Origin: Agrococcus lahaulensis DSM 17612
GTDB lineage: Bacteria; Actinomycetota; Actinomycetes; Actinomycetales; Microbacteriaceae
DNA: 64,000 nt
Direction of reading: 5' to 3'
NCBI RefSeq assembly: GCF_000425105.1
Contig: NZ_AULD01000006.1
Coordinates: 186,001 to 250,000, forward strand
Shown: one piece after another, positions 1 to 64,000 of the stretch
Layout of the letters: each line of letters begins with the position of its first letter
How positions within the stretch are numbered: the first letter of the stretch is position 1
Made by a program: the position numbers and the translations under genes
The notes under the pieces: model-generated
Told to the model about the DNA's origin: nothing
What the model saw: only the letters and a program-made list of their open reading frames with translations
Databases searched by the model: none

Positions 1-1343
1 CCCGCGCGCCGCTGCCCTTCCTCGCTTCGCTGGCCGGTCGCGTGACGACCCCCGCCGATGCCGCCTATGACGCCGAGCGCGCCCCCTGGAACCTCTCGAT
101 CGACCAGCGGCCGCTCGCGGTCGCGCACCCGGATGGCCTCGACGACCTGCGCGCGATCCTCGCGGCCGCACGCAGCGCGGGCGTCACGGTCGCCGTCCAG
201 CCGAGCGGCCACGGCGCCTCCAGCGCGCTCGAGGGATCGATCCTCGTGCGCACCGCCGCCTTCGACCGCTTCGACATCGACGCCGACGCGCGCGTCGCGA
301 CGATCGGCGCGGGCGTGCAGTGGGGCCCGGTGATCGACGCGCTCGACGGCACGGGACTCGTGATCCCCTCCGGCACGAGCCGCGTCGTGACGCCCGCCGG
401 CTACCTCACGGGCGGCGGCCACTCGTGGCTCAGCCGCTGGGCGGGGCTCGGCGCCCAGTCGCTGCGTGCCGCGTGGATCCTCCGGCCGGACGGCACGCAC
501 GAGCGCGTCGACGACGCATCCGACCCCGACACGATGTGGGCGCTCCGCGGCGCGGGCGGCCTCGTCGGCATCGTCACGCAGCTCGAGGTCGACCTGCTCG
601 AGGCGCCGAGCATGGTCGGCGGCGTGCTGTCGTTCGACGCCGCCGACGGGCCGGCGGTCTTCCGCGCGGTGCGCGATGCGGCGGTGGATGCGCCCGAGGG
701 CCTCGGCGCATTCATCTCGTCGATGCGGATGCCCGACGCGCCGATGCTGCCCGAGCACATCCGCGGGCGGAGCTTCGTCACCCTCGAGGTGCTCGCGCGC
801 TCGGAGAGCGACCTCGAGCTGCTCGACGGGCTGCGCGCCGCCGCGACGCCGACCGAGGAGCGCCTCGGGCCGATCACGCAGGCCGGCATGGCGGCGATGT
901 CGATGGAGCCCGAGGAGCCCTCGCCCGGCGGCGGCAGCTCCCACGCCCTCGCGGGGCTGCCCGACGCGGCGATCGACGGGTTCTTCGAGTGGCGCTCCCG
1001 CGAGGAGCAGCGGCCGCTCGTCGGGTTCACGCTCCGCATGCTCGGCGGCGTGCTCGACGAGCCGGAGCGGCCCGCGTTCGCGACGGTCGCGGGGGCTGCG
1101 TGGATCACGCACTCGCTCGTGCCGCAGTTCCCCGGCATGCCGCCCGAGCCCGGCCTCGCGGCGCTCGCCGGGCTCGACGCGCTGCTGCGCCCGCACCTCG
1201 CCGAGCGCGTGGTGCCGACGTTCCTCGGCCCCGGCGAGACGCTCGATCGCTGCGCCTCAGCGCCCGACCTCGCGCGGCTGCGAGCGATCCGCGACGCGGC
1301 CGACCCTGACGGCGTGCTGCACGAGGGGCGGCTGCCGCGCTGA
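1..1343 (+). CDS. FAD-binding oxidoreductase, BBE/PCMH family (5' end cut by window edge)
   Basis: Flavin-dependent oxidoreductase of the berberine-bridge type; the substrate cannot be predicted. The FAD-binding PCMH domain fills about the first 200 residues: a PSGHGAS stretch matches the histidine loop that often carries covalent FAD, and GYLTGGGHSW is the second FAD loop. The cysteine of bicovalent members is missing from that loop. The C-terminus DPDGVLHEGRLP matches the short BBE tail. A GTG at 42 could start it, but the frame is open to the window edge and the residues before the GTG (PLPFLASLAGR) look like the family's N-terminus, so I treat it as partial. Function is sure at family level only. 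Confidence 0.85.
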   Translation, partial: RAPLPFLASLAGRVTTPADAAYDAERAPWNLSIDQRPLAVAHPDGLDDLRAILAAARSAGVTVAVQPSGHGASSALEGSILVRTAAFDRFDIDADARVATIGAGVQWGPVIDALDGTGLVIPSGTSRVVTPAGYLTGGGHSWLSRWAGLGAQSLRAAWILRPDGTHERVDDASDPDTMWALRGAGGLVGIVTQLEVDLLEAPSMVGGVLSFDAADGPAVFRAVRDAAVDAPEGLGAFISSMRMPDAPMLPEHIRGRSFVTLEVLARSESDLELLDGLRAAATPTEERLGPITQAGMAAMSMEPEEPSPGGGSSHALAGLPDAAIDGFFEWRSREEQRPLVGFTLRMLGGVLDEPERPAFATVAGAAWITHSLVPQFPGMPPEPGLAALAGLDALLRPHLAERVVPTFLGPGETLDRCASAPDLARLRAIRDAADPDGVLHEGRLPR

Positions 1344-1414
1344 CCCTCGACTCGATCCGGGCATGACGATCGAATCGTCGCGAACGTTGGGCTGTGCTTC
1401 GCGCGGCGCCGACC

Positions 1415-1420
1415 TACCGT
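1415..1420 (+). promoter_or_regulatory. -10 box (TACCGT) of a leaderless gene
   Basis: TACCGT lies exactly 6 nt before the ATG at 1427. Transcription would then start at or next to the start codon. No clear -35 box is seen. Confidence 0.55.
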
Positions 1421-1426
1421 GGGGCC

Positions 1427-2104
1427 ATGAGCAGCATCGCCCGCAGCCCGATCCCCGTCGGCGGCCTCGCCGCCACCGTCGTCCTCCTCGCCGTCGCGGG
1501 CTGCGCGACTGCTGGTCCCGGCAGCTCCGGCGGGCCGGCCCCGTCTGCGACCGCCGCTCCCGCCGCCCCGGCTCAGCCGGTCGCGACGGGCGCCGACGCG
1601 CAGGCCCAGCTGGCCGGCCTGCCGATGCCGAGCGCCACGGAGCCCGTCATGGCGATCGGGCTCGCGCTCGACGACGGCGACCCGATCCTGTGCCTCGGCC
1701 CCGTCATGGAATCGGCGCCGCCGCAGTGCTCCGGCCCCGCGCTCGCGGGGTTCGACTGGGCGCAGGCCGAGCCCGTCGAGATGGACGGCGTGCGCTGGGC
1801 GCAGGTCGCGATGCAGGCGACCTACGACGCCGAAGCGCAGACCGTGACGCAGGCCGGCGAGCTGCTCGACCTCGCGGCGATCACGATGCCGGCGATCGAG
1901 TACCCGAAGGGCGACCTCGACGAGGCGACGATCGCGGCGGTGCAGGCCGACCTCATGACGATCCGGCGGCCGGATGTGTTCGGCGCCGCGGGACTCGACG
2001 GCCTCGTCGTGCTCTCGGTCACCTACGACGACGGCTCCATGCAGGCGGCGGTCGACGAGATCTACGGCGACGGCGTCGTGTTCGTCGAGTCAGCGCTGCG
2101 CTGA
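1427..2104 (+). CDS. Lipoprotein of unknown function
   Basis: Predicted secreted lipoprotein of 225 residues. A hydrophobic signal segment (about residues 11-25) ends in the lipobox VAGC, with the lipid-modified cysteine near residue 25, followed by a Gly/Ser/Ala/Pro-rich linker typical of exported actinobacterial lipoproteins. The remainder is acidic, has two further cysteines (in ILCLG and PQCSG) that could pair, and matches no family I know. The ATG at 1427 is chosen over an in-frame upstream TTG at 1394 because it puts the signal peptide at the N-terminus and has a -10 box 6 nt upstream. It stands alone and converges on smc. Confidence 0.8.
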   Translation: MSSIARSPIPVGGLAATVVLLAVAGCATAGPGSSGGPAPSATAAPAAPAQPVATGADAQAQLAGLPMPSATEPVMAIGLALDDGDPILCLGPVMESAPPQCSGPALAGFDWAQAEPVEMDGVRWAQVAMQATYDAEAQTVTQAGELLDLAAITMPAIEYPKGDLDEATIAAVQADLMTIRRPDVFGAAGLDGLVVLSVTYDDGSMQAAVDEIYGDGVVFVESALR

Positions 2105-2118
2105 CGATCCTCACCCGC

Positions 2119-2157
2119 CGCGGCGCTGCCGCGAAGAGCGGTGATCCGCGTCCGCTC
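2119..2157. terminator. Two small hairpins between convergent genes
   Basis: CGCGGC-GCT-GCCGCG (2119-2133) is followed by GAGCGG-N10-CCGCTC (2136-2157) between the lipoprotein and smc stops. They could end transcription from either side, but there is no U-tract and the rest of the 172-nt gap shows nothing else. Confidence 0.3.
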
Positions 2158-2276
2158 GGTGCAGATCCACTGCTCCTCGCGACCGACTCGCCATTCCACC
2201 GCCGCTGGCAGCTGAGTCGGCGTCACGGCGGCGATTCCGCGAGATTCGACTCCCTCAGTGGCCCGGCCAGAGCCGC

Positions 2277-5200
2277 TCAGGCGTCGACCGGCTCCCGCTC
2301 GCGCGTCGTCCGCTGCCCGACGACCGCCGAGACCCCGTCCTGCCGCATCGAGACGCCGTAGAGCGCATCCGCGATCTCCATCGTGCGCTTCTGGTGCGTG
2401 ATGATGATGAGCTGCGAGCTCTCGCGCAGCTGCTCGAAGACCGTGAGCAGCCGGCCGAGGTTGGCGTCGTCGAGCGCCGCCTCGACCTCGTCCATGATGT
2501 AGAACGGGCTCGGCCGCGCCTTGAAGATCGCGACCATGAGCGCGACCGCCGCGAGCGAGCGCTCACCGCCCGAGAGCAGCGAGATGCGGTCGATCTTCTT
2601 GCCCGCCGGCCGCACCGTCACCTCGACGCCCGTCTCGAGCATGTTCTCGGGGTCGGTGAGCGTGAGCGCCCCGGAGCCGCCCGGGAAGAGGATCGGGAAC
2701 ACCTCCGTGAACGCGGCCTTCGTGTCCTCGAACGCCGCGGCGAAGATCGTCTCCATCGTCACGTCGAGGTCGGCGATGATCTGCTCGAGGTCCTTGCGCG
2801 TCTTCGCGAGGTCGGCGAGCTGCTCGGTGAGGAACGTGTGCCGCTGCTCGAGCGCCGCGAACTCCTCGAGCGCGAGCGGGTTGACGCGGCCGAGCCGCGC
2901 GAGCTTCCCCTCCGCCTGCTTGAGCCGCGCCTGCTCGGCCTTGCGGTCCCAGTCCTCCCCCGGCGCGTACTCGGCGACGAGCACCGCCTCCTCGAGGCCG
3001 AGCTCGCTCCCGGCGCGCTCGAGCAGGTTCGAGAGGTGCAGCTTCTGCTCGTACGCCTCCATCTCGGCGACGTGCACGTGCTCGGTGAGCTCCTGCAGCC
3101 GCTCGCGGAGCGCCCCCTCGCTGCGGCGCAGCCTCCCGAGCTCCTCGTTGCGCTCGCGCCGCGCAGCCTCCCGCTCGGCGAGCACGCCGCGCGCCTCGGC
3201 GACGGAGCGCTCGGCGACGCCGAGCACCGGCGGGATCGCATCGAGCACGCGCGAGGCCTGCTCGCGCTGCCGCTCGCGCAGCACCGCGCGGCGCGCGGCC
3301 TCCTCGGCGCGCGCCCGCTGCGCCTCGACGTCGCGCGCGAGCGACTCCGCGCGCGCGAGCTCGGCCCGCACGCGCTCGCGCGCGGTCTCGAGCTCGATCC
3401 GCAGATCGGTCTCCGCCTGGCGCGCCGCCTCGAGCTCGGCGAGCACGCCGTCGCGCGCCGACGCGTCGAGGATCGGCCGCGGCTCGGCGAGGAATCGGTC
3501 GAGGGCGCGCTGCGCGGCCTCGACGCCCGCCGACGCATCCGTCACGCCCGTGCGCGCCTCGGCGAGCGCCGCCCGCGCGCGCTCGTGCTCGCCGGTCGCC
3601 GACTCGAGCCGGGCGCGCACGCGCGAGCGCTCCTCGCCGCGCGCGGCCGAGGCCGCGTCGTGCGCACGCAGCTGCTCGAGCGCGTCGGCGGCCGCGCGCT
3701 TGGCCTGCTGGTGCGCCTGCCGGGCGCGCTCGAGCGCCTCGGCCTCGCGCTCGATGTCGGCGCGCAGCCGCTCGAGCTGCTCGGTCGCCGCGTCGCGCTC
3801 GGCGAGGAGCTCGAGCCGCGACTGCGCGTCGTCGGAGCCGCCGCGCATGAGGTACTCGGTCACGAAGTCGCCGCGGCGCGTGACGATCGTCACGGGCCCG
3901 CCGAGCTCGAGCGCCGCGATCCGCGGCCCCGCCTCGCGCGCCGCGTCGAGCGAGTCGACGACGAAGGTGAGCGCGAGCACCCCGAGCACGCCAGCGGGCG
4001 CATCCACGACCGTCGGCGCGTGCACCGCGCCCTCGATCGCCGGCACCTCGAAGCGCATCGGCACGGCATCGCCCACGACCGCCTCGATGCGGCCGAGCCC
4101 GGCTTCGTGCGCGTGCTCGATCGCCGCCGCGGCCGCATCCCGCGACTGCGCGAGCACGGCCTCGCCGAGCGTGCCGAGCGCCGCCGCGATCGCCGCCTCG
4201 AAGCCCTTCTTGACCTTCACGTGCTCGGCGACGAGCCCCGTGAGCCCCTCGATGCCGGCACCGAGCAGACCCGCGGATGCGTTCCCCGCGTCGAGCGCGA
4301 CGGTGAGGGCGGAGGCGCGGGCCGCGAGGGCGTCGCGCTCCCGCTCGACGCGGTGCAGGGCGTCGCGCCGCTCGTCGAGGTCGCCGGAGAGGGCCGCTTG
4401 CCGCTCGTCGGCCTCGCGGTAGGCGACCGCGAGCGCCTCCGCATCACCCGCCTCCTCCGCGTCGCCGAGCCCCTCGGCCGCGGCGGTCGCGTCGGCGAGC
4501 CGCTGCTCGGCGTTCGCGAGCGCCGCCTCGCGGCGCGTGACCTCCGCCTCGCGGGCGGCGAGCGTCGACTGCGCGACGTCGACCTTCGAGCGGTGCCCCG
4601 CCGCCTCGAGGTCGTGCTTCGAGACGAGGGCGGCCTGCGCGGCGATCTCCTCGTCGAGCGAGTCGAGGTTCGCACGCGCCACGGCGGTCGCCGAGGCCGC
4701 CTTCGCCAGGCGACCCTCCGCATCCGCCACCCTGTCCTGCAGCGCTCGCGCCTCGTCGCGCGCCGCGGCGACCATGTCGGGCGTTACCAGGGGGCCGGCG
4801 TCGCCCATCTCGGGTGCCTCCTCGAGGAGGGCGAGCCGCTGACCCGCGAGTGCGTGGAGCGACTGCAGCCGCGAGAGCTCGCGCTCGAGCGCGTGCGCGA
4901 CGGTGCGCGCCCGGTCGACGTCGTCGCCCGCCATCGACTCCTCGATGCGGCTCGCGCGCAGCTTCGCCTGCTCGAGCTGCTCCTGCAGCACGATGCGCTC
5001 GGACTTCCGCTCCGACTCGGAGCGCGCGGCTGCCTCGAGCTGGCCGCGCAGGCCGATGACCTCGTCGGCGATGAGCCGCGCGCGGGCATCGCGCACGGTC
5101 GCCTGGATCGTCGCGGCCTCCTTCGCGATCTCGGCCTGCTGGCCCAAGGGCTTCAGCTGCCGGCGGATCTCGCCCGTGAGGTCCTGCAGCCGCGTGAGGT

Positions 5201-5759
5201 TCGCCTGCATCGCGTCGAGCTTGCGGAGCGTCTTCTCCTTGCGGCGGCGGTGCTTGAGGATGCCCGCGGCCTCCTCGATGTAGCCGCGACGGTCGGCGGG
5301 CGTCGCCTGCAGCACGCTGTCGAGCTGCCCCTGGCCGACGATGACGTGCATCTCGCGGCCGAGGCCCGAGTCGCTCAGCAGCTCCTGCACGTCGAGGAGC
5401 CGGCACGACTCCCCGTTGATCGCGTACTCGGAGCCGCCGTTGCGGAAGAGGGTGCGGGAGATCTGCACCTCGGCGTACTCGATCGGGAGCGCACCGTCGG
5501 CGTTGTCGATCACGAGCTCCACGTGCGCACGGCCGAGCGGCCCGGTCGTCGCCGTGCCGGCGAAGATGACGTCCTCCATCTTGCCGCCGCGGAGCGTCTT
5601 CGCGCCCTGCTCGCCCATGACCCACGCGAGCGCGTCGACGACGTTCGACTTGCCGGAGCCGTTGGGGCCGACGACGCACGTGACGCCCGGCTCGAACTGG
5701 AACGTCGTGGCGCGCGCGAACGACTTGAAGCCCTTGACGGTGAGGGTCTTGAGGTGCAT
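2277..5759 (-). CDS. smc: Chromosome segregation protein SMC
   Basis: SMC ATPase of 1160 residues, the usual bacterial size; with ScpA and ScpB (not in this window) it organises and segregates the chromosome. The Walker A motif GPNGSGKSN sits at residues 31-39, long charged coiled coils flank a hinge near residues 490-650, the ABC signature LSGGERS lies near 1062 and Walker B (YIMDEVEAALDD) near 1086-1097. The start is the ATG at 5759, because MHLKTLTVKGFKSF is the canonical SMC N-terminus and a GGGAG ribosome site stands 4 nt upstream; codons further upstream in the same frame are antisense to the next gene. Transcribed alone, divergently from the GNAT pair. Confidence 0.98.
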   Translation of the reverse strand: MHLKTLTVKGFKSFARATTFQFEPGVTCVVGPNGSGKSNVVDALAWVMGEQGAKTLRGGKMEDVIFAGTATTGPLGRAHVELVIDNADGALPIEYAEVQISRTLFRNGGSEYAINGESCRLLDVQELLSDSGLGREMHVIVGQGQLDSVLQATPADRRGYIEEAAGILKHRRRKEKTLRKLDAMQANLTRLQDLTGEIRRQLKPLGQQAEIAKEAATIQATVRDARARLIADEVIGLRGQLEAAARSESERKSERIVLQEQLEQAKLRASRIEESMAGDDVDRARTVAHALERELSRLQSLHALAGQRLALLEEAPEMGDAGPLVTPDMVAAARDEARALQDRVADAEGRLAKAASATAVARANLDSLDEEIAAQAALVSKHDLEAAGHRSKVDVAQSTLAAREAEVTRREAALANAEQRLADATAAAEGLGDAEEAGDAEALAVAYREADERQAALSGDLDERRDALHRVERERDALAARASALTVALDAGNASAGLLGAGIEGLTGLVAEHVKVKKGFEAAIAAALGTLGEAVLAQSRDAAAAAIEHAHEAGLGRIEAVVGDAVPMRFEVPAIEGAVHAPTVVDAPAGVLGVLALTFVVDSLDAAREAGPRIAALELGGPVTIVTRRGDFVTEYLMRGGSDDAQSRLELLAERDAATEQLERLRADIEREAEALERARQAHQQAKRAAADALEQLRAHDAASAARGEERSRVRARLESATGEHERARAALAEARTGVTDASAGVEAAQRALDRFLAEPRPILDASARDGVLAELEAARQAETDLRIELETARERVRAELARAESLARDVEAQRARAEEAARRAVLRERQREQASRVLDAIPPVLGVAERSVAEARGVLAEREAARRERNEELGRLRRSEGALRERLQELTEHVHVAEMEAYEQKLHLSNLLERAGSELGLEEAVLVAEYAPGEDWDRKAEQARLKQAEGKLARLGRVNPLALEEFAALEQRHTFLTEQLADLAKTRKDLEQIIADLDVTMETIFAAAFEDTKAAFTEVFPILFPGGSGALTLTDPENMLETGVEVTVRPAGKKIDRISLLSGGERSLAAVALMVAIFKARPSPFYIMDEVEAALDDANLGRLLTVFEQLRESSQLIIITHQKRTMEIADALYGVSMRQDGVSAVVGQRTTREREPVDA

Positions 5760-5784
5760 GCGGCTCCCGGTTCGTGCTCGCACC

Positions 5785-5790
5785 ACCGTA
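5785..5790 (-). promoter_or_regulatory. -10 box of smc (TACGGT)
   Basis: TACGGT on the minus strand would give a short leader of about 20 nt that includes the GGGAG ribosome site at 5764-5768. On the other strand, TATCCT at 5831-5836 is a matching -10 candidate for the divergent GNAT genes. Confidence 0.4.
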
Positions 5791-5882
5791 GTCGCCGCCC
5801 CGCGTGTTGCACGGCAGGCGCGCGCGACCCTATCCTGCAATGCTGCCCGCCGGCATGGCGCCGGTGCAGAGCGGCAGGACCC

Positions 5883-6959
5883 ATGCAGATCGACATCCGC
5901 CCCGCCGCGCCGCTGCCCGACGACGCCGACGCCGTCGCCCCCGGCGATGAGCTCCGCCTCGCGCACGAGCTCAACGAGCGCGCGAACGCCGCCCGCTTCG
6001 GCGAGGGCATCTACGTCAACACGCTCCCCGAGTTCGCGGCGCTGCTGCGCTCCGACGAGACGGAGCGCATCGACGTCCTTCACGCATGGCTCGGCGGGCG
6101 CATCGTCGGCGACGTGACGATCTACGCGAACCTCATCGACTCGACCGAGGTCGCCGACGTCGGCATCCAGCTCGACCCCGCCCTCCCGCCCGGCGCGCAA
6201 GCCGAGCTCGGGGAGGCGCTCGTCGCGCGCGGCATCGACGAGGCGCGCGCGCTCGGCCGCACGACGGTCGTCGTGTCCACCGTCGGCGCGCGCACCGGGG
6301 GCGTGAGCGCCCGCACGGGGCACGGCGGGGCCGACCCGACGCATCCGGAGGTCGCGCCGCTCGTCGCGCGCGGCTTCGCGCTCGAGCAGGTCTACCGCGT
6401 GAGCGTCGCCGACCTCGCCCGGCTGAGCGACCTCCACGAGCGGCACGCCGCCGGGCTCGAGCGCGCGGCCGGCTACGAGCTCGTGCGCTGGATCGGCGAG
6501 ACGCCCGCCGAGCACCGCGAGGGCATGCGGATGCTGCACGAGCGGATGTCGGTCGACGCACCCGTCGCGGGGCTTGCGTGGGAGCCCGAGTCGTGGGACG
6601 ACGCGCGGCTGACGGCGTTCGAGCAGGGCAAGCAGGGCGGGGGCCGCTCGCTCATGACCGTCGCGGCGCGCGAGCGCGCGACGGGCGAGCTCGCGGGCTT
6701 CTCGACCCTCATCCTGCCGACGACCGGCGACGTCGCGCGCCAGCACGACACGCTCGTGACGCAGCCGCACCGCGGCCACGGCCTCGGCATGCTGCTGAAG
6801 CTCGACAACATGCTGCGGCTGCGGGAGCTCCGGCCCGAGCTCAACCGCATCGTCACCTGGAACGCGGAGGAGAACCGGCCCATGCTCGCGGTGAACGAGC
6901 GATGCGGCTTCGAGCCGATCGCGTACGAGGCGCAGTGGCAGCGGAAGGACGCGCGATGA
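5883..6959 (+). CDS. Double-GNAT acetyltransferase (first of a tandem pair)
   Basis: Acetyl-CoA-dependent N-acetyltransferase of 358 residues with two GNAT folds in tandem, the architecture of mycothiol synthase MshD; the acceptor is unknown. The C-terminal domain keeps the CoA-binding loop HRGHGLGMLLK and the late signature NRPMLAVNERCGF; the N-terminal domain looks degenerate in its CoA loop. The ATG at 5883 follows a GGCAGGA ribosome site. It overlaps the next gene by 4 nt (ATGA), and the two proteins are clear paralogues. Calling it MshD itself would go beyond the evidence, because two copies sit together and no mycothiol genes are nearby. Confidence 0.88.
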   Translation: MQIDIRPAAPLPDDADAVAPGDELRLAHELNERANAARFGEGIYVNTLPEFAALLRSDETERIDVLHAWLGGRIVGDVTIYANLIDSTEVADVGIQLDPALPPGAQAELGEALVARGIDEARALGRTTVVVSTVGARTGGVSARTGHGGADPTHPEVAPLVARGFALEQVYRVSVADLARLSDLHERHAAGLERAAGYELVRWIGETPAEHREGMRMLHERMSVDAPVAGLAWEPESWDDARLTAFEQGKQGGGRSLMTVAARERATGELAGFSTLILPTTGDVARQHDTLVTQPHRGHGLGMLLKLDNMLRLRELRPELNRIVTWNAEENRPMLAVNERCGFEPIAYEAQWQRKDAR

Positions 6960-8071
6960 CGGACCCGCAGCTCGAGTGGCTCGAGCTCGAGACCCCCAAC
7001 GATGACCTCGACGAGCCCCGGCTGACGCGCATCGCGCGCTACGTCGACGCGGCCAACCGCGTCACGCAGCACCACTGGGGCGACGACGCGCACGACACGA
7101 CCGTCGACGAGATCGTCTCGAGCCTCCGCCACCCCGACGACGAGGTGACGCGCCGCTTCCTCGTCGTCGAGGGCGGCCGCGACGTCGGCCGCGCGATCGC
7201 GTCGATCAACGCCGAGGAGGGCTCGCGCATCGCTTACGTCTCGGCGTGGGTCGTGCCCGAGGAGCGCGGGCGCGGCATCGGCCGCGCGATGGCGGAGCAG
7301 CTCCAGGAGATCGGCCGCGAGCTCGGCGCGACGACGCTGCAGTCGTGGGTCGACCACCGGCCGCCTGCCGAGGGCGACGAGGCGATGTCGGCGGTGAGCG
7401 GGCACGGCGCGATCGCGCTCGACGCGCCCGCGCGGCTCGCGGTGTCGCTCGGCTACACCCTCGAGCAGGTCGACCGCATCTCGGAGCTCGACGTCCTGAC
7501 GGCGCGCGCCGACCTCGAGCGGCACCGGGCGGATGCGCTCGCGCACGCGGGCGAGGACTACGAGACCCGCGCGTGGCAGGGCCCGACGCCGCCGGAGCTG
7601 CTCGACGCGATGGCGGCGCTGCACGGCCGCATGGTCACCGACGCCCCTTCTGCAGGCCTCGACGTCGACGACGAGCGCTGGGACGCCGCTCGCGTGCAGC
7701 GGCTCGAGGCCGAGCTGACCGAGGCGGGGCAGACGCTCCTGCAGTCGGTCGCGATCCACCGCGCGAGCGGCGAGGCGGTCGCGTTCACGGTGCTCGTGCT
7801 GCCCGCGCCCGGGCGGCCGGCGTTCCAGGAGGACACCCTCGTGCACGCCGATCACCGCGGCCACCGGCTCGGCATGCTTGTGAAGGCCGAGAACCTGCTG
7901 CAGCTCGGCCGCCTCCACCCCGACCGCACGCGCGTGATCACCTGGAACGCGAGCGAGAACCGCCCGATGCTCGCCGTCAACGAGGCGCTCGGCTTCGTCG
8001 CGGTCGGCGCGGAGGGCGCGTGGCAGAAGCGGCTGGGCGACGGAGCTGCGGCCGATGGAGCCCGGCCATAG
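6956..8071 (+). CDS. Double-GNAT acetyltransferase (second of a tandem pair)
   Basis: A 371-residue paralogue of the preceding protein with the same two-GNAT layout. Its N-terminal domain looks more intact: VVPEERGRGIGRAM is a proper CoA-binding loop. The C-terminal loop is HRGHRLGMLVK, followed by ENRPMLAVNEALGF as in the neighbour. The ATG overlaps the preceding TGA, so the two are translationally coupled and probably work on related substrates or as a complex. Substrate unknown. Confidence 0.88.
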   Translation: MTDPQLEWLELETPNDDLDEPRLTRIARYVDAANRVTQHHWGDDAHDTTVDEIVSSLRHPDDEVTRRFLVVEGGRDVGRAIASINAEEGSRIAYVSAWVVPEERGRGIGRAMAEQLQEIGRELGATTLQSWVDHRPPAEGDEAMSAVSGHGAIALDAPARLAVSLGYTLEQVDRISELDVLTARADLERHRADALAHAGEDYETRAWQGPTPPELLDAMAALHGRMVTDAPSAGLDVDDERWDAARVQRLEAELTEAGQTLLQSVAIHRASGEAVAFTVLVLPAPGRPAFQEDTLVHADHRGHRLGMLVKAENLLQLGRLHPDRTRVITWNASENRPMLAVNEALGFVAVGAEGAWQKRLGDGAAADGARP

Positions 8072-8093
8072 CCGCGCCTGCCAGCATGGGGGC

Positions 8094-9512
8094 ATGAGCG
8101 ACCGCGCAACGATCGATGCCCGCCCCGAGAGCCGGCCCGACGCATCCGTCGATCGCCTCGCCGCCGAGCTGCGCGAGGCGGTCGAGAGCGGGCTCACGCG
8201 ACCGCGCGAGTACCGCGAGCGGCAGCTCGACGGCCTCACCGCGATGCTGCTGCAGCACACGTCGCGGTGGGAGGCGGCGCTGAAGGCCGACCTCGGCAAG
8301 GGCGAGATCGAGGCGCACCTCACCGAGATCGGCTTCCTCGTCGCGGAGGCGCGCGCCGCGAAGCGGTCGCTGCGCCGCTGGATGGCGCCGCGACCGGTCG
8401 CCGCGCCGCTCGCGCTGCAGCCCGCGGTGGCGAAGACGCTGGCGCAGCCGCTCGGCGCCGCGCTCATCATCGCCCCGTGGAACTACCCGCTGCAGCTCGC
8501 GCTCGCCCCGCTCATCGGGGCGATCGCCGCGGGCTGCGCCGCGGTCGTGAAGCCGAGCGAGGTCGCGCCCGCGACCTCGGCGCTGCTCGCCGAGCTGGCG
8601 CCGCAGCACCTCGACCCGCGCTCGGTGCGGGTCGTCGAGGGCGCGGTCGACGAGACGACGGCCCTGCTCGAGCAGCGCTGGGACCTCATCTTCTACACCG
8701 GCAACGCGAAGATCGCGCGCGTCGTCGCGGCGGCCGCTGCGAAGCACCTGACGCCGACGATCCTCGAGCTCGGCGGCAAGAGCCCCGCCTACGTGCACCG
8801 CTCCGCCGACATCCCGGCGACCGCGCGGCGGCTCGCGTGGGGCAAGTGGATCAACGCCGGGCAGACGTGCGTCGCGCCCGACCACATCCGCGTCGACCGC
8901 GAGATCGCCGACGAGCTCGTCGAGGAGCTGCGCCGCGCGACCGCCGAGCAGCTCGGCGACGCGCGCACCTCCCCCGACTACGGCCGCATCGTCAACGGCC
9001 GCCACCTCGAGCGCCTCACGGGGCTGCTCGGCAGCGGCACGGTCGTGACCGGCGGCGAGGTCGACGAGGCCGACCGCTTCATGGCGCCGACGATCCTCGT
9101 GGGCGTCGATGACGCATCCCCCGTCATGCAGGAGGAGATCTTCGGCCCCATCCTGCCGGTGCTGCCGGTCGACGGCGTCGACGGCTTCATCGAGACGATG
9201 CGCGGCGCAGAGAAGCCGCTCGCGCTCTACGTCTTCGCGAGGGACCGGGATGCGGTGCGTCGCGTCGAGCGCGAGACCTCGTCGGGCGCGCTCGGCGTCA
9301 ACATCGCGGTCGCGCACGTCGGCGCGGCGGGGCTGCCGTTCGGCGGCGTGGGCGAGAGCGGCTCGGGCGCCTACCACGGCAAGCACTCGTTCGACGCGTT
9401 CAGCCACCACCGCTCGGTGCTGTCGAAGCCGACCGCGATCGACACGCTGCGGGTCATCTACCCGCCGTTCAGCTCGTGGCGCGGGCGGCTCGCGAAGCGC
9501 ATCCTCGGCTGA
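8094..9512 (+). CDS. Aldehyde dehydrogenase family protein
   Basis: NAD(P)-dependent aldehyde dehydrogenase of 472 residues, resembling the class 3/fatty-aldehyde branch in length and motifs. Visible landmarks are the cofactor-binding stretch PWNYPLQLALAPL, VVKPSE, the catalytic-glutamate motif LELGGKSP, and the nucleophilic cysteine in NAGQTCVAPD. The C-terminus PFSSWRGRLAKRIL is typical of that branch. The ATG at 8094 is chosen over one at 8055 that would overlap the previous gene; a weak -10-like CAGCAT sits exactly 6 nt upstream. The aldehyde is not predictable. Confidence 0.93.
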   Translation: MSDRATIDARPESRPDASVDRLAAELREAVESGLTRPREYRERQLDGLTAMLLQHTSRWEAALKADLGKGEIEAHLTEIGFLVAEARAAKRSLRRWMAPRPVAAPLALQPAVAKTLAQPLGAALIIAPWNYPLQLALAPLIGAIAAGCAAVVKPSEVAPATSALLAELAPQHLDPRSVRVVEGAVDETTALLEQRWDLIFYTGNAKIARVVAAAAAKHLTPTILELGGKSPAYVHRSADIPATARRLAWGKWINAGQTCVAPDHIRVDREIADELVEELRRATAEQLGDARTSPDYGRIVNGRHLERLTGLLGSGTVVTGGEVDEADRFMAPTILVGVDDASPVMQEEIFGPILPVLPVDGVDGFIETMRGAEKPLALYVFARDRDAVRRVERETSSGALGVNIAVAHVGAAGLPFGGVGESGSGAYHGKHSFDAFSHHRSVLSKPTAIDTLRVIYPPFSSWRGRLAKRILG

Positions 9513-9521
9513 CGCAGTCAC

Positions 9522-9562
9522 CGCTCGTCGAGTAGCCGGCGCAGCCGGCGTATCGAGACGAC
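9522..9562. repeat. Imperfect palindrome, possible dispersed repeat or terminator
   Basis: A roughly 40-nt imperfect inverted repeat centred on GCCGGC-GCA-GCCGGC, with outer arms CGTCGAGTAG and GTATCGAGACG, fills the gap between the convergent stops of the aldehyde dehydrogenase and the DUF2461 gene. It could fold as a bidirectional terminator. From memory, similar GAGTAGC..TATCGAGAC units recur between genes in Microbacteriaceae; only one copy is seen here, so the repeat status is inference. Confidence 0.45.
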
Positions 9563-10194
9563 TACCGCTTCGGCGCGACGTTCCGCACGGCCCACTGCAC
9601 GAGCGGCTGCAGGTCGTCGACGGTGTCGAAGAGCGCGTCGAGCAGCTCGGGCCCGCCCGCTTGCTCGGGCGTCAGTTGCCGCCGGGCCGTGAGGAAGCGG
9701 TAGCGCAGCAGCTCGATGCGGGGATGCGCCGGGTCGACGCCGCGCGGCGCCGTCTTGACGCGCTCGCCGCCGAGCTCGTAGCCGGCCGCCTCGAGCTCGC
9801 GCACGATGCCCTCGAGCTCGGTGCCCGCGGCGACCGCCTCGACGGCCGCGCGGTACGCCTTCGTGAACGACGCATCCCCGAAGAACCCACCGCCCATCGA
9901 GACGCCCGTCGCGTCGAGGTTGAGGAACCAGCCGATGCCGGGCGCACGCTGCGCGAAGAGCCCCTGCCGCGTCTTGTACGGCGTCTTGTCGTGGGCGAAG
10001 CGCACGTCGCGGTAGGGCCGGTAGACCTTGACGGCGCTCGCGACGGGCTCGAGCTCCTCGGCGAGCGCCTCGAAGGGGGCGCGCACGTGCTCGTCGTAGC
10101 GGTGCTTGTGCTCGAGCCACCAGGGCCGCTCGTTGTGCGCCTCGAGGTCTGCGTAGAAGGCGAACGATTCGGGTGAGAATCCGTCGAAGGGCAT
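9562..10194 (-). CDS. DUF2461 family protein
   Basis: 210-residue member of the DUF2461 (TIGR02453) family, whose biochemical role is not established. The family hallmarks are the N-terminal FDGFSPESFAFYADLEAHNERPWW segment (from residue 3) and the conserved VYRPYRDVRFAHDKTPYKT block near residues 57-76. The ATG at 10194 is supported by a TAGACT box 6 nt upstream, implying a leaderless message. No functional link with neighbours is evident. Confidence 0.9.
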   Translation of the reverse strand: MPFDGFSPESFAFYADLEAHNERPWWLEHKHRYDEHVRAPFEALAEELEPVASAVKVYRPYRDVRFAHDKTPYKTRQGLFAQRAPGIGWFLNLDATGVSMGGGFFGDASFTKAYRAAVEAVAAGTELEGIVRELEAAGYELGGERVKTAPRGVDPAHPRIELLRYRFLTARRQLTPEQAGGPELLDALFDTVDDLQPLVQWAVRNVAPKR

Positions 10195-10200
10195 CGATCC

Positions 10201-10206
10201 AGTCTA
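10201..10206 (-). promoter_or_regulatory. -10 box (TAGACT), leaderless
   Basis: TAGACT on the minus strand, 6 nt before the ATG of the DUF2461 gene. The same hexamer at the same distance precedes the yceD gene at 12627. Confidence 0.55.
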
Positions 10207-10234
10207 GGAGCGCGGCCTGTGGCGAGGCCGGGCG

Positions 10235-11116
10235 TCAGACCGCGATGCCGCGCGGCCGCCGCTGGCAGCGCGGACAGCGCGTCGACGAGCGGTTCGCCCA
10301 CGGCTCGCGCACCATGGTCGCGCCGCAGCGGTGGCACGGCTGCCCGCCGCGGCCGTAGGCGTGCAGCGAGTGCTCGAAGTAGCCGGCCTGCCCGTTGACG
10401 TTGACGTACTGCGCGTCGAACGACGTGCCTCCCTCGGCGAGCGCCTGCTCGAGCACGTCGCGCACGTCGGCGAGCAGGGCGAGCGCTCGCGCCTGGGTGA
10501 GCCGCTCGCCCGGCGTCGCGTAGTGCAGGCGCGACCGCCACAGCGCCTCGTCGGCGTAGATGTTACCGATGCCCGAGACGAGCGTCTGGTCGAGCAGCGC
10601 GGCCTTCACGCCCTGCCGGCGGCGGCGCAAGCGGCGGGCGACGACGGATGCGTCGAAGTCGGCGTCGATCGGATCGAGCGAGATGTGCGCGGCCTGGTCG
10701 GGCACAGCGCGGCCCCCGTCGGCCGCGACGAGCGGCCGCACCGCGAGCCCGCCGAAGATGCGTTGGTCGGCGAAGCGGATCTCGATCGGGCCGTGCACCG
10801 GCTGGTCGAGCAGCAGCCGGATGCGCGTGTGGCGGTCGGGGGCTGCGCCCGGCTCGCGCACGAGCACCTGCCCCGACATCCCCAGGTGCGCGAGCAGCGC
10901 ATCCGCCCCGTCCCGGATCGGCACCCACAGGAACTTGCCGCGCCGCTCGGGTGCGCCGAGCGTGCGCCCGACGAGCGCAGCCTCGAACGCGGCGGCGTCG
11001 CCGTCGTGGCGGGCGATCGAGCGCGCGTCGAGCACCTCGACGCCCTCGACGCGCGCGCCGGTCACGGCCGGCGCGAGCCCCGCGCGCACGACCTCGACCT
11101 CGGGCAGCTCCGGCAT
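10235..11116 (-). CDS. mutM: Formamidopyrimidine-DNA glycosylase (Fpg)
   Basis: Base-excision repair glycosylase/AP lyase that removes 8-oxoguanine and formamidopyrimidines. At 293 residues it has every hallmark: N-terminal PELPEVE with catalytic Pro2 and Glu3, the GIGNIYADEALW helix-two-turn-helix segment, and the C-terminal zinc finger CHRC-x16-CPRC. It lies 16 nt downstream of rnc and is probably transcribed with rnc, rpmF and yceD; the rnc-mutM-smc neighbourhood is conserved in actinobacteria, though here smc is separated from it. Confidence 0.97.
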   Translation of the reverse strand: MPELPEVEVVRAGLAPAVTGARVEGVEVLDARSIARHDGDAAAFEAALVGRTLGAPERRGKFLWVPIRDGADALLAHLGMSGQVLVREPGAAPDRHTRIRLLLDQPVHGPIEIRFADQRIFGGLAVRPLVAADGGRAVPDQAAHISLDPIDADFDASVVARRLRRRRQGVKAALLDQTLVSGIGNIYADEALWRSRLHYATPGERLTQARALALLADVRDVLEQALAEGGTSFDAQYVNVNGQAGYFEHSLHAYGRGGQPCHRCGATMVREPWANRSSTRCPRCQRRPRGIAV

Positions 11117-11132
11117 GTCAGCGCACCGGCAG

Positions 11133-11837
11133 TCAGCGCACGGCCGGCGCGCTCAGCAGCCGGTGCGCCTCGAGCGCGGCCGCCATCTCGGCGACCTTCT
11201 TGCTCGTGCCCGTGCCCGTCGCGACCGCAGCGTCGTCGATGAGCACGGTCGCGGTGAAGGTCCGCGCGTGGTCGGGGCCCTCGGCCTCGATCGCGTAGGC
11301 GGGCGCGCCCCTGCCCTGCGCGGCCGCGAGCTCCTGCAGCGCGGTCTTCGGGTCGAGCGCGGCGCCCGCGCGGAGCGGGTCGTCGAGCAAGGGGCCGACG
11401 AGCCGCAGGACGAGGGCGGCGGATGCGGTGTGCCCGGCCGAGAGGAACGCGGCACCGAAGACCGCCTCGAGCGTGTCGGAGAGGATCGAGGGCTTGTCGG
11501 CGCCGCCGGACGCCGCCTCGCCCTTGCCGAGCAGGATGTGCTCGCCGAGCCCGATGCCGCGCGCGACCTCGGCGAGCGCGTTCATCGAGACGACGCCCGC
11601 GCGCCGCTTGGCGAGCTCACCCTCCGGCAGCTCGGGGAAGCGCCGGTAGAGCTCGATCGTGATCGCCTGGCCGAGGATCGAGTCGCCGAGGAACTCGAGG
11701 CGCTCGTTGTGCGGCACGCCGCCGTGCTCGTAGGCCCACGAGCGGTGGGTGAGCGCCAACGACAGCAGCTCGGGGTCGATGTCGACCCCGAGCTGCTCGA
11801 GCAGTCGGCGCTGCGCCGTTCCGTGCTGGTCCGTCAT
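11133..11837 (-). CDS. rnc: Ribonuclease III
   Basis: Double-strand-specific endoribonuclease of 234 residues that processes rRNA precursors and structured mRNAs. The signature HNERLEFLGDS is at about residues 43-53 and supplies metal-binding residues; the C-terminal double-stranded-RNA-binding domain begins near residue 160 (DPKTALQEL) and ends with TSKKVAEMAAALEAHRLL. It follows rpmF with 22 nt between them, an arrangement common in bacteria (yceD-rpmF-rnc). Confidence 0.97.
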   Translation of the reverse strand: MTDQHGTAQRRLLEQLGVDIDPELLSLALTHRSWAYEHGGVPHNERLEFLGDSILGQAITIELYRRFPELPEGELAKRRAGVVSMNALAEVARGIGLGEHILLGKGEAASGGADKPSILSDTLEAVFGAAFLSAGHTASAALVLRLVGPLLDDPLRAGAALDPKTALQELAAAQGRGAPAYAIEAEGPDHARTFTATVLIDDAAVATGTGTSKKVAEMAAALEAHRLLSAPAVR

Positions 11838-11859
11838 GCGACGAAGGGTCCCAGCAGGA

Positions 11860-12063
11860 TCAGACGTCGGCGACCTTGCGGCCCTTGTACTCCATGTACA
11901 GCGCGGTGCCGGCCGAGTCCTCGACGACCTTCGCGCGGTGCGGGAGGCTGTAGACGGTCTTGCCGCCCTCGACGGTCTTCACGAGCTTGGGCGCGACGGC
12001 CTTCCACTGCGAACGGCGGGCGCGGGTGTTCGACCGCGACATCTTCCTCTTGGGAACAGCCAT
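11860..12063 (-). CDS. rpmF: 50S ribosomal protein L32
   Basis: 67-residue large-subunit ribosomal protein. [20 protein letters not shown] is the invariant start of L32. Unlike many homologues it has no zinc-binding cysteines, so it is the C-minus, zinc-independent form. It begins 3 nt after the yceD stop and shares its message. Such C-minus/C-plus ribosomal pairs are often linked to zinc supply; no second rpmF is seen in the window. Confidence 0.97.
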
Positions 12064-12066
12064 TGC

Positions 12067-12627
12067 TCACTCCTTCTTCGGCGCCTGCGCGCCCTCTTCC
12101 GACTCGTCGTCGGACACGTCTGATGAGAAACCCTGGAGCGCTGCCCACCGTGGATCGATGGTCTCCGTCGGCTCGTGGACCGTGCCAGGCTCGAGCCGCT
12201 CCCCTGTCTCAGGATCGAGTCCTGCACAGTCCGGCCTGTCGACCGGTTGGAACGGCAGCGCCAGCACGACCGCGTCCCGAACCACCGGAAGCATGTCGAC
12301 AGACTCGTCGACCACGAGGTAGTCGGTTTCCGACGCACCATCATACGCGAACAGCTCGACGAAGTCGACATCGAGGTCGAGGTCGAACTCGGTGAGGCAG
12401 CGCGAGCAGGTCGCGAGCGCCGTGACGCTCGCCTGCCCGGTCGCGAGGATGCCCTCGTGCACGCTCTCGAGGCGCACGTCGAGCTCGATGGGCTGGTCGG
12501 GCAGCACCGCGGCGAGACCCTCGCCGACCTTGTCGCCGAACGGCGCGGTCTCCTCGACCTCGCGCATGCGGCCCGGCTTGTGCACGATGTCGCGCACGGA
12601 CAGCGTGAACGGATGCGTGGTGGCCAT
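12067..12627 (-). CDS. YceD/DUF177 family protein
   Basis: 186-residue DUF177 protein; the family is almost always linked to rpmF and is implicated in 23S rRNA/ribosome metabolism, with an undefined mechanism. The first zinc-knuckle half CSRC is present near residue 100. The second, usually C-x-x-L-C-x-x-C-G, reads CAGLDPETGERL, so two of the four ligands are gone. The ATG at 12627 is fixed by a TAGACT box 6 nt upstream. It heads the yceD-rpmF-rnc-mutM transcription unit. Confidence 0.92.
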   Translation of the reverse strand: MATTHPFTLSVRDIVHKPGRMREVEETAPFGDKVGEGLAAVLPDQPIELDVRLESVHEGILATGQASVTALATCSRCLTEFDLDLDVDFVELFAYDGASETDYLVVDESVDMLPVVRDAVVLALPFQPVDRPDCAGLDPETGERLEPGTVHEPTETIDPRWAALQGFSSDVSDDESEEGAQAPKKE

Positions 12628-12633
12628 GCGTCC

Positions 12634-12639
12634 AGTCTA
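12634..12639 (-). promoter_or_regulatory. -10 box (TAGACT) of yceD-rpmF-rnc-mutM, leaderless
   Basis: TAGACT lies 6 nt before the ATG of yceD. The rest of the 183-nt divergent gap up to the HNH gene at 12811 shows nothing else clear. Confidence 0.55.
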
Positions 12640-12810
12640 CGGCCGCACCCTCGACGACCCCTCCACCGCCCCGCCGAGCCGCGCGCTGCGCCGCGCACGC
12701 TGCGCCCCTCCACCCGTCGAGCGACTCCGCTCCTGACCGGGAAGAACTCATTCTCCACAGTCCCGCTTCGGACCCGCTCGCGTGTCAGTGGTGCGTGGTG
12801 GAATGCGTGC

Positions 12811-14364
12811 ATGGATGAGTGGTCGGGGCTCGATGCGGAGGAGTACATCGCGTCGATCCGTGCCGGGGCGATCGACCCGCACGGCCGCACCGCCGACGAG
12901 CTCGAGGAGGAGCTCGCCGCCTACGACCGCGACTGGTCCGAGCGGCTCGCGCTGCTCACGGACGCGGAGGTCGAGGAGGTCATCGCCGGCCGCATGCAGG
13001 TGCCGCCGCTGCCGGGCACGATCGATGATCTCCCCGAGCACGTGCGGGAGGAGGCGGAGCTCGCGGGCCGGATCAAGGCGATCGAGCTGCGCCGCGCGCG
13101 GCTGGAGTCCGAAGAGCGTGAGCTGCTCGCGGGCCGGCTGCAGCAGCTGCGCGATCGCGGCGGCGACATCGGCATGGCCGTCAAGGAGAGCGCCTCCAAC
13201 CTCGCGGCCGAGCTGCGCCTCTCCGACCGCGCGATGGAGCGGAAGCTGGTCGAGGCGTGGACGACCATCACCGACCTGCCAGCCGCGCACGCGTCCCACA
13301 AGGCCGGCCGCATCACCGGCACCCACCTGCGCGCGATCGAGCAGGCCACCGAAGCGCTCCGCACCGACCCGGCCGTCGACCCGGCCGATCGCGCTCGGGT
13401 CGAGGCGGAGCTGGTGGAGATCGCCGAACGCGTGACCCCGTCGCAGCTGCGCTCCCGTGCCCGGCGGATCGTGGATCGGGCGATGGCCGAGCCGCTCCAG
13501 CGCCGCCACGATCGGGCGGTCGAGCAGCGCCGCGCCTGGGTCGAGGACGGCGACGACGGGGTCTCGACGCTGTCGCTGTCGGGCCCGTCGGTGACCATCC
13601 ACGGCGCTTTCAACCGGGCGACCGACGCCGCCCGCGCCAAGCCGAAGGACGACCCCCGAACCTTCGACCAGTACCGGCTCGACGCGCTCGTGGAGCTGCT
13701 GGTCACCGGGCAGACGCCGGCGGACCTCCACCGCATCAACCCGATCTCGGCAACGGTCACGATCACCATCCCGGCGACGGAGCTGCTGAAGCAGACCGAC
13801 GACGAGGATGAGCCGCAGCTGCGCTTCTCCGGTGCCCTCGAGGGCGGGGCGCTCGTCGACGCGGCCACGGTGCGAGCCCTGGCCTCCGAGACGATCACCT
13901 GGGAGCGGCTGTTCCTCCACCCGGTCACCGGGGTCCCGGTCGCGGTCGACACGTACAAGCCCAACCGGGCCATGCGCCGCTGGCTCCAGCGCCGCGACGG
14001 CCGCTGCCGCTGGCCCGGCTGCACCAACCGCGTCTCCCGCGCCGACGCCGACCACACCATCGCCCACGCCGACGGCGGACCCACCAGCATCCGAAACCTC
14101 GCCCACCTCTGCCGCCGCCACCACCTCATGAAGCACGCCACCGCCTGGACCGTCCGCCAGCTCGACCAAGGCGTCCTCGAATGGACCAGCCCCACAGGGA
14201 AGATCTACCTCGACGAGCCAGAGCCCGCCGGACCCGCGTTCGTCGACCGCGGCGTCGACATCTGGGACCTCTCAAGCGACCAACCCGCCAAGTGCACCGC
14301 GAGCGACCCGCCGTGGGCGCATCTGAAGGACTGCACGTGCGACCTCGCCGGTCAAGCCGTCTGA
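12811..14364 (+). CDS. HNH endonuclease, DUF222 (13E12-repeat) family
   Basis: 517-residue protein of the DUF222-HNH family, abundant in actinobacteria and known as 13E12-repeat proteins in mycobacteria; cellular role unknown. The N-terminal two thirds is the helical DUF222 domain. The HNH domain (about residues 388-440) shows RDGRCRWPGC, then ADADHTIAHADGG with the active-site His, and HLCRRHHLMKH. The ATG at 12811 is chosen because DUF222 homology begins shortly after; upstream in-frame codons run antisense through yceD. The 3' third favours C-ending codons such as ACC and ACA more than its neighbours do. Members are often multicopy and can recombine, but no repeats or IS ends flank this one. 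Confidence 0.9.
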   Translation: MDEWSGLDAEEYIASIRAGAIDPHGRTADELEEELAAYDRDWSERLALLTDAEVEEVIAGRMQVPPLPGTIDDLPEHVREEAELAGRIKAIELRRARLESEERELLAGRLQQLRDRGGDIGMAVKESASNLAAELRLSDRAMERKLVEAWTTITDLPAAHASHKAGRITGTHLRAIEQATEALRTDPAVDPADRARVEAELVEIAERVTPSQLRSRARRIVDRAMAEPLQRRHDRAVEQRRAWVEDGDDGVSTLSLSGPSVTIHGAFNRATDAARAKPKDDPRTFDQYRLDALVELLVTGQTPADLHRINPISATVTITIPATELLKQTDDEDEPQLRFSGALEGGALVDAATVRALASETITWERLFLHPVTGVPVAVDTYKPNRAMRRWLQRRDGRCRWPGCTNRVSRADADHTIAHADGGPTSIRNLAHLCRRHHLMKHATAWTVRQLDQGVLEWTSPTGKIYLDEPEPAGPAFVDRGVDIWDLSSDQPAKCTASDPPWAHLKDCTCDLAGQAV

Positions 14365-14435
14365 CCTCACGCCGCGCCGCGATGCGATGCGAGCCGTCTC
14401 GTAGGTCGGGATTTCCGGAGCATGCAACTGAGGCA

Positions 14436-14441
14436 TAGCGT
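14436..14441 (+). promoter_or_regulatory. -10 box (TAGCGT), leaderless
   Basis: TAGCGT ends exactly 6 nt before the ATG at 14448 and so favours that start over the in-frame ATG at 14466. Confidence 0.55.
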
Positions 14442-14447
14442 GCTGGC

Positions 14448-14822
14448 ATGATCGGCGGCGCGACGATGCCGGTGCTCGAGTTCAAGGCGAAGATGCGGGG
14501 CATGCCCGCCCGCATCCTGGTCTTCCGAGACCGCATCGAGTGGAGCTGCAGCACGAGCCTCGGCATCCTCACCAGGGGCGTGCTGGCATCCGCCACCGAC
14601 GGCGGGGCAGAGGTCGGCGCTCGCACGGGGGATGACGAGACGGGCATCATCCCGCTGCCGCAGCTCTCCTCGGTCACCGCCGAGCGCGTCGGCCTCCACT
14701 CCCAGGTCACGCTGCGGGCTCGCGACGGCACGATCGACGTCGACATGTCGCATTCGAAGGCCGGGAGGCTGCAGGAGGCCGTGCGCCAGCTCAGGACGCC
14801 TGCCCCACCCGCCGCGCGCTGA
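14448..14822 (+). CDS. Small protein of unknown function, possibly PH-like fold
   Basis: 124-residue soluble protein, no signal peptide or membrane segment. I do not recognise the family. The pattern (short strands such as VLEFKAKM, RILVFRDRIEW, a central IIPLPQLSSVTAE and a C-terminal amphipathic helix SKAGRLQEAVRQLR) resembles bacterial PH-like domains, in which a constant threshold strand is followed by one helix; that is inference from shape alone. It stands alone between the HNH gene and the convergent ZIP transporter. Confidence 0.65.
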   Translation: MIGGATMPVLEFKAKMRGMPARILVFRDRIEWSCSTSLGILTRGVLASATDGGAEVGARTGDDETGIIPLPQLSSVTAERVGLHSQVTLRARDGTIDVDMSHSKAGRLQEAVRQLRTPAPPAAR

Positions 14823-14869
14823 CCGCACGCCGCGATCGCGGCCGGGCCCGATGCGGCTGCTCGGCACGC

Positions 14870-15658
14870 TCAGGCGAGCGAGAGCACGAACGACAGCACG
14901 AAGCCCGCGGCCGTGCTCATCGCGACGGCGGGGCCGCCGTGCTCGTACGCCTCGGGCATGAGCGTGTCGGCGAGCGAGGCGATCACGGCGCCGGCGGCGA
15001 ACGCGAGCGGGAGCGAGATCGTCTCGGCCTCGGCGCTCGCGAGCGGCCCGGCGCCCAGCACGACCGCGCCGACGAGCAGGAGCGCGCAGACCGACCACAG
15101 CCCGAGCACCTTGCGGCTCGACATCCCCTGCTCCTTCATCGAGGATGCGCCGACGAGCGCCTCGGGGAGGTTCGAGACGAAGATCGCCGCGAGCAGGGCG
15201 AGGCCGCCCGAGCCCTCGGTGAGCGAGACGCCGAGCGCGACGTTCTCGGGGACGCCGTCGAGCGTCACGGCGGCGAGCAGCGCGAGCCCGGCCGCGCCGC
15301 GCGTCGACGCCTTCGAGGCCCGCGCATCCGTCGCCGCCGCATCCGTGTCGAGCTTCGCGCTCCCCGCGACCTCGTCGGCGGGAGCGCCCTTGCCCGGCTG
15401 CGCGGCGCGATCGAGCAGTGCGCTCAGCAGCGTGAACACGAGCGCGCCGACGAGGAGGCCGATCGCCGCGCGCCAGATGCCGCCCATCTCGTAGGCGTCC
15501 TCGAAGAGCTCGAACGCGAGCGCAGTGACGAGCGCCCCGGCGGCGAACGAGAGCAGGATCGCGAGCACGCGCTTCGGCAGCTCGAAGCGCATCCCGACGA
15601 GCGCGCCCAGGATGAGCGCGCTCGAGGCGACCGCGCCGAACAGCAGAGCCTGCGGCAT
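14870..15658 (-). CDS. ZIP-family divalent metal transporter
   Basis: 262-residue membrane protein of the ZIP family (zinc/iron/manganese uptake or export), about 8 membrane segments. The signature helix-4 motif reads LDGVPENVALGVSL, with Asp where most ZIPs have His (HGVPEN); the second metal-site helix reads VSNLPEALVG, again without the usual GxxEG histidines. A loop of about 50 residues between segments 3 and 4 is Ala/Asp-rich but lacks the usual His cluster. Substrate therefore uncertain. The TACCCT box 5 nt upstream of the ATG suggests a leaderless message. Confidence 0.88.
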   Translation of the reverse strand: MPQALLFGAVASSALILGALVGMRFELPKRVLAILLSFAAGALVTALAFELFEDAYEMGGIWRAAIGLLVGALVFTLLSALLDRAAQPGKGAPADEVAGSAKLDTDAAATDARASKASTRGAAGLALLAAVTLDGVPENVALGVSLTEGSGGLALLAAIFVSNLPEALVGASSMKEQGMSSRKVLGLWSVCALLLVGAVVLGAGPLASAEAETISLPLAFAAGAVIASLADTLMPEAYEHGGPAVAMSTAAGFVLSFVLSLA

Positions 15659-15663
15659 GCCTC

Positions 15664-15669
15664 AGGGTA
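15664..15669 (-). promoter_or_regulatory. -10 box (TACCCT) of the ZIP gene, leaderless
   Basis: TACCCT, 5 nt before the ATG at 15658. The divergent MFS gene has CATGAT (15709-15714) 6 nt before its GTG, a weaker box at the same place. Confidence 0.5.
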
Positions 15670-15720
15670 CGACCGGCGCCTCGTCGCCGCACAGGCCTGC
15701 GGAGGTGCCATGATGCACGC

Positions 15721-17172
15721 GTGTCGACGTCGCGCGCCGTGCCCCTCGCCCTCATCGGCTGGCTCGTGTGCGTCGAGCTGACGAGCGGCGTGCTGCAGGG
15801 CTGGTACGTCACGCTCACGCCCGACATCGCCCGCCACCTCGACGTCACCGACGCCGACGTCAACTGGTTCGAAGCCGGGCAGCTGCTGCTCTCGGCGCTC
15901 TTCGTGCCGATCCTCGCGAAGCTCGGCGACATGCACGGCCACAAGCGCATGCTGCTGCTCTCGACCGCGATCACGGCCGCGGCGAGCTGGTGGATCGCCT
16001 TCGCGGGCGACTTCACGAGCTACCTCATCGCCTTCTCGCTGCAGGGCGCCTACGCGGTGTGGCTGCCGCTCGAGGTCGCGCTCATCTTCGACCGCGGCCG
16101 CCGCACAGGCGTCGCGCCGTCGACCACCCGCCGCGCCGCGGGCCTGCTGGTCATCGCCCTCGAGGCGGGAGCGATCCTCGGCGCCCTCGGCTCCGCCGCC
16201 GCCCTCGGCGCCTTCGGCGACGCGATCCCGCCGACCCTCATGGTGCCGGCCGCGATAGTGACGCTCACGTTCTTCGCGATCCTCTGGGGCGTGCCGGAGT
16301 CGGAGCCGCTCCCCGACCGCCGCCTCGACGCGGGCGGCTTCGTGCTGCTCGCGCTCTCGCTCCTCACCATCACCTCTGGCCTCACGTTCCTCAAGATCGG
16401 CGGGCTCGAGGCGTGGTGGGGCTGGGCCGTCATGGCGCTCGGCGTGCTGCTGCTCCTCCCCTTCGGCCGCTGGGTGCTCGGCAAGACCGATCCCGCGATC
16501 GACCTGCGCGTCATGCGGCAGCCGTCGATGTGGCCCGTGCAGCTCACCGCGGGACTCGTCGGCGTGAGCCTGCTCGGCGCGCAGACGCCGCTCGCGACCT
16601 ACGCCGGCACGGATCCCTCGCTCGGCTACGGCCTGGGGCTCGACGCGACCGGCCGCTCGCTCCTCATCGGGGTCTACCTGCTCGCGCTCATCGTCGGCGC
16701 CGGCGCGCTCGCCGCGCTCTCCACGCGCATCCGACCCCGACTACTGCTCATCATCGCTTCGACGCTCGTCGGCGTCGGCTACCTGCTGCTCGTGCCGTTC
16801 CACCTCGAGGTCTGGCAGGTCTTCGCCTGCATGGCGGTCGCGGGCATCGGCTCGGGCGCGCTCGTCGGCGCGCTGCCCGCAGCGGCGGCGGCCGCCGCGC
16901 CGCGGGGGCAGACGGGCGTCGCGACCGGCATGACGAACACGACGAAGACGATCGGCGGCTCGTTCGCCTCCTCGATCTTCGCGATCGTGCTCGCGGTCGG
17001 CGCCGTCGGCACCGCCGCGAGCCTCGGCGGCTACATCGTCGTGTGGATCATCTGCGGCGTGACGGCGCTCGTCGCCGCAGCGGCGCTCGTCGCGGTGCCG
17101 CGGCTCGCGTTCGCCGACCCCGAGCCGGTCATCGAGGCCATCCCCGGCGCGACGCCGGCGCCGCGCTCGTAG
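15721..17172 (+). CDS. MFS transporter, DHA2-like (about 14 segments)
   Basis: 483-residue major-facilitator transporter, probably a drug/proton antiporter-like exporter; substrate unknown. The loop 2-3 motif GDMHGHKRML (about residues 76-85) is the MFS motif A. Length and hydrophobicity suggest 14 membrane segments as in the DHA2 family. The start is GTG at 15721 with CATGAT 6 nt upstream. It stands alone and converges on the SDR gene 12 nt away. Confidence 0.87.
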   Translation: MSTSRAVPLALIGWLVCVELTSGVLQGWYVTLTPDIARHLDVTDADVNWFEAGQLLLSALFVPILAKLGDMHGHKRMLLLSTAITAAASWWIAFAGDFTSYLIAFSLQGAYAVWLPLEVALIFDRGRRTGVAPSTTRRAAGLLVIALEAGAILGALGSAAALGAFGDAIPPTLMVPAAIVTLTFFAILWGVPESEPLPDRRLDAGGFVLLALSLLTITSGLTFLKIGGLEAWWGWAVMALGVLLLLPFGRWVLGKTDPAIDLRVMRQPSMWPVQLTAGLVGVSLLGAQTPLATYAGTDPSLGYGLGLDATGRSLLIGVYLLALIVGAGALAALSTRIRPRLLLIIASTLVGVGYLLLVPFHLEVWQVFACMAVAGIGSGALVGALPAAAAAAAPRGQTGVATGMTNTTKTIGGSFASSIFAIVLAVGAVGTAASLGGYIVVWIICGVTALVAAAALVAVPRLAFADPEPVIEAIPGATPAPRS

Positions 17173-17184
17173 GCGGCCAGAGGA

Positions 17185-17958
17185 TCAGTCCTTCGCGGTC
17201 AGCGGCCCGCGGTGGACGATCCACGGATGCGTCTGCGCGACCGGCTTGATGATCGTCTCGTCGACCGAGACGTGGCCGGGCAGCGCGAGGATGTCGGTCA
17301 TGACGCGCGCGACGTCGTCCGCCGAGAGGGGGTCCTGCACGTCCTTGTAGACCGCATCCGCCTTCTCCTTGTCGCCCTCGAACCGCACGAGGCTGAACTC
17401 CTCGGTCCAGACCATGCCCGGCGCGACCTCCATGACGCGGATCGGCTCGCCCGCGAGCTCGAGCCGCAGCACGTCGACGAGCTGCTTCTCGGCCGACTTC
17501 GCCGCGTTGTAGCCCGAGCCGCCCGTGTAGGGCACCGTCGCCGCGATCGACGTCACGACCATGATCTCGGCGTAGGAGCCGTCGCGCGTCGATTCGCGCA
17601 GGAGCGGCAGCAGCGCGTCGATGACGCGCTTCGTGCCGATGACGTTGGCCTCGAACATCCAGCGCCAGTCGTCGATCGACGTCTCGGCGAGGGGCGCCGC
17701 GCCCTTCGCACCGCCCGCGACCTGCACGAGCCCCGTCGGGCGGAACGCCGCCGCCGCCTCCGCGAGCCGCGCGATGTCGCCCTCGTCGGTGAGGTCGGCC
17801 GCGAGGATCTCGCAGCCGGTGTCGCGCTGCAGCGCCTCGAGCCGCTCGGCGCGGCGCGCGACCGCGAGCACGCGCCAGCCGCGCTCGACCGCCTGGCGCG
17901 CGACCGCCTCCCCGATGCCGCTCGATGCTCCCGTGACGACGATCCGCTTCTCGCTCAT
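17185..17958 (-). CDS. Short-chain dehydrogenase/reductase (SDR)
   Basis: 257-residue classical SDR with the cofactor motif VTGASSGIGEA at residues 8-18, VARRAERL after strand 2 (Arg suggests NADP(H) preference), catalytic Ser in VVTSIAATVPY and YNAAK (YxxxK). Substrate not predictable. MSEKRIVVTG is the natural start; the frame extends far upstream only as antisense of metY/metX. TTGCAT stands 6 nt before the ATG. It is divergent from metY and separated by 159 nt. Confidence 0.92.
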   Translation of the reverse strand: MSEKRIVVTGASSGIGEAVARQAVERGWRVLAVARRAERLEALQRDTGCEILAADLTDEGDIARLAEAAAAFRPTGLVQVAGGAKGAAPLAETSIDDWRWMFEANVIGTKRVIDALLPLLRESTRDGSYAEIMVVTSIAATVPYTGGSGYNAAKSAEKQLVDVLRLELAGEPIRVMEVAPGMVWTEEFSLVRFEGDKEKADAVYKDVQDPLSADDVARVMTDILALPGHVSVDETIIKPVAQTHPWIVHRGPLTAKD

Positions 17959-18117
17959 GCCGCCATGCAAGCAGGCGGCGGCCGATCGGCGCCACTCGGC
18001 CCGAGACCCGCGGAGCCGGAGTGTTACGCCGTGCGACGCGGTCGGCTGGCCCGATCGCGCGATCGACCGCACGATGGAGCACGACCCAGCTCGGCATCGA
18101 CCCGCAAGGAGCACTCC

Positions 18118-19434
18118 ATGAGCGACTGGAAGTTCGAGACCCTCCAGGTCCACGCGGGCGCGCAGCCCGACCCGACGACGAAGGCGCGCATCACGCCCGT
18201 CTACCGCACGACCTCCTACGTGTTCGACAGCACCGAGCACGCTGCCCGCCTGTTCGGCCTCGCCGAGCTCGGCAACATCTACTCGCGCATCATGAACCCG
18301 ACCAACGACGTCGTCGAGCAGCGCCTCGCGGCGCTCGAAGGGGGCAGCGCCGCCCTCCTGCTCGCGTCGGGCCAGGCCGCGAGCACCTACGCCGTGCTCA
18401 ACATCGCGAGCGCCGGCGACCACATCGTCTCGTCGTCGTCGATCTACGGCGGCACCTACAACCTCTTCAGCTTCACGCTCAAGCGGCTCGGCATCGACGT
18501 CACCTTCGTCGAGGACCAGGACGACCTCGACGAGTGGCGCCGCGCCATCCGCCCCGAGACGAAGCTGCTCTTCGCCGAGACGATCGGCAACCCGCGCATC
18601 AACCTGCTCGACATCGCGGGCGTCTCGAGCGTCGCGCACGACGCCGGCGTGCCGCTCATCGTCGACAACACGATCGCGACGCCCTACCTCATCCGCCCGC
18701 TCGAGCACGGCGCCGACATCGTCATCCACTCGGCGACGAAGTTCCTCGGCGGCCACGGCTCGGTCGTCGCGGGCGCGATCGTCGATGGCGGCCGCTTCGC
18801 GTGGTCGGAGTCCGACAAGTTCCCGGGCCTCACGACGCCGGACGAGTCGTACCACGGCGTGACCTACACCGAGGCGCTCGGCGACGCGATCGCCTACATC
18901 CTCAAGGCGCGCGTCACGCTCCTCCGCGACGTCGGCGCATCCGCCGCACCCGACACCGCGTGGCAGCTGCTGCAGGGCATCGAGACGCTCTCGCTGCGCC
19001 TCGACCGCCACGTCGAGAACGCGACCGCCGTCGCGCGCTTCCTCGAGGCACACCCGCAGGTCGCGGCCGTGCACTACGCGGGCCTCGAGTCGAGCCCGTG
19101 GCACGAGCGCGGCCGCGAGCTCGCGCCGCGCGGCACCGGCGCCGTGCTCTCGTTCGAGCTGCGCGGCGGCGTCGAGGCCGGCAAGGCGCTCGTCGAGTCG
19201 CTCGAGCTCTTCAGCCACCTCGCCAACATCGGCGACGTGCGCTCGCTCGTCATCCACCCCGCGTCGACGACGCACGCGCAGCTCACGCCCGAGCAGCAGC
19301 TGAGCGCGGGCGTCACGCCAGGGCTCGTGCGCCTCTCGGTCGGCATCGAGCACGTCGACGACCTCATCGCCGACCTCGGCCGCGGCCTCGACGCCGCCGC
19401 CGCGAAGTCGGCAGAGCTCTCGGCGAGCGCCTGA
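18118..19434 (+). CDS. metY: O-acetylhomoserine sulfhydrylase (MetY)
   Basis: PLP enzyme of 438 residues that makes homocysteine directly from O-acetylhomoserine and sulfide. The Cys/Met-metabolism fold is clear: [22 protein letters not shown] near residues 60-81, and the PLP lysine in [12 protein letters not shown]. It is nearer MetY (about 430 residues) than cystathionine gamma-synthase (about 385). An AAGGAG ribosome site lies 7 nt before the ATG. It is followed after 22 nt by metX, which makes its substrate, so the two form a methionine operon. No known SAM riboswitch could be recognised in the 159-nt upstream region. Confidence 0.95.
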
Positions 19435-19456
19435 GCGACGGCAGGGGCGGGCACGC

Positions 19457-20665
19457 GTGGACTGGCAGCTGAGCGACGACGCGCAGCCGGCCTCGCGCGT
19501 GCCTGCCGCGCGGCTCGTCGAGGCGCAGCCCGACGCGCGCCCGGTGCCCGTCACGGGCGCGTGGCGGCCGGGCGACGACCCCGGCGAGCGGCGCTTCGCC
19601 CGCATCGGCGACGTGGAGACCGAGTCGGGCGGGACGATCCCGGATGCCGTGCTCGCGTTCGAGACGTGGGGTCGCCTCGACGAGCGCGCGGAGAACGCCG
19701 TCCTCGTGCTGCACGCGCTCACGGGCGACAGCCACGTGCGCGGACCGGCCGGCCCCGGCCACGCGACGGCCGGCTGGTGGGAGGACGTCGTCGGGCCCGG
19801 CCGCGCGATCGACACCGACCGGTTCTTCGTCGTGGCCCCCAACATGCTCGGCGGCTGCCAGGGCTCGACCGGGCCCGCCTCCCTCGACCGCGACGGCCTC
19901 GAGTGGGGCTCGCGCTTCCCGCGCGTCACCGTGCGCGACCAGGTCGAGGCGCAGCGGCGGCTCGCCGACCAGCTCGGCATCCGCCGCTGGCACGCCGTCG
20001 TCGGCGGATCGATGGGCGGCATGCACGCCCTCGAGTGGGCGGTCGCGCATCCCGAGCGCGTCGGCAGCGCCGCGCTGCTCGCCTCGAACGCGGCGACGAG
20101 CGCCGACCAGATCGCGCAGAACACCCTGCAGATCGAGGCCGTCACGAACGATCCCGGCTGGCTCGGCGGCGACTTCTACGACCTGCCGGGCCACGCGGGC
20201 CCCGCTCGCGGCCTCGCGCTCGCGCGCCGCATGGCGATGCTCGGCTACCGCTCGCAGCAGGAGCTCAACGAGCGGTTCCGCCGCGAGTGGCAGTCGAGCG
20301 TCGACCCCCTGCACGGCGGGCGCTTCCAGGTCGAGTCGTACCTCGACGTGCACGGCAACCGCTTCACGCGGCGCTTCGACGCCGGCTCCTACGTGCGGCT
20401 CGTCGACGCGATGTCGACGCACGACGTCGGCCGCGGTCGCGGCGGCGTCGAGGCCGCGCTCGAGCGCGTCACGGCGCCGACGCTCGTCGTCGGCATCTCG
20501 AGCGACCGGCTCTTCCCCGTCGCCGACCAGCGGCGGCTCGCATCAGGGATCCCGACGAGCGTCTCCGGCGCCGAGCCCGTCGTGCTCGAGAGCGGCTTCG
20601 GGCACGACGCGTTCCTCATCGAGTCCAGCCGCGTCGGCGATCTGCTGGCGACGCTCCTCGCCTGA
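19457..20665 (+). CDS. metX: Homoserine O-acetyltransferase (MetX)
   Basis: 402-residue alpha/beta-hydrolase-fold enzyme that acetylates homoserine with acetyl-CoA, feeding MetY. Visible: the oxyanion region LHALTGDSHVRG, PNMLGGCQGSTGPASLD, the nucleophile elbow GGSMGGMHALEWA, the catalytic Asp in VGISSDRLFP, and His in GFGHDAFL near the C-terminus. The first 35 residues are poorly conserved in the family, so the GTG at 19457 is likely but not certain. The last 123 nt overlap the 3' end of a gene on the opposite strand. Confidence 0.95.
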   Translation: MDWQLSDDAQPASRVPAARLVEAQPDARPVPVTGAWRPGDDPGERRFARIGDVETESGGTIPDAVLAFETWGRLDERAENAVLVLHALTGDSHVRGPAGPGHATAGWWEDVVGPGRAIDTDRFFVVAPNMLGGCQGSTGPASLDRDGLEWGSRFPRVTVRDQVEAQRRLADQLGIRRWHAVVGGSMGGMHALEWAVAHPERVGSAALLASNAATSADQIAQNTLQIEAVTNDPGWLGGDFYDLPGHAGPARGLALARRMAMLGYRSQQELNERFRREWQSSVDPLHGGRFQVESYLDVHGNRFTRRFDAGSYVRLVDAMSTHDVGRGRGGVEAALERVTAPTLVVGISSDRLFPVADQRRLASGIPTSVSGAEPVVLESGFGHDAFLIESSRVGDLLATLLA

Positions 20666-21871
20666 CACCCCGACGGGGCCGACGCGCGCGGCCCGCACGA
20701 GCATCCACACCGCTCCGACGAGGAGCGCGACGTGCAGCGCGTTCCGCGCCGTGAGGAGCGCGACCGCCGCGGGGTGCGCCGCGACGAGCCAGTCGTAGGT
20801 CCACGGGAACTGCAGCTGCGTGAGCGCCGCGACGAGCGCGATCGCGCCGACCCCGACCCAGTGCCGCCGGGCCCCGGCCTCGGCGAGCAGCAGTGCGGGC
20901 ACGAACAGCCACAGCACGAACTGCGGCGAGCCGACCTTGTTCGTCACGATCATCGCCTCGACGAGCGCGACCGCGAGCCACACGATCGCCTCCCGCCGGT
21001 GCGCGCGCCGCACGGCGAGGGCGCCGAGCGCGCCGATCGCGAGCACCGCGGCGACGAGCACGGGCGTCGCGAGCGCCGCGACCGCGCCGACGCCGTCGCC
21101 CTCGACCTGGAACGTGTAGATGTCGCGGTCGAATGCGACCTGCGCCTCGCCCGCGCTCGCGAGCCACAAGTAGGGCGTCGCGGCGACGGCCTCGATCTGC
21201 AGCCCGCGATCGTCCTGCTCGGTGAGGAACGACAGCGCGTGGCCCGAGCCGGCGAGCGCCGCGAGCCCGAGCACCGCGGCCGAGACGAGCGCGCCCGCCG
21301 CGACCACGCGCATCCGCTCGCGCCGCACGACGAGCAGCGCGAGCCACAGCACGCCCGGCCAGACCTTCATCCACGCGCCGATCGTGAACAGCGCCGCCGC
21401 GACGCCCGGCCGGTCGCTGCGCAGCGCCACGATCGCGATGACGCACAGCGCCACGACGACCGTGTCGATGCGGGCGATCGCGACGGGGCCGAGCGCCACG
21501 AGGAGCGCGAGCCACGTCCACGCCATCACGAGCCCGCGCGGCACGCGCAGCAGCAGCGCGAGCGCGATCGCGTCGAGCGCCGTGACGAGGAGCATCCACA
21601 CGAGCGGCAGTGCGGCCGTGCCGAACGCGCTCGAGGCGAGGATCGGCGCCCACGCGAGCAGCGGGTAGACCCACGGCACGTCGACGCCGAGCCACTGACC
21701 GGGCCGGCCCTCGCTGCCGAGGCCCTGCTCGACCCAGAACGGGTAGACGGTCAGGACGTCGCCGTACGCGTCCGAGACGCTCGGCAGGGCGAGGATCGCG
21801 AGCAGCGCGTGCACGCCGCCGAACGCGAGCCACAGCCAGGCTCGAGGCTGGCACGCCCGAGCCTGGCTCAG
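20543..21871 (-). CDS. Polytopic membrane glycosyltransferase (GT-C like, GT87/DUF2029-type)
   Basis: 442-residue, about 10-12-segment membrane protein with the look of a polyprenol-phosphate-sugar-dependent mannosyltransferase: an acidic first loop (SVSDAYGDV), repeated RxDTVV and WMKVWP segments, and [17 protein letters not shown]. Specific sugar and acceptor unknown. No ATG or TTG begins the frame. The best start is CTG at 21871, overlapping the upstream TGA as CTGA and preceded at 5 nt by a perfect AGGAGG; the only nearby alternative is GTG at 21814, which would cut off part of the first helix. The last 41 codons or so run antisense to metX. It is translationally coupled to the CNNM pair, an odd partnership. 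Confidence 0.8.
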
Positions 21872-22908
21872 AAGAGCCTCCTGGTCGCGTCGCGCACCTC
21901 GCCGACGAGCTCCTCGATGATGTCCTCGAGGAACAGCAGCCCCGTCGTGTCGCCGTTCGCGTCGAACGAGCGCGCGATGTGCGCGCCGGTCGAGCGCATG
22001 AGCGCGAGGGCGTCCTCGAGCTCGGCGTCCTGGTAGATCGAGGCGAGCTGGCGGATGCGCTTGGCCGGCACGGGCACGTCCATGTCGGCGTCGTCGGCAC
22101 CGAGCACGTCCTTCACGTGCACGTACCCGCTCGGCATGCCCTCCGCATCCGACACGATGTAGCGCGAGAAGCCGCGCTCGCGCACGGCGGCCTCGAGGTC
22201 GGTCGGCGTCGCGCCCGGGGGCAGCGTGACGATCTCGTCGAGCGGCAGCGCGACGTCGCGCACGCGGCGCTCGGTGAACTCGAACGTGCGCGAGATCGCG
22301 CCCGTCGGGTCGAAGAGCACCCCCTCGCGCTTCGAGGTCTCGACGATCGTCTCGACCTCGTCGATCGTGAAGGCGCTCGCGGCTTCGGCGACCGGCTGCA
22401 CGCGGAACAGGCGCAGGATGCCGTTCGCGATCTCGTTCATCGCCCAGATGACGGGCTTGAAGATGCGCGAGATGAGCACGAGCGGCGGCGCGAGCAGCAG
22501 CACCGCCCGGTCGGGCACCGAGAAGGCGGCGTTCTTCGGCACCATCTCGCCCAGCACGACGTGCAGGTAGGTCACGAGCAGCAGCGCGATGACGAACGCG
22601 ACGACCGAGACGACCTCGGGCGCGAGGCCCGTCCACTCGAGCGGTCCCTCGAGCAGGTGGTGGATCGCCGGCTCGGAGACGTTGAGGATCAGCAGCGAGC
22701 AGATCGTGATGCCGAGCTGGCACATCGCGAGCATGAGCGAGACGTGCTCCATCGCCCACAGCGCGAGCTTCGCCGCGCGGTTGCCGCGGTCGGCGAGCGG
22801 CTCGATCTGGCTGCGGCGCGCGGAGATGACGGCGAACTCGGCGCCGACGAAGAACGCGTTGGCCGCGAGCAGGATGAACAGCCACAGGATGCCGAGCCAG
22901 TCGTTCAT
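21868..22908 (-). CDS. CNNM/CorC-type protein (DUF21 + CBS pair), short form
   Basis: 346-residue membrane protein with an N-terminal DUF21/CNNM transmembrane domain (about residues 1-190, with [10 protein letters not shown] typical of the family) and a CBS pair (about 205-340). It lacks the C-terminal CorC_HlyC domain of its upstream neighbour. CNNM proteins are implicated in Mg2+ or Co2+ transport. The last two sense codons before LF are AGG AGG, rare here, and form the ribosome site for the next gene. The ATG overlaps the preceding TGA (ATGA). Confidence 0.9.
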
Positions 22909-24236
22909 CGCTCGCCCTCCGCCGCTCCGGCCGCCGGCTCGCTCGCCGGCTCGTCCTCGATGAAGCGCACGCGGTCGACGCGCCGGCCGTCGACGCGGTC
23001 GACGCGGAGCGTGCCGCCCTCGACGCGCACGGTGTCGCCGACGCTCGGCAGCGTGCCGAGCTCGGCCATGATGAAGCCGCCGATCGTCTCGAACGGGCCG
23101 TCCTCCGGCACCGCGACGCGCGCTCGCTCGAGCAGCTCGTCGGGCCGGAAGGAGCCGGGGAAGGTCACCCAGCCGGGGCCGCGCACGACCTCGACGTGCA
23201 TCCGGTCGTGCTCGTCGGAGACCTCGCCGACGACCTCCTCCACGAGGTCCTCGAGGGTCACGATGCCGGCCGTGCCGCCGTACTCGTCGACGACGACCGC
23301 CATCTGGTAGCCGCGCTCCTTGAGGTCGCCGAGCAGCGCGTCGAGGTGCACCGACTCGGGCACGCGGTGCGGCTCCTCGGCGATCGCCGCGACCGGCACG
23401 TCGGCGCGCCGCTCGCGCGGCACCGAGATCGCCTGCTTGACGTGCGCGATGCCGAGCACCTCGTCGAGGTCGCCGTCGACGACCGGGAAGCGGCTGAGGC
23501 CCGTCTGGTGCGCGAGCTGCACGAGGTCGGCGACGGATGCGGAGCGATCGATCGCCTGGACGCGCGGCCTGGGCGTCATGACGTCGCCCGCCGAGAGCTC
23601 GGCGAAGCGCAGCGTGCGGGCGAGCAGCGTCGCGGCGCCGACGTCGAGGGCGCCCTCCATGGCGCTGCGGCGCACGAGCGTCGAGAGCTCCTCGGCGGTG
23701 CGGGCGCCCGAGAGCTCCTCCTTCGGCTCGAGGCCGATCGAGCGGAGGATGCCGTTGGCGGAGCCGTTGAGCGCGAGCACGGCGGGCTTGAACACCGCGG
23801 TGAAGGCGCGCTGGAACGGGGTGACGCCGATCGCGGTGCCGAGCGGCTTCGCGAGCGCGAGGTTCTTGGGCACGAGCTCGCCGACGATCATCGAGAGGAT
23901 CGTCGCGCCCGTCATGGCGATGACGCTCGAGAGCGGGCCGGCGACGCCCTCGGCGAGGCCCCACGAGACGAGCACGGGGGTGAGCTGGCGCGAGATCGCG
24001 GGCTCCATCGTGTAGCCCGTCAGGAGCGTCGTGAGCGTGATGCCGAGCTGCGCGCTCGAGAGGTGCGTCGAGGTCTGGCGGAGCGCCTTGATCGTGCCGT
24101 CGAGGCGCTTCTCGCCGCGCTCGCGGCGCGCCTCGAGGTCTGCGCGGTCGAGGTTGACGAGCGCGAACTCGCTCGCGACGAAGAGGCCGGTCCCGACGGT
24201 GAGGATGACGCCGAGGCCGATGAGCAGCGCATCCAT
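22905..24236 (-). CDS. CNNM/CorC-type protein (DUF21 + CBS pair + CorC_HlyC), full form
   Basis: 443-residue protein: DUF21/CNNM membrane domain with about four segments (residues 1-200, including [14 protein letters not shown]), CBS pair (about 215-335, ending in [24 protein letters not shown], the family signature) and a CorC_HlyC domain at the C-terminus. Family role: Mg2+/Co2+ transport, probably export or sodium-coupled exchange. It may form a heteromer with the coupled short paralogue. The ATG at 24236 is preferred to the adjacent TTG at 24239. That ATG overlaps the stop of a 15-codon leader frame (TGATG). Confidence 0.92.
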
Positions 24237-24283
24237 CAACGAGCCGGTTCCGGCTGCGGACTATGACTGTGGTCGTCGTTCAC
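24236..24283 (-). CDS. Candidate leader peptide of the CNNM operon (MNDDHSHSPQPEPAR)
   Basis: 15 codons plus stop: GTG AAC GAC GAC CAC AGT CAT AGT, then CCG CAG CCG GAA CCG GCT CGT TGA. The GTG stands 6 nt after TACAAT, the best -10 match in the window, so it would be read leaderless. The TGA overlaps the ATG of the full-length CNNM gene by one base. Six codons end in A or T (AGT, CAT, AGT, GAA, GCT, CGT), unlike nearby genes. Acidic residues followed by P-x-P-x-P resemble enterobacterial MgtL, whose translation senses Mg2+; that likeness is inference. It could also be a fortuitous short frame. Confidence 0.5.
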   Translation of the reverse strand: MNDDHSHSPQPEPAR

Positions 24284-24289
24284 GGCGAC

Positions 24290-24295
24290 ATTGTA
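24290..24295 (-). promoter_or_regulatory. -10 box (TACAAT) of the CNNM operon
   Basis: TACAAT differs from the TATAAT consensus at one base. It lies 6 nt before the GTG of the 15-codon leader frame, and 53 nt before the CNNM ATG. No TTGACA-like -35 is visible 16-18 nt upstream. Confidence 0.55.
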
Positions 24296-24308
24296 GAGGA
24301 GCGCATCC

Positions 24309-24337
24309 GGCGCCGGCCCTGCCGCCGGGCGGGCGCC
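24309..24337 (-). terminator. Hairpin just after the guaB1 stop
   Basis: GGCGCC-G-GCCC-N7-GGGC-G-GGCGCC, a 10-bp stem with one internal G.G mismatch, starts 1 nt after the guaB1 stop. It has no U-tract, which is common in high-GC actinobacteria. Confidence 0.4.
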
Positions 24338-24338
24338 G

Positions 24339-25781
24339 TCACCACGAGACCGGCAGCGCCTTGCCCTCCTCGTAGCCGGCCGCCGACTGCACGCCGACGC
24401 GCGCGCGATCGCGGAAGGCCGGCACCGAGTCGGCGCCCGCGTACGTGAACGACGAGCGCACGCCGGCCGTGATCATGTCGACGAGGTCCTCGACGCTCGG
24501 CCGCGCGGGGTCGAGCAGGATCGTCGAGGTCGAGATGCCCTCGGCGAAGAGCTGCTTGCGCGCGAGGTCGTAGGCGTCGAGCTGCCCGAAGCGGCCGACG
24601 ACCGCGCGCGTCGACGCCATCCCCCACGACTCCTTGAAGAGCCGCCCCTGCGCGTCGCGCTGCAGGCGGCCCGGGGCCTCGATCGTGCCCGCGAACCACG
24701 AGCCGATCATGACGCTCGACGCGCCCGCCGCGAGGGCGAGCGCGACGTCGCGCGGGTAGCGCACGCCGCCGTCGGCCCACACGCGCGCGCCGAGCTCGAG
24801 CGCGGTCGCCGAGGTGTCGAGCACCGCCGAGAACTGCGGGCGGCCGACCGCCGTCATCATCCGGGTCGTGCACATCGCGCCGGGGCCGACGCCGACCTTG
24901 AGGATCGATGCGCCCGCGGCGACGAGGTCGCGCACGCCGTCGGAGGAGACGATGTTGCCCGCCGCGATCGGCAGCTCGTCCCCGACCGCCGAGCGCACCG
25001 CCTCGAGCGCGCGGAGCATGCCCCCCTGGTGCCCGTGGGCGGTGTCGACGACGATGACGTCGGCACCCGCTGCGACGAGCGCGGCCGCCTTCGCGCCGGG
25101 GTCGCCGTTGATGCCGACCGCGGCGGCGACGCTCAGCCTGCCGTCGGCGTCGAGCGCCGGCCGGTAGATGTCGGTGCGCAGCGCCCCGAGCCGCGAGGCG
25201 AAGCCGATCAGGCGGCCGTCGTCGACGACGGGCGCGACGGCGACCCCCGCCCGCTCGAGGGCGGCGAACATCGACCGGCCGTCGGCGACGTCGGCGGGCG
25301 CGAGCTCGGGCAGGCGGGAGTGGAGCAGGTCGCCGAGCGTCGCATCCGGCAGCGCGTGACCGAGCCGCTCCGCGGGGATCGCGCCGAGCAGCATGCCGTC
25401 CGCATCCTCGACCGCGACCGCGTGGCCCTCGAGCGCCGGGACGCGCTCGAGGACGTCCTGCACGACGTCGCCGGGCGCCGCGCGATGCGCCGACTCGAGC
25501 GAGATCGGCTGCGCCTTGACCCATGCGATCGACCCGACGGTCTGCGCGAGCGGCGGGTCCTGCGTGAGCACGGCGAGGCCGCCGCGCCGCGCGAGCGTCG
25601 CAGCCATGCGGGGGCCCGTGACCGAGTTCATGTTCGACGCGACGATCGGGAGCGTCGCGCTCGTGCCGTCGTCGGGGGCGAGGTCGACCGCCATGCGCGA
25701 GCCGACGTCGCTGCGACTGGGGACGAGGAAGACGTCGGAGTAGGTGAGGTCGTGCTCCGGGACGTCGTCGATGAAGCGCAT
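24339..25781 (-). CDS. guaB1: GuaB1-type IMP dehydrogenase/GMP reductase family protein
   Basis: 480-residue (beta/alpha)8 enzyme of the IMPDH/GMPR family with a CBS pair inserted at about residues 95-200. The catalytic cysteine loop is GPGAMCTTRMMTAVG, and GDELPIAAGNIVSSDGVRDL is a phosphate-loop segment. Actinobacterial GuaB1 proteins, long annotated as IMP dehydrogenases, are known in mycobacteria to act as GMP reductases that return GMP to IMP; I infer the same here. The first half starts MRFIDDVPEHDLTYSDVFLVPS, typical of this group. TACCCT stands 6 nt before the ATG (leaderless). Confidence 0.9.
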   Translation of the reverse strand: MRFIDDVPEHDLTYSDVFLVPSRSDVGSRMAVDLAPDDGTSATLPIVASNMNSVTGPRMAATLARRGGLAVLTQDPPLAQTVGSIAWVKAQPISLESAHRAAPGDVVQDVLERVPALEGHAVAVEDADGMLLGAIPAERLGHALPDATLGDLLHSRLPELAPADVADGRSMFAALERAGVAVAPVVDDGRLIGFASRLGALRTDIYRPALDADGRLSVAAAVGINGDPGAKAAALVAAGADVIVVDTAHGHQGGMLRALEAVRSAVGDELPIAAGNIVSSDGVRDLVAAGASILKVGVGPGAMCTTRMMTAVGRPQFSAVLDTSATALELGARVWADGGVRYPRDVALALAAGASSVMIGSWFAGTIEAPGRLQRDAQGRLFKESWGMASTRAVVGRFGQLDAYDLARKQLFAEGISTSTILLDPARPSVEDLVDMITAGVRSSFTYAGADSVPAFRDRARVGVQSAAGYEEGKALPVSW

Positions 25782-25787
25782 GCTCCA

Positions 25788-25793
25788 AGGGTA
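25788..25793 (-). promoter_or_regulatory. -10 box (TACCCT) of guaB1, leaderless
   Basis: TACCCT, 6 nt before the ATG at 25781, in a 26-nt gap after the upstream polymerase gene. guaB1 thus has its own promoter even though the two genes are nearly adjacent. Confidence 0.5.
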
Positions 25794-25807
25794 GAGCGAG
25801 AGCCGCG

Positions 25808-27376
25808 TCAGCCCTTCGCCTGCCCCCAGTCGTCGACGACCGCCGTCTGCACCGGGAACTCCACCGGGAAGTCGCCGAACAGCAGCCGGCCGGCGAGCGC
25901 GGCGGCGTCGCGGATGGCCTCGGCCACCGCCTCGGCGTCGGCCTCGGGCGCCTGCACGATCACCTCGTCGTGGAGGAAGCACACGAGCGCGGCGCCCTCG
26001 ACATCCGCGATCGCGCGGCGCACGCCCGCCATCCACGCGAGCGCCCACTCGGCCGCCGTGCCCTGCACGACGAAGTTGCGCGTGAAGCGGCCCCACGCCC
26101 GCGCTTGCGCCGCGCCCCGCTCATCGCTCGCCCACCTCGGCGGCTCTGGCGAGGTGCGGCCGAGCCACGTGCGCACGCGCTCGCGCCGCTCCCCGGCGCG
26201 CGCCGCGGACTCCACGGCCGCCATCGCCCGCGGGTAGGCGCGCGCGAGCCGCGGCAGCACGAGCGCCGCCTGGCCGCGCGTGCCGCCGTAGAGCGCGCCG
26301 AGCATGCCGACCTTCGCCTGCTCGCGGCTCGCGACGACGCCGCGGTCGACGAGGCCGCGGTAGAGGTCGGCGCCCCTGCCCGCCTCGGCGAGCCCCTCGT
26401 CGCGCGCGAGCGCGGCGAGCGCGCGGGGCTCGAGCTGCGCCGCGTCGGCGACCACGAGACGCATGCCGGGCTCCGCAGCGACCGCGCCGCGGATCTGCCG
26501 CGCGATCTGCATCGCGCCGGATCCCTCCGTCGCCCACCGGCCGGTGACGACCCCGCCCGGCACGTACTCGATCCGCAGCCGGGTGCGCCCCCGCTCGTCG
26601 ACGCGCGCCCAGCGCTTCGCCCACGCCCAGCCGTTCGCGGTGTGGAGGCGCGCGAGCCGCTTGTAGGTGAGGAGCGGCTCGATGGCGGGGTGGTCGAGCT
26701 CGCGCAGCTCCCACCGCGCGGTCGAGGCCGCGTCGAGGCCCGCGCGGCGGAGCGCCCGGAGCACGTCCTGGGGCGAGTCGGGGTTGAGCGCCGGGTCGCC
26801 GAGCGCCTCGCGCACCGCCGCCGCGAGCTGCTCCATGCGCGCCGGCCGGCCCGCCGACCGCTCGCCGAGGGCCGCGGCGAGCAGCGCGTCGTGCCGCGCG
26901 GCGTCGAACGGCAGTCCTTCGCGGCCGAGCTCGACCGCGACGACCGCGCCCATCGACTCCGCCGCCGCGAGCATCGCGAGCCCGGCGTCGTCACCGATCG
27001 CCGCCTCTTGCGCGCGCAGCTGCTCCGCGACCGCGGCGACCCCCTCGGCCTCGGGAGCGAGCGAGAAGAGCGCGTCCGCGCCCGCGTCGAGCGCCCTGGA
27101 CCAGCGCTCCTCGAGCGGGAGCCCCCTGGCCTGGACGAGGATGCGGTGCACGAGCCGGAGGTCGCGCACCCGCTCGATGCGCACGCCCGCGTCGAGCAGC
27201 GCCGGGGCGATCGCGCGCGCGTCCTGCCACACGAGCCGCGCGCCCGGCGACCCGAGCCGCTCGTCGTCCGCGACGCGCGCCGCCTCGTGGACCCGCGCAT
27301 CCCTCACGCCGTCCGCCTCGAGCGCGGCCACCGCGATGCGCGCGCCGCGCTCGAGCGGCACGACCGCGAGATCCAT
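25808..27376 (-). CDS. Family-A DNA polymerase-like protein with degenerate exonuclease domain
   Basis: 522-residue relative of the Klenow part of DNA polymerase I, usually annotated in actinobacteria as bifunctional 3'-5' exonuclease/DNA polymerase. Polymerase motifs are recognisable: motif A as VVADAAQLEPRALA (catalytic Asp kept; the usual Tyr-Ser replaced by Ala-Ala), motif B as REQAKVGMLGALYGG, motif C as FLHDEV. The N-terminal 150 residues lack the DxE of exonuclease motif I, so proofreading is doubtful. There is no 5' nuclease domain, so this is not the main polA. Leaderless -10 TAGCGT sits 6 nt before the ATG. Confidence 0.88.
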   Translation of the reverse strand: MDLAVVPLERGARIAVAALEADGVRDARVHEAARVADDERLGSPGARLVWQDARAIAPALLDAGVRIERVRDLRLVHRILVQARGLPLEERWSRALDAGADALFSLAPEAEGVAAVAEQLRAQEAAIGDDAGLAMLAAAESMGAVVAVELGREGLPFDAARHDALLAAALGERSAGRPARMEQLAAAVREALGDPALNPDSPQDVLRALRRAGLDAASTARWELRELDHPAIEPLLTYKRLARLHTANGWAWAKRWARVDERGRTRLRIEYVPGGVVTGRWATEGSGAMQIARQIRGAVAAEPGMRLVVADAAQLEPRALAALARDEGLAEAGRGADLYRGLVDRGVVASREQAKVGMLGALYGGTRGQAALVLPRLARAYPRAMAAVESAARAGERRERVRTWLGRTSPEPPRWASDERGAAQARAWGRFTRNFVVQGTAAEWALAWMAGVRRAIADVEGAALVCFLHDEVIVQAPEADAEAVAEAIRDAAALAGRLLFGDFPVEFPVQTAVVDDWGQAKG

Positions 27377-27382
27377 GCCTGC

Positions 27383-27388
27383 ACGCTA
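27383..27388 (-). promoter_or_regulatory. -10 box (TAGCGT), leaderless
   Basis: TAGCGT, 6 nt before the ATG at 27376, the same hexamer and distance as at 14436. Confidence 0.55.
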
Positions 27389-27450
27389 GTGCGCGCATCC
27401 CACATGCGCTTCATAGCCCGCGTGCGGCACGATGGTGCTGGAGATCCGCG

Positions 27451-27963
27451 ATGGCAGCGCAAGTGGTGGTGCTCAACGCGACGCTCGAGCCCATCGGCGT
27501 CGCCTCGCTGCAGCGCGCGGTCGCGTTCCTCGTCAAGGAGCGCGCGCAGATCATGCTCGCGGCCGACGGCATGATCCGGTCGAACTCGATCGAGCTCCCC
27601 GTGCCGCGCGTCGTGGTCTTCAACGACTACGTGCGGATCCCGCACACGCGCCTCTACGACAAGATGCCGTGGAGCCGGCGCGGCGTGCTCGACCGCGACC
27701 GGCGCCGATGCGCCTACTGCGAGGCGCCGGGCGCGACGATCGACCACATCCACCCCGCCTCGCGCGGCGGCGAGTCGTCCTGGCTCAACACCATCACGGC
27801 GTGCGTCGCCTGCAACGGGGCGAAGGGCGACCGCACCCCCGGCGAGGCCGGCATGCCGCTGCGCTTCGAGCCGCGCGTCGTGTGGCGCCGCGAGGTCATG
27901 ATGCTCGCCGTCGAGGCCACGGGCGTCGACCTCGCCGAGCTGGGCGTGCTGCCTCGGCCCTGA
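27451..27963 (+). CDS. HNH endonuclease (small, single-domain)
   Basis: 170-residue HNH nuclease-like protein. The N-terminus LNATLEPIGVASLQRAVAFLVKERA is that of a widespread actinobacterial/cyanobacterial HNH family; the nuclease core has a zinc-type pair RCAYC, the catalytic IDHIHPASRGG, WLNTITACVACN and KGDRTP. Role unknown, probably DNA processing or repair. The ATG at 27451 follows a CTGGAGA ribosome site. It stands alone, 98 nt before kgd. Confidence 0.9.
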   Translation: MAAQVVVLNATLEPIGVASLQRAVAFLVKERAQIMLAADGMIRSNSIELPVPRVVVFNDYVRIPHTRLYDKMPWSRRGVLDRDRRRCAYCEAPGATIDHIHPASRGGESSWLNTITACVACNGAKGDRTPGEAGMPLRFEPRVVWRREVMMLAVEATGVDLAELGVLPRP

Positions 27964-27989
27964 CGCGCTGAGCGCCCAGCGCGCGCCAC

Positions 27990-27995
27990 TATGCT
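27990..27995 (+). promoter_or_regulatory. Candidate -10 box of kgd (TATGCT)
   Basis: TATGCT fits the -10 consensus and would give a leader of about 60 nt. A -35 is not clear. Confidence 0.35.
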
Positions 27996-28061
27996 TGTCG
28001 GCAGTGTCGCCGCGGAGTGCCTGCGGCGTGCCCGCGAGAATCGGAAGAGGCGATCGATACC

Positions 28062-31000
28062 GTGTCCAGCCCTGCGGACGACAGCGATTTCGGAGCGAAC
28101 GAGTGGCTCGTCGAGGAGCAGTACCAGCTGTTCGTCAAGGACAGGAGCTCCGTCGCCCAGTCGTGGTGGCCCATCCTCGAGCGCTACGCGGCCCAGCGCT
28201 CGTCCGGCGAGGCTGAGACGAGCATGAGCGAGGCGCCCAAGGCGCCCGCGGCCGAGGCCCCGGCTGCACCCGCTCCTGCCGCGCCCGCCGCGCCCAAGCA
28301 GCCCGCGCCGCCGCGCCGGCCCGTGCGCGCCGAGTCGCGCACGCCGAAGCCCGTCGACTCGGGCGAGGCGCAGGCGACGCAGGACTCCTCGCGCGCCGAC
28401 GCGATGGGCCCGGCCGACACGCCGTCGCCGACGAAGGCCGAGGGCACGATCGTCGCGAAGACCACCCGCCAGGCCGCCCGCCCGATGCCCGTGCCCGCCG
28501 ACGCCCCGACCGCGAGCGACAAGCAGTCGGCGAAGGGCGAGGAGCGCAAGGCCGACGAGCCCGTCGTCACGACGCTCCGCGGCATGCCGAAGACGCTCGC
28601 CGCCAACATGGACAAGTCGCTCTCGGTGCCGACCGCCACGAGCGTGCGCACGGTGCCGGCGAAGCTCATGATCGACCAGCGCATCGTCATCAACAACCAC
28701 CTGCGCCGCACGCGCGGCGGCAAGGTGTCGTTCACGCACATCATCGGCTATGCGCTCGTGCAAGCGTTGAAGGCGTTCCCGAGCCAGAACGTCTACTACG
28801 ACGAGATCGACGGCAAGCCCGCGATGGTCGCGCCGCCGCACGTCAACCTCGGCATCGCGATCGACATCCCGAAGCCCGACGGCACGCGCGCGCTGCTCGT
28901 GCCGAGCATCAAGGGCTGCGAGTCGATGGACTTCTCGGAGTTCGTCGCCGCCTACGAGGCGCTCGTGAAGAAGGCGCGCGCGAACAAGCTCGACCCGGGC
29001 GACTTCGCGGGCACCACGATCTCGCTCACGAACCCGGGCGGCATCGGCACCGTGCACTCCGTGCCCCGCCTCATGCAGGGCCAGGGCTGCATCATCGGCG
29101 TCGGCGCGCTCGACTACCCCGCCGAGTTCATGGGCGCGAGCCCCGAGCGGCTCGCCGAGGCGGGCGTCGGCAAGACGGTCACCATGACCTCGACCTACGA
29201 CCACCGCGTCATCCAGGGCGCGGGCTCCGGCGAGTTCCTGAAGATCGTGCACGGCCTGCTCGTCGGCGAGCAGGACTTCTACCGCGGCATCTTCGCCGAC
29301 CTGCGCATCCCGTACGAGCCCATCAAGTGGTCGACGGATGTGTCGGTGCGGGAGTCGGACGAGCTCTCGAAGCAGACGCGCGTCGCGCAGCTCATCAACC
29401 AGTTCCGCGTCCGCGGCCACCTGATGGCCGACATCGACCCGCTCGAGTACGTGCAGCGCACGCACCCGGATCTCGAGATCGAGCACCACGGCCTCTCGTT
29501 CTGGGACCTCGACCGCGAGTTCGTCACGGGCGGCTTCGGCGGCAAGCGCTCGGCGCTGCTGCGCGACATCCTCGGCGTGCTCCGCGACTCGTACTGCCGC
29601 ACGATCGGCGTCGAGTACATGCACATCCCCGACCCCGCGCAGCGCCAGTGGTTCCAGAGCCACCTCGAGGTGCCGTACGTCAAGCCGACGCACGACGAGC
29701 AGATGCGCATCCTGCGCAAGCTCAACGAGGCCGAGGCCTTCGAGACCTTCCTGCAGACCAAGTACGTCGGCCAGAAGCGCTTCTCGCTCGAGGGCGCCGA
29801 GTCGATGATCGCGTTCCTCGACTCCGTGCTCGCCGGCGCGGCCGCCGCGGGCCTCGACGAGGTCGCGATCGGCATGCCGCACCGCGGGCGCCTCAACGTG
29901 CTCACCTCGATCGCCGGCAAGACCTACGGCCAGGTGTTCCAGGAGTTCGAGGGCGCCGCGGTCTTCCAGGGCTCGGGCGACGTCAAGTACCACCTGGGCA
30001 ACCAGGGAGAGTTCACCGCCGCCGACGGCTCGACCGTGCCGGTGTACCTCGCGGCGAACCCCTCGCACCTCGAGGCGGTCAACGGCGTGCTCGAGGGCAT
30101 CGTGCGCGCGAAGCAGGACAGGCTCGGCAACGGCGAGCAGTCGGTGCTCCCGATCCTCGTGCACGGCGACGCGGCGAACGCCGGTCAGGGCGTCGTGTTC
30201 GAGACGCACCAGCTCTCGCAGCTGCGCGCGTACCAGACGGGCGGCACGGTCCACCTCGTCGTGAACAACCAGGTCGGCTTCACGACCCCGCCGACCGAGT
30301 CGCGCTCGTCCACCTACGCGACCGACATCGCCAAGGCCATCCACGCGCCGGTGCTGCACGTGAACGGCGACGACCCCGAGGCCGTCGTCCGCGTCGCGGA
30401 GCTCGCGTTCCAGTACCGCCAGGAGTTCAAGCGCGACATCGTCGTCGACCTCATCTGCTACCGCCGCCGCGGGCACAACGAGGGCGACGACCCCACCATG
30501 ACGCAGCCGCTCATGTACTCGCTCATCGAGGCGAAGCGCTCGGTGCGCACGCTCTACGCCGAGAACCTCGTCGGCCGCGGCGACATCACCGAGGAGGAGT
30601 ACCAGGAGGCGCAGGCCGACTTCCAGGCGAAGCTCGAGCAGGCGTTCATGGAGACCCACGCGGCCGCGACCGGCTCGATGCCGATCGTGACGCCGGCTGC
30701 CGCCCAGCAGGCCGCGGGTGAGCCGGAGTCGACCGGGGTGGACGCATCCGTCATCGCCGCGATCGGCGACGCGCACGGCAACGCGCCCGACGGCTTCGCG
30801 GTGCACCCGAAGGTCAAGCAGGTGCTCGACAAGCGCGTCAAGGCGAGCCGCGAGGGCGGCGTCGACTGGGCGTTCGGCGAGCTGCTCGCGCTCGGCTCGC
30901 TGCTGCTCGAGGGCACCCCCGTGCGCATGTCGGGCCAGGACACGCGGCGCGGCACGTTCGTGCAGCGCCACGCCGTCATGCACGACCGGAACAACGGCCA

Positions 31001-31880
31001 GGAGTGGCTGCCGCTCGCGAACCTCGGCCCGGAGCAGGCGCGGCTGTCGATCTACGACTCGCTGCTGAGCGAGTACGCGGCGATGGCCTTCGAGTACGGC
31101 TACTCCGTCGAGCGGCCCGACGCGCTCGTGCTGTGGGAGGCGCAGTTCGGCGACTTCGCCAACGGCGCGCAGATCGTGATCGACGAGTTCATCGCCTCGG
31201 CCGAGCAGAAGTGGAACCAGCACTCATCGCTCGTGCTGCTCCTGCCGCACGGCTACGAGGGCGCCGGTCCCGACCACTCGTCGGGCCGCATCGAGCGCTT
31301 CCTGCAGCTCGCGGCCGAGGACAACATGACGATCGCGCGGCCGTCGACGCCGGCGAACCACTTCCACCTGCTCCGCCGCCAGGCCTACGCCCGGCCGCGC
31401 CGCCCGCTCATCGTCTTCACGCCGAAGGCGATGCTGCGGCTCCGCGACGCGACGAGCGGTCTCGAGGACTTCACGAGCGGCAGCTTCCAGACGGTGATCG
31501 ACGATCAGCAGGTGCAGGACCCGGCCGCCGTCACGCGCGTGCTGCTGCACTCGGGCAAGATCCACTACGACCTGAAGGCCGAGGCCGCGAAGCGCGGCCG
31601 GAGCGACGTCGCCCTCGTGCGGGTCGAGCAGCTCTACCCGCTGCCGATCGACGAGATCAACGACGCGGTCGACCGCTACCCGAACGCGCAGCTCGTGTGG
31701 GTGCAGGAGGAGCCGCTCAACCAGGGCGCGTGGCCGTTCATGCACCTGGCGCTCCCCCGCCACCTGCACGGCCGCACGCTCAAGGTCGTCGGGCGCCCGG
31801 CATCCGCGAGCCCCGCGACCGGATCGGCGAAGCGCTCCTCGCAGGAGCTCGCCGCGATCCTGGAGTCCGCGCTGGGCTGA
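28062..31880 (+). CDS. kgd: Multifunctional 2-oxoglutarate metabolism enzyme (Kgd/OdhA type)
   Basis: 1272-residue fusion of E2o-like and E1o parts of the 2-oxoglutarate dehydrogenase system (TCA cycle). In order: a short helical N-terminus (GANEWLVEEQYQLF), an Ala/Pro-rich linker (about 45-170), an acyltransferase core (about 175-400, catalytic DHRVIQGAGSG), and the thiamine-diphosphate decarboxylase (about 420-1272), with IGMPHRGRLNVL and the cofactor segment from HGDAANAGQG to VVNNQVGF. There is no lipoyl domain, as in the corynebacterial and mycobacterial forms. GTG at 28062 is chosen because homology starts within 15 residues; an in-frame ATG at 28017 is less likely. OdhI/GarA-type control is expected from the family. 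Confidence 0.97.
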   Translation: MSSPADDSDFGANEWLVEEQYQLFVKDRSSVAQSWWPILERYAAQRSSGEAETSMSEAPKAPAAEAPAAPAPAAPAAPKQPAPPRRPVRAESRTPKPVDSGEAQATQDSSRADAMGPADTPSPTKAEGTIVAKTTRQAARPMPVPADAPTASDKQSAKGEERKADEPVVTTLRGMPKTLAANMDKSLSVPTATSVRTVPAKLMIDQRIVINNHLRRTRGGKVSFTHIIGYALVQALKAFPSQNVYYDEIDGKPAMVAPPHVNLGIAIDIPKPDGTRALLVPSIKGCESMDFSEFVAAYEALVKKARANKLDPGDFAGTTISLTNPGGIGTVHSVPRLMQGQGCIIGVGALDYPAEFMGASPERLAEAGVGKTVTMTSTYDHRVIQGAGSGEFLKIVHGLLVGEQDFYRGIFADLRIPYEPIKWSTDVSVRESDELSKQTRVAQLINQFRVRGHLMADIDPLEYVQRTHPDLEIEHHGLSFWDLDREFVTGGFGGKRSALLRDILGVLRDSYCRTIGVEYMHIPDPAQRQWFQSHLEVPYVKPTHDEQMRILRKLNEAEAFETFLQTKYVGQKRFSLEGAESMIAFLDSVLAGAAAAGLDEVAIGMPHRGRLNVLTSIAGKTYGQVFQEFEGAAVFQGSGDVKYHLGNQGEFTAADGSTVPVYLAANPSHLEAVNGVLEGIVRAKQDRLGNGEQSVLPILVHGDAANAGQGVVFETHQLSQLRAYQTGGTVHLVVNNQVGFTTPPTESRSSTYATDIAKAIHAPVLHVNGDDPEAVVRVAELAFQYRQEFKRDIVVDLICYRRRGHNEGDDPTMTQPLMYSLIEAKRSVRTLYAENLVGRGDITEEEYQEAQADFQAKLEQAFMETHAAATGSMPIVTPAAAQQAAGEPESTGVDASVIAAIGDAHGNAPDGFAVHPKVKQVLDKRVKASREGGVDWAFGELLALGSLLLEGTPVRMSGQDTRRGTFVQRHAVMHDRNNGQEWLPLANLGPEQARLSIYDSLLSEYAAMAFEYGYSVERPDALVLWEAQFGDFANGAQIVIDEFIASAEQKWNQHSSLVLLLPHGYEGAGPDHSSGRIERFLQLAAEDNMTIARPSTPANHFHLLRRQAYARPRRPLIVFTPKAMLRLRDATSGLEDFTSGSFQTVIDDQQVQDPAAVTRVLLHSGKIHYDLKAEAAKRGRSDVALVRVEQLYPLPIDEINDAVDRYPNAQLVWVQEEPLNQGAWPFMHLALPRHLHGRTLKVVGRPASASPATGSAKRSSQELAAILESALG

Positions 31881-31927
31881 CCCTTGGACTCGACGCCGGA
31901 GCGCTGAGCAACCGCTCAAGCCCACCC

Positions 31928-31965
31928 GCAGATCCCCGCACGGTTCCGTCCGTGCGGGGATCTGC
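31928..31965 (+). terminator. Intrinsic terminator of kgd
   Basis: GCAGATCCCCGCACGG and its perfect complement form a 16-bp stem around a 6-nt loop (TTCCGT), 47 nt after the kgd stop. No strong U-tract follows. It separates kgd from the polysaccharide locus. Confidence 0.8.
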
Positions 31966-31998
31966 GCTTGCCGCTCCCGAGATTCGCTCATACGTTGC

Positions 31999-32013
31999 GA
32001 TAACAGTGTTACC
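31999..32013. promoter_or_regulatory. Palindrome GATAACAGTGTTACC (candidate operator, left end of polysaccharide locus)
   Basis: TAACA-G-TGTTA is a perfect palindrome with GG/CC-like flanks, 45 nt before the first gene of the locus. A near match stands at 48575-48589 before the last gene. The spacing suits an operator; the regulator is unknown. Confidence 0.5.
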
Positions 32014-32057
32014 GCGCATCGGCGGGACACCTTCGACGGGGAAGCGGGTGATGTCGA

Positions 32058-33614
32058 GTGCAGCGAGTGATGGGCTCCGCGCAACCGAGCCTCGCGCCGC
32101 GCCGCCGCCCCTGGGCCACGAGCACTGCCGGCGCCGGTCCCGTCGCCTTCGAACTGCCGGGCGCGCGGTCGCCCCGCTCCACCTCGACGCTCGCTCGACG
32201 GCTGCGATGGGAGCGCCGCGCGCACGACCGGCTGCTCGTCACCGATCTGCTCGTCGTCCTCGGCGCGACCGCGATCGACGCGATCGCCGCGAGCTCCTTC
32301 GCGACGGAGCTCGCTCCCGTGCCGCCCGAGCGTCTCGTGGGCGCTCCGCTCCTGACCGCGGTGGTGTGGCTGGCCATGCTCGCGGCCACGCGCTCGCGCG
32401 ACGCGAGCGTGCTGGGCTCGGGGGTGCGCGAGTACCGTCGAGTCGCGCACGCGACCGGGCTGGCCTTCGCTCTGCTCGCGGCCGCGGCGCTCGTGGGCGA
32501 TTGGCCCGAGCTGCGCCTCCAGCTGCTCGTCGGGATCCCGATCGGCCTGCTCGCCCTGCTGATCGGGCGGTGGCAGTGGCGTCGCTGGCTCATCGCGCGG
32601 CGCAAGGAGGGCGAGTGGGCGTCGCGCACGATCCTGGTCGGCGAGCGCGACGAGATCGCGTACGTGCTCGAGCGGCTGAGTGCGGCCCGCGATCTGAGCT
32701 ACCACGTCGTCGGCGCCGCGGTGCGGGGCGACCCGGGCGAGCCGCTCGAGCTCGCCGGTCGGCGCGTTCCGGTGCTCTCCACGACCGCGAGCGTCGCCGA
32801 GAACGCCGAGCGCATGAGCGCCGACACCGTCATCCTCGCCGCGAGCACCGATGCCGATCCCGAATACCTCACCCGCTTGCGGCGGCAGCTCGAGGGCACG
32901 TGCGCGGAGCTGGTGCTGTTCTCCCGACTCACCGATGTCGCCGGACCGCGCATCTCGTTCCGGCCCATCGATGGCCTGCCGCTCATCCACGTGCGGATCC
33001 CGACCTTCGACGGGGGCAGGCACAGCCTGAAGCGCGCCCTCGACATCGGCGTCTCCGCGTGCGCGCTGCTCGTCGTCGGCATCGTCGCGGTGCCGATCGC
33101 GATCGCGATCAAGCTCGACTCCCCCGGCCCCGTGCTGTTCCGGCAGCAGCGCGTCGGGCGCGACGGGCAGAGCTTCGCGATGCTGAAGTTCCGCACGATG
33201 CACGTCGACGCCGAGGCCCGGCTCGAGGAGCTGCGCGCGCTCAACGAGGCGGCCGGCCCGCTCTTCAAGCTCAGGGACGACCCGCGGATCACGCGCGTCG
33301 GCGGATTCCTGCGGCGCCACTCGCTCGACGAGCTGCCGCAGTTCTGGAACGCGCTGCGCGGTGACATGAGCGTCGTCGGCCCGCGTCCCCCACTGCCGAA
33401 CGAGGCGACCGGCTACGACGAGGTGGTCAAGCGGCGGCTCTACCTCAAGCCCGGCATCACGGGGCTGTGGCAGATCAGCGGGCGCAGCGACCTCAGCTGG
33501 CAGGAGAGCGTGCGCCTCGACCTCCGCTACGTCGAGAACTGGTCAGTGATGGAGGACCTCATGATCATCGCGAAGACAGCCCGGCTCGTCGTCCATCCGG
33601 CGGGCGCGTACTGA
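32058..33614 (+). CDS. Polyprenyl phosphoglycosyl transferase (exopolysaccharide initiation)
   Basis: 518-residue WbaP/WcaJ-type enzyme that moves a sugar-1-phosphate from a nucleotide sugar to undecaprenyl phosphate, the first step of repeat-unit assembly. About four N-terminal membrane segments (residues 55-170), a central Rossmann-like CoA-binding-type region (about 190-300), a re-entrant helix near 335-355, then the catalytic domain with SPGPVLFRQQRVGRDGQSF, MLKFRTM, SLDELPQFWN, SVVGPRPPLP and KPGITGLWQISGRSDLSW. GTG at 32058 or ATG at 32070 could start it. It opens a three-gene forward operon; the next gene is 12 nt away. Confidence 0.95.
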   Translation: MQRVMGSAQPSLAPRRRPWATSTAGAGPVAFELPGARSPRSTSTLARRLRWERRAHDRLLVTDLLVVLGATAIDAIAASSFATELAPVPPERLVGAPLLTAVVWLAMLAATRSRDASVLGSGVREYRRVAHATGLAFALLAAAALVGDWPELRLQLLVGIPIGLLALLIGRWQWRRWLIARRKEGEWASRTILVGERDEIAYVLERLSAARDLSYHVVGAAVRGDPGEPLELAGRRVPVLSTTASVAENAERMSADTVILAASTDADPEYLTRLRRQLEGTCAELVLFSRLTDVAGPRISFRPIDGLPLIHVRIPTFDGGRHSLKRALDIGVSACALLVVGIVAVPIAIAIKLDSPGPVLFRQQRVGRDGQSFAMLKFRTMHVDAEARLEELRALNEAAGPLFKLRDDPRITRVGGFLRRHSLDELPQFWNALRGDMSVVGPRPPLPNEATGYDEVVKRRLYLKPGITGLWQISGRSDLSWQESVRLDLRYVENWSVMEDLMIIAKTARLVVHPAGAY

Positions 33615-33626
33615 GGAGCACCGGTC

Positions 33627-34445
33627 ATGCGAGTCCCTTCGTCGCGCCGCCCGCACGAGGAGCGCGCCTCGGCGCAAGGCCGCCCAGGCTCGGCGCCTCG
33701 CGCGCTCCCGGTGGTGCCGATCGGGTCGGAGGTCGTGCACCTCGCCAGTCGCACGGAGGCGCTCGCCGCGGTCGCGGCGTCGCGGCGTCCCGGTCGCCCG
33801 CTCGCGGTCGCATCGGTCAACCTCGATCACATCCACCAGTTCCCCACGGGCGTGGCGCGACCGGGCTCGGCCGTCGACTGGCTCAACCTGATCGACGGCG
33901 CTCCCGTTGCCAGCCAGGTGCGACGCATCACGGGCCACCCCTACCCCAAGCTGTCGGGCAGCGACCTCATCGGCGGGATACTCGACGACGCCGCGCGCCA
34001 GCGCCGCACCGTCGCGATCCTCGGTGGGTCGCCGGCGTGCGGCTCGGCGCTCGCCGAGCGCTTCCGCAGCGAGTGGCCGGAGGTCAACTACCTAGGGCAG
34101 TGGGCACCAGCCCGAGCGACGCTCTCGTCGCCCCTCGAGTGCCGGCGCATCGCGAGCGCGCTGCGCGTCGCGGGAGTCGACATCCTCATCGTCTGCCTCG
34201 GCAAGCCGCGCCAGGAGGCGTGGATCGCGGAGTATGGAGAGGAGACCGGAGCGGAGGTCCTGCTGGCCTTCGGCGCGGTCGTCGACTTCCTCGCGGGCAG
34301 GGTAGCCCGCGCCCCGGAGTGGGTCTCGGCGGCCGGCCTCGAGTGGGCGTGGCGCCTGCTGCTCGAGCCCCGGCGGCTCGCGAAGCGCTACCTCGTCCAA
34401 GCGCCTGCGGCATACGTCGCCGTGCGCCGGTCCCGAGCCGCGTGA
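33627..34445 (+). CDS. WecG/TagA/CpsF family glycosyltransferase
   Basis: 272-residue GT26 enzyme, which adds the second sugar (for example ManNAc-type) to a lipid-linked first sugar. The conserved region has SGSDLIGGILDDAA, VAILGGSP, ILIVCLGKPRQEAWI, and the C-terminal block GAVVDFLAGRVARAPEWV with EWAWRLLLEPRRLAKRY, which binds membrane-bound substrate in the family. About 35 extra N-terminal residues are Arg/Pro-rich. The GAGGAG overlapping the preceding TGA is the ribosome site. Confidence 0.93.
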   Translation: MRVPSSRRPHEERASAQGRPGSAPRALPVVPIGSEVVHLASRTEALAAVAASRRPGRPLAVASVNLDHIHQFPTGVARPGSAVDWLNLIDGAPVASQVRRITGHPYPKLSGSDLIGGILDDAARQRRTVAILGGSPACGSALAERFRSEWPEVNYLGQWAPARATLSSPLECRRIASALRVAGVDILIVCLGKPRQEAWIAEYGEETGAEVLLAFGAVVDFLAGRVARAPEWVSAAGLEWAWRLLLEPRRLAKRYLVQAPAAYVAVRRSRAA

Positions 34446-34455
34446 GCGCAGCGCG

Positions 34456-36273
34456 ATGACAGCAGTCCGAGCCAGCGCGACGAGCACCACGACGGTGACG
34501 ACGACCCCGGTGGCGCCGAGCAGGGTCGGCGAGTTCGTGCGCGAGGGCTCCGTCCAGGTGGCCGCGGTCGTCGTCACCTACAACAGCGGAGCGACGATCG
34601 ACGCGCTCATCGAATCTCTGCGCCCGGAGGCGGTCGACACGACGATGCGGGTCATCGTCGCCGATAACGCGTCGACGGACGACACGCTCGATCGCCTCGC
34701 CCGGCACGCTGACGTCGTGGTGATCTCGACTGGTGGCAACCTCGGCTATGCGGGCGGCATCAACGCCGCCGCCGCGGAGGCCGGCGCGTACGGAGCGCTC
34801 CTCGTCCTGAACCCTGACCTCCGTGTCGAGCGGGGAGCCGTGCAGGCGCTGCTCGACGCACTCCGACGCGACCCGAGCTCCGGCGCCGCGGTGCCCCGCA
34901 TCCTCGACCGTCACGGCAGGACCGCCGAGTCGCTCTTCTCCGAGCCGACGGCGCTGCGGGCGTGGTGCGATGCGGTGCTCGGGCCTCTCTGGCGGAATCG
35001 GCCGGGTGCCTTGACAGAGTGGATCCGGGACCCGCAGGCCTACGAGAGCCCCCGCTGCGTCGACTGGGCCACGGGAGCCGCGCTGCTCGTCTCGAGCGCC
35101 GCCGCCCGAGCGGTCGGCGAGTGGGACGAGCGGTTCTTCCTGTACTCGGAGGAGACCGACTACTGCCGCCGCATCCGTGACGCTGGGTTGCACATCCGGT
35201 ATCAGCCTGCCGCGATCGTGCACCACAGTCAGGGCGGCTCGGGGGCGTCCGAGCAGCTGGACGCTCTCCTCAACGTCAACCGCGTGCGCTACATGCGCAA
35301 GCACGCACCGCGGAGCGCAGCGTCCTACAGGATGGCGGTGACCGTGGGTGCGCTCCTGCGCGGTCGTCGCGCCTCGTCGCAGGCGACCGTGGCGCGGTAC
35401 CTCCGCGACGAGCGGCGGTGGGCGGAGCTCCCGCAGGGGACATGGCTGGGTTCGCGGGGGCGGACGTCAGCGGCGGTCGTCATCCCCGCCCACGACGAGG
35501 AACGCGTCATCTCGCGAACGCTGGGGCGCCTCAGCGAGCCCATCGCGCTCGGCGCGCTGGAGACCGTGGTCGTCTGCAACGGGTGCAGCGACCGGACGGC
35601 GGACCGCGCGCGCGAGATCGCCGGCGTGCGCGTGGTCGAGCTCTCCGAGCCCTCCAAGACCGGAGCTCTCAACGCCGGGGATGCCGAGGCATCAGCCTGG
35701 CCACGCGTCTACCTCGACGCGGACATCGAGTTCCCCTCGGCAGCCGTCCCGGCGCTGGTGCGCGCTCTCGGAGCCGACGGCGTCCTGGCGGCGCGTCCGC
35801 CCTTCGAGTACGACTCTCTCGGTGCGACCGCGCTGGTTCGGGCGTACTTCCGCGCTCGCGCGCGACTGCCGCACCTCGCTCAGTCCCTCTGGGGTGCGGG
35901 AACGTACGCCCTGAACGCGGCAGGGCATGGGCGACTCGGCCGCTTCCCCGAGGTCATCGCGGACGATGTCCACGTCGATCAGCTGTTCCGCGCGGAAGAG
36001 AAGCGGATCCCGCTGGCGCCTCCGGTGCGGGTGCGCACGCCGAGGCGGGCCGCCGATCTGCTGCGGGTGCTGGTGCGTACCCGACGAGGACCCGCGCAAC
36101 AAGGGCTGGACTCGGGCTGCGCTACAGCGCGCGCGCTCCTCAGATCCGTCCGAGGCCCGCAGAGCCTCTGGGACGCGAGCGTGTTCGCCTCGGTCACTCT
36201 GCTCGCGCGCAGTCGCGCGAGTGGCTCACGAGCGCGTGCGGCGCGATGGGAGCGAGACGACTCGTCCCGCTGA
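34456..36273 (+). CDS. Two-domain GT2-GT2 glycosyltransferase
   Basis: 605 residues holding two complete family-2 glycosyltransferase domains. Domain 1 (about residues 33-290) is rhamnosyltransferase-like: VAAVVVTYNSG, DNASTDDT, NLGYAGGIN, NPDLRV, and ERFFLYSEETDYCRR. Domain 2 (about 337-520): VVIPAHDEERVI, VVCNGCSDRTA, SKTGALNAG, and the metal motif YLDADIEF; its ADDVHVDQLF is the acceptor-side motif. A single protein could add two sugars in succession. It ends 14 nt from the convergent VanZ gene. The combination resembles a fusion of two usually separate genes. Confidence 0.9.
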   Translation: MTAVRASATSTTTVTTTPVAPSRVGEFVREGSVQVAAVVVTYNSGATIDALIESLRPEAVDTTMRVIVADNASTDDTLDRLARHADVVVISTGGNLGYAGGINAAAAEAGAYGALLVLNPDLRVERGAVQALLDALRRDPSSGAAVPRILDRHGRTAESLFSEPTALRAWCDAVLGPLWRNRPGALTEWIRDPQAYESPRCVDWATGAALLVSSAAARAVGEWDERFFLYSEETDYCRRIRDAGLHIRYQPAAIVHHSQGGSGASEQLDALLNVNRVRYMRKHAPRSAASYRMAVTVGALLRGRRASSQATVARYLRDERRWAELPQGTWLGSRGRTSAAVVIPAHDEERVISRTLGRLSEPIALGALETVVVCNGCSDRTADRAREIAGVRVVELSEPSKTGALNAGDAEASAWPRVYLDADIEFPSAAVPALVRALGADGVLAARPPFEYDSLGATALVRAYFRARARLPHLAQSLWGAGTYALNAAGHGRLGRFPEVIADDVHVDQLFRAEEKRIPLAPPVRVRTPRRAADLLRVLVRTRRGPAQQGLDSGCATARALLRSVRGPQSLWDASVFASVTLLARSRASGSRARAARWERDDSSR

Positions 36274-36287
36274 CCGCACGTGGATCG

Positions 36288-36755
36288 TCAGCGCGTCGGA
36301 TGCGCGTCCATCCTGGGTTGGTGACGAGCTCGAGCCCGATGAGTGAGCAAGCCCCACACGACCGCGGCTCCGATCGCGGCGCCCAGCACGTTGGCCGCGA
36401 TGTCGCGCAAGCTGGCTTCCCTGCTCGGCAGGGCGACCTGCAGCAGCTCCGCCGCGGCCGAGAGCCCGAGAGACAGAGCGATCCCTCGCCACCCGTTCCT
36501 GAGCACGACCGTGAGCAGTGCGCCGAGCGGGACGAACATGGCGACGTTGGCGAGGAACTCGATCCAGCCGTAGCCGAACCACCCAGTCCCGAGGCGGGCG
36601 CGCAGCCAGTCGCCCACAGCTAGCACGACGCTTCGGTAGTCCACCGGCAGCAACAGCACTGCGACGACACCCGCGAGGTAGGCACCGAGCGCGATCAGTG
36701 TCCATCCCGAGGGCGTCCCGGACTCATCCGGCACCGCTCCCGCGCGCCCGCTCAC
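36288..36755 (-). CDS. VanZ-like membrane protein
   Basis: 155-residue VanZ-family protein with four membrane segments (about residues 17-34, 57-77, 84-100, 119-137) and the family motif EFLANVAMFVPLGALL followed by SAAAELLQ and RDIAANVLGAAIG. VanZ proteins have no settled role beyond low-level teicoplanin resistance in enterococci; they often occur in polysaccharide loci. The GTG at 36755, with GGGAG 5 nt upstream, is preferred to longer versions that would add unconserved Arg-rich residues. It is the last gene of the reverse operon, 88 nt after its neighbour; that gap shows no clear signal. Confidence 0.85.
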   Translation of the reverse strand: MSGRAGAVPDESGTPSGWTLIALGAYLAGVVAVLLLPVDYRSVVLAVGDWLRARLGTGWFGYGWIEFLANVAMFVPLGALLTVVLRNGWRGIALSLGLSAAAELLQVALPSREASLRDIAANVLGAAIGAAVVWGLLTHRARARHQPRMDAHPTR

Positions 36756-36843
36756 ACAGCTCCCATGAGAACGGCGAGCGCTCCGTGCCGCATCGATGCC
36801 GCCGCGCCTAGCTCGGCTGCGAGATCTCCGCGCATCGCTGCAC

Positions 36844-38244
36844 TCACCGTGGATCGGCGCGTCGCGCTTCGACGCGCGCATGCCGTGCAGCACGCACCCG
36901 CGGCTCCGTCCCCCGTGGACTCGCATCTAGGGACGTCCGCGCCCCCGCTGCCGCGAGCGCCCGCTCAGCGCCTGAATAGCCAGCGAAGAGGAAGAAGAGC
37001 CCCGCCGCGATGGGAAAGCTCAACCCGTCGAAGAAGAGGAACAGCACGGCGATCGTCAGCATCGAGGCCGCGATCGCCGCTGAGGTGAACTTCGTCCTCG
37101 CGTCCGGCGCGACTCGACGAGCGTTCACCGAACCGACGATCGCCGCGATGGCGACTCCGGCGAGGGCTGCCGCGCCGAGTAGTCCAAGTTCGATCGTGAC
37201 CAGCACCCACTGGTTGTCGAAGATGTAGTAGCGCGGCAGGAATGTGCCGAAACCTTGGCCGACAAGCGGGCTGGTGCCCATGAACTCCGGCACGCGCGCG
37301 AGCGCGTCGGTCCTGGATGTGGTGCTCGGATCGTCGGCGGCGCTCGTAAACAGGGCGAGCGTCGTGCGGAACACGCCGGGCACGAGCGCCACGACTGAGA
37401 GGGCCGCCGCTCCCGCGCCCATGAGGAGCGGCCAGCGGTAGCTGCGCGGCATCTGGAGCAGCACTGCGACGCCTGCGATGACGAGGCCGATCACCGCCGA
37501 CCGCGAGACGGACAGCAGTGCAGCCACCGCCATGATCGCCACCGGTAGCCACCGGACCCAGCGCGACCACTCGCCCACCGGCGCTGCTGCGCTTCGCGAG
37601 GCCGCTCGGGTGATCGCCAGAGGCAGGATCGCCGCGATCGCAGCCGTGTACTCGAGAGGGTGGGTCGCCGTTCCGGACGCACGCGTGAACCCGCCCCTGC
37701 TGTCGACGCCACCGGCGTCGAGGGCCACACCCGGCAAACTGGCCGTCCAATCGACCAGGCTCCCTCCCGCGACGAATTCGCCGATCCCGAGGAGCCCGAG
37801 ATACGCACCCGCGAGCACGATCCGCGAGCCAAGGCGATCCGACTCGTGCCGAGTGCCGATGCCATCCATGACTACGAGCATCACGCCGCCCCACGAGACG
37901 ATCCGGAGGAGCGACGTCATCGCGGGAGTCACCTGATCTGCTGGCTGTCCGCGGAGCATCGCAGCGGCGAAGCTCACCAGCGCGATCACGACGAGAGCCC
38001 CGAACGCGAGCCGGACAGGTTGCCAGACCGGCGCGAAGCCGCGCACACGCCGCTGGAAGCGGGTGAGAATCCACCACAGCATGAGCAGCAAGCCGAAGAG
38101 GACCGAAGGGCGACCGAGGGAACCGAGCGCGGAGATCGTGAGGTTCGAAGGCACCGCGAAGAGCAACATCAGGTAGATGGTCACCATGGTCAACGCTGCG
38201 CCGCCTCGCGAGGCGGCGCCCGTCGTAGGCTCCCGGCCGGTCAC
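36844..38244 (-). CDS. O-antigen ligase/polymerase-like membrane protein (Wzy_C family)
   Basis: 466-residue, about 11-12-segment membrane protein of the Wzy/WaaL superfamily, here most likely the polymerase of lipid-linked repeat units. The large periplasmic-side loop with SRGGFTRASGTATHPLEY carries the family's conserved Arg and the H of the THPxE motif; a second loop has TSPLVGQGFGTFLPRYY. GTG at 38244 overlaps the previous TGA (GTGA). The C-terminus is Arg-rich. Confidence 0.9.
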   Translation of the reverse strand: MTGREPTTGAASRGGAALTMVTIYLMLLFAVPSNLTISALGSLGRPSVLFGLLLMLWWILTRFQRRVRGFAPVWQPVRLAFGALVVIALVSFAAAMLRGQPADQVTPAMTSLLRIVSWGGVMLVVMDGIGTRHESDRLGSRIVLAGAYLGLLGIGEFVAGGSLVDWTASLPGVALDAGGVDSRGGFTRASGTATHPLEYTAAIAAILPLAITRAASRSAAAPVGEWSRWVRWLPVAIMAVAALLSVSRSAVIGLVIAGVAVLLQMPRSYRWPLLMGAGAAALSVVALVPGVFRTTLALFTSAADDPSTTSRTDALARVPEFMGTSPLVGQGFGTFLPRYYIFDNQWVLVTIELGLLGAAALAGVAIAAIVGSVNARRVAPDARTKFTSAAIAASMLTIAVLFLFFDGLSFPIAAGLFFLFAGYSGAERALAAAGARTSLDASPRGTEPRVRAARHARVEARRADPR

Positions 38245-38915
38245 GCTCGCAACTTCCGCGGTTCGAGGGGCCCCTCGGTGGCCCCAGACGTAGCAGCAAC
38301 GCTCGGGGGCTTGCGGCGACCGGTGCGCTGAACCGCGTCCAGCACGGCCGCGAGCAGGAGCGCGAGCACGGCGATTCCCAATCCGACTCCAGCGACGACA
38401 GTGATCCGGCCGCGCTGCAGCAGCGTGCTCTCGCTGTCGTGGGTGATGGTGGTCACGCGGATGCGATCCTGTGCCGGGATGCCCTGATCGCGCTGCAACC
38501 GAGTGACGACGTCCGAGGTCTCTGCGACGGCGGCATCGATCAGCTCCTGAGCAGCATGGTCACTCGGCGCCCTGACGGTGATCAGGACTACCGGCCCTGA
38601 ACTCAGCGGGTCGCGCGAGACAGTGATCTCCGACCCCGGGTGCGACTCGGTGATCTGCCGCGCGATGTCTTCGGATCCCACCGCGCGGACGATCACGTCC
38701 GCGACGGATGTCAGTCCCCCCAGGAAGAGATAGGGGTTCGAAGTCGTCTCTGGGAGCGTGTCCTGCGCCGGCAGGAGCAACTGGGTGGCAGATCGCTCGT
38801 AGTCCGGAGGGATGATGATCCATGACCCGACGGCCGCGGCGATCGCGAGGACGATGCCGGGGAGGAAGACGTACCACCGGCTCCGAAGCGAGCGCAGGAT
38901 GCCTGCGCTGCTCAT
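38241..38915 (-). CDS. Wzz-like chain-length/polysaccharide co-polymerase protein (copy B)
   Basis: 224 residues with the Wzz layout: membrane segment at about 16-36, an extracytoplasmic part of some 130 residues, second membrane segment at about 172-195, and a short cytoplasmic tail with no kinase or tyrosine cluster. Such proteins set polymer length with a Wzy polymerase. It is preceded by a 224-residue paralogue of the same layout, and junctions on both sides are 4-nt overlaps. Confidence 0.8.
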   Translation of the reverse strand: MSSAGILRSLRSRWYVFLPGIVLAIAAAVGSWIIIPPDYERSATQLLLPAQDTLPETTSNPYLFLGGLTSVADVIVRAVGSEDIARQITESHPGSEITVSRDPLSSGPVVLITVRAPSDHAAQELIDAAVAETSDVVTRLQRDQGIPAQDRIRVTTITHDSESTLLQRGRITVVAGVGLGIAVLALLLAAVLDAVQRTGRRKPPSVAATSGATEGPLEPRKLRA

Positions 38916-39586
38916 CGTCGCCCCGCTTCGTCAGTCGTGACGCGCTCGTCTCTGCTCGACCAGAGCTCGACTGTGATCGCAGCCCACGCCCCAGTGATTG
39001 AACCTGCGAGCAGCAGCGCACCGACAGCCGCGGCCCGCGCGAATCGTGAAGGTGTCACGTGCTCGATCGCCATGGTGAGCGGCTCCACCCGCGCTGTGAT
39101 GCGATCCTCGGGGTCGACGGCGAGCTCGTCTTGCATCGCTGCCGCGCTCAGCGCGACATGCTCCAAGATCGCTACCTGCCGCTCGGTCACCCATGCCTCG
39201 GACGGCCCGACGATCTGGATCTCGATCACTGCCTGTCCGTACCTCGGAGCCCACTGATTCCCCTCGTCTTGAAGGCCGATGAGGATGCCCTCACGCAAGC
39301 CTGCCCCGTACAAGGGCGCATCTGAGGCCGAGTACTTGAGCGGCGGCTCGCCTGGCCCGATGGCAGCTGCGACTGCACCGGCGAAGGCGATGACACTCTC
39401 GTTCGATGTCGCGTTGTCAGGCGTGAGCGTGCTCTCGTGCGGATACGTGAATGCGACGACAGTGCGCGTCGAATAGACGCCGGAATCACTCCAGAACAGT
39501 CCGAAGAGCGCAGCGGCGAGAAGCAGCGCGGAGGCGCACACGTACCACCTCCGACGTATGGCGCGCAGACCATCAATGATCGTCAT
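38912..39586 (-). CDS. Wzz-like chain-length/polysaccharide co-polymerase protein (copy A)
   Basis: 224 residues with membrane segments at about 16-33 and 183-205 and no kinase domain. N-terminus MTIIDGLRAIRRRWYVCASALLLA parallels the IL-R-SLRSRWYVFLPG start of the next gene, so the two are probably paralogues that form a mixed oligomer. The ATG at 39586 is chosen because it gives the usual short cytoplasmic N-terminus; the in-frame extension upstream is antisense to nothing conserved. It overlaps the preceding glycosyltransferase gene by 14 nt. Confidence 0.78.
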   Translation of the reverse strand: MTIIDGLRAIRRRWYVCASALLLAAALFGLFWSDSGVYSTRTVVAFTYPHESTLTPDNATSNESVIAFAGAVAAAIGPGEPPLKYSASDAPLYGAGLREGILIGLQDEGNQWAPRYGQAVIEIQIVGPSEAWVTERQVAILEHVALSAAAMQDELAVDPEDRITARVEPLTMAIEHVTPSRFARAAAVGALLLAGSITGAWAAITVELWSSRDERVTTDEAGRR

Positions 39587-40718
39587 GCTCTGTCCTATCC
39601 GGCGCCGCGCGGGTGCGCCCTCCCGCTTCGATGAGCGCCAGCATCTCGAAGGCGCGTCTTCGCCAGCTGTGCTGATCCGCGAAATGCCTCCGCCTCGCTT
39701 CCGCACCGTCACCGTTCCCCGCTCTGATCGCCGCCCGCACTGCCGCGACGAACTCCGCTGAATCGGCACCGATGATCACATCGTCAGTGTTGAGCCATCG
39801 AGAAGCGGGCAGGTCGCTCGACACGACGGGTACGCCAGCAGCGAGGTACTCGAGCGTCTTCAGAGGTGACGAAGCCCGATTGAACCGAGTCTGCGTGTAC
39901 GGAGTCAGACCGACCGAGATCTCCGAGAGATGGACCGGAATTTCCTGCGCCTCGACCGCTCCACGCCAGTCGACCGTCTCTCGGGCGACGAGCCGGTCGA
40001 ATCTCGCGTTGAAAGCGCCGTCGCGCGAGGTCCGAGGGCCGACGATACGCAAGGCAACTCCTGCGTCGGCGGTCGCTTCGAGGAGCGAGAGGTCGATACG
40101 CTCGTTGATCTGCCCGATGAGGCCAGCCGTGGGGGCGCGGAACGATGGCGAGACCCGCGTCGCTGCTGGCGCCCCGTTGGGGATCACCGCGATCGGCGCG
40201 CTCGGACGCCTGTCCCGGATCGCTTGCGCCAACGGGGGACTGACCACGGCGAAGGCGTCCGCGAGGCCCACGTTGCGATCGAGGATCGCCGACACCCAGG
40301 TCCGGTCCAAACCCATCAGTGACGCGCCTGCGACCCAGTCATCGGTCACGTACAGGATTCTCGTCGCCTTGGTTCGGGGAAGCGTCGTGGTCGGGTTCGC
40401 CACGACGACGGCATGAACATCACGACCACGAATGGCCCGACGGTAGCTCAGCATCCGGAGCAGCCTCGTCGCGCTGCGGAACGGCCAGCGCGTCAGGCCT
40501 GGCGTGGCTGGAACGACGAATCGCGTGACGTCGCCGAGTGCGGTGACGGCGGGCGGCCCTCCCCTCATCCACCCGGGCCAACCGCTCCGGTCGGCCGGGT
40601 CGACCCACACGATCGGGCGGTGCTCGGCGATCTCGTTGACGATCCTGCGGTCGGTGCCCATGATCGCATCCCAGCGCACTCCCGCGAACCAGACGATGAC
40701 GGCGCCGTCACTGTCCAT
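39573..40718 (-). CDS. Glycosyltransferase, GT1/GT4-like (GT-B fold)
   Basis: 381-residue GT-B enzyme: N-terminal domain with VIVWFAGVRWDAIMGTDRRI, C-terminal donor domain with AVIPNGAP, LIGQINERIDLSLLEA, and LEYLAAGVPVVSSDLPASRW (the E-x7-E-like donor motif is incomplete). It most resembles teichuronic/O-antigen type transferases; sugar unknown. ATG at 40718 matches where homology begins; ATG at 40757 is an alternative. It overlaps its upstream neighbour by 11 nt. Confidence 0.85.
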   Translation of the reverse strand: MDSDGAVIVWFAGVRWDAIMGTDRRIVNEIAEHRPIVWVDPADRSGWPGWMRGGPPAVTALGDVTRFVVPATPGLTRWPFRSATRLLRMLSYRRAIRGRDVHAVVVANPTTTLPRTKATRILYVTDDWVAGASLMGLDRTWVSAILDRNVGLADAFAVVSPPLAQAIRDRRPSAPIAVIPNGAPAATRVSPSFRAPTAGLIGQINERIDLSLLEATADAGVALRIVGPRTSRDGAFNARFDRLVARETVDWRGAVEAQEIPVHLSEISVGLTPYTQTRFNRASSPLKTLEYLAAGVPVVSSDLPASRWLNTDDVIIGADSAEFVAAVRAAIRAGNGDGAEARRRHFADQHSWRRRAFEMLALIEAGGRTRAAPDRTEHDDH

Positions 40719-41961
40719 CGGAGACCCGCTTGTTCCTCGCGGCGACAGGACGCGCATTGAAATCGTCGGTCGCTTCCGTACCCATCGCGCGTCGCACGCG
40801 CTTCCTCGCGTAGTAGGCGCCGTATCGGAAGAGCGCCGCCGCCTCGCTGATCATGGCATGGCGCGCGGGAGACGAGATCGCCTGCCGGTATACGCGCGTC
40901 TGCAGCTCTGCCGCGCGAGTCAACGAGAATCGCTCACGCACCAGCTGCAACCCGAACTGCGCGAGCGAGCCGCGTCGCTCCGCATCGCCGATGAGCCCGC
41001 GGAGCTCTCGGTCGAGAGCGGCCGGTCCTCCGGCACGCCCCCCACCGATGCCGTACCAACCGCTCCAGAGGAATTGGTCGAGGGAGTGCGGTGTGAGCGT
41101 CTTCCAGAACCCCCGCTCGCCCTGCACGATGAGCGGAGTCCCGAACGCGAGGGCGCGCAGCGCTGAGCCGCCCATCCCGAGGAAGATGTCGGCGACCGCG
41201 TAGGCGGGACGCGGGTCGTCGAGCTGACCGGTGAGCACGATGGTGCCGTCCCCCGCCCGGCGATTCACGGCGTCCGCGCGGGAGTAGATCTCGGCCCTCG
41301 CGGGACCGTCGCCCACGAGCACCAGACGGACTGGCGCGGTCGCAGCGAGCCGGCCGATGACGTCGATCGCCGCGAGCGTGCCCTCCAACTTGAGCTCCCT
41401 CGAGAACCGGGTGACTGCGACCACGTTCAGCCGGTCCTGCTGAAGCCCGAACCTAGAGCGAAATGTCTCGACGCCTGTCGCCGGCCCGATCGCATTGAAT
41501 CGGAGATCCACTGGCGGCTCGATGACCGCGGTGCGATTGCGCCCCGCGGCGAACTCGGCGGCCGCGATCTCGGCCGTGCCGACAACCAGCGGGACGCTCC
41601 TGGGGATGAATGGCGGGACCGACATCGACATCACCGTCGCCACGACCGCTGCGGCGGCGCCGTTGCGCATCGCTAGGACGGCATCGAGCACTGGGGGCCA
41701 CTCGTACCCGTGCACGATGTCGACGTTCAGATCCTTCACCAGCCGGGCTAGGTCGTTGGCGACGCGGGGCGACGGGCGCCGCCCGGGCTCTGGCGCTTCG
41801 ATGAACCGCAGCCCGAGCTCGTGGACGCGGGCGCACAGGGTCCCCCGCCGCCCGTAGATGATGCACTCGTGGCCGAGCTCCGACACCGCCGCGGCCAGCT
41901 CGATCGCATTCGTCTGACTGCCGCCCATGTTCAGGTCGTGCGGATACACGAGGACCCTCAT
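40708..41961 (-). CDS. Glycosyltransferase, family 4-like (GT-B fold)
   Basis: 417-residue GT-B enzyme. The N-terminus MRVLVYPHDLNMGGSQTNAIELAAAV is the acceptor-domain start typical of GT4; DIVHGYEWPP follows. The donor domain shows VAVTRFSRELKLEGTL, RLVLVGDGPARAEI and AVADIFLGMGGSALRALAFGTPLIV, the last replacing the usual E-x-FG-x-x-x-x-E with a degenerate form. Sugar unknown. The ATG overlaps the flippase TGA. Confidence 0.87.
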   Translation of the reverse strand: MRVLVYPHDLNMGGSQTNAIELAAAVSELGHECIIYGRRGTLCARVHELGLRFIEAPEPGRRPSPRVANDLARLVKDLNVDIVHGYEWPPVLDAVLAMRNGAAAAVVATVMSMSVPPFIPRSVPLVVGTAEIAAAEFAAGRNRTAVIEPPVDLRFNAIGPATGVETFRSRFGLQQDRLNVVAVTRFSRELKLEGTLAAIDVIGRLAATAPVRLVLVGDGPARAEIYSRADAVNRRAGDGTIVLTGQLDDPRPAYAVADIFLGMGGSALRALAFGTPLIVQGERGFWKTLTPHSLDQFLWSGWYGIGGGRAGGPAALDRELRGLIGDAERRGSLAQFGLQLVRERFSLTRAAELQTRVYRQAISSPARHAMISEAAALFRYGAYYARKRVRRAMGTEATDDFNARPVAARNKRVSDGQ

Positions 41962-43415
41962 GACGCCTCCCTGCTGCGCATCGCCGCCAGCAGAGTCTCC
42001 AGGTCGCCGCGGTGCCGCAGGCAGAGGAGCCCTGCCGCCACGACGGCCAGGAACCCAGCGGCGGATGCCGCGGCGAAGGACGACGCGACTGTCTGACTGA
42101 GCACCCAGCCGGCCGTCCATGCGAGCAGTCCGGCCACGAGGGGCGCCGCGATCGCGGCCAGCACTGCGCGGACGGTGACGCCGATGCGACCGAGGCTCGC
42201 GAGGTACAGCGGCGCGGCGATCAGGAGGGCGACGATGCATTGCACAGCCGCGACGCCGCCGAGCCCATAGGGCGTCGCGACGACGAGCATGAGCGGCAGC
42301 GCCGCGGCGAACACGACCCCCTGGATCACGAGCACAGCGCTCGACCGCCCGACCACGACCAGGTAGTCGTAGGACAGCTCGAACCAGATCTTGAGCGCTG
42401 CGAGGGCGGCGAGCCAGAGCAGCGGCTCGGCCGCGGGCAGCCAGGCAGGGCCGTAGACGAACTCGATGACGGGCACGGCGGCGCCGCTTGCGGCGAGGCA
42501 TACGGGCACCGCGACGCACGAGAGGATCGCAAGCACTCGGGTGAAGGTCCGCGACACCCGCTCCGGCTCGGCCTTGATCGCCGAGAACGCGGCCGGCGCG
42601 ACCGCGCGCAGCGGTAGCGAGAAGATGGATACCGGCCAGGCGGCGAGGTTGAACGCGAGCACGTAGAAGCCGAGCGCTTGCGCCCCCAGCAGCGACCCGA
42701 CGACGACTTGGTCTGCGTAGCCCGATGCGAAGACGATGATGCTCGCAGCGGCGAGCGGCAGCCCGAACCGGACCAGGCGGCGTGCGATCGCGGGATTCCA
42801 ACCGAAGCGATATGGCACCGGAGACCAGCGGAGGATCATCGCCGCGAAGACGATGCTCGCGATCAGCCTCCCGACCGCGAGGCCCATCGCGCCCCACCCG
42901 AGCAGGACGAGCAACAAGGAGAGCCCGGCGCCGAGCCAGGTGTTGACCTGGTCGGCGATCGTCCGCTGGCGCTGCAAGAACTCGCGCTGCATCACTGCGG
43001 CGGACGTGGCGACGAGACCATTGAGCACGATGGAGAGCGAGATCACCTGCACCACGGGTGCTGCCCGCCCGTCGCCGAGCATCGCAGAGAGCCACGGCGC
43101 GCCGAAGAGCACCACCGCGGTGAGCAGCGCGCTGCTCACCGCCGCGATCGTGTTGACGGTCGGCGCAATCGTCGCCGGGTCGTCGCGCCAGCGGATCACG
43201 GCGAGGCTGACACCGAGCTCGTTGAAGCTCAGCACAGCCATGAGCGTGACCATGGCGATCGCGAAGATCCCGAACTCCTCCGGACCCAGCAGCCGCGCGA
43301 GCGCGATGCCGATCGCCAGCGTGCCGAGCCTCAAGACGAGGGTGTTCCCGAAGCTCCACCCGAACGCCTTCGAGGCGCGCTGCGCCACGCTCGCGGGGGT
43401 CGGCTCTGCGCTCAC
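41958..43415 (-). CDS. Wzx-like lipid-linked repeat-unit flippase
   Basis: 485-residue MOP-superfamily membrane protein with 14 predicted segments, of the polysaccharide_synt type that flips undecaprenyl-linked repeat units. The N-terminus FGWSFGNTLVLRLGTLAIGIALARLLGPEEFGIFA is a family hallmark (aromatic helix 1, then LGPEEFG). With the Wzy- and Wzz-like genes downstream it indicates a Wzx/Wzy pathway. GTG at 43415 forms a GTGA overlap with the preceding stop. Confidence 0.93.
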   Translation of the reverse strand: MSAEPTPASVAQRASKAFGWSFGNTLVLRLGTLAIGIALARLLGPEEFGIFAIAMVTLMAVLSFNELGVSLAVIRWRDDPATIAPTVNTIAAVSSALLTAVVLFGAPWLSAMLGDGRAAPVVQVISLSIVLNGLVATSAAVMQREFLQRQRTIADQVNTWLGAGLSLLLVLLGWGAMGLAVGRLIASIVFAAMILRWSPVPYRFGWNPAIARRLVRFGLPLAAASIIVFASGYADQVVVGSLLGAQALGFYVLAFNLAAWPVSIFSLPLRAVAPAAFSAIKAEPERVSRTFTRVLAILSCVAVPVCLAASGAAVPVIEFVYGPAWLPAAEPLLWLAALAALKIWFELSYDYLVVVGRSSAVLVIQGVVFAAALPLMLVVATPYGLGGVAAVQCIVALLIAAPLYLASLGRIGVTVRAVLAAIAAPLVAGLLAWTAGWVLSQTVASSFAAASAAGFLAVVAAGLLCLRHRGDLETLLAAMRSREAS

Positions 43416-44539
43416 GTCCGCACCGCCCCCCGACTCCGCGCGAGCTGGAGCGCACGCGCCACGCTCTCTTGCTGCGGACCAGTCAGATGCGGGTGCATGG
43501 GAAGCGACAGGATGCGATCGGCGGCCGCCTCGGCGACCGGGAACTGGCCGCGCCGGTGTCCGAGGCCGGCGTAGGCATCGGTGAGGTGGAACGGCGTCGG
43601 GTAGTGGACGCCGACGCCGATGCCCTGCGCGGTGAGCTCCGAGGCGACTCGGTCGCGCTCGTCCATGCGCACGACGTAGAGGTGCCAGACGTCTGCGTTG
43701 CCCGGCCTCGTCGCCGGCAGACGCATCCCGTCGAGACCCACGAGGAGCGTCTCGTAGCGCCGCGCAGCCTCGCGGCGCGCCGTGTTCCAGCCATCGAGCC
43801 GCCGCAGCTTTGCTCGCAGCACGGCAGCCTGCACGGCATCCAGTCGCGCGTTCATGCCGATGCGGTCATGCACGTACTTCACGGAGCTGCCGTGAGCCGC
43901 GAGGTTGCGGATGATTGCCGCGATGCCGGGGTCGTCGGTCATGACCGCACCGGCGTCGCCAGCCGCCCCCAGGTTCTTGCCGGGGTAGAAGCTCGTCGCG
44001 GCGACGCGGCTCAGCGCGCCGGCCCTTCCAGCAGATCCGGCGGCGCCTTGGGACTGCGCCGCGTCCTCGACGATCACCAAGCCGTGGCGCGCGGCGATCG
44101 GCGCGATGACGTCGATCGGCGCGGTCTGGCCGAAGAGGTGCACGGGGACGATGGCTGCGGTCCTCGGCGTGATCGCCGCCTCGATCGCGTCGGGGTCGAT
44201 GAGGAGGAACTCGTCGTCGACGTCGACGGGCACGGGCACGGCACCGATCCGCGACGCAGCCTCTGCCGTGGCGATGAAGGTGTTCGCGGGGATGATGACC
44301 TCGTCGCCCTGGCCGACACCCACGGCGCGGAGCGCGAGCTCGAGCGCGTCGGTGCCGTTCGAGACGCCCACGACGTGCTGCACCCCGATGTACTCGGCGT
44401 ACTCTCGCTCGAACGCGTCGACCTCCGGTCCGCCGATGAAGCTCGCCGACTCGAGCAGGCGGCGCCAGACGGGCAGCACGTCGGCCGCGACCTCCGCCTG
44501 CTGCGCGGCGAGGTCGACGAACGGCACCCGCATCGTCAC
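43412..44539 (-). CDS. DegT/DnrJ/EryC1 sugar aminotransferase (WbpE-like)
   Basis: 375-residue PLP aminotransferase acting on a nucleotide keto-sugar. The start MRVPFVDLAAQQAEV, VGVSNGTDALELALRAVG, EVIIPANTFIATAEAA, VIVEDAAQSQGA and the PLP-lysine segment TSFYPGKNLGAAGDAG mark it as close to 3-amino-sugar enzymes such as WbpE. GTG at 44539 is chosen over ATG at 44533: GGAGGTG lies 5 nt before the GTG and the GTGA overlap matches the operon's pattern. It probably works with the Gfo/Idh oxidase at 47290 and acetyltransferase at 48610. Confidence 0.92.
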   Translation of the reverse strand: MTMRVPFVDLAAQQAEVAADVLPVWRRLLESASFIGGPEVDAFEREYAEYIGVQHVVGVSNGTDALELALRAVGVGQGDEVIIPANTFIATAEAASRIGAVPVPVDVDDEFLLIDPDAIEAAITPRTAAIVPVHLFGQTAPIDVIAPIAARHGLVIVEDAAQSQGAAGSAGRAGALSRVAATSFYPGKNLGAAGDAGAVMTDDPGIAAIIRNLAAHGSSVKYVHDRIGMNARLDAVQAAVLRAKLRRLDGWNTARREAARRYETLLVGLDGMRLPATRPGNADVWHLYVVRMDERDRVASELTAQGIGVGVHYPTPFHLTDAYAGLGHRRGQFPVAEAAADRILSLPMHPHLTGPQQESVARALQLARSRGAVRT

Positions 44540-45159
44540 GCGTTCACCTCCAGTGCACGGGCCGGGACTCCCGCCCACGTCTGCCCCTCGGGCACGTCGC
44601 GCACGACGGCCGCCGCCATGCCGACGGTGGCCTCGGCGCCGACGCGGACGCCTTGGCGCACCGTCGCGTTCATCCCCACGTAGGACGCTTCACCGATCGT
44701 GACGCCGCCTCCGAGCGCGACGCCCGCCGCGAGGGTCGCGAAGTCCTCGAGCACGTCGTCGTGAGTCACGGTGCAGTTCGGCATGACCACCACGTGGTCG
44801 CCGATCCTGGCGTCGGCGGTGACGACGACGCCGTCGAGCAGGATGCTGCCGGCTCCGACGGTGCTCGAGTCGCCGATCCGCGCCGATCGCGCCACGACCG
44901 TCGCGTAGCGCTCCTCGGCGACGCCGAGCGCTCGCAGCCGAGCCACCACGTCGCGCCGGCGCCTGCTCGGGCCGACGCAGACGAGCAGCCGCTCCTCGCG
45001 CGCGAGCACAGCATCCATCGCGCCGACCACCGGTGCGCCTCCGACGAGCGTCCCGTGCAGCGACGCGTCGTCGTCGAGGATGCCGGCGACCTCGACACCG
45101 GTCGCGATCACCTCGCGCGCGAGCCCGCTCGCACCCACGAGCAGCAGACCTCCGCTCAT
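44536..45159 (-). CDS. NeuD/PglD-family sugar O/N-acyltransferase
   Basis: 207 residues: a Rossmann-like N-terminal substrate domain (LLLVGASGLAREV, ILDDD) then a left-handed beta-helix of hexapeptide repeats from about residue 95 (IGDSSTVGAGSIL, IGDHVVVMPNCTVTHDD) ending in the CoA-binding end PEGQTWAGVPAR. The conserved His of the THD motif matches the PglD catalytic base. The family N-acetylates 4-amino sugars. It is coupled at both ends to aminotransferase genes, the one at 45156 being its likely partner. Confidence 0.9.
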   Translation of the reverse strand: MSGGLLLVGASGLAREVIATGVEVAGILDDDASLHGTLVGGAPVVGAMDAVLAREERLLVCVGPSRRRRDVVARLRALGVAEERYATVVARSARIGDSSTVGAGSILLDGVVVTADARIGDHVVVMPNCTVTHDDVLEDFATLAAGVALGGGVTIGEASYVGMNATVRQGVRVGAEATVGMAAAVVRDVPEGQTWAGVPARALEVNA

Positions 45160-46301
45160 GCCCGCTCACCGCCCGCCGACCGCAGCACGGCGATGACGCG
45201 CTGCTGGTCCTCGTCGGTGAGCTGGTGGTAGACGGGGAGGATGAGCGTGCCGTCGTGCAGCCGCTCGGTCGCGGGCAGGCCCGCCTCGGGCGTGAGCGCG
45301 CGGTACGGCGGCTGGCGGTGCGCCGCCATGATCCCGCGTCGCGCCGAGATGTCGGCTCGAGCGAGGGCGCGCAGCAGCTCATCCCGGTCGAGCGGGTAGT
45401 CCTCGCCGACCTCGACCCAGAACGACTGGAAGTTGCTCGACCCGTGCGCAGGGTCCGCGACGGTGCGCAGTCCCGGGATATCGGCGACTGCCGCCTGGTA
45501 GCGGGCGGCGATCTCACGGCGCCGCGCGACGATCTCCGGCAGCCGGGCGAGCTGCACGAGGCCGACCGCCGCTTGCAGGTCGGTCATCCGGTAGTTGAAG
45601 CCGACCTCGGCGTAGCGCTCCGCAGGGGCGAGGACGGATGCGTGACGGTCGGCCGCGGACACCGACATCGCGTGCTCGCGCAGCCGGCGAGCGCGGTCCG
45701 CCCATTCCTCCCGGCGGGTCGTGAGCATGCCGCCCTCTCCTGTCGTCAGGAGCTTGCGCGGGTGGAAGGACCACGCGGTGATCTCCGCGCCGGCGCCGAC
45801 GGGACGGCCGCGATACGTCGATCCCGCGCCGCACGCCGCATCCTCGATCACCACGACGCCGCGCGGATCGGCGGCGGCGCGGACGCCGTCGAGGTCCACC
45901 GGCACGCCCCCTTGGTCGACGGCGATCACCGCCCTGGTCGCGGGCGTGAGCGCGGCCGAGACGGTCTCGCTCGTGAGATTGCCCGTCATGGCATCGACGT
46001 CGGCGAAGACGGGATTCGCGCCGACGTAGCGCACCGCGTTGGTCGTCGCGATGAACGAGAACGACGGCACGACCACGTCATCGCCGACGCCGATGCCGGC
46101 GACGATGAGCGCGAGGTGGAGCGCCGTCGTGCAGCTGCTCGTCGCGACTGCGAAGGGCGCCTGCATCGCGGCAGCGAACTCATGCTCGAACTGCGCCACG
46201 CGAGGTCCTTGCGCGACCCAGCCGCTCGCGACCACCTCGGCGAGGGCATCCGCCTCCTCGTGGCCCAGCCAGGGCGCCATGACGTTGATGCGGCCGCTCA
46301 T
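45156..46301 (-). CDS. DegT/DnrJ/EryC1 sugar aminotransferase (perosamine/PglE-like)
   Basis: 381-residue PLP aminotransferase: INVMAPWLGHEEADALAEVVASGWVAQGP at the start, SSCTTALHLALIVAG, VVVPSFSFIATTNAV, VVVIEDAACGAG, and the PLP lysine in SFHPRKLLTTGEGGM. The WVAQGP and FHPRK forms are those of 4-amino sugar enzymes (perosamine synthetase, PglE). With the preceding epimerase/dehydratase-type SDR and the following acyltransferase it makes a second amino-sugar module. 4-nt overlaps on both sides. Confidence 0.92.
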   Translation of the reverse strand: MSGRINVMAPWLGHEEADALAEVVASGWVAQGPRVAQFEHEFAAAMQAPFAVATSSCTTALHLALIVAGIGVGDDVVVPSFSFIATTNAVRYVGANPVFADVDAMTGNLTSETVSAALTPATRAVIAVDQGGVPVDLDGVRAAADPRGVVVIEDAACGAGSTYRGRPVGAGAEITAWSFHPRKLLTTGEGGMLTTRREEWADRARRLREHAMSVSAADRHASVLAPAERYAEVGFNYRMTDLQAAVGLVQLARLPEIVARRREIAARYQAAVADIPGLRTVADPAHGSSNFQSFWVEVGEDYPLDRDELLRALARADISARRGIMAAHRQPPYRALTPEAGLPATERLHDGTLILPVYHQLTDEDQQRVIAVLRSAGGERA

Positions 46302-47293
46302 GCTGCCGCCTGTCCTCGTGCGGCAGCGATCTCCTCGCGCAGCGGGCGCCACCACTCCACGAGCTGCCGCAGCCCTTCCTCGAGGTCGATCGTCGTCTCG
46401 AAGCCGAGGTCGCGCCTTGCCGCGGTCGTGTCGCCGAGGCGCCGTTCCACCCCGTTCACGGCGCGCTCGGGCCCGTGCTCGACCCCGAGGTCCGAGCCCA
46501 TGACCCGCAGCAGCGCCTCGGCGAGCTCGAGCAGGCTCGTCTCCCGACCGCTCGCGACGTTGTAGTCGCCGTCGACGACGTCGCTCTGCGCCGCGAGCAC
46601 GTTCGCGCGCGCGACGTCGGGCACGCACACGAAGTCCATCGTCTGCCTCCCGTCCCCGAAGATGACCGGGGGCTTCCCGTCGTCGATCCGCTCCATCCAT
46701 CGGACGAGCACCTCGGTGTAGAGGCCGTGCACGTCCATGCGCGGTCCGTAGACGTTGAAGTAGCGGAGGATCACGAAGTCGAGCCCCTGCATGGCGCGGA
46801 AGCTGCGGATGAGTCCCTCGTTGAAGGACTTCGCCGCGCCGTACAGCGTGTCGTTGTTGTGATGGTGGTGGCGCTCCGTCGTGGGGAACGACTCCGCGAG
46901 GCCGAAGACCGATGCGCTCGAGGCCGCGACGAGCTTGGCGACGCGGTGACGAGCCGCCGACTCCACGACGTTGAACGTGCCATCCACGAGCACCTCGAGC
47001 GCGAGGCGCGGCTCCTCCGCGCATTGGGTGATGCGGATCGCGGCCTGGTGGAAGACGAGGTCCTTGCCTGCCGTCAGCTCATCCACGAGCCCCGCGTCTC
47101 GGATGTCCCCTTCGACGAGCCTGACACGGCCGCTGGCGAGCGCGTCGTCGAGGTTGTCCCTGCGTCCCCGCACCAGGTTGTCGAGCACGTCGATGCGTGC
47201 GACGCCGGCGTCGAGCAGCTGGTCGACGACCGTCGAGCCGATCGTGCCGGCACCACCGGTGACGAGCGCTGTCGCCTCTTGGAGCTGCCTCAT
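46298..47293 (-). CDS. NAD-dependent nucleotide-sugar epimerase/dehydratase
   Basis: 331-residue extended SDR with VTGGAGTIGSTVVDQL (NAD motif GxxGxxG), VLDNLVRGRRDN, a Ser in AASSASVFG and the catalytic YGAAK. A run of four histidines (ERHHHHNNDTLYG) stands just before it, longer than usual in this subfamily, which tends to have HPYNN there. Whether it epimerises or dehydrates is not decidable by motif. Coupled to both neighbours. Confidence 0.92.
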   Translation of the reverse strand: MRQLQEATALVTGGAGTIGSTVVDQLLDAGVARIDVLDNLVRGRRDNLDDALASGRVRLVEGDIRDAGLVDELTAGKDLVFHQAAIRITQCAEEPRLALEVLVDGTFNVVESAARHRVAKLVAASSASVFGLAESFPTTERHHHHNNDTLYGAAKSFNEGLIRSFRAMQGLDFVILRYFNVYGPRMDVHGLYTEVLVRWMERIDDGKPPVIFGDGRQTMDFVCVPDVARANVLAAQSDVVDGDYNVASGRETSLLELAEALLRVMGSDLGVEHGPERAVNGVERRLGDTTAARRDLGFETTIDLEEGLRQLVEWWRPLREEIAAARGQAAA

Positions 47294-48405
47294 CGCGCGA
47301 ATCCTTCCTCGAGCGTGCGGGCGGCGATCGGCTGCGGCGCGCCCGCGACCGCCAGGCTCGCGGTCGCGGCCTCGAGCACCGAGAGCACCCGCAGCCCCGA
47401 CTCGGCGCTCGTCCGCGGCGCCCGACGCTCCCGGATGGACGCGGCGAACTCCGCGACGACGCCGGCGAGCGCCTCGCGCTCCGGGAGGGCCGGCGCCCAT
47501 GTGTCGCCGAGCCGGTACGAGATGTTCGCAGCGCGAGGGTCGGCCGCAGTCGACTTGGACACCGCGGCGATGTCGACGCCGCGGTCGTAGATGCTGACCC
47601 GCTGCTGCGGGTTCAGGTCGTCCCACACGAGCGTGCGCTCCGTGCCGCCGATGACCATCTGCCGGATCTTCGTGGGGCTGAGCCAGTTGACGTGGATGTG
47701 CGCCATCGCGCCGCTCGCGAGCGGCATCGCCAGGTAGCCGACGCATGACTTCCCGGTGCCGAGCGGGTCTGAGCCGTGTGCCGAGACCGCGGTCGCCGCG
47801 AGCCCGTCCGGCAGCACGAAGTCCATGATCGAGAGGTCGTGCGGCGCGAGGTCCCAGAACACGTCGACATCGGGCTGGATGAGACCGAGGTTGATCCGGA
47901 CGCTGTCGATGAAGAGGATGTCGCCCAGCACGCCGTCTGCGATCAGCTCGCGAACCTTCAGCACGGCAGGTGTGTAGCAGTAGGTGTGATCCGCCATGAG
48001 TACGAGGCCGAGACGCCTCGCGACCTCGTCCATCTCGAGGCCCCGCTCCCGGGTGTCCGCGAGCGGCTTCTCGACCATCACGTGCTTGCCCGCCTCGAGC
48101 GCCGACAGCACGATCGGGTGGTGCGAGCGCGCGGGTGTCGCGATCGCGACAGCGTCGATCCTCGGATCGTCGAGCACCGCGGCGAGATCGGACGTCACGG
48201 GAGCCCCGCCGACCCTGTCGGCGACGCCCCTCGCCCGCTCGATGTCGAGGTCGCAGATCGCCGCGAGCTCCCAGTCCGGGCTCGCGCGGAAGTTCCGCGC
48301 GAGGTTGGGACCCCAGTAGCCCGCGCCCACGACGGCGACCCGCAGGCGCCCGGAGCCGCCGGCACCAACGCGGCGCGAGCCGCGATCGATCAGCTCGCCA
48401 GTCAT
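47290..48405 (-). CDS. Gfo/Idh/MocA family sugar oxidoreductase (WbpB-like)
   Basis: 371-residue NAD(P)-dependent oxidoreductase: VAVVGAGYWGPNLARNF Rossmann motif near residue 22, the EKP motif in HVMVEKPLADT, and DLAPHDLSIMDF with the catalytic His. The GAGYWGPN form is typical of enzymes acting on UDP-sugar uronates (WbpB, WlbA), which give a 3-keto sugar for a DegT aminotransferase. It is the first gene of the reverse operon. The ATG at 48405 has a GGGGAG 11 nt upstream. About 20 N-terminal residues precede the fold. Confidence 0.92.
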   Translation of the reverse strand: MTGELIDRGSRRVGAGGSGRLRVAVVGAGYWGPNLARNFRASPDWELAAICDLDIERARGVADRVGGAPVTSDLAAVLDDPRIDAVAIATPARSHHPIVLSALEAGKHVMVEKPLADTRERGLEMDEVARRLGLVLMADHTYCYTPAVLKVRELIADGVLGDILFIDSVRINLGLIQPDVDVFWDLAPHDLSIMDFVLPDGLAATAVSAHGSDPLGTGKSCVGYLAMPLASGAMAHIHVNWLSPTKIRQMVIGGTERTLVWDDLNPQQRVSIYDRGVDIAAVSKSTAADPRAANISYRLGDTWAPALPEREALAGVVAEFAASIRERRAPRTSAESGLRVLSVLEAATASLAVAGAPQPIAARTLEEGFAR

Positions 48406-48574
48406 GTCCGCCAACTCCCCGAAGGCGTCACGGGCGCCGCAACCGCGGATCCCTCCGCGCGTGACGACGGTGCTCGCGCACATCCCCGGGTTCGGGCATC
48501 CGCGCCTTCGGAGGGAATGTAACCCGGCCCCGCAGGCCTCGTGAGTGTGCTTCGCTTCACCTGGCAGGATCTTG

Positions 48575-48589
48575 AGGAACACTGTTACC
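48575..48589. promoter_or_regulatory. Palindrome AGGAACACTGTTACC (candidate operator, right end of polysaccharide locus)
   Basis: AACA-C-TGTT with a TACC flank; it is a near match, on the other strand, to the palindrome at 31999-32013. It lies in the 204-nt divergent region between the reverse operon and the acetyltransferase gene, where no better -10/-35 pair is seen. Confidence 0.5.
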
Positions 48590-48609
48590 GATCATGAGCA
48601 GGAGGACGG

Positions 48610-49203
48610 ATGTCGCAGGAAGCCATCGTCGAATCGTCCGCAGACGTCGCCGCGGGCGCTCGGCTCGGCGCGCGCACGCGGGTGTGGCACCTCGCACAGG
48701 TGCGAGAGGGCGCCCGGCTGGGCGACGACTGCACGATCGGGCGCGGCGCGTACGTCGGGCCCGGGGTCGCGATCGGGAACGCGTGCAAGCTGCAGAACTA
48801 TGCCCTCGTCTACGAGCCGGCGCGTCTCGGGGACGGCGTCTTCATCGGCCCCGGCGCGGTGCTCACGAACGACGAGTTCCCGCGCGCCGCGAACCCCGAC
48901 CTGAGCGTGAAGAGCGCGGCGGACTGGATAGCGGTCGGCGTCTCGATCGGCGACGGCGCGTCGATCGGCGCTCGGGCGGTGTGCATCGCCCCGGTGACGA
49001 TCGGGCGCTGGGCGCTCGTCGCCGCGGGCGCGGTCGTGACGGAGGATGTGCCCGATCACGCGCTCGTCGTCGGCGTTCCCGCGCGCCGCGTCGGCTGGGT
49101 CGGCCGGACCGGCAAGCGCCTGCTCGCCATGGGCGACGACTGGGTGTGCCCCGACACGGGTGATCGCTTCCGCGAGGGGGGAGGCGCCCTCGTCCCGCGC
49201 TAG
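48610..49203 (+). CDS. Left-handed beta-helix sugar N-acetyltransferase (WbpD-like)
   Basis: 197-residue hexapeptide-repeat acyltransferase of the WbpD type, which acetylates the 3-amino group of a UDP-2-acetamido-3-amino sugar uronate. Repeats such as IGRGAYVGPGVAIG, LGDGVFIGPGAVLTND and VSIGDGASIGARAVC build the helix; DHALVVGVPARRVGWVGR is the C-terminal CoA segment. AGGAGG precedes the ATG by 4 nt. It is transcribed away from the rest of the locus, but its substrate is the product expected of the Gfo/Idh and WbpE-like enzymes. Its stop overlaps the convergent ramB stop in CTAG. Confidence 0.92.
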   Translation: MSQEAIVESSADVAAGARLGARTRVWHLAQVREGARLGDDCTIGRGAYVGPGVAIGNACKLQNYALVYEPARLGDGVFIGPGAVLTNDEFPRAANPDLSVKSAADWIAVGVSIGDGASIGARAVCIAPVTIGRWALVAAGAVVTEDVPDHALVVGVPARRVGWVGRTGKRLLAMGDDWVCPDTGDRFREGGGALVPR

Positions 49204-50699
49204 TCGCGCGACGCGAGGAAGCTGTAGACCTCGGTCTCGTCAACGCCCGGGAAGGCGCCCGGCGGGAGCGCGGCGAGCAGGTGCGAGTGCGCGCGGGCGC
49301 TCGGCCACGCCTGCCCCGCCCATGCCTCGGCGAGCTCGGCCGGCGGCGTGCGGCAGCACGACGGGTCGGGGCAGTGCGAGACGGAGCGCTCCTTCGTCGC
49401 GCGGCCGCGGAACCAGCGGGCCTGCGAGAAGGGGACGCCGATCGAGAGCGAGAACTCGCCCTGGGCGCTGCGCTCGGTCATCGCCGTGCACCAGAACGTG
49501 CCCGCCGGCGTCTCGGTGTACTGCTCGAAGGGGTTGACCCGGTCGGCGGCGTCGAAGACCTCGCGGCTCGTCCACCGCTTGCAGACCGGCTGGCCCTCGA
49601 TCGCGCCCGTGTGGTCGGCCGGGAACGTCACACCGTCGTTCTCGTAGGCCTTGTAGATGATCCCCGACTCGTGCACCTTCTGGAAGTGCAGCGGGATGCC
49701 GAGGTGCGCGGTCGCGAGGTTCGTGAGGCGATGCGCCGCCGCCTCGTAGGAGACCGCGAACGCGTCCCGCAGGTCCTCGACCGCGAGCTGCCGCTCGGCC
49801 TTCGCCGCGGCGAGGAAGTCGACAGCGGTGCGCTCGGGCATGAGCAGCGCCGCGGCGAAGTAGTTCGTCTCGATGCGCTGCCGCAGGAACGCCCCGTAGT
49901 CCGCCGGCACGGCGTGGCCGAGCACGTGGTGCCCGAGCGCCTGCAGCAGCACCGAGCGCGGGTCGTGGTCGGTGCGCGACGACCGGGAGAGGTAGATCCG
50001 CTTGCGCTTGAGGTCGGTGACGGATCGCGTCGAGTGCGGGAGGTCGCCGACGTGGTGCACCGAGAAGCCGAGGCGCTCCGTGATCGCGGCGATGAGGTGC
50101 TGCGAGAGCGGTCCTGACTGGTACCCGACGCGCTCGAGCATCGCCGCGGCCTCCGCCTCGATCTCCGGAAAGTGGTTGTCGCGCGCGCGCATCTCGGCGC
50201 GCAGCTGCACGTTCGCGCGGCGCGCCTCCTCCGGCGTCGCGACGCGCTCCTCGGCGACGCGCTCGAGCTCGTCGACGAGCGCGAGCATCGTCTCGAGCAC
50301 GTCGTCGGGCGTGCGCGGCCCGATCCGCATCGTCGGCAGCCGCTTCTGCTGCCACATCGACGACTGCATCGCGCGCTCGAGGCGCAGCTCGAGCGCAGCG
50401 CGGCGCGACGGCGGCGCGGTGCCGGTGAGCTCGTCGAGCCCCACGCCGTAGAGCGCCGCGAGCTGCTGCAGCTGCGAGAAGCGCGCCTCGCGCTTGCCGG
50501 TCTCGAAGCCCGAGAGCTGCGACGGCGCGAGGCCGATCGCCGCGTGCACGGCGTCGAGCGTCATGCCGCGCTGCTTGCGCGCGTGCCGGAGCGCCTTGCC
50601 GAGCTGCAGCGCGTCGACGTGCGTCGCGACCGGCGACTCGCGCGGGGGGCGATCCCAGGCCGACGGGGAGGCGGGCGCGGATGCTCGGGGTGCCGTCAT
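49200..50699 (-). CDS. ramB: RamB-type regulator of acetate/glyoxylate metabolism (XRE + IrrE-like domain)
   Basis: 499-residue regulator: XRE helix-turn-helix at about residues 30-85 ([32 protein letters not shown]), then an ImmA/IrrE-like domain and a C-terminal domain with a cysteine cluster (SHCPDPSCC). The metallopeptidase motif reads GHHVLGH, His replacing the Glu of HExxH, so it is probably a sensor, not a protease. In corynebacteria RamB represses aceA and aceB, and the gene here faces aceA-aceB. ATG at 50699 is supported by TATGGT 6 nt upstream. Confidence 0.92.
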
Positions 50700-50705
50700 G
50701 CAGGC

Positions 50706-50711
50706 ACCATA
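50706..50711 (-). promoter_or_regulatory. -10 box (TATGGT) of ramB, leaderless
   Basis: TATGGT, 6 nt before the ATG at 50699; it selects that start over the in-frame ATG at 50717, which lies upstream of the box. Confidence 0.55.
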
Positions 50712-50717
50712 CGGCAC

Positions 50718-50737
50718 TCCTGCACCATCTGGCAGGA
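50718..50737. promoter_or_regulatory. Inverted repeat TCCTGC-N8-GCAGGA between ramB and aceA
   Basis: A 6-bp inverted repeat centred 17 nt behind the ramB -10 box, overlapping a direct repeat of GCACCAT (50704-50710 and 50722-50728). Position suits autoregulation of ramB and control of aceA. It does not match the A/T-rich corynebacterial RamB site I remember. Confidence 0.4.
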
Positions 50738-50843
50738 ATGCGGATCTTCACCATCGGAACCGCCCGCCGGTGCCCTTCCCTGCCACCACAGTGAAGCCAG
50801 GACAACGCCGGGCAAGGGCTCGGCGCGACGACAGGAGGACACC

Positions 50844-52142
50844 GTGACGGAGCAGCAGGACCCCCGGATGGCGACCGAGGCCGCCGAGCTCGAGCTCGAG
50901 TGGGCGGCGAACCCGCGCTGGAGCGGGGTGCAGCGCGACTACTCCGCGGCCGACGTCGTGCGGCTGCGCGGCTCGGTCGTCGAGGAGCACACCCTCGCGC
51001 GCCGCGGCGCCGAGCGGCTCTTCGCGCGGCTGCACGGCGACGAGACGCCCGTGCGCGCACTCGGCGCGCTGACCGGCAACCAGGCGGTGCAGCAGGTGCG
51101 CGCGGGCCTCGAGGCGATCTACCTCTCGGGCTGGCAGGTCGCCGCCGACTCGAACCTCGCCGGCCAGACCTACCCCGACCAGTCGCTCTACCCCGCGAAC
51201 TCGGTGCCCGCCGTCGTGCGCCGCATCAACAACGCGCTGCAGCGCGCCGACCAGATCGAGCGCAGCGAGGGCAAGCGCACCGTCGCCGACTGGCTCGCGC
51301 CGATCGTCGCGGATGCCGAGGCGGGCTTCGGCGGACCGCTCAACGCGTTCGAGCTCATGCGCGCCATGATCGCGGCGGGCGCCGCTGGCGTGCACTGGGA
51401 GGACCAGCTCGCGAGCGAGAAGAAGTGCGGCCACCTCGGCGGCAAGGTGCTCATCCCCACGCAGCAGCACGTGCGCACGCTCAACGCCGCGCGCCTCGCC
51501 GCCGACGTCGAGGACGTGCCGACCGTCATCATCGCGCGCACCGACGCCGAGGCGGCGACCCTGCTCACGAGCGACGTCGACGAGCGCGACCGCCCGTTCC
51601 TCACGGGCGGCCGCACCGCCGAGGGCTTCTACGAGGTGCGCAACGGCATCGAGCCGTGCATCGCCCGCGGGCTCGCGTACGCCGAGTACGCCGACCTGCT
51701 GTGGATGGAGACCGGCAAGCCCGACCTCGAGGTCGCCCGCCGCTTCGCCGAGGGCATCAAGGCGCAGTTCCCCGACCAGCTGCTCGCCTACAACTGCTCG
51801 CCGTCGTTCAACTGGCGGAAGCACCTCGACGACGACGAGATCGCGAGGTTCCAGCGCGAGCTCGGCGCGATGGGGTTCCGCTTCCAGTTCATCACCCTCG
51901 CGGGCTTCCACGCCCTCAACCACTCGATGTTCGACCTCGCGAAGGGCTACGCCGAGCAGCACATGACCGCCTACGTCGACCTGCAGGAGCGCGAGTTCGC
52001 GGCCGAGGCGAGCGGCTACACCGCGACGAAGCACCAGCGCGAGGTCGGCACCGGCTGGTTCGACCTCGTCGCGACCGCGCTCAACCCCGACTCGGGGACG
52101 CTCGCGCTCGCGGGCTCGACCGAGACCGAGCAGTTCCACTGA
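50844..52142 (+). CDS. aceA: Isocitrate lyase
   Basis: 432-residue enzyme that splits isocitrate into glyoxylate and succinate, first step of the glyoxylate bypass. The active-site loop KKCGHLGGK is at about residues 193-201; [18 protein letters not shown] and [14 protein letters not shown] are further conserved blocks. The GTG at 50844 is preceded at 5 nt by a perfect AGGAGG. aceB follows after 30 nt, so the two bypass enzymes share an operon opposite ramB. Confidence 0.98.
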
Positions 52143-52172
52143 TCCGAGAGACCCACCCGAAGGAGGACGACG

Positions 52173-53834
52173 ATGGAACGCATCCGCATCACCGACCACG
52201 CCGAGGGGCAGGACCGCGTCCTCACCGACGACGCCCTCGCCTTCCTGCTCGAGCTCCACGACGCGTTCGAGTGCTCGAGGCAGCAGCTGCTGCAGGACCG
52301 GCGCAAGCGCCGCGCCGCGCTCACCGACGGCGAGACGCCCCGGTTCCTCGAGGCGACCGCGCACGTCCGGGAGGACGACAGCTGGCGGGTCGCCCCGCCC
52401 GCCCCCGGGCTCGAGGACCGCCGGGTCGAGATCACCGGACCGATCGAGCGCAAGATGACGATCAACGCGCTCAACTCGGGCGCGAAGGTATGGCTCGCCG
52501 ATTGCGAGGACGCCTCGAGCCCGCTGTGGCGGAACGTCATCGCGAGCCAGGTCAACCTGCAGGACGCGATCCGCGACCGGATCTCGTTCACGAGCCCCGC
52601 GGGCAAGGAGTACCGGGTCACGGCGACCGAGACGCCGACGATCGTCGTGCGCCCGCGCGGCTGGCACCTCGACGAGCACCGGATCGTCGTGGACGGGAAG
52701 CCGATGTCGGGCTCGCTCGTCGACTTCGGCCTGCACCTCTTCCACAACGGCCGAGAGCTCATCGCGCGCGGCCGCGGCCCCTACTTCTACCTGCCGAAGC
52801 TCGAGGACCACCGCGAGGCGCGGCTGTGGAACGACGTCTTCGTGCTCGCGCAGGATCGGCTCGGCATCGATCGCGGCACGATCCGGGCGACGGTGCTCAT
52901 CGAGACGATCACCGCGGCGTTCGAGATGGAGGAGATCCTCTGGGAGCTGCGCGAGCACTCAGCCGGCCTCAACGCGGGCCGCTGGGACTACCTCTTCTCG
53001 ATGATCAAGGCCTTCCGGCTGCGCGGGCCGGACTTCGTGCTGCCGGACCGCGCGCGGCTGACGATGACGGCGCCCTTCATGCGCGCCTACACGGAGCAGC
53101 TCGTGCGGGCGTGCCACCGGCGGGGCGCGCACGCGATCGGCGGCATGGCGGCGTTCGTGCCGAGCGCGAAGGATCCGGAGGCGACCGAGCGCGCGCTCCG
53201 CGCCGTGGCCGCCGACAAGTCGCGCGAGGCAGGCGACGGCTTCGACGGCTCGTGGGTCGCGCACCCCGGGCTCGTCGAGACGTGCCGCGCGGCGTTCGAC
53301 GCCGTGCTGGGCGACCGGCCGCACCAGCTCGACCGCTCGCGCGACGACGTCGCGGTCGACGCGGCCGCCCTCATCGACCTCTCGACGACCGAGGGCGAGA
53401 TCACCGACGCGGGGCTGCGCTCGAACATCGAGATCGCGATCCGCTACATGGAGGCGTGGCTGCGCGGCCACGGCGCCGTCGCGATCCACTCGCTCATGGA
53501 GGACGCCGCGACCGCCGAGATCTCGCGCTCGCAGGTGTGGCAGTGGATCCACAACGAGTCGGTCACGAGCGACGGCCGCACCGTCACGCGCGAGCGCTGC
53601 GAGGCGATCGTCGCGGAGCTCGCGCGCTCGTTCGCCGACGAGGCGGGCAACCGCTTCCGCGAGGCGATCGGGCTCTTCCGCGAGACCGCGCTCGAGGAGG
53701 CGTACCCCGCGTTCCTGACGCTCGCGGGCACGGAGCGCTACCTCGGCGACGGCGCGGAGCGACCTGCGACCGGCCCGATCCCGGTGCAGGATGCGTCGGC
53801 CCCGGTCGGGCAGGACGCGCGCGCGGCGGCGTGA
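52173..53834 (+). CDS. aceB: Malate synthase A
   Basis: 553-residue class A malate synthase joining glyoxylate and acetyl-CoA into malate. The first domain has GPIERKMTINALNSGAKVWLADCEDA (general acid/base region), then VRPRGWHLDEH, the metal-binding VLIETITAAFEMEEILWELREHSAGLN, GRWDYLF, and SLMEDAATAEISRSQVWQWI near the C-terminus. Strong ribosome site AAGGAGG 6 nt before the ATG. Class A (not the larger class G) is notable because many actinobacteria use GlcB; here it forms the aceA-aceB operon. Confidence 0.97.
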   Translation: MERIRITDHAEGQDRVLTDDALAFLLELHDAFECSRQQLLQDRRKRRAALTDGETPRFLEATAHVREDDSWRVAPPAPGLEDRRVEITGPIERKMTINALNSGAKVWLADCEDASSPLWRNVIASQVNLQDAIRDRISFTSPAGKEYRVTATETPTIVVRPRGWHLDEHRIVVDGKPMSGSLVDFGLHLFHNGRELIARGRGPYFYLPKLEDHREARLWNDVFVLAQDRLGIDRGTIRATVLIETITAAFEMEEILWELREHSAGLNAGRWDYLFSMIKAFRLRGPDFVLPDRARLTMTAPFMRAYTEQLVRACHRRGAHAIGGMAAFVPSAKDPEATERALRAVAADKSREAGDGFDGSWVAHPGLVETCRAAFDAVLGDRPHQLDRSRDDVAVDAAALIDLSTTEGEITDAGLRSNIEIAIRYMEAWLRGHGAVAIHSLMEDAATAEISRSQVWQWIHNESVTSDGRTVTRERCEAIVAELARSFADEAGNRFREAIGLFRETALEEAYPAFLTLAGTERYLGDGAERPATGPIPVQDASAPVGQDARAAA

Positions 53835-53842
53835 GGCAGATG

Positions 53843-53878
53843 GGCGCAGGGCGGGACCGATCGGTCCCGCCCTGCGCC
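53843..53878. terminator. Perfect 36-nt palindrome, bidirectional terminator
   Basis: GGCGCAGGGCGGGACC-GATC and its exact complement give a 16-bp stem with a 4-nt loop (itself GATC), between the convergent aceB and rsrA stops. No U-tract on either side. Confidence 0.8.
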
Positions 53879-53885
53879 ATGGCCG

Positions 53886-54161
53886 TCAGCCGTGCTGCGC
53901 CTGCGCGGCGCGCAGGCTCGCGAGCAGCTTCGCGCGCAGCTCCTCGGGGGCGCGGTCCTTGCACGCGCCCTGGAGCGCCGCCGTCAGCATCTCGCCCACG
54001 TGGTGCTCGGCCGAGCACTCCTCGCACTCGTCGAGGTGCGCGCGCACGTCTGCGGCATCCTCGGCGCAGAGCTCGTTGTGGAGGTACTCCTCCAGCGCGG
54101 CCCGCGCCTCGGCGCAGTCCTTCCTCGCCGCGGTCTCGGCGACGGTCGGCGTCTCGCTCAC
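53886..54161 (-). CDS. rsrA: Zinc-binding redox anti-sigma factor (RsrA-like)
   Basis: 91-residue ZAS-type anti-sigma factor for the adjacent SigR. Cys16, His42, Cys46 and Cys49 (HLDECEEC) have the same spacing as Cys11, His37, Cys41 and Cys44 of Streptomyces RsrA, so thiol oxidation should release zinc and free the sigma factor. GTG at 54161 overlaps the sigma stop (GTGA), typical of the pair. A further Cys32 is not a family ligand. Confidence 0.94.
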
Positions 54162-54793
54162 GACTTCTTCTCCTTCACGGTGGCATCCTGCACGGCGATG
54201 CCCTGCTCCCGGGCGTAGTCGGCCAGCAGGCCTCGCAGCAGCTTGCGGCCGCGGTGCAGCCGGCTCATGACGGTGCCGATCGGCGTCTCCATGACCTCTG
54301 CGGTCTCGGCGTAGCTGAGGCCCTCGACGTCGACCCAGTAGACCGCCATGCGGAAGTCCTCGGGGACCTCCTGCAGCGCATCCTTCACGACGCCCGAGGG
54401 CATCCGGTGGATCGCCTCCGCCTCGGCGCTGCGCGATGCCGACGCCGTGAACGACTCGGCGTCGCCGATCTGCCACTCCGCCAGGTCGTCGAGCGCCGCC
54501 TCGAAGGGCCTGCGCTGCTGCTTGCGATAGGTGTTGATGTAGGTGTTGGTCTGGATGCGGTAGAGCCAGGCCCGCAGGTTCGTGCCCTGCTTGAACGAGC
54601 CGTACGCCGCGTAGGCCTTGAGCAGCGTCTCCTGCACGAGGTCCGCCGCGTCGGCGGGGTTGCGCGTCATGCGCATCGCCGCTCCGTAGAGCTGGTCCGC
54701 GTACTGCATCGCCTGCTCAGCGAAGTCGTCGCGCTTCGCCGCCTCTGTCTGCTCGCTTGCCATCGCGGGCGAGTCTAGTGTCGCTGTCGGCAC
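54158..54793 (-). CDS. sigR: ECF sigma factor, SigR/SigH type (thiol-oxidative stress)
   Basis: 211-residue group 4 sigma factor of the ECF12 type. Region 2 reads [29 protein letters not shown] and YIRxxTN-like [19 protein letters not shown]; region 4 reads [28 protein letters not shown]. It should direct thiol-stress genes such as thioredoxins. GTG at 54793 is chosen because AGGAGG stands 5 nt upstream; ATG at 54763 (201 residues) has no ribosome site, and GTG at 54799 is too close. Two possible starts recall the long and short SigR forms of Streptomyces. Divergent from aroA, 44 nt away. Confidence 0.93.
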
Positions 54794-54824
54794 CGGCACC
54801 TCCTCACGATCCGCCTCCGACCGA

Positions 54825-54830
54825 TAGATT
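54825..54830 (+). promoter_or_regulatory. -10 box (TAGATT) of aroA-rsgA, leaderless
   Basis: TAGATT, 7 nt before the aroA ATG at 54838. The sigR gene begins 32 nt away on the other strand, so any aroA -35 would lie inside sigR's leader or coding start. Confidence 0.6.
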
Positions 54831-54837
54831 GCAACCG

Positions 54838-56181
54838 ATGCCGAACCCCGATCATTCCCGGCCCTGGACGGCCCCCACCGCGACCTCGCGGCTCGACGCG
54901 CGCGTGCAGCTGCCCGGCTCGAAGAGCCTGACGAACAGGGCGCTGCTGCTCGCGGCGCTCGCCGACGGCGGCTCGACGCTCCACCGGCCGCTCCGCAGCC
55001 GCGACAGCCGCATCATGGTCGAGGGCCTCAGGTCGCTCGGCGCGACGATCCGCGAGGTGCCCGGCGACGGCCGCTTCGGGCCCGATCTCGCCGTGACGCC
55101 CGGCCCGATCAGGGGCGGCGCATCGATCGACTGCGGGCTCGCGGGCACCGCGATGCGATTCCTGCCCATCGTCGCGGCGCTCGGCGACGGCCCGGTCGCG
55201 TTCGACGGCGACCCGCACGCGCGCGAGCGGCCGATGGCCGAGACGATCGCGAGCCTCCGCGCACTCGGCGTGCGGGTCGACGCCGACGCGCCGCGCCTGC
55301 CCTTCACGGTGCACGGCGTGCGCGGGCCCGGCGGTCCGGGTGGCGTGCGCGGCGGCGAGATCGAGATCGACGCGAGCGCGTCGAGCCAGTTCGTCTCGGC
55401 GCTCCTGCTCGTCGGCGCGCGATTCGACGAGGGGCTCACCCTCCACCACCGCGGCGAGCGGCTGCCCTCGCTCCCCCACATCGAGATGACGCTCGAGGCG
55501 CTCCGGCAGCGCGGGGTCGACGCGCGCCGCGTGGGCGACGCCGCGTGGCGCGTCGAGCCCGGCCCCATCGCAGCGCTCGACGAGCGGATCGAGCCCGACC
55601 TCTCGAACGCGGCGCCGTTCCTCGCCGCCGTCGTCGCGGTCGGCGGCCGCGTCGTGCTCGACGGCTGGCCGAGCGAGACGACCCAGGTGGGCGCGCTCCT
55701 GCCGCAGCTGCTCGAGCCGTTCGGCGCGACGTCGCGGCTCGCGGATGGGTCCCTCACGGTCGAGGCCGTCGGCGGCGCGATCCCCGGCGCGAGCCTCGAC
55801 ATGCACGCGGCGGGCGAGCTCGCGCCGACGATCGTCGCGCTCGGCGCCCTCGCGTCCGGGCCCGTGGAGGTCACGGGGATCGGCCACATCCGCGGGCACG
55901 AGACCGACCGCATCCGCGCCCTCGTCGACGACATCGCGGCGCTCGGCGGGCGCGCCCAGGCGCTGCCCGACGGCATCCGCGTCGAGCCGGCCCCGCTCAC
56001 GGGCGGCGCGTGGCGCGCGTTCGATGACCACCGCATCGCGACGGCCGGCGCCGTCGTGGGCCTGCGGGTCCCCGGCGTCGAGGTCGACGACATCGGCGCG
56101 ACGGCGAAGACGATCCCCGAGTTCCCCGAGCTGTGGGCGGGGATGCTCGCGGGGTCGGGCGGCGACGGAGCGACGGCGTGA
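54838..56181 (+). CDS. aroA: 3-phosphoshikimate 1-carboxyvinyltransferase (EPSP synthase)
   Basis: 447-residue enzyme of aromatic amino acid synthesis; it transfers enolpyruvate from PEP to shikimate-3-phosphate. Conserved blocks: [20 protein letters not shown] at about residues 23-42, [29 protein letters not shown], and [15 protein letters not shown] near the C-terminus. Where class I enzymes have LGNAGTAMRP, this reads [10 protein letters not shown], the actinobacterial form. rsgA starts 4 nt after its stop. The aroA-rsgA-hisN order beside sigR-rsrA is widely kept in actinobacteria. Confidence 0.97.
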
Positions 56182-56185
56182 GCGC

Positions 56186-57226
56186 ATGAGCTGGCTCGGC
56201 GACTACGAGGACCCGTACGAGGAGTACGACGAGTCGAGCGTGCGCGAGCGGCCGAACCCCAAGGCGAACCGGCCGCGCTCGAAGCACCGGCCCGAGCACG
56301 ACGACGCCATCACGGGCATCGTGACGGCCGTCGACCGCGGTCGCTACACGCTCGCCGTGCGCGTCGGCGAGCCCGACGAGGCCGTCGTGACCGCCGCACG
56401 GGCGCGCGAGCTGCGCAAGCAGGCGATCGTCGCGGGCGACCGGGTCGACGTCGTGGGCGACACGAGCGGCGAGGAGGGATCGCTCGCCCGCATCGTGCGC
56501 ATCCAGCCCCGCTCGACGGTGCTGCGCCGCTCCGCCGACGACACCGACGTCGTCGAGCGCGTCATCGTCGCGAACGCCGACGTGCTGCTCATGGTCGTCG
56601 CCGCGGCCGATCCGGAGCCGCGGCCGGCCCTCGTCGACCGCTACCTCGTGGCGGCGCTCGACGCCGGGATCACGCCCGTCATGGTCGTCACGAAGACCGA
56701 CGTCGCGGACCCCGCGCCCTTCCTCGCCCACTTCGAGGGGCTCGACATCGAGGTGTGGCAGTCGTCGATCGACGACCCCCCGGTCGAGGCGCTGCGCGAG
56801 CGGCTCGACGGCCACACGACCGTCGCCGTCGGCCACTCCGGCGTCGGCAAGTCGACGCTCGTGAACGCGCTCGTGCCGGGCGCGATGCGCGCGGTCGGCC
56901 ACGTGAACGCCGTCACCGGCCGCGGCCGCCACACCTCGTCGTCGACCGTCTCGTTCAAGCTCGGCTCGGGCTGGATCATCGACACCCCGGGCGTGCGCTC
57001 GTTCGGCCTCGGCCACGTCGCGACCGCCAACGTGCTCCGCGGCTTCCCCGACCTCGCGGCGGTCGCGGAGGACTGCCCGCGCGGCTGCTCGCACCTGCCG
57101 GGCGAGGAGTACTGCGAGCTCACGATCGCCGCGCGCGAGGGGCGCCTCGGACAGCGCCGCGTCGACTCGATGCAGCGGCTGCTCGGCACGCTCGTCGCCG
57201 CGCGGCAGCAGCGGCACGAGGAGTGA
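56186..57226 (+). CDS. rsgA: Ribosome small-subunit GTPase RsgA
   Basis: 346-residue circularly permuted GTPase that helps mature the 30S subunit. An OB-like domain (about residues 40-110) precedes the GTPase with the permuted order: G4 VVTKTD, then G1 GHSGVGKSTLVN, G2 GRGRHTSSST, and G3 DTPGVRSFG. The C-terminal zinc knuckle has Cys residues in EDCPRGCSHLPGEEYC. ATG at 56186 lies 4 nt after aroA, so it is co-transcribed. Confidence 0.96.
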   Translation: MSWLGDYEDPYEEYDESSVRERPNPKANRPRSKHRPEHDDAITGIVTAVDRGRYTLAVRVGEPDEAVVTAARARELRKQAIVAGDRVDVVGDTSGEEGSLARIVRIQPRSTVLRRSADDTDVVERVIVANADVLLMVVAAADPEPRPALVDRYLVAALDAGITPVMVVTKTDVADPAPFLAHFEGLDIEVWQSSIDDPPVEALRERLDGHTTVAVGHSGVGKSTLVNALVPGAMRAVGHVNAVTGRGRHTSSSTVSFKLGSGWIIDTPGVRSFGLGHVATANVLRGFPDLAAVAEDCPRGCSHLPGEEYCELTIAAREGRLGQRRVDSMQRLLGTLVAARQQRHEE

Positions 57227-57235
57227 CGCGCCGCC

Positions 57236-57241
57236 TACGCT
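57236..57241 (+). promoter_or_regulatory. -10 box (TACGCT) of hisN, leaderless
   Basis: TACGCT, 7 nt before the GTG at 57249; the intervening GGAGGGC could also act as a poorly spaced ribosome site. Confidence 0.5.
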
Positions 57242-57248
57242 GGAGGGC

Positions 57249-58025
57249 GTGACCCGCTACGACGACGACCTCGCCCTCGCGCTCCGGCTCGCCGACGCCG
57301 CCGACGCCATCTCGATGGCGCGCTTCGGCGCGCAGGACCTCGAGATCACGACGAAGGCCGACACGACGCACGTGACGGACGCCGACCGCGCGGTCGAGCA
57401 GCGCATCCGCGCCATGCTCGCCGAGGAGCGCCCGGGCGACGCGATCCTCGGCGAGGAGTTCGGCACCGAGGGCGACGCGCCGCGGCAGTGGATCGTCGAC
57501 CCGATCGACGGCACGGCGCACTTCCTGCGCGGCGCCCCGATCTGGGCGACCCTCATCGCGCTCGCGGTCGAGGGCAGGCCCGTCGTCGGCGTCGTCTCCT
57601 CCCCTGCCCTCGGCGCCCGCTGGTGGGCGGCCGAGGGCTCGGGTGCGTGGACCCATCCCGCCGAGCCCCGGCGGCTGCGCGTCTCGGGGGTCGCGGCGCT
57701 GCCGGATGCGGTGCTCTCGTACAACGCGATCCAGGGCTGGGACGGCGCGGGCAGGCTCGACGACCTCATCGGGCTGCAGCGCGACGTGTGGCGGGCCCGC
57801 TCGTACGGCGATGCGTGGAGCTACATGCTGCTCGCCGAGGGCAAGGTCGACGCGGTCGCGGAGTTCGACCTCAAGCCCTACGACATGGCCGCGCTCGTGC
57901 CAGTGATCGAGGAGGCCGGCGGCCGCTTCACGTCGGTCGAGGGCCACGCGGGCCTGTGGCACGGCTCTGCGCTCGCCACGAACGGCGCGCTGCACGAGGC
58001 GCTGCTCGAGCGCCTCGCGCGCTGA
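57249..58025 (+). CDS. hisN: Histidinol-phosphatase, inositol-monophosphatase fold (HisN)
   Basis: 258-residue Mg2+-dependent phosphatase of the IMPase superfamily. Metal ligands: ILGEEFG (Glu), IVDPIDGTAHFLRGAP (Asp-x-Ile-Asp-Gly-Thr), and the GDAWSYMLLAEGKVDA segment. HisN supplies histidinol phosphatase activity in actinobacteria, and the position after aroA-rsgA supports that call over inositol phosphatase. GTG at 57249 fits both the box upstream and the family's N-terminus. 22 nt after rsgA. Confidence 0.92.
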   Translation: MTRYDDDLALALRLADAADAISMARFGAQDLEITTKADTTHVTDADRAVEQRIRAMLAEERPGDAILGEEFGTEGDAPRQWIVDPIDGTAHFLRGAPIWATLIALAVEGRPVVGVVSSPALGARWWAAEGSGAWTHPAEPRRLRVSGVAALPDAVLSYNAIQGWDGAGRLDDLIGLQRDVWRARSYGDAWSYMLLAEGKVDAVAEFDLKPYDMAALVPVIEEAGGRFTSVEGHAGLWHGSALATNGALHEALLERLAR

Positions 58026-58041
58026 CCGCGCCGCCCCGGGT

Positions 58042-58521
58042 TCAGCCGCGCGCGGCGGCCTCGAGCGCCGCGACGTCGAGCTTCTGCATCTCGAGCATCG
58101 CGCGCGTGACGTCCTTCGAGCGCGGTCCCTGCATGAGCTCGCCGAGCTGCTTCGGGATGACCTGCCACGAGACGCCGAAGCGATCGCGGCACCACCCGCA
58201 CATCGACTCCTCGCCGCCGTCGGCGACGAGCGCGTCCCACAGCCGGTCGACCTCGGCCTGCCCGTCGACCGTGAGCGCGATCGAGACCGCCTCCGACTGC
58301 AGGAACTGCGGCCCGCCGTTCAGCAGCTGGAAGGGCGCCCCGCCGATCGTCAGGTCGATCGTGAGCGCCTCCCCCGCCGCCATCCCGCCGGGCCAGGGGT
58401 TCTCGTCCTCCGGGATCCGCATCACGTCGGTGACCGCGGAGCCGGGCAGGAGCGAGACGTAGAGCTCGGCCGCCTCCTCGATGCGGCCGTCGAACCAGAG
58501 CACCGTGCGCACATCCGTCAT
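58042..58521 (-). CDS. VOC/PhnB-like protein
   Basis: 159-residue vicinal-oxygen-chelate fold protein of the PhnB type (often labelled 3-demethylubiquinone methyltransferase domain; that name is historical). Typical blocks are TVLWFDGRIEEAAELYVSLLPGS, LTIGGAPFQLLNGGPQF, and CGWCRDRFGVSWQVIPKQL, which carries the metal-site region. Activity unknown. A weak CATCAT stands 6 nt before the ATG. It converges on hisN 16 nt away and is divergent from the rhodanese gene. Confidence 0.9.
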   Translation of the reverse strand: MTDVRTVLWFDGRIEEAAELYVSLLPGSAVTDVMRIPEDENPWPGGMAAGEALTIDLTIGGAPFQLLNGGPQFLQSEAVSIALTVDGQAEVDRLWDALVADGGEESMCGWCRDRFGVSWQVIPKQLGELMQGPRSKDVTRAMLEMQKLDVAALEAAARG

Positions 58522-58554
58522 GCGGCCATGATGCTCGCCGCCGCAGCGGATCGA

Positions 58555-58560
58555 TAGCCT
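58555..58560 (+). promoter_or_regulatory. -10 box (TAGCCT), leaderless
   Basis: TAGCCT, 6 nt before the ATG at 58567. Confidence 0.55.
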
Positions 58561-58566
58561 CGATCC

Positions 58567-58857
58567 ATGCGAGAGATCACGCCCGCCGAGGCCGCCGACC
58601 GCCCGCTCCTGGATGTGCGCGAGCAGCACGAGTGGGACGCGGGGCACGCGGTCGGCGCCCTGCACATCCCGATGAGCGAGATCGTCGAGCGGCTCGACGA
58701 GGTGCCCGACGGCGCGGCGGTCATCTGCCGCTCGGGGGCGCGGAGCGGTCAGGTCGTGGCCTTCCTCGAGCAGCGGGGCATGGATGCCGTGAACGTCGCG
58801 GGCGGGACCATCCGGTGGGCGGCGGAGGGCCGCCCGATGACCGGCACGGTCGCCTGA
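58567..58857 (+). CDS. Rhodanese-like domain protein
   Basis: 96-residue single rhodanese domain, probably a sulfurtransferase. Landmarks: LLDVREQHEWDAGHAVGALHIPMSE and the active-site loop VICRSGARSGQV with the catalytic cysteine, six residues long as in sulfurtransferases (not the seven of Cdc25-like phosphatases). Cytoplasmic, no signal peptide. 30 nt before the CYTH-CHAD gene. Confidence 0.93.
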   Translation: MREITPAEAADRPLLDVREQHEWDAGHAVGALHIPMSEIVERLDEVPDGAAVICRSGARSGQVVAFLEQRGMDAVNVAGGTIRWAAEGRPMTGTVA

Positions 58858-58874
58858 CGCTCGGCCCAGCGGTG

Positions 58875-58880
58875 TAGAAC
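58875..58880 (+). promoter_or_regulatory. -10-like box (TAGAAC) before CYTH-CHAD gene
   Basis: TAGAAC, 7 nt before the ATG at 58888. The last base departs from TANNNT, so this is weaker than the others; CGGGGGC next to the ATG could be a poor ribosome site. Confidence 0.35.
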
Positions 58881-58887
58881 CGGGGGC

Positions 58888-60399
58888 ATGGCGACCCACC
58901 ACCGCGAAGTCGAGACGAAGCTCGAGCCGCCCGAGGGAGCCGAGCTGCCCGCACTCGAGGCGATCCCGCGCGTCGCGTCGATGACGGCGCTCGAGCTCGC
59001 GCTCGAGGCCGAGTACTTCGACACCGCGAGCCTCGCGCTCGCGGCGGCCGGCATCTCGCTGCGGCGCCGCAGCGGCGGCATCGACGACGGCTGGCACCTC
59101 AAGGTGCCCGCGGGCGGCGCTCGCGCCGAGGTGCAGCTGCCGCTCGACGGCTCTCGATCGGTGCCCGCACCGCTGCGCGACGCCGTGCGGCTGCACTCGC
59201 GCGGCGAGCCGCTCGAGGCCGTCGTGCGCCTCCGCACCCGGCGCCGCATGCTGCGGCTGCTCGACGCGACCGGCCGCGAGCTCGTCGAGATCGCCGACGA
59301 CGAGGTCGCCGCCGAGCCGCTCGACGGTGCATCGCCGCGCGTCGTGTGGCGCGAGTGGGAGGCGGAGCTGATCGACGGCGAGGTCGACGACCTCGAGCGG
59401 GTCGTCGCGGCGCTCGAGGGGGCTGGCGCCCGTCCCGCGGGCCACGCGTCGAAGCTCGTGCGGGCGCTCGGCGAGCGCGCGCCCCGTGGGGCACGGGTGC
59501 CGGAGTCGCGGCTCGACGGTCCAGCGCGCGACGTCGTGCTCGCGCGCCTGGCGGAGCAGCGCCGGGCGCTCGTCGCGCAGGACGTGCTCGTGCGGCTCGA
59601 CGCGCCGGGCGGCGTGCATCGCATGCGCGTGGCCCTCCGCCGCCTGCGCTCCGCGCTCGCGACCTTCCGGCCGCTGCTCGAGGCGGAGCAGACCGAGCCG
59701 ATCAGGGCCGAGCTGCGCTGGCTCGCGCGTGCGCTCGGCGAGGAGCGCGATGCCGAGGTGCTGCGGGACCGACTCGCGGCGGCCGTCGCCGCCCTGCCCG
59801 CGGAGCTCGCCATCGGCCCGGTCGCGAGCCGCATCGACGACGCGGTGCGCTCGCGTGCCGCCGCCGCGCGCGAGGGCACGCTCGAGGCGCTCGAGTCGGA
59901 GCGCTGGCTCGCGCTCGCGGACGCGCTCGCCGGGATCGTCGAGCAGCCGCCGTGGCGCGCGGACGCCGACGGCACGGCCGCCGAGCTGCTGCTGCCGCTC
60001 GTGCGCCGCGAGCTGCGCCGCACGCGTCGACGGCTCGAGCGAGCAGCGGCGGCGCCGCCGGGACCGAGGCACGACGCGCTGCTGCACGAGGCTCGGAAGG
60101 CCGTGAAGCGAGCGCGCTACGCCGCCGAGGCGCTCGAGCCCGCAGCGGGTCGGCCAGCGGCGCGCTCCGCCAAGGCGCTCGCGCGCGTGCAGTCCGTGCT
60201 CGGCGACCACCACGACGCGGTCGTCGCGCAGCCGGTGCTGCGCGAGCTGGGCATGCAGGCGCACCTGCGCGGCGAGAACGCCTTCAGCTACGGGCTGCTG
60301 GCCGGGCACGAGCGCGCCCGCGCCCTCGCGGCCGAGTCGGAGCTCGGGTCGGCGTGGGCACGGGCGCGCGCGAAGCGGCGACGCCGCTGGCTGGACTGA
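58888..60399 (+). CDS. CYTH and CHAD domain protein
   Basis: 503 residues: N-terminal CYTH domain (about 1-200) with the ExExK signature REVETKL at the start, and a C-terminal CHAD domain (about 210-503) rich in Arg/His with HRMRVALRRLRSALATF and HEARKAVKRARYAAEAL. CYTH domains bind or hydrolyse triphosphates, and CHAD domains bind inorganic polyphosphate, so a role in polyphosphate metabolism is likely. Its TGA directly abuts the stop of the convergent gene. Confidence 0.94.
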   Translation: MATHHREVETKLEPPEGAELPALEAIPRVASMTALELALEAEYFDTASLALAAAGISLRRRSGGIDDGWHLKVPAGGARAEVQLPLDGSRSVPAPLRDAVRLHSRGEPLEAVVRLRTRRRMLRLLDATGRELVEIADDEVAAEPLDGASPRVVWREWEAELIDGEVDDLERVVAALEGAGARPAGHASKLVRALGERAPRGARVPESRLDGPARDVVLARLAEQRRALVAQDVLVRLDAPGGVHRMRVALRRLRSALATFRPLLEAEQTEPIRAELRWLARALGEERDAEVLRDRLAAAVAALPAELAIGPVASRIDDAVRSRAAAAREGTLEALESERWLALADALAGIVEQPPWRADADGTAAELLLPLVRRELRRTRRRLERAAAAPPGPRHDALLHEARKAVKRARYAAEALEPAAGRPAARSAKALARVQSVLGDHHDAVVAQPVLRELGMQAHLRGENAFSYGLLAGHERARALAAESELGSAWARARAKRRRRWLD

Positions 60400-61764
60400 T
60401 CAGCCGACGACGAGCTTCTTGTTCATGAACTCCTCCATGCCGTGCGGGCCGAGCTCGCGGCCGAAGCCGGATCGCTTCGTGCCGCCGAAGGGCATGTCGT
60501 AGTCCTCCGCGCTCGCGTCGTTGATCGCGACCATGCCGGCATCGATGCGGTCGGCGACCGCGCGGGCGAGCTCGGGGTCGCTGCACCACACGCGCGCACC
60601 GAGCCCGAAAGGCGTGTCGTTCGCGATGCGCACGGCGTCGTCGACGTCCTTCGCGCGGTAGACGGTGCCGACGGGGCCGAAGAGCTCCTCGCGGTAGACG
60701 CTCATGGCGTCCGTGACGTCGGCGAGCAGCGCCGGCTGCACGCGCGTGCCGTCGCCCTCGATCGCGCCGGCGAGCACGCGCGCGCCCTCGGCGACCGCGG
60801 CGCTCGTCTGCTCGCGGAGCCGGTCGGCTGCCGCTCGCGACGAGAGCGGGCCCACGAGCGCGTCCTCGTCGTCGGCGTCACCGACCTCGACCGCGGCGAT
60901 CGCCTCCGCGAGGCGGGCCGAGAACTCGTCGTAGAGCTCGTCGACGACGATGAAGCGCTTGGAGGCGTTGCACGCCTGGCCCGAGTTCTCCATGCGCGTC
61001 GCGACTGCGGACTCGACCACCGCATCCATGTCGTCGGTCGAGAGCACGACGAAGGGGTCGCTCCCGCCGAGCTCGAGCACGACCTTCTTGAGGTTGCGGC
61101 CGGCGATCTCGGCGACCGCGGCACCCGCGCGCTCGGAGCCGGTGAGCGAGACGCCGCGCACGCGCGGGTCGGGGATGACGATCTCGCCGATCTGGTCGTT
61201 CGTCGCGAAGATGTTCTCGTAGGCGCCGGCCGGCAGCCCCGCCTCCTCGAGGATCTCGGTGATGACCGTGGCCGACCACGGGCACTGCGGCGCGTGCTTG
61301 AGCAGCACCGTGTTGCCGAGCATGAGGTTGGGGAAGGCGAAGCGCGCGACCTGGTAGTACGGGAAGTTCCACGGCATGATGCCGAGGATCACGCCCTGCG
61401 CCGACTTCACGACGCGCGCGTCGAGGCCGGAGCGCGTCGTCAGCACCTCGTCGGCGAGGAACTCCGCGGCGTTGTCGGCGTAGTACTGGATGATCTCGCC
61501 CGAGAACTCCGCCTCGAAGACGCCCTGGCCGAGCGGCTTGCCCATCTCGGTGCGGATGATCTCGGCGAGCTCGCGCGAGCGCTCGGTGAAGGCCGTGGCG
61601 GCCTTCGAGAGGATGGCGGCGCGCTCCTCCATCGGCGTCGCGCGCCACGGCTCGAACGCCGCGTGGGCGCGCTCGATCGCCGCACGGATCTCGTCATCGG
61701 TCGCGGTGGGGTACTCCTTGACGACCTGGCCGGTGTAGGGGTCGACGACCCGGTACTCGCTCAC
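60400..61764 (-). CDS. Succinate-semialdehyde dehydrogenase-like aldehyde dehydrogenase
   Basis: 454-residue NAD(P)-dependent aldehyde dehydrogenase of the succinate-semialdehyde branch (compare GabD/Sad). Blocks: GIMPWNFPYYQVARFAFPNLMLGN, LTGSERAGAAVAEIAG, catalytic-Glu VLELGGSDPFVV, and cysteine loop NSGQACNASKR, and the C-terminal DMPFGGTKRSGFGRELG. No GABA aminotransferase is nearby, so the role in GABA or succinate-semialdehyde removal is family inference. GTG at 61764 has GAGGAGG 4 nt upstream. Confidence 0.9.
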   Translation of the reverse strand: MSEYRVVDPYTGQVVKEYPTATDDEIRAAIERAHAAFEPWRATPMEERAAILSKAATAFTERSRELAEIIRTEMGKPLGQGVFEAEFSGEIIQYYADNAAEFLADEVLTTRSGLDARVVKSAQGVILGIMPWNFPYYQVARFAFPNLMLGNTVLLKHAPQCPWSATVITEILEEAGLPAGAYENIFATNDQIGEIVIPDPRVRGVSLTGSERAGAAVAEIAGRNLKKVVLELGGSDPFVVLSTDDMDAVVESAVATRMENSGQACNASKRFIVVDELYDEFSARLAEAIAAVEVGDADDEDALVGPLSSRAAADRLREQTSAAVAEGARVLAGAIEGDGTRVQPALLADVTDAMSVYREELFGPVGTVYRAKDVDDAVRIANDTPFGLGARVWCSDPELARAVADRIDAGMVAINDASAEDYDMPFGGTKRSGFGRELGPHGMEEFMNKKLVVG

Positions 61765-61793
61765 GCTGCCTCCTCGCAGGATCGGGAGCCTCC

Positions 61794-61799
61794 AGGCTA
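61794..61799 (-). promoter_or_regulatory. -10 box (TAGCCT) with a short leader
   Basis: TAGCCT on the minus strand, giving a leader of about 23 nt that holds the GAGGAGG ribosome site of the aldehyde dehydrogenase gene. It is a leadered counterpart of the same hexamer at 58555. Confidence 0.4.
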
Positions 61800-61824
61800 G
61801 TCGAGCGTCGCGCGCGCGATGGCG

Positions 61825-63546
61825 TCAGCGGCAGCCCACCGGCGCGGGCTCGCCCGCGAACCGGGCGGCGGTCCACGCGGCGAGCTCGGGCAGCAGCGCC
61901 GATTCCCCCGTGACGAGGCCCATGTGGTCGAGCCCGTCGTAGGTGCGGTGGTCGATCGACCAGCCCTCGGCGCAGCGAGCGGCGACCCAGCCGGCCTGCG
62001 CGTCGGGCGTGATGAGCGAGTCGGCGCCGCCCTGCGCGACGAGCACGGGCGCGTCGATCGGGAGCGTCGGCACGTTCTCGGCGGCGCGCGCGCCGAGCGC
62101 GCCGTCACCCGGGCTGCGGGAGAAGACCGGGGCGCCGCTGAAGACCGAGGTTGCGAGCGAGACGAGCGTCGCGGGGTCGGTGAGGCAGCGCTGCTGCATC
62201 GACTGCACCATGATGCGCGCGCCCGGCCGCACGGAGTCGCGCGGCGCGACGTCGGGGTAGGCGGCGTCGTAGGCGGCGAGCGCGAACGAGGCGAAGACCG
62301 GGCCGACGACCGAGCCCGCGACGCCGTCGAGGAGCGCGGGGAGGTCGGTCGCGGGCGCCATCGCCGCGACGCCGACGATCTCGAGCTCGGGCGCGTAGTC
62401 GGCAGCCATGCCGCCGGCCCAGAGCGCGGCGTGCCCGCCCTGCGAGTGCCCCCACAGCACCGTCTCGGGCGCGATCGCGGCCTCGCCGAGCCGCTGCGCG
62501 GCGCGCACCGCGTCGAGCACGCTCCGCCCCTCCCCCTCGCCGATGAGGTACGGCTGGCTCCCGGCTGTGCCGAGCCCGGCGTAGTCGGTCGCGACGACCG
62601 CCCAGCCCGCGTCGATCGCGGTCTGCGGGTCGGGCATCGCCCCGGCCGCGAGCGGCTCGTCGAGCAGCGTCGGCGCGCACCCGGTCGCGAAGCCCGTCGT
62701 GCCGTGCGCCCACGCGATCACCGGGTGCTGGGCGCCGCGCTCGGGCACGATGACGAGGCCGGATGCGACGGCGGGGCGGCCGTCGGCGTCGGTCGTCGTG
62801 TAGAGGATCCGCCACGCGGTCGAGCTGTCGGGCATCGCGCGGTCGAAGGGCTCGCTGCGCAGGAGCGCGCCGGGTGTCGACGGCACGTCCGCCGGCGGGT
62901 CGTAGGACGCGTCCGGGCGCGGGGAGGCGCTCAGGTGCGCGCTCAGGAGCGTCGCGCCGACCGTCGCGACGAGGGCGAGCGCCGCGACCGCGCGCCGCCG
63001 ACGCTCGCGCGGCGCTCCGCCGGCCCGCGCGGGACGGCGGCGCAGGAGCGCGACGCCGAGCAGCGCGAGCCGCGCGCCGAAGAGCGCCGCGATCGCGAGC
63101 ACCGACACGTCGGGCCACGCGAGCGCGAGGAGGCCGAGCAGCATCGTCACGATCGCTAGGGCGAGCGCGACGCCGCGGTCTCCCTCGGGGCCGCGCAGCG
63201 CGCGCACGCCGTCGACGGCGCCGCCCACGACGAGCGCGGCGCCCACCACGAGCACGAGCGCGGCGATCGTCAGCGACGGCAGCGCGAGGACGGCGGCCCC
63301 CGCGCCGATCCAGGCGAGCGCGAGCAGCGCGCTCCACGAGCGGCTGCCGCGCACGAGCTCCGCGGCGCCGGCCACGACGAGCGCGATCGCGAGCAGCACG
63401 ACGAGGGCGCCGAGCGAGAGGAACGGGCGCACGACGAGCACGAGGCCGAGCCCGACGCATCCGACGCCGACCGCGATCGAGAGCCACCGCGGCGCGCGCT
63501 CCAGGAGGCCGCCGGCCCGTCCTCCCGTGCGCGACAGCAGCCCCAT
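61825..63546 (-). CDS. Membrane-anchored lipase: DUF308/HdeD-like membrane domain fused to a LIP-type lipase
   Basis: 573 residues. The first 170 form six short membrane segments in an HdeD/DUF308-like pattern; a basic stretch (RERRRRAV) and a seventh segment (about 190-205) follow. Residues about 225-573 are a secretory-lipase (LIP) alpha/beta hydrolase, with WAHGTTGFATGCAPT, the nucleophile elbow WGHSQGGHAALWAG, Asp in VAQGGADSLITP and His in YDGLDHMGLV. The hydrolase should lie outside the membrane. ATG at 63546 with TACTGT 6 nt upstream (leaderless). Substrate unknown. Confidence 0.88.
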   Translation of the reverse strand: MGLLSRTGGRAGGLLERAPRWLSIAVGVGCVGLGLVLVVRPFLSLGALVVLLAIALVVAGAAELVRGSRSWSALLALAWIGAGAAVLALPSLTIAALVLVVGAALVVGGAVDGVRALRGPEGDRGVALALAIVTMLLGLLALAWPDVSVLAIAALFGARLALLGVALLRRRPARAGGAPRERRRRAVAALALVATVGATLLSAHLSASPRPDASYDPPADVPSTPGALLRSEPFDRAMPDSSTAWRILYTTTDADGRPAVASGLVIVPERGAQHPVIAWAHGTTGFATGCAPTLLDEPLAAGAMPDPQTAIDAGWAVVATDYAGLGTAGSQPYLIGEGEGRSVLDAVRAAQRLGEAAIAPETVLWGHSQGGHAALWAGGMAADYAPELEIVGVAAMAPATDLPALLDGVAGSVVGPVFASFALAAYDAAYPDVAPRDSVRPGARIMVQSMQQRCLTDPATLVSLATSVFSGAPVFSRSPGDGALGARAAENVPTLPIDAPVLVAQGGADSLITPDAQAGWVAARCAEGWSIDHRTYDGLDHMGLVTGESALLPELAAWTAARFAGEPAPVGCR

Positions 63547-63552
63547 GGCTCG

Positions 63553-63558
63553 ACAGTA
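63553..63558 (-). promoter_or_regulatory. -10 box (TACTGT) of the lipase fusion, leaderless
   Basis: TACTGT, 6 nt before the ATG at 63546 on the minus strand, in the 48-nt gap after ssrA. Confidence 0.55.
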
Positions 63559-63594
63559 GCGAGCGGGGGCTCTCACAGCGTGCGACTCGACCGA

Positions 63595-63965
63595 TGGTGG
63601 AGATGGGGGGAATCGAACCCCCGTCCAACGCTCACATCGTGCGGCTTCTCCGGGTGCAGCTCAAGGGTGGCGTTCTGCTCGGCTCCGACCTTTGTCCTGA
63701 GCACCTAGGTCGACGAGCCCAGTCACAGTTCAAGTCCCGCGATGCCCTGTGACGCAGCATCGCAGCGAGCTCTCAAGATGACGCCAGGGTCCGGGGCGAG
63801 AGCGACCCCGGTCTGACGGACTTCAGGCTCGCTTAGGCAGCGAGGGCGAAGTCGGTGCGCTTTGCATCGGCACCTATTGGTTTGCAGGGGGCGTTGAAGA
63901 GATGACCCTGCATCCTCTACCCGCTTCCCGCAGCAATCGAGACGCTGTCGAAACCGATCATCCCC
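63595..63965 (-). ncRNA. ssrA: Transfer-messenger RNA (tmRNA)
   Basis: 371-nt tmRNA of the ribosome-rescue system (works with SmpB, not in view). The 5' end GGGGATGATCGGTTTCGACA pairs as an acceptor stem with CATCTCC before the encoded ACCA; the T arm reads GGGGGTTCGATTCCCCC. The reading frame GCC GAT GCA AAG CGC ACC GAC TTC GCC CTC GCT GCC TAA encodes the tag ADAKRTDFALAA. One-piece form. A TGACA at 63996-64000 is 31-35 nt upstream of the 5' end, so it may be the end of a TTGACA -35 box cut by the window edge. Confidence 0.97.
63833..63871 (-). other. tmRNA proteolysis-tag reading frame (ADAKRTDFALAA)
   Basis: Twelve codons and TAA inside ssrA. Length and ALAA end match the mycobacterial tag, which ends DYALAA; ClpXP-type proteases recognise the ALAA end. 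The resume codon GCC follows CAATAGGT. Confidence 0.9.
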
Positions 63966-64000
63966 GTGCTGGGTGCGAGTCGCACGCTGTGGAGTTGTCA

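Follow-up and report, generated by a model that had tools for sequence, protein, structure and literature searches.

What is the role of the short open reading frame that immediately precedes a CNNM/CorC gene in Agrococcus lahaulensis? The frame lies in the window (the whole 64,000-nucleotide stretch of DNA that was analysed), where the initial annotation described it as a possible MgtL-like leader peptide at positions 24230-24300. These coordinates are correct, with all elements lying on the minus strand. The gene order on this strand (21868-25781) is a guaB1-type gene, the leader, a CNNM-CBS-CorC gene and a CNNM-CBS gene. The first of these (24339-25781) is of the guaB1-type IMPDH/GMP reductase family, according to a Pfam IMPDH match. 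A guaB1-type C-terminus, ending in GYEEGKALPVSW and a stop codon, is also found upstream of the leader in many relatives. CNNM gene 1 (22905-24236) has the identity first given to it; Pfam assigns CNNM (DUF21), a CBS pair and CorC_HlyC to its 443 amino acid product, which is 98% identical to that of Agrococcus pavilionensis, the nearest named relative. CNNM gene 2 (21868-22908) encodes 346 amino acids with CNNM and CBS domains (Pfam), and its start overlaps the gene 1 stop (ATGA).

Direct reading bears out the layout of the leader as originally described. A -10-like element, TACAAT (24290-24295), is followed by a 6 nt spacer (GTCGCC) and a GTG start codon (24283-24281). The leader ORF (24236-24283) has 15 codons and a stop (GTG AAC GAC GAC CAC AGT CAT AGT CCG CAG CCG GAA CCG GCT CGT TGA) and encodes MNDDHSHSPQPEPAR. 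The TGA (24238-24236) shares one base with the CNNM ATG (24236-24234), so that stop and start together read TGATG (24234-24238). As claimed, the peptide contains three acidic residues, two histidines and P-x-P-x-P, and six codons end in A or T (AGT, CAT, AGT, GAA, GCT and CGT). The acidic start, N-D-D at codons 2-4 (24272-24280), is marked out by the Agrococcus alignment and by the composition of all leaders. The S-H-S-P-x-P-E-P segment (24245-24268), which holds an H-x-P-x-P motif and alternating prolines, is marked out by motif counts and by the invariance of AGTCATAGTCC in the 14 Agrococcus leaders examined.

The initial annotation had suggested leaderless translation of this frame. The position of the -10-like element across leaders is consistent with this. 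TAnnnT occurs 5-11 nt upstream of the start codon in 120 of 122 leaders, compared with 9 of 2657 background codons. The 122 leaders were picked by peptide start and overlap alone, not by promoter, and the background consisted of ATG and GTG codons further upstream in the same loci. In addition, the first 20 nt of the leaders are less structured than their dinucleotide-shuffled versions (p about 1e-13), as expected of leaderless initiation. Leaders of families f36 and f37 have a Shine-Dalgarno-like sequence instead. Hence, leaderless initiation is not universal; it is in the Microbacteriaceae and in f62 that the leader is apparently initiated as a leaderless mRNA.

Absence of the leader frame from close relatives had been set in advance as the observation that would speak against the proposal. 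We assembled 110 orthologous CNNM genes (E <= 1e-100) from 100 Microbacteriaceae genomes of 84 genera. A leader precedes 104 of the 110, in a tally made by eye that includes weaker variants such as MDGHRP and MDKAGSD. The commonest start is MDDPP(S/P), and the exact MDDPP DNA pattern, ATGGAYGAYCCNCC, occurs on the same strand 24-173 nt upstream of 68 of the genes. Nearly all of the other 42 carry a variant leader in their upstream regions (MDDHHHRHSP, MEDPPSHSP, MDEPPS, MGEPPS, MDDSPHHSTWP, MDDTEGHRP and others). No leader was seen upstream of six genes (G034:C12, G066, G084, G092, G110 and G115); in G034, a second CNNM copy retains the leader that the C12 copy lacks.

We also inspected the upstream regions of 80 named relatives, and of further genomes, for the leader. 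Most Agrococcus leaders take the form (N/T/H)D(D/E)xSHSPxP(E/D)P and end in TGATG. The A. casei leader, MNDDDHSPSSSTA, and the MSDEHHSPW.. leaders of the A. jejuensis group both have an ATGA overlap. Microbacterium leaders read MDDPPS(C)xxSPH(R/C)P... and end in TGATG. Most other Microbacteriaceae have MDDPP(S/P)..., and their overlap is of the ATGA type or a little longer. Thus, the P-x-P-x-P pattern first noted is present in Agrococcus, but most relatives have a DDPP(S/P) core instead. Other genes with the same leader were sought and this candidate was set aside. Elsewhere in the 100 genomes ATGGAYGAYCCNCC has 21 matches. Of the three ATGGACGACCCTCC matches among these that were inspected, two are contig-edge copies of the leader (G068 and G099) and one is an unrelated stretch (G113).

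Coupling across TGATG, also part of the original proposal, fits the wider pattern. About 97% of 157 unique leaders overlap the CNNM start by 1-13 nt. From the overlap lengths, the leader and CNNM frames are almost never the same, which rules out the leader as an N-terminal extension of CNNM. Short ORFs are common in such DNA, and a chance ORF beside a GC-rich gene start might be imagined; conservation, promoter position and overlap statistics exclude it, and we give that reading practically no weight. Judged by sequence comparison, the leader is a real, strongly conserved ORF, and the objection of a frame absent from close relatives does not hold.

Equivalents occur outside the Microbacteriaceae, in further families and orders of the class and in a second class. 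The neighbouring family f6 has MDDPPSHMPWPL, f37 has MGEPPSTRHR, f47 has MSTPPDDPPSRR and MSCAPDEPPSRP, and f33 has MHHDPPSRAS. Family f36 has MKDSDDAGCSSGRPTR with SEE, SED and TDD variants. In another class of the Actinomycetota (f62 and its order) the leaders are MDDPSHPNP, MDDPSHPRP, MDDPSHRRP, MDEDPPARR, MDNDPPDQ and MIEPQTDDDPPEP. No clear equivalent was seen in the f22, f53 and f55 loci inspected and, hence, the distribution is broad but not universal. In f18 (L206 and L208) the leader has been lost and the CNNM start itself lies behind a -10 element and looks leaderless; f18 is a natural leader deletion for comparison. In f37 (L223, L228, L229 and L245-L248) a stretch resembling GAAAGGTGTGAGCG lies upstream of the MGEPP leader, and several of these loci have a second frame (GTGAGCGTCCGCCCATGGG...) that overlaps the start of the leader.

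The composition of the peptide is strongly skewed towards its start. In residues 2-6, acids make up 37%, prolines 33% and basic residues 1%, whereas later residues are 6-8% acidic (6% for residues 7-12). At least two acids fall within residues 2-6 in 138 of 157 leaders, and PP occurs within residues 2-8 in 111 of 157. Asp3-Asp4 is invariant among 14 unique 15-codon SHSP-type Agrococcus leaders. In separate lineages Asp and Glu have been exchanged with the charge kept (MEDPP, MDEPP, MGEPP and DEPPS; SDD, TDD, SEE and SED in f36). The survival of the acids through D-to-E changes points to selection on the acidic charge of the leader start. Of 85 thinned leaders, 26 contain H-x-P-x-P, compared with 3.1 expected on shuffling. 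A metal-binding role for the leader histidines, which the initial annotation had in mind, is hypothetical, although this motif is itself conserved. Acidic-proline starts outside Agrococcus include MDDPP(S/P), MDEPP, MGEPP, DDDPP and DDPSHP. By composition and position, the leader fits an intrinsic ribosome destabilisation (IRD) peptide, for which the biochemical hallmark would be Mg2+-dependent drop-off in vitro, countered by L31 or EttA-like factors.

Is the peptide needed at all? A leaderless short ORF might simply feed ribosomes to the structured, Shine-Dalgarno-poor start of a membrane protein gene, in a natural bicistronic design, with the peptide irrelevant. The near-universal overlap, the leaderless start and the open 5' end would all be expected of such a plain translational coupler, as would the lack of a Shine-Dalgarno sequence before Agrococcus CNNM genes. 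However, mere coupling gives no reason for DD(PP) at residues 2-6 throughout the phylum, and it leaves the charge-preserving D/E exchanges and the near-absence of basic residues at these positions unexplained. Nor is MDDPP general to gene starts, to judge from the small number of other matches in the 100 genomes. We therefore consider a plain coupler improbable, although it retains some weight.

The prolines raise a different alternative, in which the leader senses a translation factor (EF-P, or an ABC-F protein such as the YfmR or EttA types) or charged tRNA-Pro, and Mg2+ acts at most indirectly. DPP and PP cores do dominate the leaders, acidic and Asp-Pro motifs are where EttA and YfmR act (PMC11282234, PMC11381351), and early leader codons are biased to the genome-rare CCT, AGT and AGA. 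Conversely, the linked gene is of a Mg2+-efflux family and not one of translation or proline metabolism, and Agrococcus and other lineages keep the acids without PP. On balance, a factor or proline sensor seems unlikely.

The codon bias is pronounced. Compared with the CNNM body, early leader codons include AGT at 40% versus 4%, CCT at 34% versus 3% and AGA at 28% versus 0. The first 12 codons are rich in AGT, CCT, AGA, CAT and AAA, all rare in the downstream gene; GAC is not enriched. These rare early codons may reflect either slow decoding or a 5' end free of structure. AGTCATAGTCC is invariant, synonymous positions included, in the 14 Agrococcus leaders. The pN/pS ratio of these leaders is 0.76, a value that is uninformative given the constraint on synonymous sites as well. 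Both CCTCC and CATAG are more frequent than under position-specific synonymous randomisation; CCTCC is found in 103 of 157 leaders compared with 48 expected. Stops in the -1 frame (UAG or UAA) occur in 51 of 85 thinned leaders versus about 35 expected, mostly as CATAG(T/A)CC, and +1-frame stops are rare (7 of 157). A link between the -1-frame UAG excess and the CNNM frame was discarded, as the two frames do not coincide in every group. The codon, CCTCC, CATAG and -1-stop counts are indicative, phylogeny having been handled by thinning alone. This nucleotide constraint extends beyond the peptide and, therefore, the peptide may not be the sole selected feature.

How, then, do ribosomes reach the CNNM start? 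No Shine-Dalgarno sequence is present in the last 20 nt before the CNNM ATG at the A. lahaulensis locus, nor before the CNNM ATG in the Agrococcus leaders examined. Hence, reinitiation after the leader is the simplest route in this genus. In Microbacterium, and in others with a CNNM Shine-Dalgarno sequence, that sequence is often within a local hairpin. This suggests an RNA-level attenuator, in which CCUCC or CGCCCC would sequester the CNNM GGAGG or GGGGG, translation of the leader would open it, and the peptide would be secondary. The CCTCC excess, the hairpins of many Microbacterium leaders with some two-sided changes, and pairing of the Shine-Dalgarno sequence slightly above that with shuffled upstream sequence (p 0.03) all argue for such a device. 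However, the effect is marginal in Microbacterium (mean z -0.34, p 0.04) and absent in Agrococcus, which has neither the Shine-Dalgarno sequence nor the hairpin. An attenuator accounts neither for the acids nor for leaders without a Shine-Dalgarno sequence. We therefore rejected the sequestering hairpin as the main explanation and see only a small chance that it is the primary device; it can be compatible with a Mg2+-dependent gate as the output step of that gate.

Separately, in the Microbacterium alignment, leader codons 10-12 contain a nearly invariant TCGCCCCAC, which is complementary to the CNNM Shine-Dalgarno region GGGGGUGA. Two other RNA devices were considered and discarded. For a riboswitch (M-box or another Rfam element), there was no match above the gathering score in positions 23000-25000. 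For an amino-acid attenuator of the trp or leu type, there is no run of codons for one amino acid, and the terminator of such a system has no room because the leader overlaps the gene.

The sign of any regulation depends on the protein encoded downstream. The domains of the 443 amino acid protein, in which Pfam finds two CBS stretches besides CNNM and CorC_HlyC, fit the CNNM/CorB/CorC family of Mg2+ transport proteins, and the product is similar to E. coli CorC (4hg0) and archaeal CorB (7m1u). The Mg2+ ligands and pi-helix of MtCorB comprise Ser21, Ser25, Ser71, Gly110-Glu111, Pro114 and Lys115 (PMC8242095). Alignment to MtCorB indicates that the pi-helix GExxPK is conserved, and that Ser21 is replaced by Thr and Ser25 by Val. 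With the ligands only partly conserved, there is some doubt about which ion is transported. The function best documented for CNNM/CorC proteins is Mg2+ efflux (PMC12421838, PMC8242095), and the product of CNNM gene 1 probably shares it. For an efflux protein the expected logic is the reverse of MgtL, with drop-off at low Mg2+ turning the gene off. Thus, of the MgtL-like character first proposed, the acid-plus-proline N-terminus shared with ribosome-destabilising peptides stands; the expected output is reversed, and the gene downstream belongs to an efflux family.

The most likely single explanation, which we rate at about an even chance, is that a conserved, co-transcribed leader cistron gates CNNM translation by Mg2+-dependent ribosome destabilisation. 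Transcription would start at, or within a few nucleotides of, the leader start codon and so permit leaderless translation. The ribosome would then meet an acidic and subsequently proline-rich start (NDD..SHSPxPEP here). From known biochemistry, acidic-proline N-termini would destabilise ribosomes, and more so at low Mg2+. As the leader stop and the CNNM start overlap in different frames, in Agrococcus with no Shine-Dalgarno sequence, CNNM would be read mainly by ribosomes reinitiating after the leader. At low Mg2+ drop-off would leave the exporter unmade; with sufficient Mg2+ the leader would be finished and the exporter made. The leader and the coupling are argued from sequence and conservation; the Mg2+ sensing is what we infer. 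In the papers cited, IRD and related stalling were demonstrated in E. coli, Salmonella and B. subtilis, and the gate would require them of actinobacterial ribosomes too. Also counting against the gate are the nucleotide constraint beyond the peptide, the partly conserved CNNM ligands, and the lineages in which the gene persists although the leader has gone (the six of 110 above, and f18). The wider proposal, of an Actinomycetota-wide device that licenses Mg2+ export by using ribosome stability itself to sense Mg2+, in mirror image of MgtL, we hold at slightly below even.

Most known cases in which ribosome destabilisation senses an ion come from enterobacterial Mg2+ genes. If our reading is right, this type of sensor is general and usable with either sign. 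The same grammar would have been kept in a phylum that split very early from the Enterobacteria, on an export gene, and through reinitiation rather than transcription termination. A function would also be in hand for one of the numerous short leaderless ORFs that actinobacteria possess. The leader is a single, small, mutable element for studying the control of actinobacterial Mg2+ export. Provisionally, we regard it as new; no earlier description was found in the literature, in a search with most subscription journals and preprints outside its coverage.

Comparison with known systems begins with MgtL of Salmonella and E. coli. Ribosomes are destabilised by acidic-proline starts, EPDP of MgtL among them, and MgtL exploits this at low Mg2+ to turn on mgtA (PMC11282234). 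Both leaders are short, carry acids and prolines at the N-terminus and precede a Mg2+ transport gene. Ribosome drop-off is the presumed sensing step of MgtL (PMC11282234) and is predicted, by analogy, for the CNNM leader. Conversely, MgtL sits in a leader RNA, acts through Rho-dependent termination and turns the importer gene mgtA on at low Mg2+. The CNNM leader overlaps its gene, which is of an efflux family and predicted to be off at low Mg2+, and it differs in sequence and in phylum. As initially annotated, there is no MgtL-type leader RNA at this locus, and no room for one, because the leader stop overlaps the gene start. With no such RNA, no room for a Rho-dependent terminator and no importer downstream, the CNNM leader is not a member of the MgtL family.

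MgtQ, which precedes Salmonella mgtB, is likewise a tiny ORF with acids (Asp2 and Glu5), and the ribosome destabilisation that it causes controls translation of the downstream Mg2+ gene (PMC8092293). Unlike the CNNM leader, for which overlap and reinitiation before an efflux gene are proposed, MgtQ is intergenic, has 8 amino acids and switches on an importer by means of alternative stem-loops. In B. subtilis, Asp-Pro motifs stall ribosomes without EF-P (PMC11381351). The M-box (ykoK) riboswitch is a cis-acting Mg2+ control known in actinobacteria too (PMC12810186). However, it is a structured RNA aptamer, whereas the CNNM leader region has no Rfam match above threshold.

Further parallels concern CorC-domain proteins, for which a part in Mg2+ efflux is implied; high Mg2+ induces both corC and mgpA (PMC12421838). 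In the YoaL-mgpA (yoaE) system, a leader ORF overlaps the upstream region of a CorC-domain gene with high-Mg2+ induction, and blocking the YoaL start lowers MgpA translation (PMC12421838). MgpA differs in being a TerC-type protein of Enterobacteria, and an acidic-proline start is not described for YoaL in the text consulted (PMC12421838). CorC (YbeX) of E. coli and Salmonella shares the gene family and the high-Mg2+ induction, and its N-terminus is reported to carry an IRD sequence (PMC12421838). There, the acidic motif is within the CorC protein; in Agrococcus it is in a separate overlapping cistron. E. coli CorC starts MSDDNSHSSD (PDB 4hg0) and the A. pavilionensis leader is MNDDNSHSPRPEPTR; DDNSHS is common to both. 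We noticed this likeness only in hindsight, and it may be fortuitous. A mirror-image device in the Actinomycetota would have evolved either separately or from a very old CorC-linked sensor (compare MSDDNSHSS of E. coli CorC).
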